Shown piece by piece: positions 1 to 64,000 of a stretch of DNA of 64,000 nt. How positions within the stretch are numbered: position 1 is the first letter of the stretch; every line of letters starts with the position of its first letter. The notes under the pieces were generated by a model. That model ran no database searches. It was not told where the DNA came from and saw only the letters and a list, made by a program, of their open reading frames with translations. Position numbers and translations under genes: made by a program. The DNA comes from Nymphaea colorata. Taxonomy: Eukaryota; Streptophyta; Magnoliopsida; Nymphaeales; Nymphaeaceae. The stretch spans positions 2,854,001 to 2,918,000 of the forward strand of contig NC_045141.1 in NCBI RefSeq assembly GCF_008831285.2, written 5' to 3'.

Positions 1-1092
1 TATTAAAACTCAAATCTATAATTTGCTTTGATTGAGATTGAAACATCAATTTCAGATCTCCAAATCTAAATTTCACAATCTATACAATGATCTAAGCTTT
101 TGATCCAAGTCCTTGATTTAAATTCTTGTTTGGATCTCAATCTCTTCAAAATCCATATCGTAAAATGAATACGTATTTAAAACTAGAGTTTAGTTCCAAA
201 TGAATCTAGCACAGACACACATTAGACATCTAACCATTTAGATAGATGACACTTAACCCATCTATTTTTTCAAAATGTTGGTACTAGTCAAAATATAAAC
301 TTTAGAATTCTGACACTTGTTAGAATTGGAGACTCCAACACATTTGAGACTCTCTAACCATCTATAAGTAGAGAAGTGTTGGGGAGGAGGGATCTCATCA
401 GAACCCTCTCGAGCTCAAGCACCAAGATCACAAGTATGCTCATTCTCTCTTTGTTTTCTATTTTGATTTTTCTTTTTGGGTTTAAACATGTTTAATCCTC
501 AAACCATGTGTTTCTAATGCTCGGCTAATTTTTTTTTTCCCATATAAAATTCTAAGCTTGTTTGGTCCTATATTTGATATTTTTCTAAACCTCTATTTTG
601 TGCAACTTCCAAACTGTAAAAAAATCACATTCTAAAATTTGTCTAACTTGTAAACTTCATTACTTTTGATTGGGAGCTCAAATTTGCATTTTGTAAAATA
701 AAAAAGTTAGATCTACATGTCTAATACCTTCCCACCAAATTTTAGCCAATTTCAAGTTTATTTGACCAGTCCATCAGATGATTTATTCAGAATTATTTTT
801 CTGCAACTTTTCTATAGAATTGTGAAGAATCATATTTTCATCAACTTCGTGACATCTATTTCTCTGTCTTTAATATTTTTCAAAATTTTAACTAATATTG
901 ATTTTTGTTCCGTGGAGAATCCAAACCCAATTTTGAGGAACAATGGAGTTGATTTGCTACCTCTTCCATCATTCTTAGAGTCGTCAAGTAAAATTTGTTT
1001 CAATTACTTTTTTGCCGTACTTATTTATACTAAGTGTCCAAAGTCATAACTTTTTTACCTCATGCATGTTTTCTGGTTTATAAAATCCTTTT
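1..1092. repeat. LTR-like non-coding sequence, left part of an interrupted retroelement
   Basis: No gene is visible. The first ~120 bases resemble 57,150-57,250 and, less closely, 20,630-20,700 and 62,740-62,830, all in blocks that flank gag or pol remnants of one retroelement family. A TATA-like CTATAAGTA lies at 362-370 after a non-coding AT-rich stretch, as expected of an LTR promoter. The sequence stops abruptly at 1,092 where the minus-strand element begins, and the block seems to resume after 5,730. The LTR assignment is an inference from these resemblances; the window edge cuts off the left border. Confidence 0.35.
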
Positions 1093-2010
1093 TGTCACAC
1101 TCCGACCTTTTGACACCCAAACATTTTTTTTTTCTAAACATAAAGCATCGAGGTGCGACTACACAACAGTTCAAAAGAGATGAGCCAAGCAATTCAAAAC
1201 ATGGGCAATCCTTCATTTATATAACCATTTTATATATACAAACCACATCAATGTGTATAACAAAAATGCCTTAACTATATGATTGATGTCCTTCATTTAT
1301 ATAACCATTTTATATATACAAACCACATCCATGTGTATAACAAAAATGCCTTAACTATATGATTGATGTCGATCAAAAAACAAGACATCAATACCAATAA
1401 ACCAAGACGCGCCGACACTAAACAAGAAAACAAAACCCAAAACCTCCCCAGTAGGACGTGAGTGAAGCCATCTACTCAACTTGCTGCCCCGAGTCTGCCA
1501 AAACCTGAAAAAGAAAACAACTGAAGGCTCAGCCTTCGCAGTATGGCAACAAGCCAGGAAAATACCAAACCCTCTTAGATAGGGCTCAAATCAGAAGACA
1601 ATTATCAAAATCATTCACCATTATGTTGTGTCAGAGCACGACACGTACAAGCCACTCAAGGGCCACAGTACACAATTTCAATCACATGCTTTCATATCAA
1701 TCACATGCACATCAGTCACATACAATCATATACATTACATTTTCATTAACTTTAGTGAATTAACAGTTCCTATGGGTGCAACACAGGCACGTGCACACCA
1801 TGGGTGGCCTACAGCCGAGAGACAACCCCCGTGGTGGCCCATAACAATATGGATCCATTTCATCCGCTGCAGCGGTGGAGCACTCATCCCTGAATGTGTG
1901 AATTACAAGGAGAGATACTCAACCTTCCCTAGGGCACCCAGGTTGGGAAGGCGGGAGCCCACGCTCCAAGCACAACACACAACAGTACCCTGGGGCTTTG
2001 TACCGCCTGC
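1093..2010 (-). repeat. Truncated 3' LTR of the minus-strand gypsy element
   Basis: It begins TGTCACACTCCGACC on the plus strand, the complement of the LTR's terminal ACA, and matches 2,786-3,627 with few differences. It breaks off near 2,010 after CCGCCTGCG and continues as gag. It carries an 80-bp tandem duplication (1,210-1,289 and 1,290-1,369) that the other LTR lacks. The reading frames through it on both strands recur in the sister LTR and are not genes. Confidence 0.75.
1210..1369. repeat. 80-bp tandem duplication inside one LTR
   Basis: Two adjacent copies of an 80-bp unit starting CCTTCATTTATATAACC. The matching LTR at 2,786 has one copy near 2,907, so the duplication arose in this LTR after insertion. 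Confidence 0.85.
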
Positions 2011-2571
2011 GTGGGGCACCTCGGTGAAGTCGGAAAGGCCACTGACCCCTGAGTGGTCTCACTGCGACCTGGCCTGTTCCGCCTGAATGTTTTGTCATCA
2101 CGCCTTTCATAAGGCTTCGCCTTGCCTGCAGGATGTTGGTGCTTGACTGACATACGCCCACCCTGAGTGTGTTGAGTAGTTTTCTTCTGATGGTCCCTCT
2201 GAGTCCTAGCCCAATCTTCTTCCATGCATCTTGCCATAGTGACTGCCTCGTCCAAGTCGCGAGGTCTGCTAGACATAACTCTGCCTCGAAGTCCATCTCG
2301 CAACCCATATATAAACTTGTCAGCTCTAGCCTCATCTGTGGTGTAGAGGTGCGGGCAACATCGTCAAAAATATAGCCTGCTGATCCACAGGTGGAGTCTG
2401 CCTCGGTGGGGTTTGGGCATCCACACTCACCTGGGCATTCTGTTGCTCTGATGTACTGTCATCACGTGGGGTATGCGTGTCAGAATGAGCTGGACTTGGC
2501 TCCCTTTGTGCCTCTGTGGACGGTTCGACATGCTTCTTACCCCTACGTTGATATTCCATTTGTATAAACAA
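2011..2571 (-). pseudogene. gag remnant of the minus-strand gypsy element
   Basis: Reading on the minus strand, a start at about 2,559 (after a possible upstream ATG at 2,569-2,571) opens a polar N-terminal stretch rich in Ser, Thr, Pro and Gln that runs to about 2,340. It is followed, in another frame, by a piece resembling the end of a Ty3/gypsy gag domain (KFIYGLRDGLRGRVMSSRP, then DLDEAVTMARCMEEDW). The central gag domain is missing between the two pieces, and the downstream end runs into LTR sequence near 2,010. No zinc knuckle, protease, RT or integrase is present. The gag identification rests on the familiar 'GLR..I...V....P.....A...A..ME' layout; the product is non-functional. Confidence 0.6.
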
Positions 2572-2768
2572 GAACTTTTATTATCAAATCACGTCTGAAA
2601 CTAAACTCACAAATCAATTCACAACGTGCCTTAGCACAAAGTTCAAAACATCGATTACATTAGGTACTCATACTTGAAAAATCAAAACTACAATAACAAA
2701 CAATGCGTACCTGGGCAACACGGCTTCACAGATAAGCTTTAACTCACATCCCTATTGGGGTTTGCCAT

Positions 2769-2781
2769 GGCTCTGATACCA
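2769..2781 (-). other. Primer binding site, initiator tRNA-Met type
   Basis: The minus strand reads TGGTATCAGAGCC, the complement of the 3' end of plant initiator tRNA-Met. It lies four bases from the end of the LTR at 2,786. This fixes the element's orientation and identifies the LTR at 2,786-5,730 as the 5' LTR. Confidence 0.85.
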
Positions 2782-2785
2782 AAAC

Positions 2786-5730
2786 TGTCACACCCCGACC
2801 TTTTGACATTCAAACATTTTTTTTTTCTAAACATAAAGCATCGAGGTGCGACTACACAACAGTTCAAAAGAGATGAGCCAAGCAATTCAAAACAATGGGG
2901 TGAACCTTCATTTATATAACCATTTTATATATACAAACCATATCTATGTGTATAACAAAAATGCCCCAACTATATGATTGATGTCGATCCAAAAACAAGA
3001 CATCAATACCAATAAACCAAGACGCGCCGGCACTAAACAAGAAAACAAAGCCCAAAACCTCCCCAGTAGGACGTGAGTGAAGCCATTTGCTCAACCTGCT
3101 GCCCCGGGCCCGCCAAAACCTGAAAAAGAAAACAACTGAAGGCTCAGCCTTCGCAGCATGGCAACAAACCAGGAAAATACCAAACCCTCTTAGATAGGTT
3201 TCAAATCAGAAAACAATTATCAAAATCATTCATCATTATGTCGTGTCAGAGCACGACCCGTACAAGCCACTCAATGGCCACAATACACAATTTCAATCAC
3301 ATGCTTTCATATCAATCACATGCACATCAGTCACATACAATCATATACATTACATTTTCATTAACTTTAGATAATTAACAGTTCCTATGGGTGCAACACA
3401 GGCACGTGCACACCATGGGCGGCCTACAACCGAGAGACAACCCCCGTGGTGGCCCATAACAATATGGATCCATTTCATCCGCTGCAGCGGTGGAGCACTC
3501 ATCCCTGAATGTGTGAATTACAAGGAGAGATACTCAACCTTCCCTAGGGCACCCAGGTTGGGAAGGCGGGAGCCCACGCTCCAAGCACAACACACAACAG
3601 TACCCTGGGGCCTTGTACCGCCTGCGCTCCGAACAGGCGAGACCAGTGGCGAAAACAGGACGTCTCCCAAACAAATAGCCACATCCCACTGACCTCTCAT
3701 CTCTTAATCATTTGCTATTATCATTAGAATAATGCATTCACAAACTGACTGGCTAGCTCATGAGGTTGGTACACTCCACGAGTGCACTCACACCTCCAGT
3801 TGCCTTCACACGAGGTCTACACATAATACTAACAGTCATAGCTACCCGTCATACAATATGGGAACAATTACCCTTCAATCTATTCATTTGCATTATTGCC
3901 CACAGCAATGAATATGCAACAAAACACAACATTCGTATCAATTATCACATCAACCATATCTTTGAAAAACTTAGCCAAACCAGAGAGAGTAGTCTCGATC
4001 TTCGATTGACTCATAGCTGTCCTATGCAGTTATCATTTTATGATGCTTTCTAATGCATAATTGGGGTCGAGGAGACACTCGACTCGATACCCCGCCTCAT
4101 CTGTCCTAAACAGATATCAATTCTAGCATGCACATGCAAATGCGTAACCTTTTCAAAACAACTACTAATAACCTTTCAAAACAATTCATATCGTATATCA
4201 ACGCATGAACATACATATACTCATTCACAAGACAATCAATCAAGTCACATCACAATCCTAGGATCCTATGATCCTAGGAGCACACAATCACCAATTGGCC
4301 CAAGCATGGATTTGCCTGGAATGTCGCCATACCTGTGGCGCGCTCACAAAACTCTTCAAAATTCCTCGAGCTTCAAACTCAAGGTCGACAGGATGAGCCC
4401 GGTGTACCTGCAGACATAAACAAGAGGTAAAACTTCTACTAGATATCTAAACAATTCAAACAAATACAAAACAAAATCCTTGTGGCACGTGTCATTGCCT
4501 CAAGAGGGTGACGACGGGTAGTGTCGACCAACAAGCTCTCCAAAAGACCTCCTCCTTACATCTCGACGTTGCCACCAACATCAAGACCCAAAGTCATCAA
4601 TCCATCCACCACTAATGCCTTTCTCGCAACTTTCTTTAATCAAGGCGTCAACCCCGAAGGCACCTCCAACTTACGTACACTTTTCTTACTTAACTCTAAG
4701 ACGCACCCGTTCACAAAAACGTGTGCTACAAGCTCACTAAAACAGTCTTAAATCTTCTCCACAACCACACAATCTCTACTATGCTTTCCTATTACCTCGA
4801 AAATCAACATCATGCTTAAATGATCATTATAGGCATTAATCAATACTTTCCAACATAATCCTAAACTTTCCCCCAAAAAACAAAATCGCTAACATGCATC
4901 CCAAAACATCAATTCGAAGCCCTAGCATGCTCAAACAATAATTATACTAGCTTTAATAGGTAATATTCAATAATTTGAGCTTAATTAGGCCTTGCTCACC
5001 CCAATATAACTAGCAGCCACTTCACGCGTCCGGTCAAGTGCCAATGCCCAAGATTGCTTGCTGCCGCTGCTCACCACACGCCCTACATGCTGGTAAGAGG
5101 GGAAAAAGCGTTCCCAACTGCAATCCGACCCAAAAAGCCATAAATGAGTCAACAATCGTCCAAATGAAGTTCAAAACAGAATCTGTCATTAGGAGAGACC
5201 CACGGTAGTAGTGGGAAAAGCTGAAATGAAAGAGAAAAAGGGGCACTGACAGAGAGGGGAGACAACGAGAGAGGGAGGGTTCAGATAAAAAAGGGGTAAA
5301 ATGGCAGAGGGAAGGAGAAATCAAGCGGGGCAATGGAAGAGATGGTGAAGAGGAGACAGACGGGACGAGGAGGGGGCTTTAGCAGAGAGGGAGAGGAAGA
5401 AAACGTGCGGCAGGGGGGGGTGCTGTCGAAGGAGGGAGAGGCTGCGTGGGAGGGAGGAGAAGAAGCAAACAAAGAGGGCGAGAGAGAGAGAGCTTACCAC
5501 GCTGCCGCCGTCGCCACCGCCACCACTGTCGTCGCCGTCGCCGCTGCTCCACCCACCGTCCTCGATCTTCACTGTGTTGGTCATAGCATGTGAAGAGGGG
5601 AAACGACAGAGAAAAGGGAAAATGAGGAAGGGGAGATGGGCTGCAGCGTCGGGGCCCCTTATGCGAGTGGGGCTCGGGTCCGGGTCTGGACCCTGACTCG
5701 AACCGCTCTGCCAAAATAACGAGCGTTACA
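2786..5730 (-). repeat. 5' LTR (about 2.9 kb) of the minus-strand gypsy element
   Basis: On its own strand the LTR runs from TGTAACGCTCG (5,730) to GTGTGACA (2,786), giving the canonical TG..CA ends and a length of 2,945 bp. A related plus-strand copy occupies 27,519-30,635; matching parts include the gene-like GC-rich segment (5,330-5,700 against 27,540-27,800) and the segment around 4,900-5,000 (against about 28,340-28,470). The LTR contains a purine-rich stretch (5,220-5,480) and GCC/ACC triplet repeats near 5,500-5,560 that create long but meaningless reading frames on both strands. Confidence 0.8.
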
Positions 5731-5832
5731 CTTTCATTCTCTGTTATGCAGACAATCTATTGACCGAATGTATCTACGAGCGTTACACTTTCATTCTCTG
5801 TTATGCAGACAATCTATAGACCGAATGTATCT
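5721..5832. repeat. 57-bp tandem duplication across the LTR border
   Basis: The unit starting GAGCGTTACACTTTCATTCT occurs at 5,721-5,777 and again at 5,778-5,832. The first copy contains the last 10 bp of the LTR plus 47 bp of flanking DNA, so it was duplicated after the retroelement inserted. Confidence 0.9.
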
Positions 5833-7384
5833 CTTCAATTTATTATACACTATTTCGATAATCTCATATTTCTATCATAGGTTTCCTATCCTATATCTTT
5901 TAGATCTAAAACAAGATTTTTCAGATCTTCCACTTGGAGTTTATTGTCCCATGTATAGAGGTTCTTCCGACTAAATTTGGTGTCAATCCAACATGGTTAA
6001 CCTAATTTTTGAATTTATTAAGCTTAGCTACTTAGTCAATTTATCTTGTTTTTCACACAGCCAAGTTATCATGTTTTATCTTGTTAGTCTACCTTCAATA
6101 TATTTTTAGTGTCTAACCTTGATTTTTCTTGTATTTTACATACATAGGTTTTATAATGTGTCATAACTCTAGTCTAAGGTGTCTAGGCTTGCAAATCATA
6201 ATTTATGTGTTAATTTATGTTATTGTTATTATGCATGTTGTATTTGATTTTAATATTATAAAAGTTTTTTTATTTCAAATTTGCATTCAAATTTAGTAAA
6301 GTATTCAAGCTAGCTCAACACATGCCTGAAGACAATAGTCCTTGCACATGCTTTCATGATCTAGCTTAGCTCCTATATGGGTTCAATTTTCAAAAACATG
6401 CTAATTATAATGATGTATTGTGATATTCGGTTTGCATTCATATAGTTTGCTTTCGATTTGGATCATGCATTCAATTTCAAATCGTGCACGTAGAATTAGG
6501 TTCATATGAGAATCAAGTTGGGTTCTTAACAACATGCATGTAACAAAGTCTTTGCATGTACTTGGCCCAAACCAACTTTCATATGAATAATTTTTGAAAA
6601 CATTTAGTTTGAACTGCACATTTTCAAAACTGAACTAGTTTTCAAACATGTTTCCAAAACCCAAGGTTTAGACAAAATTGAGATCTAAACCATAGATTTA
6701 ACTTACCTAACACCATGTTAGGTTTACTCAATCTCTTAATCAAGGCATGGCATTGAGCCCACTACAATGAAACCAAACCTATTTCGCATTGGAACTTAAT
6801 TGAAACCCTGATCCTTGCTAGGTTTATCTAAGTCAACCCCTTTGAACTTAAATAAGCTGTGTGAACCTAGAATATATCTAAATCTGAGAATTGAATTTTA
6901 GATGTTTGAATTTGAATTTGAATCTGATTCTGAATCTAATTGAATCTGAATTTAGAAGTTTAGTTCTTAATTTGGATGTTATATATGGAGCATCATATCT
7001 GATTTTAAGCAATTTCAATCACAATTTTGGATCTTACAAAACATTGGGTTCCAATTTAGATGTTTGATATTATATCTAGAATTTTGGATCTTAGACTTTC
7101 AGACCTTATATGTTTAGACCTTAATTCGAACTTTGGATTTCAAATCTCCACATTATTTAGACCAAGATTTCAGATCTTATACGTTTGGATTTCAAGATTG
7201 AACTCAGACCTCAACCCTAGTTGACCCTAGGCACAAACCCTAATTTCTGACCTTTAGATTAAAATTAATAAATTGGATCACAAAGTGCATGCTTGGATTT
7301 TCACTAAATTGGATCATCAATTCAAATTTGGATCTCAATATTTCAATTTTCAGATCATAGGTCTTCTTTGGTCCACATTAGAAA

Positions 7385-7730
7385 CTGGATCTCAACTATG
7401 CGTCGACCGAGTTGGCATGCATTCATATTAGATATAGGAATTGTTGTGTAGATGGAGGATGATATAGAACATGAACTATGTCCCCTTATTTCGAATATTC
7501 TTTTACTTTTTGCACTCTAATATCTGAATGATCTGCTTAAATCTTCCAAAATATCAACTGGATCTCAACTATGTGTTGACCGAGTTGGCATGCATTCATA
7601 TTAGATATAGGAATTGTTGCGTAGATGGAGGATGATATAGAACATGAACTATGTCCCCGTATTTCGAATATTCTTTTACTTTTTGCACTCCAATATCTGA
7701 ATGATCTGCTTAAATCTTCCAAAATATAAT
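7385..7730. repeat. 173-bp tandem duplication
   Basis: Two adjacent copies starting CTGGATCTCAACTATG at 7,385 and 7,558. They differ at only a few positions (for example GCGTCGACC against GTGTTGACC), so the duplication is younger than the surrounding decay. Confidence 0.9.
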
Positions 7731-8794
7731 CTTTTCTAAACTCAAGGGATGTTAAGATCAGGACAACAATCTTGACTCATGCCCTGAAACACTTGGTCTA
7801 GTCCTTGATCTAATTACCCCTAGGAAAGGTTCTTGGAAGAGTCAGATCTCATACTAACAGGTCATGTCCTATCTTTTGTAATTTCCTACAAGAGATAAGG
7901 AGGTGATATATTTTTGAACTTTTCCCGTATGAATGGTCATATGTAAGATTCTTTTTGTTAAGTAAACAAAAGTGGCAATTGTGATGGGAATTGTCTCTAC
8001 TTTGACTAGATTCAGTGTTCTAGATCACCAATTCCGGAATGTTGTGGAGTGACCTAGGCATCCTCATTTGATGTGTGCATCTTTTTGCATTAGGGCTTAG
8101 AATTGAGAGGAATTTCACATGATCACATAGATTTAGGAGCAGTTATAATTCATCTCAATTTAATCTATTTGAAAATCATGTTTGCTTTTCTCTGATGATT
8201 CAAATCTCTTTCTTAGTATCTGCATTAGCAGCCTCAGTTTGTACATGTGCTCATGATTATGAACTTTCCCTTAAACTATGTAAGTCCTGGTTTGCATGTT
8301 GCAAGATTGTCCTTGTGGAGCTATAGCTTCAGGGTATTGAATGGACCAACTTATTGGAGGCAGGTATTATCCCTCCCCATATTACGTACAAAGACAATAG
8401 TCCCATATATTGGTAAGGTCTAAGGAGAATTTGGAGCCCTAAACTATAAAACCCAAGGAGGAGTCTATGCCATGTAGATTGGATTTTATCCAAGTATATA
8501 AGCATAACATGATATGAAACTATTTCTAATCATGAAACTTAGGAGATCTAGTTTAAGAGTCCAAGCCATCTTCAAATGAGCATGTAGAGCCTTGTTTGTT
8601 AGGGTGTGTTGCATGTGCATATCACTTTGCCTCATTTCATGTATTTTGTTTCATAGATTTTTTTCCCAATAACATGCATTTTAGATGATTTACCATTTAG
8701 GATGTATCTTTTGCCTATTTTGGGTCAAACATGTCCTTCATATTATTAGTATTTCTCGTATTGAGCCAGCCATTTAGGCACAGTCTCTTCACTA

Positions 8795-8884
8795 AGTCTT
8801 GCCATCTTCAATTTCATTAGATCGGTCTTGCCATCTTCAATTTCATTAGATCAGTCTTGCCATCTTCAATTTCATTAGATCGGT
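8795..8884. repeat. Three-copy 30-bp tandem repeat
   Basis: The unit GTCTTGCCATCTTCAATTTC plus ATTAGATCGG/A is repeated three times in a row with one variable base. Confidence 0.9.
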
Positions 8885-8995
8885 TTATCATAACTACACC
8901 ACATCCGTGCAATGATATTCTTCAAAACTATGCCCAATTCATAAAAACCAATCAATAATAAGACACTATGACCCCTAAACCAGATCAAGGAATTA

Positions 8996-9090
8996 TGATG
9001 AAGGGTCCTAAAGCTCTAAGAATAATGAAGGGTCCTAAAGCTCTAAGAGACTAAGTTAGAGTATAATGAAGGGTCCTAAAGCTCTAAGAA
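8996..9090. repeat. Three-copy short repeat
   Basis: A segment containing GAAGGGTCCTAAAGCTCTAA occurs three times: two copies close together and a third after a ~20-bp spacer. It lies just upstream of the gag remnant. Confidence 0.85.
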
Positions 9091-9109
9091 TGAATCACTT
9101 GAAATAGAA

Positions 9110-10320
9110 AATGATGATACAGAGATCGGCCTAGAGGCCTTCACACAATTTTATAAAATATTTGAAAAGTTGATGAAGAACAATGAAAGAGTTGGGTCAT
9201 CTAACAAGAGCAGCGGAGCTTCAATAACAAGATACTCTGGTAAATCAACTAAGACCATGCAATTTCATATAGAGCATATGGACGGAAGGAGAACAAAGAC
9301 AAATGGCATTACTGCAAAATGGATTTCTATGAGGGCCTCAATGATGAAGATTTTGAAGGACTTCCCAAGATGTTCAATAGTTCAAGGGGACTGATAACCC
9401 ATATGTACAAATATGCATTTTCTTTTCCAAGTGTGGAAAATTTTGAGACAATGACAAGACTCTTTTTATACATTTCCGAGGAGCTCAGAAGAGGAGGCAA
9501 CACAATGGTGTATGAAGCATATAGACCCCTCTAGAGTGAATGATTTTGATGAGGTTGTAAATGCTTTCACAGACAAGTACGAGTCCAATTTATGAAATCC
9601 CTTCCATTAATACTCTTATAGCGATACACTAAGAACATGAAGAATTGGCTTATGATTATATTCAGCATTAGAAATCTGTAAGCAGTAAAATGAGAACGCT
9701 AATGGTAGACAACATGCCCTTATTATGATTCTTGGCAGTTTCTAGAGTACATCAGGTATTACCTCATTACCTCGTACCACATGAGTACGAGTCATTTTAT
9801 GATCTAGCCAAGAAAGTAGAGTATTGAGAGAGCATTCAAGGTTGGCTATCTCAAAATGGAAACTAGTCATAGCTACTACAAGAAGGACAATGACAAGAAG
9901 TAGGCCAAATCTCAAGTCCTTGCACTATCTTCGGCTCGTGGCCAACATGCACAAAGCAAGGATCAAAGAAAGCTATAGGAAGACTAGTACAATGACAGGG
10001 AAAACAAGAATAACAATATACAATCTTCTATGGGAGACAATAAAAGATACGTAGACTGGACAAAAGACAAGAAACTTACCTCCATAGAACAAACCAAAGA
10101 TGAGCTTCTGGAGGCTCTATTATCCTAAAATCTTTGCAAACTCCTAAGGGTGGCAGATCCTCCTAAGGTGAAAAGAAAATGCAAGGATCAATTCTACAAA
10201 TTTTATAGGAGTCTTGGCCACAACACTGAAGACTATATTCCTCTCAAGCACATCGTATAATACTACATAGAGAAGGGACTTTGGTGGAAGACGTGATTTC
10301 TAAGAAAAATGCAAGAGCCT
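9110..10320 (+). pseudogene. gag pseudogene of a Ty3/gypsy (probably Tat-type) element
   Basis: Several frames together read as a Ty3/gypsy gag. One segment (9,319-9,534) runs from FYEGLNDEDFEGLPKMF to TRLFLYISEELRRGG. The next, DFDEVVNAFTDKYES, is the conserved 'F..V..AF..KY' stretch of the capsid domain. Near 10,190-10,270 comes FYRSLGHNTEDYIPLKHIV, matching the 'C..H...GH.TE.C..LK' knuckle of Tat-like gag with cysteines lost. Stops and shifts break it throughout. The paralogous block at 57,690-58,850 has the same order and helps confirm the alignment. Downstream, the text around 10,330-10,400 also matches the second copy. Confidence 0.65.
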
Positions 10321-10369
10321 ATGTTTACCTTGTTATTGTTTTGTTTTATGTTCTTTATCATGCATTTGT

Positions 10370-11740
10370 AGGGAATAATGGGGGTGCCCCCCCAGTCCTT
10401 TGATCAATAAAGTTGTCTTTTCCTTAAATCAAATGTGTCTATCTCTCTTTTATAATCAAGCATTTCTTTCTATTCTTTTGTGGCCAAATTTATATTTATC
10501 CCATGATCCTGGCATTTCCATTGACATCTTTTTACTATAGCATCTTCTTAGGTTAAGCTAAACAACGACATGATTTTGGAAGGTTTTTTTGAAACATTTG
10601 TTTTTTTGTAATCTTTTATGCAAAGAAAATTTTTCAAAACAAAGTATCGGGAGTTTTATGAGGCCATGATTATCCAAGTGAACATTGCAATGAATTTTGA
10701 ATTTGCAAGGACCTTTCACAAGTTTACAATTACTCAAATGCAAATGTACACAAGCACTTACCATAATTTACAAGCACCATACAAGCATTCACAAGCATCC
10801 GAGCACACATCCATTGGTCTGTGAATTTACAAGCATATAAGCACTCGTACTTTCATATGAGATCCATAAGTATACAAGCACACATACATTCATGTAAGAC
10901 CCACAAGTATACATGTACTCATACTTTTACATGAGACCCACAAGCATACAAGCACTTATTCACAAGAATACAAACACTCATACTTTCATATGGAATCCAT
11001 AAGAATACAAGCATTGGTAATACGAAATCCACAAGCATCAAAACATTGAAACACCACACCTAGTGCATAGAATTTATGCTTGGTCCACAAATACTAGAAC
11101 ACCTGCACATAGTATATGGACTTCACACTATTATGCATGAACACCCACATAGAGTGCAGGCACATGAACAACCACACGTAGTGCATGGACTTCACACTTT
11201 GGTGTACCTTTTGAACAATCTTGTAAACTAGAACTCATGTGATACGCATGGAACTTGTTCTTACATGCATACATGAATACATGAGTATAAAACCCATTGA
11301 ACTTGTGTTTCAACACCAAAGCTTGTAGTCACGTACATATAGGAACATGTGAACACACTGAACTTGTACCAATGTGTCAAATAGCTTTTGCGATTCACAG
11401 AACTAGTACACTTGCACATTGAACTTGTGCTTTTCACACATTAAACTTGTGTTTTTTGCACATCCAACTTGTACTCACAAGCATACAAGAACACGTGAAT
11501 GTGCCAAGCTCCTGTACTGTACAACGAACTTGCATCTCTAACGCAACCCCCCAAACCTAGTATTGCATTGGTCAGAACTCCCATGGTAAGGCCCCAACAC
11601 CTTGCTAAGAAGAACTTGCATCTTTGATGCACCCCTTTGAACTCACCTCACAATGAACCAAACCTGCGTAGGTTACAACTTGTACTCATATGTGTAAAGG
11701 AATACATGAGCATAGATATGCCAGTCCTGACTAATCGCAA
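10370..11740. repeat. Degenerate CACAAG-rich spacer between gag and pol remnants
   Basis: The stretch 10,370-10,560 resembles 58,900-59,070. From about 10,730 to 11,700 short motifs such as CACAAGCATACAAGCACTC and ACATGAGACCCACAAG recur irregularly, similar in style to the blocks at 17,450-18,200 and 59,220-60,200. No gene is seen; short frames here are by-products of the repeats. Confidence 0.5.
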
Positions 11741-11769
11741 AGACTTCTGCAGTCTACAAGGATGGATCC

Positions 11770-12300
11770 AAGCAATTTGTCAGTTTTGAACTTGGCTTTC
11801 AGATGCAAGCCATTTAATCAATTACTCAGAAAAGGAAACAAATTTGAATGGGGTCTGAAATGTCAAAAATTACTTGATCACATTAAGCAATGTCACTTGA
11901 ATCTATTGGTTCTGAAGCCACATGTTTTGGAATAGATTTTGTTGCTTTACATCTTAGTAATAATTCCACATGTGGAGGATTTCTAACATTGTACGAAAAG
12001 GCTTGTAAAATTGAACATGTAGTATACTACCTCAGTAGTGTGCAAAAAAGATACTCAACAATGGAAAAGGCTTGCCTTGCCCTTGTTTGGATGTGTCAAA
12101 AGTTAAGGCACTATCTGCTCTCATGTAAACTCAAAGTGATCTCCAAATTGAATCCTTCAAATATATTTTATAATAACTATTTCTCATAGGTTGAATCACT
12201 AAATGGCAAATGCTTCTAGTGAAATATGACTTGGAGTACATTTCTCAAAGATCAATCAAAGCACAAGCGCTGGCCGATCAGCTTGCAAATTTTTCATTGA
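11770..12300 (+). pseudogene. RT end and RNase H remnant of the gypsy pol
   Basis: CKPFNQLLRKGNKFEW (about 11,807-11,854) matches the segment at the end of Ty3/gypsy reverse transcriptase, where 'PF..LL.KG..F.W' precedes the RNase H. It is followed by HVVYYLSSVQKRYSTMEKAC and LALVWMCQKLRHYLL (12,018-12,120), the RNase H signature. The text then continues, broken, through DLEY and KAQALADQLANF (12,226-12,290). The RT core with the YxDD box is absent and several stops interrupt. Order and motif spacing fit Ty3/gypsy and not copia. Confidence 0.7.
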
Positions 12301-12620
12301 CGAAAGATTGAAGGATGACAACAATTTTTCATATGGACAAGTGCTCCATGTTGAAACCATGCAACCACGGATGCTCTTCTTTGACAAATCAAAAAACGTG
12401 GAAGGAATCAAAATTGGAATTCTCCTATTTACTCCTGAGAAGGAGATGGTTTCCTACTCACTTAGGTTAGAATTCTCATGCACTCTCAATATGACTGAAT
12501 AGGATGCTATGATCCATAGGTTCAAAACATTGCTCAATTTCAAGGTCAAGAGAGTCCATGCAAATAGGGACTGTTGCTTAAAGTAATCAAGTAACCGAAG
12601 AATGAAAAGTAAAGGATAAA
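12300..12620 (+). pseudogene. Additional (archaeal-type) RNase H remnant
   Basis: The frame 12,308-12,502 contains MLFFDKSKNVEGIKIGILLF then YSLRLEFSCTLNMTE. After a stop the same frame continues as DAMIH..KTLLNFKVKRVHANRD. This matches the second RNase H carried by Tat-lineage gypsy elements, whose pattern is 'FDGS....G.GAG', 'F.CTNN.AEY.AL' and 'V..D'. Here the first acidic position reads FDKS and the AEY glutamate is followed by a stop. It lies directly after the ordinary RNase H and before integrase, the Tat order. Non-functional. Confidence 0.6.
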
Positions 12621-12904
12621 AAAATGATGCCATATCAGGAAGTCACTCAAGCTTTGGTGCAATAATTTAAGGGATTCCAACTATTCTATATCAAAAGAGA
12701 CTTTAACCAATTTTCTAATGGCCTGCCAGTGCGGGGTCTATTATTACTTTCAAGAGGAATGAACCAACAGAGCTTTTGAGTTCATGAGATTAATACAACC
12801 AGCATATCATCCATCAAAGCAGGTAATCAAGTTGAGTCAAAATACTCTCCCTGGTATTAAAACATCAAGGACCACTTTGAAATAGGGGAATTTCCTCTAG
12901 ACAT

Positions 12905-13690
12905 ACCAAAGAATGAATAGAGAGCCATCTAGAGGATGTCAGGCAGATATGGCAAAAATATTTTACAAGCATAGTTTCAACTTTGAATACTCACATTGCC
13001 TCAACAAGGAGGAAGCTCGAGAAGTGATCCAGAAGGCTCACAAAGGAATCTGTAGCATATACATGTTGGCTATTAGACTCTGGTTAAACAGCTGGTAAAA
13101 ACATGTTACTATTGGCCGACTATGCAACAAAGTTGTCACAAATTCATCATTATATGCCTTAAATGCCAAATACACTATATTTTTGCCATGGCAGCATAAC
13201 TTCATTCGGTTGTGTCACCATGCTCATTCTCGATGCTGTCATTTGATGTAGTAGGCCCCTTTAACCCATCGGCATCAAACAGACACAAGTACTTTCTAGC
13301 TGCAACAAACTATTTTATGAAGTGGATAGAGGTTGTCACTCTAAGGACTATTGAAAGTAAACATGGGGTGTCCTTCATACACAAGAATATCCTTTGTAGG
13401 TTTGGAGTACCACACGACATCATCTCTAATAATGGAACGCACTTTAAGAATGAAAGGATGTTGGGATTTTGCTCAAAATTCAAAAGCAAGCATTACTGTT
13501 CAACACCTTCTTATCCCCAAGGAAATGGCCAAGCAAAAGCCATGAACAAAATCTTAATCTGAATCCTAAAAAGAATCATGAAAATTGACCATGACTAGCA
13601 TGAAAAGTTGCATGACATTTTGGGGGCTTACATGACCACGAACAAAACTCCTACCAATTCTACTCTTATAGAGTCATTATATTAGATAGA
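12905..13690 (+). pseudogene. Integrase remnant of the gypsy pol
   Basis: CLNKEEAREVIQKAHKGICS (12,995-13,050) fits the spacer just before the integrase zinc-binding region. The broken region to 13,200 carries remains of 'W..M..C...C..C'. The catalytic core follows at 13,212-13,562: SFDVVGPFNP with the first Asp, then FGVPHDIISNNGTHF where the second Asp is replaced by Asn, then PQGNGQAKAMNK where the catalytic Glu is replaced by Lys. Two of three catalytic residues are lost, so even without its stops it would be inactive. After a stop the text continues to about 13,690. Confidence 0.7.
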
Positions 13691-14061
13691 TGTAGTGCTC
13701 CCTTTGCATGTGCAGAATCCTGCATTCATGTTCACTTCTCCGATTGAACTCCCAAGGGATCAAACCTAGGGGCAACAAATGTTGCAGCTATATTTGCAAG
13801 ATGAAAAAAGACTACGGGTAGTAGAGCACAAAGGCATATTGGCAAAGACTGGTTCGACACTATGCAAAGTCTATAATAGAGTGCAAATTCAAGGTGAATG
13901 GGTTAGTGTTGAGATCCACGATTCTTTGGAAGAATCACCCTCATGGAAAGTGAGCTCCCAATTGGGATGGTCCTTAAGTAGTCAAAGAAGTCTAGCCAGG
14001 TTGTGCAACCTATCCCTAGGATCCCTAAGTTGCACTTGGTGTCAATCAAGGATATATACAT

Positions 14062-14083
14062 AAGTTTTTTTTTTTTTTTTTTT
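14062..14083. repeat. Poly-T run
   Basis: About 19 consecutive T bases, interrupting the downstream end of the pol remnant. This could be the poly-A tail of a minus-strand retroposed piece or simple slippage; no body of such an element is recognisable next to it. Confidence 0.8.
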
Positions 14084-14229
14084 CTGGTCAATCCTTGAAT
14101 CAAAGAATCCATATATGATGCAACCCACCTGCTATATAAAGATACCATGCACACTCTCTAGATATGAAAGTGCTTGTTCGGACAAATAACACATGAGAAA
14201 CAGAGGGAAGTAGAGTTAGAGAGAATCAC

Positions 14230-17110
14230 ATACACAAAGAGAGTTTGACATATAAGGCGAGTGTCAGACAGGGTAGCTGGATGTGGCAAGGCTGTGGCTG
14301 AGGCTGGCTAGGCAGATGGCAACCAAGGGCCAAAGTTGGCTAGGCAGAACACAACAATAGTGGACTCTAGCTGACTAGGCCTTTTTATGGCTGATCTAGA
14401 TGAGCAAGGCTCAACAGTTGCAACACCTGGCAGGTCGGGCTTGGCCAGAACAAAGTATGGCTTGAGAGGGCTCGGCAAGGGTTGTAAACAGCCAGGTCAG
14501 TTTTGAACATGGCTGGGGCTGGTCAGCCATGGCATGGTAGAGGTTGATGTTGGCTCGGCTAGGATCAGCTGTGGCCAATGAACACTAGGCTGAGCTCGAC
14601 CAAAGGTAGGATAGGTCAGACGTAACTCGACAATGGGCAAAGCTTTTTAGTCTGGGTCAACCAACGCAAGGACTTGCCGGTCAAGGGTTGGTAGCAGTTG
14701 GTGTTGGCTGGGCTGGGATCAACCAAGGCCAGAAAAAATCAAGAGAGACTTGACAATGGCCAGAGCTGGTTAGACTAGGCTCAGGCAAGGCCAAAACTAA
14801 GTAAGCGAGACTCAAAATCAGTGGAGCTGGCCGGAATGGGTTTAGTTGAGGCGGGGATAGAATGGGCAAGCTTTGGTGTAGGCTGAAGCCTTCCTAGCCA
14901 GGCTTGGGCAGACAAGTTAGGCATGATTTGGTTACAGTAGATTCTTGTTGGTGTAGCCCGACATTGGCAGAGGCTAGCATGGCTAGGCTTGAATGATGGT
15001 GGGCATCGCTAGATGGTGCTCAGTCGAAGTTGGGAGGTGCCTGGCTGGGCTCGATAGGGCAGGGGCATAGCAGCTAGAGGGTTTGGTGTAGAGGGTCAAG
15101 GGGCCACCAGATGAGCATAGCATAGAGCTCCAAATACAAGGGCCGATGAGGGAGAGGAGGGTTAGGATGCTACAAATTGTTGCCTAGGGATTAGCTTACC
15201 GATAGTTGACAGAAGGGTTCATCAGCCAAGTGAATGGTTGGGCTTGTCTTCTCCTATATTTTTCAAAGGAGGCCTTCCTCCTTGAGACAAGGCCACCAGC
15301 TCTAGCCAGTGGGTGGTGTAGGCAAGGTCCAGGTGAAGACCCAACGGCAGTGCATAGAGGCGGAGTTGGTGGCTTCAGGTAGTGGACTTGGATGGTGGTT
15401 TTTATCATCTATCAGAAATGTCTAGCTTTGGGTATGAGTTATGTTGTAGAATTTAGTGAGATGATTCCAATGGCTTATGGCACATAGTGATTGGATCTTC
15501 GCGTAGATTGTGGGTGGTCAGAGATGGTTTAGCTAACCCTTGGAGGTGCACAAGAGTAGAAGAAGAGAGGGAGAGATTGAGAGAGCAGTCAAGGACGGCA
15601 TTTCATTAGCACATTAGCGATAGATATTGGCAGCAACATCTAGCTAGGTCACAAGAGGTGGTACTAGGTGGCTGTGTGATGTCAGGGCAGCAGCGATACG
15701 ACAACAACACAAATGGAAGAAGAGAGAAAGAGAAAGAGCTCAATGTTGATGGTGGAAAGGAGGGCGTCTTGCAGTGGTGTGGCAGCCCATGGTGGGGCAA
15801 GCCAATGTGGAGACTATCATGATGCTAGAGAATGGTGGTGTCACGACAGAAGGGCAGCAGTGGAGGCATGCATTAAATGAGACGGAGAGAGATGGAGATA
15901 ACAGGCTTACCTTGGTGGCCCGTCGAAAAAAAACTGGTAGCAGCAGTGATGGCTGGAGTTATGGTAGTGGTGGAGCTCGTTCAGGGAGAGCTCGCTGGCA
16001 ATGAAGTGCTTGTGGACGGTGGTGGTGTAGGTTCCACTGGTTTCTCAGAGATTGGAGCAAGGTGTGGTTCACCATAAGATTGACTTTTCTCAATAGGATA
16101 GCGCTGACCATGGATGTCGAAGGTGCTATCAAGAACTGACGGCAAAGGCGGTGGTGACCAGTCACCGATAGAATTCAGATAGTGGCACTAGGTTTAGGTG
16201 ACTCACATGCAATCAAACAATATAGCAGTAGGCCTATAATGATTTGTGGTGGCATGAATAGTTCTTGGTTGGCTTGGGACTTGTAGGGCAGATGGGTAAG
16301 CTGGCACCCACACGGTGAACATCTACTGGCTGGGGCAGCAACTTGAGAAGTTGATTGGATGAGAGGCTTGGACTCAAATTGTTGGGGTGGCTGAGAAAAA
16401 GCACAGTGGCTAAGCTGGCAAGCAGGTCACAACTATTGGCCAGGGCAGCAACCTAGACCATGCATTGGTCCAGCATTGATGTGCAGCCTAGCTTGACTCA
16501 CCTAGGCCACGGTGGTAGGCACGGGGTTGGCCTTGGTCATGTCTTTGCTAGCCTGAGCTGGAGAAGAGAGGCTAGCTGGCAGGCTACTATGCTCTTGGCC
16601 AGATGCTGGTCTCCTGAGTAGTTCAGCATGGCAAAGAGATAGAGATAGGCGCATGCTAAGCTCATGAGCTTCTGGTAGTATGCAAGGGCTTTTGCTGGTC
16701 CATTATGTAGCTTACTAGGATGGGCCTTGGCTGCCCATTCGCCAGGGGGACTTCCTAACCTGCTAGCTGGTCTATCTTGGCTTGGTGCACCTCCTTCTCT
16801 CACCCAATCAGCTGGTTTGGGCCAGTGGAGGGTGCTGGTGGGCCTAAACAGCAACTAGGCTAGTGGACTAGCCAATGGTAGAGAGTAGCAAAAATGGGCC
16901 TATTGAGTGAGCACGCCCCAAGTCAATGGCATGTTGGGGGAGGGGCGGCTAATATCTAAACACACTAGTTGCTCTAGCATGGCCATTAAAGTCCTACTGG
17001 TAGGCTGCTGGGGCTGACTGGGCTACGGTTTTTCCTTTGAAGAGGCGGTCTCTGACTACATGCACGTCATGGAGAAGATGTGACTATGCATGGATGCAAG
17101 CATATCTCCG
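14230..17110. repeat. Degenerate GGCTGGGC-rich tandem-like tract
   Basis: For about 2.9 kb the plus strand is rich in variants of GGCTAGGC, GGCTGGGCT and CAAGGCC, quite unlike its AT-rich surroundings. A segment starting GGTAGAGGTTGATGTTGGCT at 14,536 recurs as GGTAGCAGTTGGTGTTGGCT at 14,690, a ~154-bp higher-order spacing. Long frames (such as 15,774-16,077 plus and 16,537-16,854 minus) are by-products of base composition. It sits between the integrase remnant and the 3' block, where Tat/Ogre elements are known to carry variable tandem repeats in the 3' untranslated region. That reading is an inference. Confidence 0.55.
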
Positions 17111-17199
17111 TAGTTGGGAGTGAGTCTGCATCACTAGGCAACCCATACTGGTTGATCAATGCTGATGGAGTTGGATTAACAAATCTTGCTAATGCTTTA

Positions 17200-20100
17200 C
17201 ATCTAAAGAAATTATATATATAATTATGATGTATCAAATTTTCTAATCAATACAATGTCCATTGATGGCAAGACTAGTTCTCTTCATTGCCCCTTACATT
17301 GGGGCATCCTTTTCTTTAAAAGGACAAACTTAAGTTGTACTCTAACATGAAAGAATGACCACAATAATCTTTAAAAGGGAATTTTCAAAAGCTTTCAAAA
17401 GTCTTGAGTAAATAACTTTCAAAACTTTAAGCAATTCTATAAAGCTGCTTTAATTTACAAGGTTTTGTGTCTCTGGTACACAATTTCATGCTCTAGTGCA
17501 TACAAACTCTCAAAGTTGTCCTCTAGCACTTGATTTCGCACTCCACATGCACAAATTTTTTAAAACCTCAAGTTTTTATGCCTTCAGAGCACAATCTCCT
17601 GCTTCAGTGTACACAAGTTCTCATATTTATGCGCTTCGGTACACAAGTTTTCCCATTTCGTGTTTTGGCGCATAATTTTGTGCTTTGATGCAACTTTTCA
17701 TGCTTTGGCACATGATTTCATGCTTCAGTGCATATTTTCATACCACAACACATCATTTTGCACTTCAGCCATCTTTTTGTGCCTTTAGTACATGACTCGC
17801 TTTGGCACACACTGGTCTTTACACTTGCTTTAGTACAGATTTTTTGTCTCATTGCATCCTTTCGTACTTCTGCATATGATTTCATGATTTGTTGCACATT
17901 TTTGTACCTCTGTATATGATTTTGTGTTTCAACGCATATTTTCATCATTCGGCATATGATTTCGTGTTTTAGTGCACATAAGTTTTACCAGTTCTCATGT
18001 TTTGGACATGATTTCATACTACAACACACTTTTTCATGCTGTAGTATAAAATTTCATGCTTCGATGCACACTTTTTGCACTTTAACATATGATTTCATGC
18101 TTCAGTGCACATTTTCTTATTTTGACACATTTTTGTGCTCTGGTGCATACAAGTTCCAAGTCTTTGCAAACACCACAAATCACAAGTTTGATAAGCATTC
18201 TTACCATTTGTCATGTTGTATCTTGAAAGCATTGAGATGATTTCAATATCACCAAAGGAATAGATATTTTTTTTGGTCAATAATTTGATACTCGTTAAAA
18301 AATGGAAGTCTTAACATGACCACACTATACGTTGTGAAGAAAACTTTGAAGAAATGGAGGGAATCAAAATTTAAGAGGCATCACTTTGGCCCCTAATGAA
18401 ATAAGGGCTTACTAAAATTAATCAAATGATATTATGTCATCTATGAACATTTATCTGGTTATGGTTCTTAATGCCTTCTACACTTGAATAAATAAGTTCA
18501 AGGGGTGCTCTATACTTAATACCTTAAAACTCACTAGTCTGAGATCTACCAACTCAAAATTCATTGTGAGGGGTCAGTGGAAAGCTTGATGGATATGATA
18601 TTACAAATAGCAAAACTATATGACCATCAAAGCGATGAAACCTTGTAGTAATCTGTGGGGTGGTGAGGTATTTTCCTTACAGGTGAAGGTTTGCCTAAAA
18701 GTAAAAAATCAAGAAACAAGAAAATGAAAAGAGCCAAAAGGCCATATTCAAGAAAAGCAAAGAAAAGGAAAAGCAAGAAAGGGCACATGCCTGAAAAGCT
18801 GAGGCCGCATAAATTAAAACCTCGTGGTGGAGAAATGTAAGCTTCTTATGATTACAAGGCAGCCAAGATAGTGAGAACTTATTTATGAAGGAGCCCGATG
18901 ACATGGCAAATGAATCTTCAAAGCTTATCTCTTGGAAAACGAAAGACGATCACTTTGAACATATCTGATGGCATCAGCTAACATGACTTTGATTCCTGAA
19001 GGAGTAGAATCATGCAAGTTCTTACATGATACATAATACAAAAAAGAGGAAACCTTTATCAAACAACAATTTTTCACAAGCATTTCCAAATAAAGTTGCA
19101 CCGGTATTCATATTGGGCATCTTTTATTTTACAATTAAATGTTCTCTTCTCAAAGCTTAATTTTGAAATTGTTGGAGTTTCTATACTTCAAATTTTGGCA
19201 TGTTTTGCCTTTGCCATTGAATGCAGCTTCATTGGCTTAGTAGCAAAAAGGGCCATCCATAAACACCCTAAATTTGCACAAGTCCAAATTATCATTTTAC
19301 CCTTTACAAGGAGGTTTCAAATTGGAAATCAAAAACCAGATTTCAAAAGTAGGGGCTGTTCATTGAACCAGGTTTGAGCATTTCATTCAAGTGTCAAGCA
19401 CCTAGGTTAGGAACACCTAAATTGTGGCTACCTTAAAATGACTATTTTACCCCTATGACTTGTCATCTTATCTCTAGAATTGGAAATCTCACCAGAACTC
19501 TGGAAATTGCCTGGCACTTGGTCAATTAGGATAGTTCTTACCTTTCCAAGACCTTGGGAGTCATTAGAGTCAACTTGCTAGAGTTTCCTCAGCTCAAAAT
19601 CAGCTCATTCCAGCCTGACCATTCAACTGCCATTTCTAGATCACCATAACCATGTTGGACCTTCTCAAGCTCAACAAAAAGCTCTTCTCAATGTCCACAG
19701 AGTATTTCTTGTGCTACATCCAGTCTCAAGATTTATGTTTAAGTTCTGGAGTAATTGTCCTAAAATTTGAGTGACACTATCTCACCCATTGAGCTAAAAT
19801 TCTCTCAATTTTGAATGTGTCAACTTACTTCAAGTAGAATCATATTCTTTATTGCTCAATCTAGGTATTTCTGATTTTGGTTATAGCCTAATCATCCATA
19901 TTTGAGTTCATTTTCAATTCTATAGATCCATTAGGTGTTGTCTAGTTTTGGACATCTCACTTCAGTCTAGCTCATTTTTTTAGTTAGATTCTAGTTAATT
20001 TGGGAATCAGTTTTTCAATTTCTTCATACCATTGTGTTCAAATACTTTTTAGCAGAGTATTTCCAACTTCAGATTGGATTGACATGCCTTAGATTAAAGG

Positions 20101-21100
20101 TTTTTGTTTTTCCCTTCCGCATCACCCAAAAAATGGGTCTTCATTATACTATCCATCAATTTTGAAAATTTGAATTTTGGTGAGGCAAATGAAGTCATCT
20201 TTTGGTCAAATTTCATAGGTTGCCTCCTTTGTTACCTTTCATAGCTTCCTGTGTGGTCAGTCTACCCACACAATCCACCAAGATTAGTTTCCATGGCAAA
20301 GTCATTTTGGTATTTTACCAATATGTGCATATTCTTTTTCATAAACGTAGCTTAGGAGCCACATGAACCTAATTTAGCATCTCAAAGCAAGTCACTTGAA
20401 TCCAGTAGGTGCACGCCCAAGCTAAGCCTACCTCAGAACTTGACTGAACATGGTTTCCTAAAATAGAACCCAGTCTGAGCTTAGCTAAACCCTATGCCTA
20501 TCCTAGGTTTGAACTCAGTTCAAACTAAACCCAACTTATTTCCAACACAAGTTGATTGAGTCTAAACTCACCTAGCCAAGACTAAGCCAAGTTCAGGTTC
20601 ACACTAGGTTAGATCTCTTATCCAAATCTTTGATCCAGATTTCATATCTGTAATATGCTTGGGCGTGCGCCTACTGGGTTCAAGTGACTTACTTTCAAAT
20701 CTCAATATCAGATCACAATCCAAATCTGCACATCATATCAAGATCTGCATTCTAGAATCTTCCTCATATCCAAATCATGATCTAGATCCCAATATCAAAT
20801 TTCCAAGATCCACTTGAGTACTTATGTGCATTATATTAATTTAATGTACCTTTAATTTTTCACTTCGTGCCAAATGTTAATCCATACAAAAGGACTTGAA
20901 CTATGCAAAATTCTGAGCTGAATAAGCTAGTGTAGACAAAATCTAAATCAATATTCATACAAAGTCAAAACAAATATTTTTCTATTGAATACCAGTTATA
21001 ATATATGTTTTGATGTATGTTTTCTCCACTCTATATTTGTGTATCATTTGTACTCCACTCTACATGTCAATTTGAACCATTTGTGTTTTTTTGACTGAAG
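17200..21100. repeat. 3' region and LTR-like block of the gypsy family, paralogous to 58.9-63.2 kb
   Basis: No gene. The block runs parallel to 58,900-63,200. The simple-repeat stretch 17,450-18,200 corresponds to 59,220-60,200, and the segment around 18,520-18,690 to 60,650-60,850. The segment 19,210-19,350 (GGCTTAGTAGCAAAAAGGGC) corresponds to 61,380-61,510, and 19,600-19,800 to 61,730-61,950. Divergence is high but the order is kept. The second half (19.4-21.1 kb) also resembles 55.8-57.3 kb, so it is probably the LTR. Confidence 0.5.
20389..20690. repeat. 34-bp inverted repeat with 234-bp spacer
   Basis: Arm 1 at 20,389-20,422 starts AAGTCACTTGAATCC and arm 2 at 20,657-20,690 is its reverse complement with two mismatches (32/34). 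In the paralogous block near 62,550 only something like arm 1 is seen, and arm 2 interrupts text that is otherwise LTR-like. This suggests that arm 2 is a later inverted copy of arm 1. Confidence 0.85.
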
Positions 21101-22660
21101 AGGGCTGCAATAGCACTCTACCAAGAACCTGTCTAGACTCACAGGTGGGGTCGTGAGAGCATGCTTGGTTAGGTCTCAGGTTCGGGTAATTCTTTTTTCC
21201 TTTCTTATTTGAAGTTTAGTTTTTTTTTTTTTCCTTTCTTAGGAGAACTATTACTTTTTTGTTTTCTTTTTACTCTCTGTCTACTTAGGTTAGTCTATTT
21301 TCTACTTTAGCTCCTAGGTTTGATTTATTTTCTTTAATATGTTGTAGTTTAGTTTATTTATTTTCTAGATATTAGAATTTAAATGCCTTGAGGGTAGTCA
21401 TGAGGCCTGGTATGCCCCTATCCCTATCTCTCTTTTAATTTATGTGTTTTTTTCCCTTTAATATCCATTTCATGATTTCAAGTCTGCATCGAGCATATAG
21501 ATTTGCTTTCATCATATAAGATTAAATAGAGATTACATAATTTATTCAGTGTGCACATAAATCACATATCACACACATACACCCTCTACTTAAGGCTAAA
21601 CCAAGCTAGCCTAGTAGCACACTCTAAAGCAATAGCCCTGGTGTGTGAAAGTCTAAATCTAGTTTGGTTCTCATGTAGATATATTTTCAGAACACGGTTT
21701 TCTCAAATAGTTCCAAAATGAGTCTCTCTTTTAAACTATTTATAAAACCATACTCACGTGGGTTCAAGGCCCAATCCCAAGTTAACCCAGCCCTAATCCT
21801 CAAAGGTAGAATTATATAACTACAAACACTCATCTTTGCGCACTACCATAGGGAGAGTGTTGGCTTGCTTAGGCAAGGTTTTCCATTTTAAAAAATCATG
21901 TGTCACATCCTATATTTACTCAAGTTAGAATTGTGCAAACAGAATGATAAAGAAGTGAATGAAATTGTGAATGATGATGAGCGCACCCTACAAACACAAA
22001 CACGTGGTAGCAACAATGAATTACGTGAGCATATTACTTCAACAATGTAAGATGATTTTGTTTCAAGTAATATACTCTCACTCTCATATGTATTCATTAT
22101 GTCATCTCTATATTTTAGCTATACTAGACTATGTTCATACTTCATACATGCAATCTAATTTTTTGTTTATCTTTTTTATTTCCATGGCATGCAAGAAATA
22201 GAAGATGATGTCTCGTCCCAATTATAGTGAGCTAGAAGAAGATGAAGCATATACAACACGTGGTAACCTTGTCATCTACATTTTAACAGTTGTAGTGACC
22301 TAGAAGATAATACCTCTGCATTGTCATCTTGTCACAGTTGCTTGTGTTCGTAGTAGGGCTAATCTTATTGTTTGGGTTATGAGCATTTGTGAACATTTCT
22401 ATGTCAATGTATGCCAACTTATGGCCATCAACTTTAGACTTTCTATGGGTTTGTTTGAACCTTTGAACGTCTAACACTTATAATGTTTTTGTTTAAGTTA
22501 TGAAATTGATTTTGCTATTTTAATGTTCTATGTATTACTTGATTTAACATAATCAAGTTATTCAATGTATTAATTTTGACTTAACAGGTTTTGTTATGAA
22601 TTTTGTAATAGGTCTATTGAACATAAAAATGGTGCATGTTTTTTTTGAGTTGTAACTTTG
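21100..22660. other. Gene-free sequence
   Basis: Mostly T-rich, unremarkable DNA. Around 21,940-22,060 a short piece reads NEIVNDDERTLQTQTRGSNN then ELREHITSTM, which faintly recalls the last residues of PIF/Harbinger transposases, but it is too short to call. Nothing else supportable. Confidence 0.4.
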
Positions 22661-22661
22661 T

Positions 22662-23115
22662 ATGATGTATCAACAGTCTAAAAATGATGGACAAAACAAG
22701 CAAAACCAACAGCAAAACAGACTGTACATAATGCAAATATTGGACAGAACATACAAAATGGAAAAAAACATAAACCAAACGTCAGATAGAACAGATAGGA
22801 AGCACAAGAAAGACAACAAAAAAACAACAAAAAAAAAAACAAATACTGGATATAACGGACAGAACAGACAAGACAGACAACAAAAAAAGCTAAACAGTGG
22901 ATAGAACACATAAGAAAAACAAGACAAACAACAAGGTAAACAAACACTAGACAGAATGAACAGGACAGACAATACAAACAATAAGGAAAACAAACACAAG
23001 ACATGACAGACAAGACATACAACAATAAAACAAACAATGGATGAAACAGACATGGTGTTCTATTCATAAAACCATCAAACAATAGACAGAAAACACTAAT
23101 AACAGAACATACAGA
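22662..23115. repeat. ACA/GACAGA-rich low-complexity block
   Basis: About 450 bp made of irregular GGACAGAACAGACAAGACAG-like units and A-rich spacers; the other strand reads TGTCTGTCTTGTC. The plus strand is almost free of T. The long frames on both strands (22,670-23,082 minus, 22,662-22,904 plus) follow from this composition and are not genes. Confidence 0.8.
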
Positions 23116-23119
23116 ACAC

Positions 23120-23409
23120 TACTATGGTAGATTAACATCGAAATTCAAATATGGCTTTTAAACCGAATTCAAACTGCATTATAGACATTGAGTGTAGGAT
23201 GTTTATTTAAATTATATCTGACTAAATTTGAATCCAATTAATATTTACTTAAATATGAATCCAAATCTAAATAAGAATTCGATCAAATGTGATCTCTTAT
23301 ATTTAAAACTGATTCAAATTCTTAATCAGATGTTTTCTTTTTTCATATTCATTTTTTTATGCAACTCAGTTGGATATCAAATTTAAATAAGATTTTACTG
23401 ACATCCCTA
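23120..23409. mobile_element. Possible relic of a short inverted-repeat element
   Basis: The right end (TTGGATATC...TTTTACTGACATCCCTA, ending 23,409) resembles the right end of the element at 46,857-47,265 (TTGGATATCC...ATTGACATCCCTA). No convincing left terminal repeat or target duplication could be found, so the left limit is a guess. Confidence 0.3.
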
Positions 23410-24370
23410 GTAATGTGCCAAGTGTGGTCAAACAATGTAAAATTAGTATTCTATAAAACCAACTCACAATAAGATGAGTGGGAGATAGAGAATGAGGTAG
23501 AGAAGGAAGTTGTCAGGCATAACCAGCAAGAGACTGTAGGACTTGGTGGCCACATATTGGGGCTATGAGGTAGCCCTAGGGGTGATTGGCTTGGAACTAG
23601 GTTGGCTTGGAACTAGGTTATAGGTCCTTGTATCCAAGGGGATAAGGGCTAGTAGGCCAACAGAGGCTTGAATGGGCTTCATGGTGCCAAAGAGGGTGTA
23701 ACCACTGCAATCTTTTAAAAACTGAAGTATTAAATCAATATGTATTATTGTAAACTAATTTTATTTAGTGGGTCATATTTCTCTTCATTATGGCCATTTC
23801 TTAAAATTAAGGTGTATTTGGTGATGGTGAGTGGGAAGAAATTGCCTCAAGACTACATTAAAAGGGACTATCCAATGAGACTAAAGGGTCCTACACTTTT
23901 CTTCTTCTTACTTATGCATCAAGAGATAGCATTTGCAAAAGTATGATGTTTCCTATTTGATTATTTCATATATGTAAATGGTAAAGCATATTCTTAATAG
24001 TATTGCAGCTTCTACACACATCTTATGTACATGCATATTATGTTGCCTTCTTTTGTATGAACAATTAGGCATACTAAGTATTTGAATACAATATGTGCAT
24101 ATATATTTGAGTTTCACTCTACATATTCACACATGATTCATGTATATGATAAAATGATGATGTTACTTAGTATGAATTTGAGCATGAGCCATGAAGAGTC
24201 TTTATGCCAATAAGTGGCTCCAAACATTACTCTACCTATTACAATAAAAAAAACGAAATAAGATGACCTTGATGTGGGGGTCCCTGTTGACCACTTAATT
24301 TTTCCTCTCCAATAGCTACCACTGCCTTGTTTCTCTTGATTAGAAATCCTCTATGGGCTTTTAACTTGAA
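23410..24370. other. Gene-free sequence
   Basis: No coding signal, repeat or regulatory element that I can support. Confidence 0.5.
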
Positions 24371-24377
24371 CACATAG

Positions 24378-24423
24378 GCTATATATATATATATATATAT
24401 ATATAGTGAGAGAGAGAGAGAGA
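24378..24423. repeat. (TA)n(GA)n microsatellite
   Basis: A run of alternating TA followed directly by GAGAGAGAGA. Confidence 0.95.
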
Positions 24424-27400
24424 ACATAAATAGTTGACAAGAAAGACAAAATCACACAGAATGTTGCATAACCGCTCTCACACTCTACCTTACCAAAAAA
24501 TCAGTAACTTCTATATGAGGACATTTGAATGAAAGATTTTGACATGATTTTACTGAAGTGAGTTTGACATGGAACATGCAGTTTTTATCACCTGAAATTT
24601 TTCCAAAAAAGATGTATTTCATTTTCACTTAAATCTCAATTATTTCCTCAGCTTTAAGCCCGGCCCTAGGTTCAAAACAAACTTTCATACCCTGACCTAA
24701 GTTCAATTCATGACTATTCGATCCAAAATGAATTTTCAGACCCATGTTTGAGCCCAAACTTAAGATTCGAATTCGGACACAAGATTCAAATCCAAAATCT
24801 GATCCTTGGATCCAAATTAGATCTGAAACCCAAGTCTATATCCAAATCGAGCATTTCAAACTCAAAATTCAATGTTAAGATCAAGACAACAAAGTTTGAT
24901 GCTACTAAGTGCCGTGCATGCATGCATGGACCCTCCTTTTGATTATATACTTTGCTCTCATGCCAAAAATATGTTTTGAGCTTAAATCACTCATTAGAAT
25001 GCGCCAGCAACCAATTGAACCTAATCCAGATTTAAAACATACCCGGAATAATTCAAAAACTTACCCTTGGGGGGCAGTTTTGAGCTTTTTGGGTGGGCAT
25101 TAGCCCTGCCCACACCCCAAAGAGGTATTTGCAGGGCTAATGACCAATTCCACTTAGTCAAAAACTATTTTAAAAAAATAAAAATAAAAATAATTCAAAA
25201 TTATTTGAAATTCGCATGAAAGTCTTGTTAAATTAAAAAAAAATCAAATTTTGAATTTTGGTTCCAAAACTTTCTATAAATACCCTCATAATCCTCTCTC
25301 TTGAACATGAGCTAACCTTGGAGGAACCTCTAATGCTTTCTCTCTTGAAATTTTTTATTTTCCCTTAGCTATCTCTTTCTATTTTTTTCTTCTTCTCCAA
25401 CCTTGAGAGCAAGGTTCTCCAAGTTCAAACTTTTCAAGAGAGCACGAGGAGACTTCTTGGAAGGATATTTTCATCATCTTGGGGCTTCATCTGATGCGAT
25501 TCTAAGATCATTCAAAGGAGGAAACTCATCTATGTTCATGTAATCCTTATTCCATTTTATTTTCATTTCTTCTTACCATCTCTCCATGTCCGTGCAAGAA
25601 AATTCAAATGATTTTCTATCCGAAATCGAAAGCTACATCTTGAGTGCACTGGGAGTATGAGCAAGGCGAAATAAATTATATCTCTTCATTTATTTCTAAA
25701 AATATGCTATTTATATTTATTTATTCATCATTTATGCTTGAAATGATGCTCATGCATGATGTATTAATTTTCCTTACCAATGAGCAAATGCACGACAAGA
25801 ATGAGCGTTTGGGGTTGGGGATTTTCTCATTTTTATGTTCATTTTTTATGTTGGGACTTGTTCAACCCGGCCCATTCACGAATTTGTACATGTTAAAGTG
25901 CATCTTCATGTCATTCTCACACTTAGGTTCTTTCTTAATCACCCGATTAGGGACCCCAATGAGTGCATTCTTACGTTGCTCTTCATTTTATGTATGTTTG
26001 ACTTTCTTCCATACCCAACGGTAAAAGAAATATATTCTCTTGTAGCAAACAAACTAATAATGCTTTTCATGTTCACATACAAAAAATATTTAGAATCATA
26101 TTTTCTAAAAGATTTTTGAAAGCAAGAACCCCCTCTAGCGGCCTTGGAGACTTAGCTTAGGCTCTTGCATGAGTCCAAGTTCCTCTCCGGCTTACATAAA
26201 AATCGAAGTAGGATATTTTCAAATCATTTCTTGATTTCAACTCTCATGAAAACATATATGTATATACATGTTATATGCGCATACGTGCACATGACTATCT
26301 CTTTTTTACGAACTCTCGTATACGTATATATAATATATACGTGTGTTTCATTTTAAAATCTCTATATCTTTCTTTCTAAAATCTTCTTCTCCCTCTTTAT
26401 TTGATTTATACTTTCTTTTCACAAGCTTTCATATATGTATCAATATGTATATATATACATATATATGTATATATAAATATGTATATAAATACGTATCTTT
26501 CTCTCTTTTAAATAATTTGTTTTTTATTTTCAAAATTTCTTTCTCTCCTTCTTTCTCCGTTTTTTTTTTGTATTCTAGTATTTCCTCTTTTCCAATCTTT
26601 TGATATTTTTCTTCCAAAATCTTTTCATTTGCCGACTTCATCAAGACAAAAAACTCAAGTAATGACCGATTCATGTTTGATAGTCTACAACCTCATTTCA
26701 CTTTCAAAAACTTTTTTTTCTTCGTAAAAATATTTATGACAATTATAAAATGAGAAACTTAGATGTATGTGGTGATATGAATGCTCTTAGATGAATGTCA
26801 TGATAAGAATGAATGATTTTCTTCTAATCATGTAGGACCAATGCATCCATACATTCATATTCACTTAACATAACAAATTATTACAAGCATATCTGTAAAA
26901 GAACTTAAGCAAGATGACATGGAGTTCTAACTAGGTAGGTAGTAACCAAATTAGAACAAAATCTCAAACCTACTTAAACTTTTAAGAGAACACTAAAGAG
27001 ATTCCAAAATTGATCTTCAAGGATTTCCAAATGATATTTATAAAGATTTTTCAATTCAAAATTTCTCAAATAAAAATGTTTTACACTCTTAAATGATTCT
27101 TCGAAAATTTCTCAAAATCTTGAAACATCAAATCTTCAAATTTGTTTTCAAATATTATACTGCATTTAGAATGACAAAGATGATTAAGCCAAAACAAAAT
27201 GCATCAAGACTAAACATAGCCCTTAGATTGATTACCCCTGGTGAAAAGGTGTCGGGAACGGTCGATGCTCATACCGACGGGTGAGTCCCTTGCTCTCTCA
27301 TTTCAAAACAAAACTTCATTTTTCTAGAGCACTCCAAAAACCAAAATGATTTTTTTAGGGGATGCAAACAACAGTGAAGCAAGTACTAGCAGCAAACTCA

Positions 27401-27518
27401 ATATAGAGCACTTGTACTCAAACTAATCTAATGATAGGTAAGTGTGGATAAAACGTGAACCTAGCTCAGCCTGAGCATTGAGCTACAAACTTAGTAATAG
27501 AATGACAAGAGATACAAA
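24424..27518. other. Gene-free, LTR-like sequence with AT-rich stretches
   Basis: No gene. TATAAATA at 25,275-25,282 follows GC-poor DNA and precedes a C/T-rich leader-like stretch, as in an LTR promoter, but no LTR borders could be fixed. A perfect 12-bp inverted repeat lies at 25,098-25,109 and 25,131-25,142. From 26,430 to 26,500 the text is almost pure TATATACATATA. Short frames such as 25,644-26,119 have no recognisable content. Confidence 0.4.
25275..25282 (+). promoter_or_regulatory. Candidate LTR TATA box
   Basis: TATAAATA followed about 45 bases later by a pyrimidine-rich CTCTCTTGAA leader. There is no gene downstream, so it would be a retroelement promoter if real. Confidence 0.3.
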
Positions 27519-30500
27519 TGTAAAGTTACTTTTTGGGCAGGTCGGGTCGGAGCGGATCCAGACCCGAACCCGAGCCCCACACGTGAAGAGCCCGACGTCT
27601 TCCCTTCTTTTCCCTCGTCTTCCCCTTCGTTCTTTCCTCTTCTAAGTCACGAAGAAGAAACAGGAGGCGGGAGCAACAGTCGACGACGAAGGGCGTGGCA
27701 GCGGCGATGCTTGGGCCAGCGGAGGAAGGGCGACGATGGCGGTGGCGTTGGTAAGCCCTCTCGACCTCTTTGCCTCTTCCTCTCCTTTCTATCTTCTTTT
27801 TTTCTCCTCCTCCCTCCTACGCAACCCTCTCCCCATCTCCTCTGTCTCCTCCTCTCCATCTCCCCCATTTCCCCCGCTCATTTTTGCCTCTCTGTTTGTC
27901 TCTCCTCTCTGTTTGAACTCTCTCTACCCACGCTCTCTCTCCCTTGCCACGTTTCCCCTCTCCCGCTCGTGTTGTCTCACTCCCTCACCCATCCTTTTTC
28001 TCTGCTCTAGCTCTCTCCCTCACCCGAACCCTTGGTTTCCCCTCTATCACTGTCTCCCTCACGTGCGCAACCTCACTCCCATCTTATCGTGCCCTTATTC
28101 ACTCGTTTTTAGCTCCCCTTACAACTACCGTGGGCCTCGTCTAACGACAAACCCCTCTTTTAAACCACTTTTCTGTTGATTTTGACTTTTGGTGGCTGTT
28201 AGATTGGATTGTAGTTTAGGGATGCGTTTTTCCCCTCTTAGCCGTGAGGAGAAGGCATTGGTGGTGGCGGCATTGCATGATTTTAGCCGCTAGGGAATCA
28301 CTCGAACTCTTGAGGTGACTGCCGGGAGCATTGCAACAGTTTAGACTCTAAATTTGGGGTGAGCGAGGCCTAATCGAGCCTAAATTATCGAATATTTATT
28401 GTTAGAGCATGTATAATTATTACTTGAGCATGGTAGATTTAAGAATTGATGAATTAGAATGCATGCTAGCGATGTTATTATTTTGAAAAAAGTTTAGGAT
28501 TATTTTGAGAATGACGAGAATCCACGTGTATATCTATCTCTTTAGCATGATGGGTTGATTTTTGAAGCGATTAGGAAACATGGTAGGAATTGATGTGCTT
28601 GAGAAGATTTAGAACCATTTTCGGGAACATGTGTCGCATACTATTGTGAATATGTGAATTGTGGCGTTAGTTGGGAAAAAATACGTGAGTTGAGTGTGAC
28701 TATTGGGAAGTCGCCTCAACTATGAAAGCAAGCGAAACGTGTATTAGTGATTGGTTGAATCGAAAGTTCGGAACATGGATCATTTGGTAACAACCTCGAG
28801 GGTTGGAAAGAGGCCTTTTAGAGGGCTTTGTGGGTGGACACCCTCTTGAGGTGATGACATGCCTCAATGATTGTATTGTCAGATTTGTATTAATTGTAAA
28901 GCGATGTGAATAGAGAAATTATCGTTTGACTGTGTTTGCAGGTACAACAGGTACGTCAAGTAGACCTTGAGCAACACGGGTTGTAGCTCGAGGTGTTTTG
29001 TGAACGTGCGATAGGTATCGCGGCATTCCAGGCAAATCCCTACCTAGGGCCAACTTCTGAATGTGTGTTTAGGATCGTTGGATCCTGCGGTTGTGATGTG
29101 ATTGAATGATTGTGATGTGATTGAATGATTGCAATGTAATTGAATGAATGTATACATGAGAATTGAATGTTTATGCGATAAGTTTTATTTTGAAAGTTAC
29201 TATGCAATTGCATGTGCATGCTAGAATTGATAACTGCTTAGGACAAATGAGGTGGGGTATCGAGTCGAGTATCTCCTCAATCCCAATTGTGCATTAGAAA
29301 GCATCGTAGAATGATAATTGCCTAGGACAACTACGAGTCAATCATGGATCGAGATTACTCTCTATGGTTTGGCTAAGTTTTGAAAGATGTGATTGATGTA
29401 TTTGATTAATGTGAATGTTGTGGTATGTGGAATATACATTGCCGTGAGCAATAATGCAATTGAATAAAATTGGAGGGTAGTTGTACCCATATTGTATTAC
29501 GGCTAGTTAAGAATGTTAATATGATATGTATAGCCCTCGTATGGAGGTAATTAGAGGTGTGAGTGCACTCATGAAGTGAATCAACCTCATGAGCTAGCCA
29601 GTCATTTTGTGCGTGTGCAATTATAATAATAAGAATGAAAGAATAAGAAATGAGAGGCCAGTGGGTTGTGGCATTGTGTTTGGGAGTTGTCCCGCCTTCG
29701 CCACTGGTCTCGCCTGTTCGGAGCGCAGGCGGTGCAAGGTGTCAGTGTATTATTGTGTGATATGCTTGGAGCATTGGGCTCCCGCCTTCCCAAACTAGGT
29801 GTCCTAGGGAAGGCTGAGTATCTCTCCTTGGAATTCATACATCCATGGACGAGTGCTCTACCGCTACAGTGAGAATGGATCCATACTGTTTCGGGTCACC
29901 ATGGGGGTTGTCTCCCGCTTGTAGGCCACCTGCGGTGTGCACGTGTCTTTATTTGCACCCACAGGAACTATCAATTCACTGAAGCTAATGAAAATGAAAA
30001 GAATATGAATGAAATATATGTGAATGATGTGCATGTGAATGAAATGAATGAGAATGATATGTTTATGCATGCCTTGCATGTGAATTGGAATCATGTTATC
30101 GTGGTCCTTGAGTGGCCTTTACATGTCATGGTATATGTGAGGGGCCTTCTTGTCAAGTCATGTGACTAAGTCATATCACGACATGATGATGATTTGCTTT
30201 TATGATTGTGATTATCTCATAATTGAGCGCTGCCTAAGAAGGTTAGGGATTTTTCTTGGATTGTTGTCATACTGAAGGCTTAACCTTCAATTGTTTCTCC
30301 TTTTTCAGGTTTTGGCGGACTTGGGGCAGCAGGTTGATCAGATGGCTCTATTCACATCCTACTGGGGAGGTTTTGGGTCTTTTGTTGTGGTGGCACGTCA
30401 TGCTTAAGTCTCTTTGATGTCATGGTTTTGTTAGACATCAAAGTTGTGGTCTGGAGGCATTTTGTCATATATATTGATGTGATTTTTGTATGAATTGGAA

Positions 30501-30635
30501 TTGTTATATAAATGAAAGTTTGCCCCATTGTTTTGAATTGCATAGCTCATTCTTTTTTGAATTGTTGTGTCGTTGCACCTCAACATTTTATGTTAAAAAA
30601 AAATGTTTGAGGGTCAAAAAGGTTGGGGTGTGACA
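27519..30635 (+). mobile_element. Solo LTR (about 3.1 kb), related to the LTR at 2,786-5,730
   Basis: Begins TGTAAAGTTACTTTTTGGGC and ends GGTTGGGGTGTGACA, the ends of the LTR at 2,786-5,730 read in the opposite orientation. Shared landmarks are the CCAGACCCGAACCCGAGCCC segment near 27,560, the GGGGTGAGCGAGGCCTAAT segment near 28,355, the GGGCTCCCGCCTTCCC segment near 29,775 and GGTTTTGGCGGACTTGG near 30,308. There is no primer binding site or internal domain on either side. The 5-bp flanks (ACAAA and ATAGA) do not match, so it may have formed by recombination between different insertions or its duplication has decayed. Internal frames (27,711-28,179) are T/C-rich and not genes. Confidence 0.75.
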
Positions 30636-30706
30636 ATAGAAGTTAGATTTAGGAATCTGGGAACTGAAATTGAACTCAACCTGTGATGAATGAACTTGAA
30701 CTAAAC

Positions 30707-30709
30707 TAA
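30707..30709. other. TAA target-site duplication, left
   Basis: TAA directly before the left inverted repeat; the same three bases follow the right repeat at 32,840-32,842. A 3-bp TAA/TTA duplication is the hallmark of PIF/Harbinger insertion. Confidence 0.75.
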
Positions 30710-30760
30710 GGGCCCATTTGATGGGCGGGTGAAATAGCTTGGGGAGGGGTAAATCTGTAC

Positions 30761-30859
30761 GGGCGGGTGAAATTTCACCCGCCCCATTACAAACTCATCA
30801 AACGGGGTGAATTTTCACCCGTTTGACCCAAAAGGGAGCGGGTGAAATTTCACCCGCTC
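30761..30859. repeat. Cluster of palindromes in the left subterminal region
   Basis: Two perfect 24-bp palindromes, 30,761-30,784 and 30,836-30,859, share the core CGGGTGAAATTTCACCCG. An imperfect one lies between them at about 30,801-30,824 (AACGGGGTGAATTTTCACCC). GGGTGAAAT is also part of the terminal inverted repeat, so the palindromes look like copies of that motif facing each other. Confidence 0.9.
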
Positions 30860-31236
30860 GAGTTCATGTTTCGAGCGCTGTATCACCCTCCTCCGCAGCT
30901 CCTGCTCCCTCCTGCCTTCTCACCGTCTTACCACAGCACCACATTAGAACGAGCTCGCCTCTCCGTTGCGTCATCGCCTCTCCGCTGCACCGTCGCCTCT
31001 CTCCTCCGCTGGTATGTTTTCTCCCTTTCTCTCTCTGATGCCTTCCCTTTCTCTCTTGCCCTAAGTTCTTCTAGATTTGGGCATTTCATTTGTTGCCTTG
31101 TCTCTGTGTCCCTCTTTGCCTTGTCTCTGCGTCCCTCTTTGACCATTCCCTGATTTCTTTTTTTTTTTACCATGGAACCGTGAAGAATTCCATCGCCAGT
31201 TGCTCCTTACTCCTCCTCTCTCGCTCTCTCTTTTTT

Positions 31237-31903
31237 TACCATGGAGCACGATGATCAGGGGGTTTGTTTCCAGTGGACTACCCGTGATGGCACTCTCTCT
31301 TTATTCCAAAATGCTTCGTGATGGCATGTTTCCTGATAAATACACATACCCGTTTCTCTTCAAGGCTTGTGGATCTCTAGCTAGGAATGGTCTGGTGCTA
31401 GGGAAATCACTCCATTGTCATGTTTTGGAACTTGGGTATGCGTTGGATCTGTAAGTTCTGACTGGGACCATGCACATGTATGGGCAGTTAGGTTTTCTAG
31501 GGGAACCAACGAAACTGTTCGATAATATGCCGTAGAGAGATGTGGCTTTTTGGACTAGCCTGATCACCTGCTACGCTGCTAATGATTGTTGGGAAGAGGG
31601 GTTATTGGCGTTCAACTTTTTGAGGGATGATTGTATGAAGTCAAATTCAGCGACATTGGTTTGCGTCATGGGCTGTTGTGCTCAGCTGGGTGCGTTGGAC
31701 CAGGCACGATGTTTGCACTCGGTTTTGGAGAAATTGAGCATCAAATTTGATGTCTTTGTTGGCAATTCTCTTATTGATTTGTATGCGAAATGTGGGAGGA
31801 TAGACTATGCTCGTCAAGCCTTTGATGAAATGCCCAAGCGAGACTCATTCTGAGCCGGATGCCGTCACTTTTTTGGCAATCCTTGGCATCTGTCAAGTTG
31901 ATT
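31237..31903 (+). pseudogene. Captured fragment of a PPR (PLS-class) protein gene
   Basis: Several pentatricopeptide repeats are recognisable. PWSTMIRGFV and PDKYTYPFLFKACGSL open the fragment. DVAFWTSLITCYA follows, then NSATLVCVMGCCAQLGALDQ, then VFVGNSLIDLYAKCGRIDYA and FDEMPKRDSF. This spacing is that of a PLS-type PPR protein, which in plants edits or processes organelle RNA. The frame has stops at about 31,452 and 31,533 and at 31,851. It then jumps by one base into EPDAVTFLAIL, a later piece of a PPR motif, implying an internal deletion. There is no start region with a transit peptide and no E or DYW end. It lies wholly within the Harbinger-like element and is not expected to make a working protein. 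Confidence 0.8.
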
Positions 31904-32839
31904 GAAGCAATGAGATCTACAGCAAGTTTCCTTGATGCAGTTGACGAACAACCTCCATCGCTACATATATGTGAAATTTTGTAGTTCAGTGATGCCGGTG
32001 GAAGTGGTTTCTAGGTGAAAGGCTAGATAGATTGCTGAAATCTGATTCACAATGTAAAAATTGCTTCTCTTCTGAAGCTGTTCTTATATCTGTAATGATG
32101 TAATGAGCCTTCAAGGTTGTGAACTCATTTAGCTTGTTAGATTCTGCAAAGCTAATCAGCTGGTTTAGTTTATCTTGTCTTACGAACCCTGTTTGGCTCA
32201 GGAAGGGAGACATAAAGATTATTTTAAATTGATTTAATGAGAGAAAATAGATCCTGGGATGAACAGACATGTCAAGCAACTCCTGATAACCCATGTTGAA
32301 TTGGAGCCAGGAATCCGGAAGTAGTTGCATTTGGGATAATCTAATTATGTATTATGTAATACCCTGTGTGGTCAATTGCCTATATGGCTTAAGGTCAATC
32401 CTAAGCATGGCCAATGTGATCTAATCAAAGTTGGATAGTAGCCAACCAAGATCTAGTAGTAATGGTCATTGAAGATTTCAAATGAAAATTTGATAGAATC
32501 TCATCTACACGTTCTTCTTATGCAATTATAAGCCATAGGAATCATAGAGAATAGCTGCAGAGCGCAGCCTATAAATAGAAATAAGGATTTTCTACGAATT
32601 TAACTCTAAAATTTACATTTAACTAGAGCAAACTACAATAGCTTTCACTGTACATCAAAATCTTGCAATATTATTCATGTGCATCAAACAGGGTTAAATT
32701 TACCACGGTAAATTCTTCTTGTGCATCAAACAGGGCCTCAGATTGGAAGAGGGATAAATTTCATCTTGTAAATTTTTCTAGAAAAATTTACCATGGTAAA
32801 TTTACCGCATTAAATTTCACCCACCCATCAAACGGGCCC

Positions 32840-35170
32840 TAAGGGAAGATATGTCTATGCATAATGAGCATGATCCTAACTTGGTTTGAGTTGGTTGAGT
32901 TTAAATTAAGCTCAGATCCTGCTAAATAAAAGAGAGAGAGAGACCTAATGTAAACATGTAAGTTTGTAACTAAAATTTAGGCTTTGTAACTCAAAACAAG
33001 TGAGACGAGACTTATTTTCCATTGAGATTAACCTATGTTGAGCTTGAATGGGCTTAAGGATGTCAAATTGAGTTAAAAATAACATATTCTTGGTTTCAGT
33101 GAGCTGGCGTGAGCTAGAGTAAGCAGGAATGAGTTGGGCAAAACATTGGTGAGCTAACTCCAACTTCTTCTAGTGGTTTGTAGAGCTAGAAATCACACCA
33201 ACTGAGCTTGTTCTGAATAGTTATTCGAGTTCCTAATGTTTTCTAAAGTTCAAGGGTAAAATGATCATTTGTTAGGATGATGTCAACTTAGCTACTCCAG
33301 CTTTCCTATACCTTAGGTTTTTGGTACTTACATGGACATGTTTTGGACCTAATTCAAGTGAAAAGCCTCTATGTTTAAAATGTCTTTGGAAAACTAGTTT
33401 CAAATTAACATAGTGAGGGATAAAATGGTAATTTAATGTATAAAATTTAGATTGTCTACGGGTGTCTCTTGTTATCACTAAGCCGGTGAAAGCAGACTTG
33501 GTGGCAAAGACAAAAACACGAAATTTTCAAAATAAAAAAATATCGTAGTGTAGGAAAAAGCTCATGGCTTTTTTAAAATGACGTTATAGCTTGAAGTACA
33601 AGGACATGGCCTCTGCTGCTTACAAAAAAAAAGATCCCCTATTTTGGAAATTGGTTTAACTTAGTGATATCTTTTGAAAATATTGTTGATCTAAACATTG
33701 TTTAGAATAAAAAACGCTAAATTATGGAATCGGTTCCAAGAAGTGTCCGAAGTTCCTGCAAGTTTGTTGGATGTTGGATCCTGCTCCAAGTCTGTCTCTT
33801 AATCAATGCCATCAACACTAAGGGAATTTCTTTCTAATTCTCAAGACATGTTTAGAGGAATCATTCTTTATTGGGCATCTGGTAAAGAAGCAATCATTGG
33901 CTTGGAATCTTCCTAGATGCAAGAGACTTCACTCCATGTTGGAGTCGTTTGATGCTTATGGTCTTTGATCCTCGAAGTAGACACTTTTTTTTCTTAATTT
34001 TTACTTTTCTTGTGGCACTGTTGGCTCTTTTCTTTTCCTTTTCAGAACTTCGATTTTTCTTTTGCTTTTTGCACTTTTTGCTGGTCATATTTTTTCTATC
34101 ATCCGGTTACGCCTCACCTTTAGTGGAAGTACCTCACAACCTTAAAAGGCTACTATAAAGTTCCACCACTTTGGTGGTTTTGCATAATTTCATTTATGTG
34201 TTTTATCTATTTTATCTTTACGGGCTTGGAAAACATTCATAAGTCAAGTTCTTTGCGAATAGATGCAAATCGACTTTACATCTGGCTGGTATTCTTGATC
34301 ATTGACTCAAAGGAACAAACCACATGCTTGCCTCGCGTCTATCCCTTACTCATTTTGTAGTGCTCCACCATTATTTTTTTAGACAGTTGAGAGCATTATT
34401 GTCAAACACTTCTTGCAAAATCCGAGTGTGTGCTTGATTTCCTGAGTCAATGACATTTTCTAAATTTTGATCCTTTCAAGTTCATTAAATTCTTCCTCAG
34501 GGTTCATGTCGAGGTTCTGTTTAGAACTTCTTCTCTGACTGTTGAGGGCGACAATTAGTAGTTATTGTTTTCTCAAAAAGATATCAAAGTTGTGAAGATG
34601 TCTTGGATCAAGGAGAGAGCAGATCCTCAATTCTAACGATCACACAAGCCTTGCCTTCTCTTATTTCCTTTTTTTCTGTTTAAAAGGATAAACGAGAATT
34701 ATAAATACAATTGTAATCAAATGAGCATCTAGATTCACCGTATACGTGCATGTACGTGTATGTAAGAATCTTTCACATATGTTCTTTTTACATATTGTCC
34801 AATAATTTATATTCTTCTATTTGAAGTCAATTTGTATTTTGTACATTATATAATTAAATTTAGTGTAACCTGATTAACAAAAAATGAAGTTAAAGTTCAA
34901 TATCAAATTGTGCTTATGATCTGCTGTTGTTAAATCAAAGTTGCAACATCAGGCTCGACCATGCTATAAATCGCTTTGGCCAGTTGGAAGTGCCCCAATA
35001 AATTAATAAATTAATGAGACGTTTGTCAGCCTTACATTCAGCAAGAAATGTCATAATAGGAGATCCTGTCATGAAAGATTGCGATATCGAAAGCTAAAAC
35101 TATAGGCAGAATGCATGGATTAAAAGTACTATCTTCGGTAGTGGGTCCGGAGGAAAAAAGCCAGATGAGC
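32840..35170. other. Intergenic region upstream of the ACT-domain gene
   Basis: No supportable gene. The frames at 33,894-34,158 are low-complexity. The region contains a GA run near 32,931 and AT-rich segments. The last few hundred bases should include the promoter of the gene starting at 35,559. Confidence 0.5.
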
Positions 35171-35175
35171 CACGG

Positions 35176-35183
35176 TATATAGA
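35176..35183 (+). promoter_or_regulatory. Candidate TATA box of the ACT-domain gene
   Basis: TATATAGA sits directly upstream of a GA-rich run (35,183-35,210), a common arrangement at plant core promoters. A transcription start about 30 bases downstream would give a leader of about 350 nt before the chosen ATG at 35,559. Confidence 0.4.
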
Positions 35184-35280
35184 GAGAGAGAGAAAGAGAG
35201 AAAGAGAGAGTTGAACGCTCCGACTAGGAAGAGGACAAAAGGTAAGGGAGCTCGTGTACATTTTGTTAGCTGCTCTGGCG

Positions 35281-35433
35281 ATGGCGGGTCACCAAGAATC
35301 AGTGGATCAAAATCCAGTGGATTGAATGCGATTTCGTTCGTGGGGTGCAAACTAAACGGGTTTTATGGACGTGGGCACTTGAAAGAAGTCCCTCCATCTT
35401 GGTCACCCAGAGAAAATCCTGATGGGGTTGTAA
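35281..35433 (+). other. Four upstream open reading frames in the leader
   Basis: If transcription starts near 35,210, the leader contains four short ATG frames: 35,281-35,325 (14 codons plus stop), 35,326-35,355, 35,365-35,382 and 35,422-35,433. None overlaps the main start. The first two abut directly (TGA then ATG). Such frames often lower translation of the main frame; that role is an inference. Confidence 0.45.
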
Positions 35434-35558
35434 TAAATCCATTGCATTCTCCATCACCTATTTCGAAACCAAGTGGCCTCCTCTTTGTCTCCAACTTGGA
35501 GAGTCATCCGTCATCTGAATTTTATTCCTTCATAATTGTTTGGTGCTTGCTTCTGGAA

Positions 35559-38500
35559 ATGGCTGGCGCTTTTGGTGTCGAGATGGCCTGCTGCGGGTTC
35601 GTTGTCTTCGGAGATCTCTGCTCCCGCCGGGCAGCTTTTTCTATTGGCAAGATCGATCGTTGCGTGGCTCCCATGCGTGCTGGCGATTGTTTTTTTCTCC
35701 GTACGTCCCGTTCTAACAGAAGGTATAAACTTTACTCTTGCATGATCGTCCTATGCTGTTGCTCATCCGAGTTTTAGTTCTCTATTGGTTGCTTTGAGTT
35801 GTTCTGCTTTTGGTTCTTAATTGGATTGCAACTGCTGCTAGTACAGGGAATGAAACCTTGATTTGGTCAATTGTTGCTTCACAATTGTCATCTCTCATTA
35901 GCTACCTTCTTCAGCTCCATCTTTTATTCTTCAAAGAACCCTCGTCCTGTAATCTGTTGAACATGGTTCTGATGGTTCTTCAAAGAAACATTATCCTGTA
36001 ATCTGTTGAATGGTTCTAATGGTTCTTCAAATAACCATTATCCTGTAATCTGTTGAACATGGTTCTGAATCTTCTGATGGTACTGGCTTTTCATTTCATA
36101 AATAGTCTAATGGTAAGTCCTTGTCTTTTATGGAGCATGGTGTGCGGTTCTGCACCTTCGGAATGTCTTTCTGGTTATGCATCGTAAAATTTTGCCCTTA
36201 CGGAATGCTGTAAGTTGGTATACGATTGTGGGTGTAGTTTGTGAAACAAGCTTGAAAACTTTTCAGCCATGGTAAACTTCGATTTTTACCCATTTGTTTT
36301 TTACTTTTTGTAGATCTATAGATATAGCCGCCAAATTTTCAGAAGCTTCATCTACAGCAGCTTTGGAGGTATTTGAATTGTGGCCTCTATTTACCTCTGG
36401 ACGACTTGAATTGATCGGTTGCCTTTATAGTATCTTAGTTACATTCAATAACAGGGGGGAGGTTCTGGGGACATTGGAACAGTTCCTACACCGAAGGTTA
36501 TAATAGATCAGGATTCTGATCCTAATGCAACCATAGTGGAGATAACTTTTGGCGATCGATTGGGGGCTCTCCTTGATACAGTATGTAGTGCTCTAATCTT
36601 AGCCATGTGTTCCTTTGGTACTTTTTGTAGTTTACTTTTTGCAGATTTAGTTTAGTAAATTCATATGAAAGCCTCAAGAGCCCCTTCCAGATGCTTTTGA
36701 GGGAGTGTTCTTATAATAATATCTGAATCTCTTGCAGATGCATGCACTTAAGAATCTAGGACTTAATGTTGTTAAGGCAAATGTTTTCCTGGATTCTTCT
36801 GGCAAACACAACATGTTTGCAATTACTAAGGCGTAAGATCTTTACCTGATTTCCGTAATTCTTGTCTGGAATGTTGTTCCTTTTCATTTTTCAGGCCTGT
36901 TGAAAGCATTGGCTTAAGTGAGCAACCAAATCTGACAAGTACTCAAACTATCTATGTTTCGTCCAACAGTTTTGAAAGTAACGAGGCTTGGGGCTTAAGG
37001 TGTTTCCATTATATGGACTATGATTATATTTCCGCTGCCTTTAATTTTTCATCCATTTATCTAAATTGCCATGACAGACAAAGCTGAGCTCCAAACTTTT
37101 ATTCTATTTCACTGTTAAGGGACATGCAGCAACCATTTTTCTCATCCTTAGGATTGAATAATGTGTCACCAATAGTCCCTGCCTTTTAGCCACAGGACGT
37201 GACCTTATCCCTTTTGGAAGGCTAGAGGTATAGGTGACAAGTGATGTACATGATTTTCTCCTATCTATAACTCAAAAAGTGTGTTTGTTGTCCTACATGC
37301 TACTGAAACTCTTGTGAGGTTATTCTGTTTTTGAGATATTGCATTGTTCAGCATTTACGTTTTCCATGGTGATGTGAATTGTGAAATACATCATTACTTC
37401 TAGTCTATAGTCATTTGGTAGTCACCACATTCTTTGTCAATATGTGAATTGGCAATAAAATATCAAATTCGGATATATCCTCAACTATCAAGAATGCTGA
37501 TGCACTGTCAGTTATCACGGTAGCTCTTACAGATGGGGCAAGTTGTAAGGGTATGTTCTCATAAATATGCAACTTCTGCTCTAATTTTCCATTGAGTTGT
37601 GATAATCTATGCTGGGCACTCTTTCTCCTAATCTAGTTGATGAAGCTGTTTCCTGTGTCAATTATGGATAATGAGTTTGTGCATGAAGAGATGATTGAAG
37701 TGCTCCTATATATTCATCTAGGGGTGAACAATGAATTGAATAACTCGAACGCGACTCTTGAGTTGACTTTCTCAACAAATGCTTCGAGCTCGAGTTTATG
37801 GAATGGCTCGTTTAATATAACCAAGTCGAACTCAACTCAACTCGTAAAAAGCTCGTCTTCCCGCCTTAACCTTATTCAACTTTTTCTTTTCACATTTCCC
37901 GAGTCACCTATTGCAGGCCAGCAATCTCTTTTCAGCTTCCTCTACTTCCCTCTCTCTTTCTTGACATACAACATAAGCCAATGTTGCCTTTTCTTTATTA
38001 TTAAAAGCTCGTACTTTTAGGAAATGTTTTTTCTCCTTCCACCCATAATTAACTTTTGCAAAGGAAAATATTTTAAAGAGGTGGCTACTGGCTATTTTCT
38101 GCCACTTGAGCCAAGTTTACCTTTCTTTGTTACTAAAAGCTCATTTTTTAAGTCCTTTTTCCTCCCATCTCTTACTTAACTTTTACAAAGGAAAATATTT
38201 TAAAGAGGTGGCTATTCTCCTCCCACTCGTACAAATCCGATCCCATCATGTCATCTTGTGATGGGTTACTTTGAACAACATTTATTAGTGGGGAAGTTCC
38301 TATAAATAATGTTGAATTAGAAGAGTTTATGTTTCTAGGTGGCTCTTCGTAATATTAAAGAGTTATAAGACCTCTTTAATATTTTCTTTATTTGTCATTG
38401 ATGTAATCTGTAAATCCCTTTTCCACCCTAATCTCTTTTATAAGGGAGATTAGGGTTAATGAATAGGGGACTTTTCTCTCTCGAAGACTCACAGCTGCAA

Positions 38501-39314
38501 CGTGGTATCTCTTGCGGCAACAGTCAAGTAAGTTTTCTGGCGACTTTCTCTTCCGGCGACCTCTTTTTCCGGTGACTTCCTTCTTCTTTCCTCTTCTCGT
38601 CACCCATCTTTATCTCTTCTTACCCACCAACGGGGAGGTAGTGAAGAGATAAAAGTTGGGTGTGCTGCGTGGAGAAGGACTGATCACGCCTATGTGGAAG
38701 GCGTGATCAGATCCTTAAGTGGGGCTCGTGCCTGCTGTTTGGTATGAGGACCAGCAGATCAGGTGGCGCAGATCTGGTTTTTTTTTTTTGTGATGATTAA
38801 GGTGTGATGATAGTGGAGTTATTGAAAGAGGGTGGATGATGTTCTGCCGATGGTGTGTGAGGAGACTTAAAACAACAGCAGTTTTCAATTTTCTGAATGT
38901 GTAAACAGGCAGCAAAAAGCAAAGATTCCGTCGATAGGAGACTGAAAACAGCAGCAGGAAGCAGAGATTCTGTCAATAGGAGACTGAAAACAGCAGCAAT
39001 TTCAGTTTTCTGTCTCCTAAATGGCAGAAAGCAGAAACTAGCAGGTGTAATCGCAGAAACTAGCAGTTCTGGATTAGTTTCTGCTGTCGTGAGGCTTATG
39101 TTAGTAGGTGGACAACATTGTTACAGCATTCTTCTGTCGTGGGTCTGCTGTGGAGGTAATTTTTTCTTAAGAAGAGCTGCTTTCTCCTCACGATATTATT
39201 CAATTCTACTGTCTGGTTGTTCACAATTTGTTTGGGAGAAGTGCTGCATACTACTTGATAGTGTTTACCTCTGCTGTGTGGTGTTGGACTTTTATTATTG
39301 CCGATCAATCGCAT

Positions 39315-39353
<39 letters not shown>

Positions 39354-42300
39354 ATTGTTGTGTGCTGCCGGTGGTTGATCTCTTGTGGACAGTTTTGCAA
39401 TGGCTGAAAATCCCAAAACTGATTTCTCTCGTGAGGTTAAAAGTGGAGGAAATCCATTCTCTTATGGTTCTACTGTAAAGTTAGATGGATCTAACTATGA
39501 GATTTAGTCTCGTGTGTTTATGATGTCTGTGATTGGACATCGGAAGGAGCATGTTATAGAAGAAGATGAGCCTGTGGAAAAGAGTGAGAGGTATGTTTCA
39601 TGGAAGGAAGATAATAATATTGTCATGTCTTGGATCATGAATAGCGTGCAACCACAGATTACTTCTACTATTGCATTCTATACCTCTGCCAAACAAATGT
39701 GGGATTTTTTGAAACAAACTTACTCGAATGACAAGAATGTTAGCAAGATATTGCAGGTGGAGGAGGAATTACTTAATTTGCAACAGGGTGACCAGTCTTG
39801 CTCAGTATTTCGCTTCCCTCAAGTCGATCTATGAACGACTTAAAGCATTACGTCCCCCATGTCCAACATGCCATAAGACTCATGGTGAACAGTCTATGGT
39901 TGCGACGTTTCTGCAGGGTCTTTCTCCTGAATATGCAGTAGCAAAGACACAGATGTTGACTGGAGCAGAAATCCCCGACCTATCTGAAGCCTACAATAGA
40001 CTCAACCGCCTTGCTGTGACCCTTTCTCTGCCCTCTAGTGATATCCATGCCTTGGTCAGGAGGTCGTGGACGCAGTTCATTCAGGGGGAGAGGCATAGGT
40101 CGAGGGAGATTTCAGTGCACCTATTGTGGGAAAATAGGGCATTTGGAAGATAGATGTTGGGATAAACATGGTCGTCCTTCCGTTGCTTCCCTAAAAAGAA
40201 ATGTTACACCTAAGCAGCGCAAGAACTCTTTACAGTCTCCTATTGGATCTGTCCAGGCAGCATCATCAGTTATAGACGGGTCTTTATCTTCTTTTCACCC
40301 TGAGACAGTGACTGTGAGTATCAACAAGTCAAAGTATGAAGACTTCCTAGCACACAGATCTACTCAGCCGTTGGCCTCCATAGTCATGATCAACAGCACT
40401 ATGTCCGTTGATACTATCCCACATGATACATGTACCACTTGGATTATTGATTCAGGAGCATCGAGACACTTTTGTAGTAAACCTTCTATGTTTACTGTGC
40501 TACACTCATTACCTTAGACACGTCATGTGAGACTTGCAGATGGTAGATGATCACCTATTATGGGTTATGGAGATATCGAGATTTTTCAGTCTATGACTAT
40601 TCCCAATGTGTTATATGCTCCTAAGTTTCCCACAAATCTGTTATCGGTTGGACAATTGATTAATGATTTACATTGTCGTGTTACGTTTGACTCTGGTTTA
40701 TGTTCATTTCAGGACTTGCAAACTGGGAAGACGATTGGTGGAGGCTATGAGAAAGGGGACATCTACTTCCTGTCGGATCCAGTGGGTATTGCAGCATCAT
40801 CGATCACCTCGTTGTCCTCCTCCTTCCAGTGGCATCTCATACTTGGTCATCCATCTATTTCCAAGCTCCGTCATCTTCTTCCACATCTTTCAGTACCAGA
40901 GTCGTTCCAATGTGAAGCCTGTCAACTTGGCAAATACACCCATAGCAGTTATTCATCGAGTCTTAGTCCGTCCAATTGTGGACTATTTGATCTTCTTCAT
41001 GTTGATGTGTGGGGTACTAGTAGAATTGCTAGTAGGTCAAGATTTCGTTATTTCCTTGTCATTGTTGATGATTATTCTCGAGTCACTTGGGTCTTCCTTT
41101 TGAAGGAAATGTCTGAAGTCTTATGTACTCTAAAAAACCTTATTATTGAAATAAAGACTCAGTTTGGTATTCTTGTTAAAAGCATTCACACTGATAATGC
41201 TCTTGAGTTCAAGACATGTACCTTAATGAAGTTTTACTCTGATAATGACATTTCTCCTCAGTTTACATGTCCCCGTACCTCTCAGCAAAATGGAATAGCT
41301 GAGCGAAAACGTCACCAACATTTAAATGTGGCTCGTTCCCTTATGCTTCATGCTAATCTACCTGCATATTTTTTGGGAGATGCCATTCTCAATGTTTGTT
41401 ACTTGGCCAATCGTTTACCCTCATCCTCCATTGACAACCAGGTTCACATTAAACTTGTGCACCCACAAAGACCCTTGTTTCCAGTAGCTCCTAAAGTATT
41501 TGGTTGCACATGATTTGTTCACATACTTGGACCCACACGTGATAAATTAGGGGCCCAAGCCATTAAATGTATCTTTATTGGCTACTCCAGAAACCATAAA
41601 GGCTACAAATGCTTTGATCCCTTGACTCAAAAAGAGTATATAAGTGCGGATGTCACATTCTTTAAGTCTCAGCCTTATTATAGCTCCACTCCTATCTCTA
41701 CTGAGATGCCACGATCACCAGACCCACTACCTATTCCTCCTATTCCTTTGGAGTCATTCCCTTTTGAATCTCCTTCTAAAGACTCTCCGGCTGTAGTGTC
41801 CAAGTTTCGTAATCCTCCGCTTGTTTATACACGTCGACAGGACCCTTCTCATGATCCTTTGCCAACCGCTTCTCAGGAGGTAAGTTCATCTGAAGTGAGT
41901 AGCCTTAGTCCGTTTGATCCCTGTCAAGACTTACCTATTGCTCTTCGCAAAGGCAAGCGACAATGTACTCTGCATCATATATCTTATTTTGTATCTACTG
42001 ATGGTGTGGGTAAAAGTATGCAACAGTTTATTCAAGCTCTGACTGCTCATACAATTCCTACGTGTCATCAGCAGGCTTTATTAGATACCCAGTGGAGACA
42101 GACTATGCAAGATGAGATGGATGCATTAGTTCAGCGAGGCACCTGGGAACTTGTTGATCCTCCTCTTGATTGTGACATTGTTGGCTCTAAGTGGGTATTC
42201 ACAGTGAAATATAATTCTGATGGTTCTGTGGAACGATACAAAGCTCGGTTGGTTGGTAAGGGCTACACACAGACTTACGGGGTGGATTTCTTTGAGACCT

Positions 42301-45300
42301 TCTCTCCAGTTGCTCGGTTGGGAACCATTCGTCTTATCATTTCAGTGGCTGTACACCATGACTGGCACATGTATCAGCTTAATGTCAAAAACACCTTTTT
42401 GTATGGTGATCTTGATGAAACTGTCTATATGCAACAACCATCAGGGTTTGAACGACAGGGGGAGTGTGGAAAAGTGTGCAAACTGAAGAAAGCTATTTAT
42501 GGACTCAAGCAGAGTCCTCGTGCGTGGTTTCACAAGTTCTCCGAGTTAGTCTCAAAGTGTGGCTTTGCGAGATCTCCCCTTGATCATTCTCTGTTTATCA
42601 AGAAGACTTCCAAGGGTATAACCGTTCTAGTGGTTTATGTTGATGATATTATCCTGACAGGCGACTCTGATCAAGAAATTTTTGATGCAAAGCTGTTTCT
42701 TCAAAAACACTTTATGATGAAAGATCTTGGTCCACTACGTTATTTCTTGGGAATAGAGGTTGCTCGCAATAGGGATGGTGTCGTTCTCTCTCAACGGAAG
42801 TATGTTCTTGATTTATTGTAGGACACTGGGATGTTAGGAGCTAAATTGGCTAATCTACCTATGAATCCACGCATACATTTTTTTGATGACCAAGGAGAAT
42901 TAGTGGATTTTCGTTCATATAGATCCCTTATTGGAAAACTCCTCTATGTTACTGTGACTAGACCAGACATTAGTTTTGCAGTGGGGAAGCTAAGTCAATT
43001 TATGGAAAAACCCAGAAAAGTTCATTGGGATGCTGCTTTGATGGTGGTCAAATATCTGAAATCGTCTTCTGACAAAGGCCTTTTGTTCACAAAAGGTAAG
43101 ACCCTGGAAGTGGAAGCTTATAGTGATGCTGACTATGCTGGCTCAGTCGAAGACAGGAAATCTACCATAGGGTTCTGTGTATTTGTGGGAGACAACCTTA
43201 TGTCGTGGAGAAACAAACAACAAGGTGTGGTGTCAAGATCTAGTGTACAATCCGAATACAGGGTTATGGCTCAAACTCCAGTAGAAATGACTTGGGCTAG
43301 ATCCATGCTATCTAGCCTAAGTGTATCGATTCTGCTTCCCATGAAGATGTATTGTGACAATCAAGCAGCCACATACATTGCAAACAATCCAGTTTTCCAT
43401 GAAAGAACTAAACATATTGAAGTGGACTGCTATTACATTCGGGATCTCGTTCAAAGAGGAACCATTGCCACTATTCATGTTCCTTCAGAAGATTAAGCTG
43501 TAGATATCTTCACCAAAGCTCTTTCTATTGGTGATTTTTCTAGATGTTGTGACAAGTTGAGCATGTTTAATATGTATGCTCCAGCTTGAGGGGGAGTGTT
43601 GAATTAGAAGAGTTTATGTTTCTAGGTGGCTCTTCGTAATATTAAAGAATTATAAGACCTCTTTAATATTTTCTTTATTTTTCATTGATGTAATCTATAA
43701 ATCCCTTTTCTACCCTAATCTCTTTTGTAAGGGAGATTAGGGTTAATGAATAGGGGACTTTTCTCTCTCCAAGACTCATGGCTGCAACAAATAAAAACTT
43801 TTTACCTAGGAAGGCATTAATTTTTTGGGTTTAGTGGCCGTGTCAGCGAGCCTTAACGAGCCGAGTCGTGCTCGTCCATTTATTATCGAGTTGAGCTCAA
43901 GCATAATTTATTGACCGATCTCGAGCTGACTCAGCTTGTGTTCAGGCCTATATTCATCTTTATCAATAATAGTTACCATAATTCCATCATGGAAAAGCAC
44001 GCTGTTGAATTTGAATATAGCAATCCAAATGTTGACTTGTTTCTTTATATTTTTGATCAGTTAGATTGACATTTCTTGACTTATGTACAAGTATAACCAT
44101 TTCGCGATTTTGATTGGAGGAGTTTTGATTGATTTAAGCACTTCAAAGATTAATGGTAATTGTCTCAACAGGGATACCGGAAGAAAAGTTGAAGACCCTG
44201 AATTGCTTGAAGCAATACGATTGACTATTATCAACAATTTGCTAGAATATCATCCGGTAACTGCTTTTATTTATTTATTTTCTGAAGGTCTATAATAATG
44301 ATTAGAAAAGGACGAGAATTCCATGGAATCTATTTCATGTCAGGAATCCAGTGCCCAATTGGCAATGGGAGCAGCTTTTGGAGTGGTGCCACCACAGGAA
44401 AAGGTATGTAGGAACTGGTTCTTGATCTGGCAGGTTCAATCTTAATGCTAATAAGAATATTTGGGCTTTCTGAAAAGTAATCTTGCATCGGAGAAAACAT
44501 ATTTATGATTTATTGATCATGTATTTGACTGAAATTGTAGAGATGAGGCTTTCTGTTAATAAATTGATAGGTGTAGGCAGACATGTTTCATGTCACATTA
44601 TAGGTTATAGATTTGAAATGCTGCTTCAACCTCATCATTGTCTAAGAATGTTGAAAGTAGACTTAATGAACACAAATCATGGAGTGAATTTCCATCTTTG
44701 TTTGCTCAACTTTTCTTATGGAAGTGTCAGCAGTTCTCTTTGCTATAGGTTACCTCAGTGAGAACATGACCTGTGTTATACGTTGGGTTGCCTAACAGAT
44801 TTTTTATCACGTGTCCTTTTCTTCTTTGAGTAGTATTTGTTTGGAGATCCTTCCGATTGTCATGTGTTTGTTCTTCCTGTTTATAATAGACATTTCATGT
44901 GCATGTTTCCTCCATCCCACTGCATGTGTAATTGAAGTTCATAGTTGTTAGTATTTCAACTTCTGGTTCTCTATTTCCATATGGTGTTGAATTGCTGATT
45001 CTTCATATGCCAGGTTGACCTTGATATTGCTACTCACATACATGTTCAGGAAGATGGCCCCAATAGAAGGTGTGCATATCGCGTTGTTTTTTTCATAAGC
45101 CTCCTCAATGTTCACTTTTTTTCTTGTTAATTTACAAAATTTGTCGTTCAATTTATATCTCACGAATTACTGATACCTGATGGGTCTTCATGGGGCCCAT
45201 TGACATCTGGAGTTTACAGAGGCATTTGCCTGATTTTCCTTATAGTTTCAGGTCCTTCATTATGTAGGTCTAGGGCTGTACAATGAGTTGAGCCAGCTTG

Positions 45301-46143
45301 AGCTCATCTCAAACTCGCACGGTGAAGCTTGACTCAAGAATGAATTGAGTTCGACTCATTTGTAAGTGGGTCGAGCTCGAGCTTGACTGAAAGCTCAAAC
45401 TTATAAAGAAGTCGAGTTCAAATTACATAAACTCGACTCAATTAAACTCGAGTAACCTCGTTTAATCTAGGTTATCTTTTTTTTCTTTTTGTAATTTCCA
45501 AACTTGAAAGTAACACATATGTTGTCATGTAGGATTTTCTGTTATCCTCCTCCCTAGCCTAAAAGTTGAGTTTTTAAAGATTATATAACATGCCTTTCTG
45601 TTTGCTAAATATTTCTTTACGTTTTTTGAGTAATTTTGTCTTTTTTCGTTTGAATGTCTTGTAGCGGTCAAATAAATATAAGTATCAAAATGCCGAATGA
45701 AATTAATATTATAACACAAATGCTGACCTTTCCTGATTCATTGTTTTTGCTAGTTTGCTTTTTGTTGAAACTGCAGACCGACCTGGGCTGTTGGTAGAAA
45801 TTGTTAAGATTATCACGGATGTTAATGTTGCATTTGAGTCAGGCGAGTTTGATACAGAGGTAACAAGTCACACTTTCTTTTGGTTATCTGTAAAATTTCA
45901 ATAGCTTATTCCTCTATATGACACTAGGGACTTCATGCGAAAGCAAAATTTCATGTCAGCTATCAGGGTAAAGCCATCTCCAAGCCCCTGCAACTGGTAA
46001 TATAACTTGTTCAACTCTCTTTTCTGAAGGTTCAAATGAGACAATTCTTCATGGAGATTGTATTTGGCCATGTTTTCTAGGTGTTGGCTAATAGTTTAAG
46101 GTACTTCTTGAGGCGGCCATCAACAGAGGAAGCAAGCTTTTAG
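35559..46143 (+). CDS. ACR11/12-like: ACT-domain protein of the ACR11/ACR12 class (plastid-type), 10 exons
   Basis: Exons: 35,559-35,722; 36,314-36,368; 36,455-36,580; 36,738-36,832; 44,172-44,256; 44,344-44,403; 45,014-45,069; 45,754-45,859; 45,928-45,996; 46,081-46,143. All borders are GT..AG and phases agree, giving 292 codons without a stop. Residues 1-90 are Ser/Arg/Ala/Cys-rich, like a plastid transit peptide plus linker. The first ACT domain (about 98-175) holds [11 protein letters not shown] and [16 protein letters not shown]; the second (about 213-290) holds [14 protein letters not shown] and AKFHVSY; the end reads [13 protein letters not shown]. Length and motifs match Arabidopsis ACR11/ACR12, whose member ACR11 is reported to activate ferredoxin-dependent glutamate synthase. 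The ATG at 35,559 is the first in frame after the leader and has A at -3 and G at +4; 35,583 is an alternative. Which paralogue it is, I cannot tell. Intron 4 is 7.3 kb because of nested transposons. Confidence 0.93.
35946..36090. repeat. Three-copy ~48-bp tandem repeat in intron 1
   Basis: CCTGTAATCTGTTGAA begins at 35,946, 35,995 and 36,042, each followed by variants of GGTTCTGATGGTTCTTC. It lies wholly within intron 1 of the ACT-domain gene. Confidence 0.85.
37711..37718. other. 8-bp target-site duplication, left (hAT-type)
   Basis: TATTCATC directly before the left terminal repeat; the same eight bases follow the right end at 43,951-43,958. A perfect 8-bp duplication is the hallmark of hAT insertion. 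Confidence 0.88.
37976..38214. repeat. ~132-bp imperfect tandem repeat inside the hAT-type element
   Basis: AGCCAATGTTGCCTTTTCTT at about 37,976 and AGCCAAGTTTACCTTTCTTT at about 38,109 each start a unit that ends with GGAAAATATTTTAAAGAGGT. The second unit is partial. Confidence 0.8.
38310..38502 (+). repeat. 5' LTR of the copia element
   Basis: 193 bp starting TGTTGAATTAGAAGAG. Its last base is G where the 3' LTR has the canonical A. Confidence 0.93.
38503..38509 (+). other. Partial primer binding site of the copia element
   Basis: TGGTATC lies immediately after the LTR, the first seven bases of the usual TGGTATCAGAGC site for initiator tRNA-Met. The following bases (TCTTGCGG) no longer match, so priming is probably lost or uses a different primer. 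Confidence 0.6.
38905..38998. repeat. Tandem repeat in the copia leader
   Basis: AGGAGACTGAAAACAGCAGC occurs twice, with AAGCA/GAGATTC segments before each, giving units of about 48 bp upstream of gag. Confidence 0.75.
39317..39350. repeat. (TA)n microsatellite in the copia leader
   Basis: About 15 TA units about 50 bp upstream of the gag ATG. Confidence 0.95.
39400..40400 (+). pseudogene. Copia gag pseudogene
   Basis: It starts at ATG 39,400 and would encode the capsid-like protein that packages element RNA. A TAG at 39,505-39,507 interrupts it where a Trp is expected (YEI*SR). The frame then reads [20 protein letters not shown] and [20 protein letters not shown]. It shifts by one near 39,800 (continuing [19 protein letters not shown] and [16 protein letters not shown]) and again near 40,050 into RGRGRFQ. 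The zinc knuckle [14 protein letters not shown] (40,116-40,157) fits C-x2-C-x4-H-x4-C exactly. One stop and two frameshifts make it non-functional. Confidence 0.9.
40401..43589 (+). pseudogene. Copia pol pseudogene (protease, integrase, RT, RNase H)
   Basis: One frame continues to TGA at 43,587. Protease: [12 protein letters not shown], Asp at 40,449. Pre-integrase: LGHPS...C..C near 40,850-40,925. Integrase: catalytic Asp 41,004, Asp 41,193 and Glu 41,301 are all present with DD35E spacing. [28 protein letters not shown] and YVDD (42,637-42,648), but the first catalytic Asp of motif A is Asn (QLNVKN, codon 42,381-42,383). RNase H: SDADYAGS near 43,123. In-frame stops lie at 40,515, about 40,548, 41,511, 42,819 and 43,494. 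It cannot make an active polyprotein. Most lesions are C-to-T or G-to-A type, which fits decay of methylated cytosines. Confidence 0.93.
43584..43596 (+). other. Polypurine tract of the copia element
   Basis: GCTTGAGGGGGAG directly before the 3' LTR, the usual plus-strand primer of copia elements. The pol stop codon TGA is embedded in it. Confidence 0.85.
43597..43789 (+). repeat. 3' LTR of the copia element
   Basis: 193 bp, TG..CA ends, followed by AATAA. It differs from the 5' LTR at about nine positions, seven of them transitions. Confidence 0.93.
45271..45530. mobile_element. Truncated hAT-type element in intron 7 of the ACT-domain gene
   Basis: TAGGGCTGTACAATGAGTTG at 45,271 resembles the left end of the element at 37,719, and the following text is rich in CTCGAGCTTGACT-like motifs up to about 45,470. 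No matching right terminal repeat or 8-bp duplication could be found, so the right limit is approximate and the element is probably truncated. Confidence 0.55.
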
Positions 46144-46856
46144 TCATCTTCCCGGCACCAATTGCAGTTGCAGTTCTTGTTAACAAGTTCAGGACAGCCA
46201 AACTCATACACCTCAGATTTTTTTTTTCTTTTTCAAATGTGGTACTGAATTTTCCTGTCCCTGAAATGTTTTTAGCTTATGGGCGTTGGACTTCAGAAAA
46301 AGCCGTAATGCAGCATGTACTAGTTATGAAGAGGAAATACCAAATGCATATAGCCTTTGCAATGTTGTGGGGCGCGTTTTGTTCGTTTTTCTAGTCAAAA
46401 GATCTGAGAAAATTAGGGTGTTCAGTCTTGGCAATATTTACAGGGATGAAAGTGGATCTAACTTAGTGGGAACTGTGGTCGATGTCAGATACGTCCGTCA
46501 GATAGATTGGACCGCTTACTTGGGTTTATCTAAAGTTTGAGGACATTTCCTGCTCCTGCTGTACTTTCACCATAATCAATGAGGGGCATTTTGGTGATTT
46601 TGAACCCATCAACATGGTCTTTTGTTGGAAGCCATGACATGTAACGTGTTCTGTTCCAGAGTTATTTTACTTATAGATTTCAAACACATTTATCTTACAT
46701 GCAGGCGGCATACTCTGCAATTTTATCGGACCTGGCAGCTTCACACTATTAATATTTTATTATTTTTAATTACTTTTTACTAACATCAATACAAGTTTCT
46801 AAATGGAAAGTTGTGGTTTACTTTAAAAAAAAAAAAATTAGGAACTAAAATGTCCT
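46144..46856. other. 3' flank of the ACT-domain gene
   Basis: It follows the stop codon at 46,143 and should contain the 3' untranslated region. No AATAAA is obvious. An unrelated 84-codon frame (46,286-46,540) has no recognisable domain and is not called as a gene. Confidence 0.5.
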
Positions 46857-47265
46857 TAGGATGGCAACCGATTCGGATCGGATACATCTTTAACCATATC
46901 TGTTTTTTCTGATATTCATATATTCGGATTCGAATTCGAATAAAGCAAAGTCATATCCGAATTCAAAATCCGATTTTACAATTCGAATCTGATTTTTATA
47001 TTTATATCCGAATCCAAATTTTGAACTGGATTTTGCCATTTTTCAAGTATTAGATAGAGGATATTTGTCTAAAAATGAATTCGATCCGAATCTGTATCCG
47101 AATCTGATCCGATATTAATGTATATCCGAATCCGATCGGATGTCATTTATTAAATCCGAATCCGATCCGATTTCTTAACCGGATATTAAATTTTTATCCA
47201 TATCTGATTTTTTCGAATCGGATCGGTTGGATATCCGATTCAAATCGAATATATTGACATCCCTA
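46857..47265. mobile_element. Short inverted-repeat element (MITE) rich in CGGATCGGAT motifs
   Basis: The left end TAGGATGGCAACCGATTCGG and the right end, which read backwards is TAGGGATGTCAATATATTCG, are imperfect inverted repeats. The 409-bp body is full of ATCCGAATCCGATCCGA-like text on both strands and can fold back. Such elements are commonly hAT-related in plants. Flanking 8-mers (AATGTCCT and CTTGTATC) do not match, so the superfamily is unproved. No frame encodes a protein. Confidence 0.6.
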
Positions 47266-48044
47266 CTTGTATCCTATTTCCTACCTAGGAAAAACTCATC
47301 ACTATCTTAAACTTAAAATTCTTGGACTCGAATGCCGAAGGGTAAGCCTGGATGGAGGTGGAACCAGACGAAGGAACCTGGCGTCCCTTGAATTTCCTGT
47401 AGGAGAAAAAATGAAGTTATAAAGAACCGTGGAGTCGGGTGAGTGAAAGGGCAGAAATAAAGTGAAAGGGCAGAAATAAAGAAAAAAAAATAAGTTATCC
47501 AAACATCTGGTTTCACCTGCACTTAAGCACCTTTTCAAGGACAGTTTCTTCTCAAGATTTGAAATAGCAGAAAGAGACCACAACAATTCCAACTTCGAAA
47601 TTTTCTCCTGGGCTCAAAGTATCATGTCCTTTGCATACGTACTGATAAAACACCAATTGGGCATATTGTTAAATGATAAATACATGCTTTATATGTAATT
47701 TTCTGTATAACAAATCATGATTTGTTGATTGGTTTGATTAAAAATATACGCAAGTTAGTATCGAATTAGGGTAAAAATGAGATATTTGGGGCCATTCGGG
47801 GTGAAATTCAATGACAACAAGTACAAATCCAAGTATTGGCCAAAATAAATCCAAAGTAAACAACTAGACCAAAGCCAATTCAAATTTGTGCTCAAATGTT
47901 AGAATCAGGCCCTAATAGGGAGCGGCTTCCTCTCTAATAAGGAACTTCGAAGAAAATGAGTGTGTGTGCGAAGTGTAGTTGAACATTTATGGTTTTCTGA
48001 AAACAGGAAATCTGTGATGTGTTTGGGAATTTGTTAAAAATCAT
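47266..48044. other. Intergenic sequence with a small direct repeat
   Basis: A 19-bp unit AGTGAAAGGGCAGAAATAA is repeated at 47,442 and 47,461. From about 47,490 to 47,645 the plus strand reads a coding-like stretch containing FEIAERDHNNSNFEIFSWAQ, which I do not recognise; no splice-supported gene could be built around it. Confidence 0.4.
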
Positions 48045-48052
48045 CAAAACCC

Positions 48053-48313
48053 TAAGCCTCGGTACTAGGCCGGGTACCCGGCCCGGTCGGACCTAGGCCC
48101 AGGCAGAGAAAACTGGCCGTTGGGCTGGGCCCGGGTCAGCTCGGCCCAGCCCTTTAATAATTTATAAAAATATTTTTTATTATTTTTAAACTTAATAATA
48201 TATATTTTATAATTAAAATATATTTTATATTATTAAAAATAATTATTTTATAATTAAAAATAATTTTTTATTATCAAATGGGCCAGCCCGGCCCAGCCGG
48301 ATGGCCACCCCTA
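48053..48313. mobile_element. Small non-autonomous hAT-type element (261 bp)
   Basis: A perfect 8-bp duplication CAAAACCC flanks it (48,045-48,052 and 48,314-48,321). The right end, read backwards, is TAGGGGTGGCCATCCGGCTG and the left end is TAAGCCTCGGTACTAGGCCG, so the terminal repeats are weak. GC-rich ends (GGGCCGGGCTGGCCC-like) enclose a core of almost pure A and T (48,160-48,275). No coding capacity. Confidence 0.65.
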
Positions 48314-51300
48314 CAAAACCCTTGCTAGAAATACCAAAGTTATTCTGGCGAGTTCCGATTGCTCCCCTCATCATAAGCTGCCCTCTTTTTTACATCTTTT
48401 CACCCCTATCAAAGTCGTTTCTTGTCGTTCCTCGCCTCCTTGCATTACGCTTTATACATCAAACACATGCAATTGGCTGTATTTCACTGGTTTTACTCCT
48501 GTGTTTATGATAAAAAAGGTGTGAGAAGGCATTAGCCTGAGTTTTGTTCTATTTGGTCGTACGTCAGGGTTAATTTCATGAATTGGAACAAATCTCAAGT
48601 TCTGGTTCTAGATCCATCTCCAACAAAGAAGTATTTGGATTTTGGATCAAATTCAATACCAATTTAATACAAATATAATAGGATTCGACACCCTGAATAA
48701 TAGAATTCCATAAGAAACCTACAACATTAGCACTTACGAGTTAGTTTGGATTATGTAAAACGTAGAGAGTTTTTTGAATAATAGCTATGTTTAAGATATC
48801 AAAAACTTATTCTGTTGGAGAGCACATTTGCCTCATTCTTGTTCCGCTCTCCCAGTATTGCTCTTTCTTCCACACTTCTCCTCTTATGTCTATTTCCATC
48901 TTTCATGTTCTTTTCTTCATATATGGACGTTATGAGAATGCACTCAACTGGGTTCTACGCTTCCCTTCATGAATTATCGAACTGCCCTTGAGATAAGGCA
49001 TCCTCACCTCCTTTTTAGTCAATATAGATATGTTGGACTTTTAGTTAGTAAAATTCTCCGTCATTTTTTTGTTTGAGCAGGTTAGCCTAGATATTACGAT
49101 TAAGCATGGTATTTGATTTTCAAATTAAAAGTTTAGTTTCAGTTTTAATTGCTTTAAAAACAAACATAGAATGGCCTGTCGCCAGTGTTCCGCACGGCCA
49201 AGCTAGTTTGAAACTATTACTTCCTTGTTTCATTTGAGTATGTGCAGCTTACAAAGCTTAAGTAATGCATCAAACTTAAAAATCAAAAGTTAAATAAAAT
49301 TAGAAAAGATGAATTTAGAGAGGAAGGGGTTCAATTAGCCAATGATGAGCTTCTTGCCGATGCCAACCAACCAGTTGCCCAAGTGTTTTTTTTTTCCCCC
49401 CCGATTGAACTCCTGTTGATGCATGAAATTATTCATGTTCTTGTTGACAAACTCAAGCATTTATCCATGTATTTAAAGTTTGAACCCCCCATAGTCTTGT
49501 TGTTTTAGGCACTAAGGAGCCCCAGTTCAAATTGTGCATCAAATAAAGTCAGCATGAGAAAGGCAGTGGGATTGGGCGTTTTGGATCATTTTTTAGGAAG
49601 ATTTGGATTCATTCCGGTGCAACTGAGAATGATTATGGTTCATGTCTAGACATAACTCAAGGAACAAACCACTGAGAAGAGGAATTCACAAAAAGACTGA
49701 ACTCTTATTTCTTCAAACCAAAGTCCACAGAGTTCGAACAAACACAAAATTTGAGGGTTTAATACATAAAAATTCTACACTAAACAGCCTCAACTCGGCC
49801 TAAAACTCAACAAAAGCATAGATAAGACTCTAGAAAATAGGAAAAAGCAATAAAGACACAATATCAAATCGGAAGTAAATAAAAAACATACGCAACAATA
49901 ATCAATATGCCCCACAAATATGACTAAAGGCTAACAAAACCCTAAAGAGACCTTGAAATGTTGCTGACGACACAATAGGACACAAAAGGGACTAATCTGG
50001 GATATATGTGGAATGTGACTAGGATATGTCATAGACATGACTCCTACTCAGAAAAATACAGATACTCAAATCGGTGTTGTAAATTTTAGGTGAAATGACC
50101 ACAATGCCCCTACTATGACACCAACGTCCTCCAGATAGAATCTAGGACACGTGGTGGAACGTAAGACGAGCAATGATTTAGAGAAAACTTACCAAAATTA
50201 TTTGCTTTGTAAAGCTGAAAACCTCATCCATGTTCTATAGAGATCACAGGTCAAAAGGGACAGATATTGGCCGGATTCCTGCGACATTAGACCTGCAGAC
50301 TAGATGAACAGGGCATGTAAAACACTTTAGACATGAAGCAAACACAAATTTAGCGCACTTAGATCAATCAGAAAAGTGATTTGCCTCTTGTCCGACCTCC
50401 AAGAAAGTGATCAGAGGATAGATCTTAGACAACAAATTGTAGTGAAGATCCGATTTTGCCCTTAAAAAGTAGACAATTTAACCAGAATATCCCTTAAAGC
50501 CCTATATGCCTAGGTTGAGAAAACCCGATTAAAAGACTCATTTTCTTTTTTGGCATAAACTCTTAAAGGCCCTGCCAAATCGCAACCCAACAACTTTCTT
50601 AAACTCCTAATGCTATAGTGAAAAAACAAAGTCCTTGCTCAATATTTCCCACAATTCCCAAAATACACTCTCGAATCCCTAATCTCCATTGAAATTGACT
50701 CCTCCAAAGTTTTAAACCATAAGCGGCACATTTGGGAGGTTGTCTTGGGTCCTTAGAGGCTCAGCAAGTTGTGGACAAAATTTGGGGTGGAATTTAAGTG
50801 TGTTTTCCATGAAAAAGTTAGTGATTTTGAATAGGGACACAATGTTCTTTTTTGTTTCTATTCTATTTAACCCATTTTAACTTTGTTTTCGCTCAAATTC
50901 GAACTCAAGCTCCACGCAGCCTCCTTCAACAGAACATGGTTGTTTAACAAATAAATGATATAAAAATGCATGCAAGATACGTTATGAATAATGCATACAT
51001 TATCACCTAAACAACCTAGATTTTTTCAAGCAATAGCTCCATTAATGAGAAAGTGTATTAGAAACAAGACAGATTCTAGTTGGAAGATATCTAATGAAAT
51101 AGTAACGGCAATTAAGATCTCATTCCAAATCTCTAGAGTGCTTTTTGTATGTCTTATATGGATGATCCAATCAGCATGGACCATGGTCAGGAATTGTTTG
51201 ATTGTGTTTGTCTGAGGAAGAAGTGAAGCATAATCAATTGGAATTTAGGACTGCTATTTGAAATCTTAGAAAAACACTTGATTTGTCATCTCATATATGT

Positions 51301-51401
51301 TATTCGTGAAAAAAGACCAATTCAAGTGGAGGGTTTCATCAAACAATAGGGAGCTGAAGCAACTATCCAAACTAATGATATTGAACATATTTCCCATCTC
51401 T

Positions 51402-51499
51402 TCTAGTGTCTCTAGCTTGGTAATAGAGACACATGTTGGACATACTGCCAAGCTAGACTACACTGGATTTATACATGGTACCAAGCTAGAGACACTAGA
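51402..51499. repeat. Perfect 21-bp inverted repeat (hairpin-forming)
   Basis: The arm TCTAGTGTCTCTAGCTTGG plus TA at 51,402-51,422 is matched without mismatch by its reverse complement at 51,479-51,499, with a 56-base loop. The arms do not extend beyond 21 bp. Neither a transposon border nor a coding frame explains it. Confidence 0.9.
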
Positions 51500-52480
51500 A
51501 TTAATGGAGTTATTGCTCCAAGCAAAAGAAAAAAAAAAAAAAACCCCACCAAAAGTTGATGAATTGTGGCTAAACTCTATATTTCTATAATCATACATAA
51601 ACACCAATTCAGCCAAAGTACAGCAAATCCAACACAAATCTTGACCTGAACTCTTCTAAAGCATTGAACACCAACAAACTGCAATACTCCACTAAGTGAC
51701 CTGAATTTGCTGAAGGGTTGTTCGGATCCCTGAGCAAACCAGCAATGCGCACTAACAAGAATCTAGGCCACACATCAGACCTAGTTCGAGTTGAAACGAG
51801 GAAAACCTAGATGAAATGACACTATGCTACTGTATCCAATAAAGAACAACAAAAAATGATCCAATGTAGAGAAAACCAAGTTATTAGACGTCTAGAAAGT
51901 CACAAAAATTTCTCCGGGTTCTTCAGGTAGCTCGGCAGATTTTTATGAAATTTGGCAGCACTGTAAACTACTCCTACAGTCCTATGACAACTAATTCATC
52001 CTATCCTATAGCTGGCACGTAAAAAGATGATCATACAACAAAACAAAGAACAGAATAAGACAGCTTGAAAATCACCGGAAAACATGCCTAAAAAGAGAAA
52101 AACTCGCAGGTGTTCCCATGAAAGCTGGTCGCACCATAGTATGAATATACAAAATTTCCGAGGAGAATCCTATTTTACTCGTTTCCCTACTTAACCTTGC
52201 CCTGATGATTTCAGATTGGAACTTAGTAAGTGATTCGGTAACTAGTCTTATCCTCCACACGTTCTGGTCCTCTGGATCCCATGTTTTGGTTCATTATATT
52301 CTTTTCCCCAACCCAATTGAAACCAATTACCAAAATTTACATTTGAGCGAACCTAGCCTCTAATCTAGATCCAGTAAAAAAAAATATTTTCAAATCTATG
52401 TCGGGACAAAAATACAGTCTTAAATCTGTCCAACCATAGAACCAATAATATGAGAAGTAGATTCTCAAACTCAATCCAGT

Positions 52481-52481
52481 T

Positions 52482-52516
<35 letters not shown>
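52481..52516. repeat. (TA)n microsatellite
   Basis: About 17 TA units. Confidence 0.95.
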
Positions 52517-52517
<1 letters not shown>

Positions 52518-53690
52518 TTTGAAGAATTTGTATTTAAACCCGAGCAGTTAGATCTAAACTAAACTATGCCTGGCTTCTAAAACTTGGCTCATATTTCTGA
52601 ATTCAGCGTTAGCTGTTCGCGTTTGGATATGATTCTCGAGTTTTTAACTGTGACTCGTCTCCAAAATCTGTAGCGGACTATTCTGACATAACATGCTATG
52701 GATCCCACGACCCGTCCTTCCACTGCACCGGTTCGAGTTTGGATCATCCCTTGCATGGGTCATAATCGACCTGCCTTCCCGGTGCACTCGCTCAAGTATG
52801 GATCCTGTGCATCGATTGAATCGACATTCTTGAAACATTTTCTGCTGCGCCAATCCATGATTGTCAACTTGCCTTGACTTTGGAATCAGAATATTTGGTT
52901 AAGGATGACTCATTTTCGCCTCACTGCCTGGTTGAGTTCTGCACCTTGGAATCAAACCAGGCATGAGCGAATCTGGTCCAAGTCCAACAAGCGAGTTCGC
53001 TGATCGCCTGGTTAGTGTGAGACGGATGGCATCACTTGAGTGTTGGCCCTGTCCCAAGCGATTTGCTCTAGGCCATCATGACATTTCTCGTGATAGGAAC
53101 AAATGATGCAATGGCAGCTTGAATTTGAACAATCGCAAACAGAAGAAGTAATGATCGTAGAGAGTTAACGCCACTATAATGGGTAAATGTGCCAATCTTG
53201 GGGATCATTCTTTGTGTGTTAATGTCATTATGTCTCGGAGAAAATGAAGAAAATGTCATTATGAGCCTAATGGTGTGGCTTTTTTGTTTTCAGTGTATTT
53301 TTAATGACATGTTGTTTACATGAAAAACTTTCCAATTTTGCATGCAGACCATTATAAATTGGAAAAACTCTACACGTGCTCTCCTCGGTTTCGTTGTGTG
53401 GGAATCCGAGAGAAGGGACTCGTCCTGATGCTACGAGGTCGATCTGATTGTCCCTGGAACGTTCAATGGCCCAAAGCTAAGACTTTGATTGCCATCCTGA
53501 TCCTAAACGAACAAAAAACTACCGTGCCCTATGTTTTGAAAATATGAGATTTTCAAAATCTAATTGGATCATATGAGATTCTGTGAATTGAGCAGGAAAG
53601 TTCCAAGAGAGAAATATAGTTAAATTCTGCATTCATCATTGATCCATGCATACGTGGACCTAATATATATGATTCATGTTTAGGTCACAC

Positions 53691-56600
53691 ATGACAAAGG
53701 CCACACGATCAAGGCTAGTTTCTAAAGTTTTAACATTTGGGTGTAATTCTAAAGTTCTAGCATTTGGTGTAATTCTAAAGTTCATTCAGTTTGGGTTTAC
53801 ATTCAATTCAATCAAAGATCATGATCCAAGTATGGTTTATATCTTGATTCAAGTTCATATCAATGGTCCATGTAAAGATCCACTGATCCAGTACAAATTC
53901 TAATTTAGATCCAATTCAAAAGCTTGACTGATCCAGTTTTAGAGATCCAATTCAGATAAGAATCCAATACGTTGATGCTCTAAGTTCTAAAGATCCAAGA
54001 AAAGGGACTAGGTTCAAACTGAACAAGCCAAATCAAATCCATATTAATATCCAACATCATAGTTCTAAGGATCATCTAGGACTTATAAGGTCCAAACTTC
54101 ATAGATCTAGTATAACTTCTGATCCAAATTTGAAATCCAATTATCATCTTAGTTTTATGAGAATCAAATTTATAGTTTGGTCTAAGACTTGACATAGTTA
54201 TAATCCAACGTTGAAATCCAATATTATTGGAGATTAATATTTGAAATCGAAATTGAGAATCCAAATCACATTTAAGATCCGACATTCTAATATTCAAATT
54301 CATGGTCCAATCACATCTCAGACCCAGTATCACTATGATTCTATATGTTTACCAGAAAATGCCCAGAATCAGGATTAACCAAGGATTGGGATTTTATGTA
54401 GGGCTTCAATATTCGATCTTATGAAATATTGAAGCAAGTTTCTGCAGGGGTCACCCAAATGCCCTAATTTTGAGGTTTTCTTGGAGGATTAGGTTGAGGG
54501 TTGTAAGACTAGTCTACTTTTAGCTTTAGAAGATAGATGTAGGGTTTGACCTAGGTTTGGCCTTGATCAAGAATAAACCTGGGGTTTTTGAATTTTTTTT
54601 TTTAAAGAAGACTCAATTCGAAATCAAGTTTCTAGAAAACTATGATTATAAAGTGCATTCACATAGAAGCTAGGTTGAATTGGAAGTTGACATACTAGGA
54701 CTACTGTGGCAGGGCATGATATTAATCCTATCAAGTCTAGTTTGTACGTGAACTATGATATTATAGTGCTTATTTATAATCGAATGCAGATGCACGCCTA
54801 AATATAAACATTAAAAGAAAGAGAACAAGAGAACTGTATGCTCTTATTCAAAAAGGGAAACAAGAGAACTGAAATGGAAAAAGACAGAAAGGAGGAGGCA
54901 TACTTGGATTCGGATTTGGAAAAGATCTTGGTTTTGGAAATTGGATCTAGGAAATTAGATTTGGATGGAATGAGTGAAATGAGTTTGGAAAATAAATGTG
55001 AAATTGGGTTCTCTGATGAAATTGGAAAAAGGTCCAATTTGGATCCAAAACTAGGTAGATTTAGAGACTTGGAAATTGGATCAATGAAAGTCTAGATTTG
55101 AATATTAAAGAGATTGGATAAGAAAGGTGGTTCCAAAGAGGTAATTTGGGTTTGAAAATTGGAGAGTAGGGGAAGAATATGGACCTGAAAATCGGAATTG
55201 ATTGGCTTAGATTTAAAAACTGGATTGGATTTAACTTGGACATAGATTTGAAATTTGGTTTCTAATGACTAACTTGGTTAAATTTGGATTCAGGGTTGAA
55301 ATATAATTTTACTAGATTTGAAGATGGTTTTATTCATTTAGGGACATGAGTTTAGCCTGATAAGATCCAAATTTGAAAATGGACTTCTATGGATATGGAA
55401 TTTGGGAATGAGTTCCAGTTTTGAATTTAAAACAGGCTTTGGATGGAAATTGGTTTGGATTTGGATTTGGAAAATTGGTTTAATGGCAATCTTATTTGGA
55501 ATGACTTTAAATGGTTATGGAATTTTGAAGATTTGTTCATTTGTATTCGAATGACAGTTTAGAAAATTGGATTTTGGTGTGATGAGATGGAACTAAAAAC
55601 TGATTTTGGAAAAGCGGAGTTGACTTTAAAATTGGATTTTAAATTTGAAAATATTTGAAATCATTGTTAATGTAGCTTCAGGCCTTACTCGAATCCATCG
55701 AGAGAATGCATATCAAACCAAAGAGGCATTTGGAGGGAGAACTTAGCCTTTCATTTACTTAAACTCAAGACACCAACCCAAGAATCATCTCCGTCTAAAG
55801 ACATACATATCGACACTCACTCAGGTAGGTTGTAGATACCCAAATTTTTCCAAGAAAAAAAATACCCTTCATAAATGGAATTTTGAGCTGGTTTTCTAAA
55901 AAGATTTCAAATGTAGGGGCCATGAATTACACCATAGCAAATCATATATTTTAAGTATCTGATACCAAGACCAAGATCACCCCAGATTGTCTCCACCTAG
56001 AAAGGTGACCATTTTGCCACATTTTCCTTCAATTTTATGAAACATTTATGGAAATTCTTGAGAACTGTTTTACTGAATATCAATTAGGGTAATTTTCATC
56101 TCTAAAAGTCATCAGGAACCCTTAAAACAACTTTGCCACCTTAAATTTAATCAGGAATAACCCATTTCTTAGGTATTTTGTTATTTATTGTCATCAAAAC
56201 ACTTGTAGACCTGTGAGGCCAATGATAGGATATCGTTACTATCAGCAAAGCATTTCTAGCTCAATTTTCAGTTTTCAAGTTTGAATTTTAATATTAGAGC
56301 AATCATTTCTAGGAAATGGTATCCCATTTCTCCTATTTCCACATGCCTGATCACCATTTCTGCCTAATTCAAATGAGTCATTTGAATTGAGCTTAGATCA
56401 TATTCTTTAGTGCTAGATCTTCCTATCAGTCGAACAATTCTACCTCAAATTGAGCACAATTGTAGATTTTCAATCACATGTAGTGCATATCTAGACATTA
56501 TTGCTAGTAACTTTTGAACTAATATTTTATAGATGTGGAATGCTAATTTCCAACCCGATCACACAAATAAACTTATTGTCACTTCAAGAGAGTATTTGTT

Positions 56601-57680
56601 TATTTAGTTCCCACAGACAAGCATAAAATCTCTATTTTCCATTTTACCCATCACATTTTCATTTACAGTGTCAAATGCAGCTTAGTTACTTTTGAAAAGT
56701 GTGATTTTCAATGATAAATTTAGGAATTTCTCAGTCAAACTTTGCATACATTTAAACTAAACGTAACCTATGTCTTAGTGTGCTTAGATTGACTGCCCAA
56801 GGTTGTAGAGCCTAGTTTTGTGCCAAGGGTAAAAATGTCATTTGTACTTACTTACATCATTAAACCTAATTTTGGAGTTACACAAACCAAGTCTACATTT
56901 TCATTGCGTTTGACCTAAGCCATGCGAGGCTCACACAAGCCTTGTGCTTGCCTAGAACCTTGTCGAAAACTGTTTCAACTAACATGAACCTTGTTGAACC
57001 TATTAGTCTGACTTGAGCCCAATCTAACGAATATCTACTTGAGTCCAAACTTATATCAAGCCAAGGCCATCTCATGAGCACTAAATATGAGTCTGCAAGA
57101 CCCAAACTGAGCTTAGTTTGGGAACCCATGAGTTAGATTTACAATTCAAATTACATTACCAGAACTCATATCTATAACCTGCTTTGATTTAGATCTAAGC
57201 TTCAATTTCAGATCTCTAGTTCTATGCACAGTATTCTTATCAAACCTAGGCATGGATTTGGCCTTCATTTTCCTATGCTTGAAACTGTCTACGGTTTTAC
57301 AAGTCCAAGTCATATATCAATTAGTCCATGTTTTAGATGTCTCATCAGCTTGATCTAGGTCAAAATTGTCCATGATATTGTTTGAACATCCTCTTGGGTC
57401 AACAAAGTCAAGACAAGTCTATTTATCAAGTTTGGCCACCTTTTTATTTCATTTTCATTTCTTATATATATGTCCTGCATTTTGTCCAACCATGCTGTTA
57501 TCTCTTGTCCATATTTTATCCTTCATCATGATTCCTCTTTCCATTCTGGAACTCATTATCTTCTCTTAGATACAATGCATCACAAACATTCTTCATGACC
57601 CTACATACAACAAGGAGATGAGGAAAGAGAGCTAGAAAGTCTAGAAATAGAGGAGCTTGAAGTCTTATATTAATGTCAGT
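53691..57680. repeat. Decayed LTR/leader-like block upstream of the second gag remnant
   Basis: No gene. From 53,850 to 54,350 and 54,880 to 55,650 the text is built of GATCCAAATTC and GGATTTGGAAATTGG variants like those at 6,680-7,350 and 63,260-63,900. From 55,900 to 57,250 it resembles 19,500-20,650 and 61,600-62,800, and 57,150-57,250 resembles the start of the window. It is probably the 5' LTR and leader of the element whose gag follows, by position and resemblance. Confidence 0.45.
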
Positions 57681-57689
57681 TATTTAGAA

Positions 57690-58850
57690 GATGATACAAC
57701 AAATGATAAAAGAAGGAGGTGGACCCATCAGAGAACCTAGCAACAAGAGCTTTGAAGGTTCAACCAAGGGGAAGAACCTTGACACATCAACATGCAGAAT
57801 GCAAGATCTCATGCAGTTTAGGATTGAGGAAATAGAGAAAAACTGTGAAAAGAATTTAGAACAGGGGAAAAAGATATACTCTTGAATAGATTTTTGTGAG
57901 GGATTGGATAACAAGGACCTTAATAGATTTCCCCACAAGTTCATTAAATTCAAAGGTACAAAAAAACCCTCACAGCCACCCATCCATTTTCTCTTTCGAG
58001 TGCAGAAAATTCAGAAATAACAAGACCTTGTTCATTTGTTTCTGGAAAGTCTTGAGGGGGAAATAATGCAATGGTATCTAGAAACCGTGGACTCCACTTA
58101 AATAGAAGATTTCAATGAGGTTGTTAATGCTTTCATTGAGAAATACAAGCCCAACCTTTTAGTAATCCCCATACTGAACACTCTACTAAGACTTCATCAA
58201 AACTTTAGGGAATCTGCTCGTGATTACATTCAAAGGTGGTGGACAGCAAGCGTCAAACTTAGAAGCCCATTGCCAGAAGTCCATGCACTCACTATGATTG
58301 TTGGGAGATTTAGGAGTATCTCCAACACCACCTCATATAGTACGAGTACAAGTATTTTTATGATTTTGCAAAGAAAGTATAAAGGATTGCAGCAGCCATC
58401 ATAAACGGCAATCTCAAATCAAAAATTGCCAAAGCTGCAAGATGCTAAATAAATCACAAGTACATTCCCTCTCTACAAACATGAGCCCACAAGTCAGCAC
58501 TCTGCAGAACCAATTGCAAAAAACAAGAACAGCAACAATGCGGGAAACAAGCGATTTATGACATCCTTGTTCAAAGGTGACAAGTAGTATCTAGGTTGGA
58601 TGAGTAATAGGAAGTTCATCCTACTCTAGCAAAAGAGGAAGGAAATTTTGGAATATCTTCTTGCAAAGGGGCTTTGCAAGCTCCCCAAGATGGTTGATCA
58701 TCCAAGGGTAAAGGGGAAAAGTGGGCATCAATTTGACAAGTTTCACATAATCTTGGCCACAATATCAAGGATGTATTTCTCTCAAGCACCTTATACAAGA
58801 TTTCATTAACAATGGACTTTTGGTGGATAAAGTGATACGAAGAAAGTGTT
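57690..58850 (+). pseudogene. Second gag pseudogene of the gypsy (Tat-like) family
   Basis: Several frames join into a Ty3/gypsy gag. The segments in order are FCEGLDNKDLNRFPHKF, then HLFLESLEGEIMQWYLETVD, then IEDFNEVVNAFIEKYKPNLL, then LHQNFRESARDYIQRWW. The last three are the conserved capsid stretch 'LF..SL.G.A..WY', 'F.E...AF..KY' and 'Q...ES..DYI.RW'. A degraded zinc-knuckle region (FDKFH..LGHN..D) lies near 58,735-58,775. Stops and frame changes break it. No pol follows: the text passes straight into the 3' block, so this copy has lost pol or came from a gag-only derivative. Closest relative in the window: 9,110-10,320. Confidence 0.7.
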
Positions 58851-58879
58851 AGGGCCTAAGTTGAACTTGTTATTGCTTT

Positions 58880-60250
58880 GTTTTTGTTTTTCGCATGCAC
58901 TGTAGGGACAATGGGGTCCTCTCCACAATATATTGAGCAATAGAAGTAGATTTTTTTAAAACAAGTGTGGGTCTCTCTCTCATGTCCAAACATCTTTGTA
59001 ATCTTTCCTACAATTTATTCCTTGGTGGCCAGACTTATTGGATGATCTCAGCATTTCCATCATCGCCCTTGGACATATTTTTAAACATGAGTAATATGAG
59101 TTTCATTCTAACACAAGGAAAGACCCACAAAAGGTTTTTCAATAAGGAAAAATTTAGAGCTTTCAAATCAAAGAGCCATAAATCCACAAGTCTTATCATC
59201 CAATTATAAACCAATTTTTCAAGTATTGTGATCTTTTCAAAAGCCTCAAATTTTCAAGCACAAGATTTTCAATTTTTGCACTTTGATGCACATAAGTTTT
59301 TCAAATTTCATACTTCGGTGCACACAAGATTTTCAAATTTCACACCTAGTGTACACAATATTTACAAATTTGCACCTCGGTGCATACATATTTTCAAAAT
59401 TTCGCATGCTCAGAAGTTTTTCAGTTTTGCACATTAATGCACACAAGTTTTCAATTTCGCACATTAGTGTATACCAGTATTCTCATCCACACATCAGTGC
59501 ACTCAAGTTTTCAACTTCATAAGTTTTCATGCTATGTCACACTCCAATTTCCAAAATTTGTGTTATGGTGTAGGGTTTCACGTTTGAGCACAAATTTTCA
59601 CACTTTGACACATAATTTCGCATTTCAATGCTCCTTTTAGTAGCATAACACATGATTTCATCATTTGATAGATAATTTTGTGCTTTAGCACACCTTTTCA
59701 CACTTCTGCGCATATAAGTTTTACAAGGACATGCTCTGGTATAAGATTTCGTGAGTCGGCACACACAAATAAATGTACCGATGCATAAGATTTGATGCTT
59801 TGGTGTTTACAACCAAACACACTTTGGAATAAGATTCAAGCTTTGGTGCACACAAGTAAATGTGCTTTTTCATAAGAATTTGTGCTTCGGTGCACACAAT
59901 TAAACGTACCATTTCTTAAGATTTTGTACTTTGGTGCAAACAAGTTTACAAGTCCCCATATTTGGATGTAAGATTTTACTCATCGATGCATAGAAACAAA
60001 CATGCTTTGGTATAAGATTTTGTGTTTAAGTGCACACAAGTAAATATGCTTCACGATAATATTCTGTGCTTTGGCATACACAAGTAAACATACTATTGCA
60101 TAAGATTTCCTACTTTAGCACCCACAAGTACATGCACCTGAAGACTTGATTTCGCTCTTCTGTGCACATTTGCCTGCCTCAGTGCACACAAACATTACAA
60201 GCATCACACATTCGATAAATACTCATGACAAACTACCATATTGTATCTTG
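58880..60250. repeat. 3' region with GTGCACACAAGTTTTC-type short repeats
   Basis: After a segment resembling 10,370-10,560, the stretch 59,220-60,200 is made of dozens of loose copies of TTCGGTGCACACAAGTTTTC and CATAAGATTTTGTGC. The same style occurs at 17,450-18,200. Short frames (59,228-59,640) follow the repeat and encode nothing recognisable. Confidence 0.6.
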
Positions 60251-63200
60251 AATGCACCAAATGATTTTAGGCAAAAAAATTTTCAGCCAATGATTTGATG
60301 ATCGTCGAAGGACAGAAGTTTCGGTAGGACTGAATTATAATCAATGAAGAGAACTCAAGGAAAGAAAGGAAACCAAAACCTATGATAAGTTACCAACTTT
60401 GACCCTCCTAATGAAACAAGAACTTACCAAGAATTAGTTAAAGAACAAAAGATTGAATTAAATTGAGCAAAACAGGCAAGGCAAGATAAAATGAGCGTTG
60501 AGAGATGGGCTTGGGGCAAATGTAGTAGTTCCACTACATCAGTGCTCGCGAGCACTAGTTACACGTAAAGTTTGATTTGTGTCTATTATGCAAAGTTGTA
60601 TGATCTATAAACAATTGTCTAGTTATGTCAAAGCTTTTTGAACTCAAGCAAGTAAGTATGAGGAGTGTTCCACACCTGGTACCTTAAGACCAACTGGTTT
60701 AGAAGCCAATAACCCAAAACTCATTACAAAGGTTTTGTAGAAAGTTTGATAGATATGACATTGCACATGACAAAACTACAAGATTATCAAAGTGATGGAG
60801 CGTTGTAGTAGCTTGTGGGGTGGTCAGACATTTTCATGCAAGTGATGGTTGGCCTAGAAAAAACAAAAACAAACATGAAAAAAAGCCAAAATGGCCAGGT
60901 CCAACAAAATTGAAAAAGAAAGAAAGCAAACTGTCTGCTGGAAATCGATGTAGCTCAAGTAAAAAATTTTCTGACGATAAAACCGTAAGATTGTTGTGAT
61001 TACAAATCGAGTCAGGATAGTGAAAAGTCCTATGCTAAGAAACCCTATGAAAAGGAGAGAAACTCTTCTTGGCTTATCATTTGTAAATAAAAGAATAACC
61101 ATTTAGATTAATTTCATAATATTAGCTAAGTTTTTGTCCTTGAAGTGAAATGAATCACACAATTCCTTATCTTTGTCAAAATTTCACAAGAATCTCATAG
61201 GTTTTTCACAATAACTTCACAACAATCTCAAAGGCATTTCACAAGAATTTCACAGGCATTCCACGAGCATCACACAATATTCATACTAGGGCATTTTTTT
61301 TAAAGGATATATTCCTTTTTGAAATTCTGGTTTCAAATTTTCATCATTATTTCTAGGGTTTGGTGTTCTGTTTTTGCCACTAAGCATGATGTTTCTAGCT
61401 TAGTAGCAAAGAAAGACATTTGCGAACACCTAAAATTTTTACAAGTGCAAATGATATTTTAACCCTTTACCATGAGATCTTCAAATTGGTTTTAAAAAAC
61501 CAAATTCCAAAAACAAGGGTCATTACTGAGCTAAACAAACATCGGCATTGAATAGCTAGGCCCAGATCACTAGGCCGCCATTGCTGCAAATAACCATTTT
61601 GCCGCTGTCTTGTCCCTCTAACTTGAAAGTAGGGATTTTCATCAAAATTTTGAGAATTTCCTAACATTTGAACGATTAGAGCTTTTCTAAGCTTTACAAA
61701 ATCTCATGAATGATTATAGTTAACTCACTAGGGTTTTCTCAGCTCAAAGTCAGCTAATTCCAGCTAGATCAACTCACTAAGACCATGCACCTATCAATTT
61801 TGGATTACCAAGACCTTGTCAAGTCATGCTGAACTAAACATAAGCTTTCATCAGTGCTCATAGAGTATTTCTTCAATTACTTTCTGTTATGAAGTCTAGA
61901 TTTGAGTTCGGGAGCCATGTCCTAAAATCACAGTGACACATTTTTCACTAGCTCTGGCAGGTCCGAGCTAATGTTCTCTCAATCCAGAGCATGTCAGCTT
62001 GTGTCAAGCTAAGATCACACTCTTCAGTGTCTAGTATAAGTACTTCAGACTTTCATTTCAGTTCCTTCATCCATATTCGAGCTCATTTTCCATTTTACAA
62101 ATTTATGATTTGTCAAGTACAAGACATCAACTTTTAGTGTAGCTCAATATTCAAAGCTAAATTATGATCAATGTGGGCATCAATTTCTCAATTTGTTTGC
62201 ACCATTGTGATCAACAACTCTTCAAATGAGTATTTATAGCTTTGGAATGTGTAGACATGGCTTATATTCAAAGTTTTTATTTTTCCCTTGCCTAGGCTTT
62301 AGATATCCATACAAATTGAATATTTGAGACTTGAAGAGGCAAACGAGGTTATTTTTCCACCATATTTCACAAGATGCTTTATTTTTACCTTGCAGATGTC
62401 TCAATGTAGTCAAGTCACCACACAACCCACCGATTTTGATTTTCATGTCCAGCGTATTTTGGTCATTTGCCACTAGGTGCATAATTTTCACAAAACCCAA
62501 CTTAGGAGGCACATAAACCTAAGTTGACATTTCATACATATTTACATGAATGCAGTAGGCTTGAGCCCACTCTCAGTCCACATCAAATTTCTACTGAACT
62601 AGGTTTTTCAAAAAATAACACCAAGGCTGTGCCTAGTAAACTTGTCCCCAACCTAGGTCTGAATTCACTTTCAAAATTGGGCCCAGCCCATATCTAGCAC
62701 AAATAATTTATCCTAATCGAGCTAGACCCAAGTTCATGCCATTTCTATATCTTCAAAATCTATATCCAGATCTCATGTCCAATTTACATATCTGCATTTC
62801 ATATCCAAATTTCAAATAGATCATTGTAGATTCAGGTCCATTATTTCAATTTCTTAATCTCAACATTACATCTTGATGCAGATTTTTATATCATATCCAA
62901 ATCCATCTTCTAGAATCTTCTTCAAATCTGGTCCCAAATCTATATTCCAGTGTCAAATCTGGTTCCAGGATCCACATGTGAGGTTAATACACATTATATT
63001 CAAATAGTGCATCATGCATTTCTCACTTTGTGCTTAATGTCAATTCATATGAAAGTACATGAATTGTGCAAAATTATTTGTTGAGCACACAACATAGATG
63101 GAATTTGAATTAATATTCATATGTCGTCACAATGGACATTTTTATCTCATGTCTATTTCAAACTATGTTTTTAATGTATGTTTTCTCCACTCTATACTCA

Positions 63201-63258
63201 TCGATCGCTTGTTCTTCACACTTAATGTCAATCTGAATGCTTTATCATGAACTAAACA
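60251..63258. repeat. 3' region and LTR-like block paralogous to 18.2-21.1 kb
   Basis: No gene. It runs parallel to 18,200-21,100 with many shared segments (for example GCTTGTGGGGTGGTCAGACA near 60,816 and GCTTAGTAGCAAAGAAAGAC near 61,398). From about 61,600 it also resembles 55,900-57,250, which fits a 3' LTR matching the 5' LTR upstream of the second gag. Borders could not be placed exactly. Confidence 0.5.
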
Positions 63259-63807
63259 ATACTTCTCCATGCATGCACTGCTTTTCAGCAGTATTGGTAT
63301 CAAATTGACATAATTCATATGCATTTCACGAAGCAGAATAGAGTTTAAAACAACATGTAGGCTTCAAGAACAAAAGGTTGGATTGTCAAAACAAGTTGGC
63401 TCACGTGAAAGGTTGGATTCTCATAAAAGCTGAAAACTGAATTTTCGTAAAGGTTGCATTTCATAAATATTGAAAGTTGAATTTTCAAAAGCTCAATTTT
63501 GTAAAAGACAGTTTAAAAGTTAGATTTTTATATACTTCTCCATGCATGCACTGCTTTGCAGAAGTATTAGTATCAAATTGACATAATTCATATGCATTTC
63601 ACAAAGCATAATAAAGTTTAAAACAACATGTAGGCTTCAAGCACAAAAGGTTGGATTGTCAAAACAAGTTGGCTCACGTGAAAGGTTGGATTCTCATAAA
63701 AGCTGAAGAAACTGAATTTTTGTAAAAGTTGCATTTCATAAATATTGAAAGTTGAATTTTCAAAAGCTCAATTTTGTACAAGACAGTTTAAAAGTTAGAT
63801 TTTTATA
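63259..63807. repeat. 273-bp tandem duplication
   Basis: Two adjacent copies starting ATACTTCTCCATGCATGCAC at 63,259 and 63,532, differing at a handful of positions. Within each copy, GAAAGTTGAATTTTCA-like motifs recur, and they continue singly to the window end. Confidence 0.92.
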
Positions 63808-64000
63808 CGCATAAATTCACATAAAACTGGAGTTTCATAAAAGTTGGATCTTCAAAGAAAGTTGAAAGTTGGATTTTCATAAAGTTTGAATTTTCATAAA
63901 TGTTGAAAGTTGACGGCCCAGTATGAGAGGCTTGAAAGTTGTGTGTCCTTGTGTGAAAGGCCTAAAAGTTGGATGACCTTGTATAAGAGGTTAAGAAGTT
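63808..64000. other. Repeat-like sequence to the window end
   Basis: Short recurring GTTGGATTTTCATAAA and GAGAGGCTTGAAAGTTG motifs; no gene. Confidence 0.5.

Follow-up and report, generated by a model that had tools for sequence, protein, structure and literature searches.

A 2.1-kb stretch of the Nymphaea colorata genome is very probably a Pack-type PIF/Harbinger element, non-autonomous and with donors that can be named. It occupies positions 30710-32839 of the window, the whole 64,000-nt stretch analyzed (NC_045141.1, 2,854,001-2,918,000; this contig is called C4). Judged by similarity, its cargo is drawn from three sources: a PPR gene, sequence downstream of an mTERF gene, and a dispersed repeat. 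Our high confidence covers the identification as Pack-PIF and the choice of donors; how the cargo was assembled, perhaps by template switching or gap filling, is graded separately below.

The two terminal inverted repeats (TIRs), each 26 bp long and recognized by its match to the opposite end, lie at 30710-30735 on the plus strand and at 32814-32839 on the minus strand. They are flanked by the two copies of a TAA target site duplication (TSD), at 30707-30709 and 32840-32842, which can be read directly from the sequence. An initial annotation had described both the repeats and the duplication, and the description is exact to the base: 24 of the 26 positions are identical, and TAA is present on both sides. 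Scanning the 408-Mb genome with the 26-bp end sequence (≤3 mismatches) gave 197 sites, including the two ends of the window element, versus none for a reversed control pattern in the same genome; thus, the family ends are not due to chance. The annotation's assignment to PIF/Harbinger is borne out by the TAA duplication and by ends held in common with elements that encode a DDE_Tnp_4 transposase. As it had also stated, the element has no transposase of its own: DDE_Tnp_4 was absent from it among the 150 matches scored of 307 candidates in the genome. There is no open reading frame (ORF) of ≥200 amino acids within 30710-32839, and an Rfam scan of the 64-kb window returned no matches.

Querying the genome with approximately the first 300 and the last 300 bases of the element, and taking the best 40 of 323 and the best 40 of 572 candidates, yielded dozens of family members, which are lower bounds. 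The initial annotation had raised the question of whether the same ends enclose different cargo elsewhere, and such elements exist. Twenty-one of the 150 scored DDE_Tnp_4 matches are no more than 2.5 kb from one of 100 listed ends (the list holds 100 of the 197 sites); only 0.18 would be expected if the matches were evenly scattered. Pairing the listed ends gave 26 elements, of which six have an internal transposase match. In five of these six (L021-L025), and in L020, which has a more diverged 5′ end, the DDE match lies between both ends, and each side of all six elements L020-L025 is flanked by TTA or TAA. An ORF of L019 matches PF13359 (E value, 1.7e-17); for a Myb-like ORF1, the single candidate ORF scanned at L019 had no Pfam match above the cutoff.

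The scan for ends took in L001-L038 and the window element, with L039-L053 outside it. Identical 3-bp flanks were found in 25 of 29 two-ended elements (23 TAA or TTA, one TCA, and one CTA), the other four being L017, L031, L033, and L036; because most of the 29 were chosen for hits at both ends, they are not a random sample. This count omits the loci at which a single end could be read (L014, L016, L018, L019, and L038) and an array on C5 (L026 and L027). The array (C5:18823000-18834500) contains seven family 5′ ends in the same orientation, ∼1.5 to 1.8 kb apart, six of which are followed by TTAAGG; it looks like the tandem duplication of a locus, not repeated insertion. At another locus, on C7, the 3′ end of one copy abuts a second family TIR, separated from it by a single TTA (L002 2810-2864, C7:15235809-15235863); here two family elements are inserted side by side.

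The interior of the element is assigned to the leader, the PPR gene, the mTERF locus, and the repeat, and all the parts that follow are on the plus strand. Family comparison identifies a 5′ terminal module (30710-30861), common to the family including its transposase-encoding members, and a 3′ terminal module (32670-32839), also common to the family. Alignment assigns 31240-31851 to the PPR donor on C1 (L004 1765-2376; 94.8% identity over 612 bp) and the next 35 bases, 31852-31886, to L004 2466-2500. In the donor, 89 bp lie between these two pieces and are skipped in the element (87 bp if measured from the overlapping ends of the BLAST alignments); CT is shared, and owing to this skip the second piece is out of frame with the first. 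The PPR sequence is joined at a shared TTGG to the first piece of the mTERF locus (31883-32033; L005 2025-2183, on C7). The second mTERF-locus piece (32034-32093; L005 2263-2322) is reached by skipping 79 bp, TT being shared, and the third (32094-32337; L005 2588-2830) by skipping 265 bp. Together the PPR pieces amount to 647 bp and those from the mTERF locus to ∼455 bp. The last piece, 32338-32669, belongs to a dispersed repeat and is 68 to 84% identical to copies outside this element's copies; four genomic places that match both halves of it hold extra sequence where the element jumps.

The PPR motifs seen at the outset are recognized by Pfam (PPR_2, E value of 2.5e-15; PPR, E value of 2.8e-14; translation with X at two stops). 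Their donor on C1 has an intact open frame of 523 amino acids with PPR, E, and E+ motifs, so the claim of a captured PPR fragment now has its donor gene. The PPR match stays inside 30710-32839, and the contrary case considered in the initial annotation, PPR sequence continuing outside the element, failed. The mTERF-locus cargo derives from C7, from sequence that lies ∼1 to 2 kb downstream of a frame resembling mTERF. At 95% identity, the actual donor could also have been a paralogue or allele that is not among the sequences sampled.

Between the 5′ module and the PPR sequence is a GC-rich leader (30862-31239), which by family comparison is the transposon's own because parts of it are found in transposase-encoding L019 and L020 and in many other members. 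Positions 30862-31065 are matched in L019 and L020, with the first 200 bases at 72 to 73%, and positions 31146-31235 are matched in other family members. The initial annotation had called this segment exon-like. The GC-rich stretch does exist, but its interpretation as a captured exon did not hold, as parts recur in members that encode transposase. With 40 of 53 candidates scored, the matches that could be placed fell in family members or beside transposase hits, and we rejected a host exon as the source.

Copies of the window type, carrying the PPR, mTERF-locus, and repeat pieces, are present at three sites: the window itself on C4, C6:17407675-17409908 (L001), and C7:15233629-15235834 (L002). 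Two relatives, L003 on C9 and L006 (C6:15483), bear the PPR sequence without the mTERF piece, and L006 has suffered a further loss inside the same cargo. Whole-element K2P distances are 0.025 between the window copy and L002, 0.038 between the window copy and L001, and 0.050 between L001 and L002. Each of the five PPR-bearing copies has a matching 3-bp duplication at its site, and their ten 200-bp flanks had no mutual similarity at an E value of 0.01. The same PPR capture is therefore present at five sites with separate duplications. Because there are three full copies and two PPR relatives with their own TSDs and unrelated flanks, the element has been mobile as a unit after the capture.

The site of insertion can also be recognized. 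On its right side, the element adjoins a copy of a diverged dispersed repeat; this has 33 matches other than to itself, 13 of which come within 28 bases of the insertion point. In all 11 of these 13 that were fetched, the joined flanks aligned without the 2.1 kb; the left ends of the alignments are at ∼30638-30685. Six of these 11 paralogous empty sites have a single TAA at the insertion point, and the remainder have TCA, TGA, or a small gap. The element was inserted into a dispersed repeat, duplicating TAA. To the left is a G- and T-rich stretch, 28250-30637, which stops just left of the insertion, the alignments of the paralogous repeats starting to the right of it; our impression is that it looks like the end of a retrotransposon. 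Farther along the window, 40560-43496 contains three long frames that resemble a Copia-type retrotransposon polyprotein (integrase, reverse transcriptase, and RNase H).

A protein role for the cargo is unlikely. The four copies compared (L006 was outside the comparison) all have stops or frameshifts, from which we infer that the cargo is without protein function. Differences between the window copy and the donor number 10, 9, and 15 at codon positions 1, 2, and 3; with the broken frames, purifying selection on the cargo is not evident. Chimeric transcripts or small RNAs directed against the donor are possible products of such sequence.

Comparison of the PPR-bearing copies indicates that the cargo was built stepwise. 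The C9 relative has a longer PPR stretch and no mTERF sequence: it matches L004 1765-2376, 2464-2661, 3150-3212, and 3388-3442 and runs beyond the stop codon. The copies on C4, C6, and C7 leave the PPR stretch at TTGG, a sequence present in both donors, and continue into the mTERF locus and then the repeat. The 89-bp skip is common to L003, L006, and the window element, so a single capture most simply underlies all of them. This skip and part of the 494-bp skip of L003 (also counted as 488 bp) fall within the open frame of the PPR donor. At the third PPR skip there is a small filler (L003 1939-1943) that weakly resembles a templated insertion.

Other members of the family carry other captures. 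In a second lineage, L010, two stretches of a C10 gene are joined over a 1,348-bp skip that leads from open frame into intron-like sequence, and further copies are on C3 (L052), C7, and C9. The C10 donor gene is coiled-coil-like by weak Pfam matches, below the cutoff. A third capture, from a C8 locus found via a weak PPR-like match, is partly common to L012 and L053 and also has skips. Among the member peptides, Pfam matches below the cutoff gave only tentative names (L007, acyl-CoA-binding-like; L010, coiled-coil-like; L012, PPR-like; L013, KIP1-like), and the L018 peptide had no Pfam match.

Seven junctions were tested for shared bases, four in the window element and one each in L003, L010, and L053. 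Shared bases numbered two at the 89-bp PPR skip, two at the 494-bp PPR skip of L003, four at the PPR-to-mTERF join, two at the 79-bp mTERF skip, and zero at the 265-bp mTERF skip and at the L010 and L053 junctions. At least 2 bp were thus shared at four of the seven, more than expected from random breakpoints (P = 0.02). For the summed shared length, P was 0.065, with the null sum inflated by same-locus coincidences in the simulation. The test omits the leader-to-PPR junction, where CATGGA is shared, because the copy of the leader there is itself altered; it also omits the third PPR skip, the mTERF-to-repeat join, the jump inside the repeat, the repeat-to-3′-module join, the L012 skip, and the second L053 skip.

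These features suggest the following mechanism. The element would be moved by the family transposase, supplied in trans. Its cargo would have been gained from DNA, while a copy of the element was being repaired or replicated; synthesis would have jumped from donor to donor and from place to place within a donor, with few or no bases in common at the jumps, as in gap filling or template switching. The junction and skip data point toward template switching or gap filling but are not proof of it, and for this step alone we put the chance at slightly better than even. A broader proposal is more tentative, plausible but somewhat short of probable: the family would assemble its cargo through repeated template switching during copying, adding and trimming pieces of unlinked loci stepwise within one element lineage and skipping within donors, and not through the fusion of neighbors that has been put forward for plant Pack-TYPE elements.

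The strongest alternative concerns only the skips and is compatible with a Pack-PIF element: a donor stretch may have been captured continuously, the skips arising later as ordinary internal deletions in a common forerunner of the copies. DNA transposons often undergo internal deletions. The pieces keep the order and orientation of the donor, and L006 has in fact lost more of the same cargo. On the other hand, the PPR-to-mTERF join is impossible as a deletion within one donor, and the L003 filler weakly resembles a templated insertion. Later deletion is a real alternative for the skips, one that we regard as possible while not expecting it to be the answer.

Template switching or gap filling is more likely than fusion of neighbors, in which two family elements flanking host DNA come to move as one unit, as in the model of Gisby and Catoni (PMC8903248). 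That model was published for maize Pack-PIF elements, and the adjacent family ends that it needs do occur, as at L002. But the two donors are on different contigs; the stretches read around them, 4.5 and 4.2 kb (1 to 2 kb on either side), contain no family ends, and inspection of the listed ends placed none within 800 kb of either one. The lists cover 100 of the 197 end sites and, for the terminal regions, 40 of 323 and 40 of 572 candidates, so the donor neighborhoods appear clear only within that range. In addition, parts of the donors are missing between the cargo pieces, the PPR/mTERF junction shows no remnant of an internal TIR, and at least two separate fusions would be required. We consider neighbor fusion improbable.

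Far less probable still is a retro-copy, with the cargo originating from spliced RNA and later enclosed by the transposon. At first sight the donor skips do resemble intron loss, and the mTERF-locus pieces looked exon-like. Yet, of nine skips aligned in the PPR, mTERF, L010, and C8-locus captures, not one is bounded by GT..AG, the 89-bp skip is within an intact coding frame, and L010 retains intron-like sequence; on the first two of these observations we rejected intron loss. Scarcely credible is the alternative raised in the initial annotation, two separate same-family MITEs flanking an old PPR pseudogene. In its favor, some family members are shorter and lack a transposase match, and family ends can adjoin (L002). 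But the element is repeated from end to end on C6 and C7, with clean duplications and with flanks that are unrelated, giving three full-structure copies, while the 11 paralogous repeats fetched lack the entire 2.1 kb and such ends are absent from the donor stretch that was read.

Several models compete to explain how cut-and-paste transposons acquire host genes: gap filling and replication template switching (PMC8277862) and fusion of neighbors (PMC8903248). The history of assembly of this element is unusually readable. Neither donor has been lost, the genome contains the cargo at earlier as well as later stages, and several junctions are resolved to single bases, so that the models of capture give different predictions, checkable in related haplotypes. 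In animals, Pack-TIRs have been explained by gap-filling and FoSTeST models, with breakpoint microhomology of a median 2 bp (PMC8277862). The element described here is similar in its short microhomology at breakpoints and in becoming multicopy after transposition; that study is of animals and names plant Pack-MULEs as a case in which a test would be worthwhile.

Other parallels come from plants. Grapevine Cactavine-5 captured part of a PPR coding sequence plus the 3′ UTR (Benjak et al. 2008, PMC2528002), and here too a PPR coding part was captured, with L003 running past the stop codon; Cactavine-5 differs in belonging to the CACTA superfamily and in carrying the PPR sequence in the orientation opposite to the transposase frame. 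The Pifvine-3 elements of grapevine are PIF elements that carry transduplicated host sequence, exons and introns, in several copies (PMC2528002). They share with our family stretches highly identical to the host genome and present in several copies, but in Pifvine-3 the captured sequence is in a long 5′ region, whereas in our element, which lacks a transposase, the interior is taken up by the cargo. The initial annotation's remark that capture is seldom noted for Harbinger-type elements must be amended accordingly, since capture by PIF elements has been published (PMC2528002, PMC8903248). Among the open-access full texts searched, the term "Pack-PIF" appeared only in PMC8903248 (Gisby and Catoni 2022), which describes such elements in maize and rice. 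Those elements resemble ours in having PIF TIRs, TTA/TAA duplications, host fragments, multiple copies, and the successive addition of fragments from two genes. The last feature was described for Zm-Pack-PIF cluster 18, with fragments of 163 and 58 bp (PMC8903248), versus the larger pieces of 647 bp and ∼455 bp here. Relative to the maize and rice elements as described there, ours is distinguished by its unlinked donors and by a patchwork with skips. Gene-carrying PIF elements are thus already known; what is new is a clear mosaic of a PPR gene and an mTERF locus, together with its intermediate.
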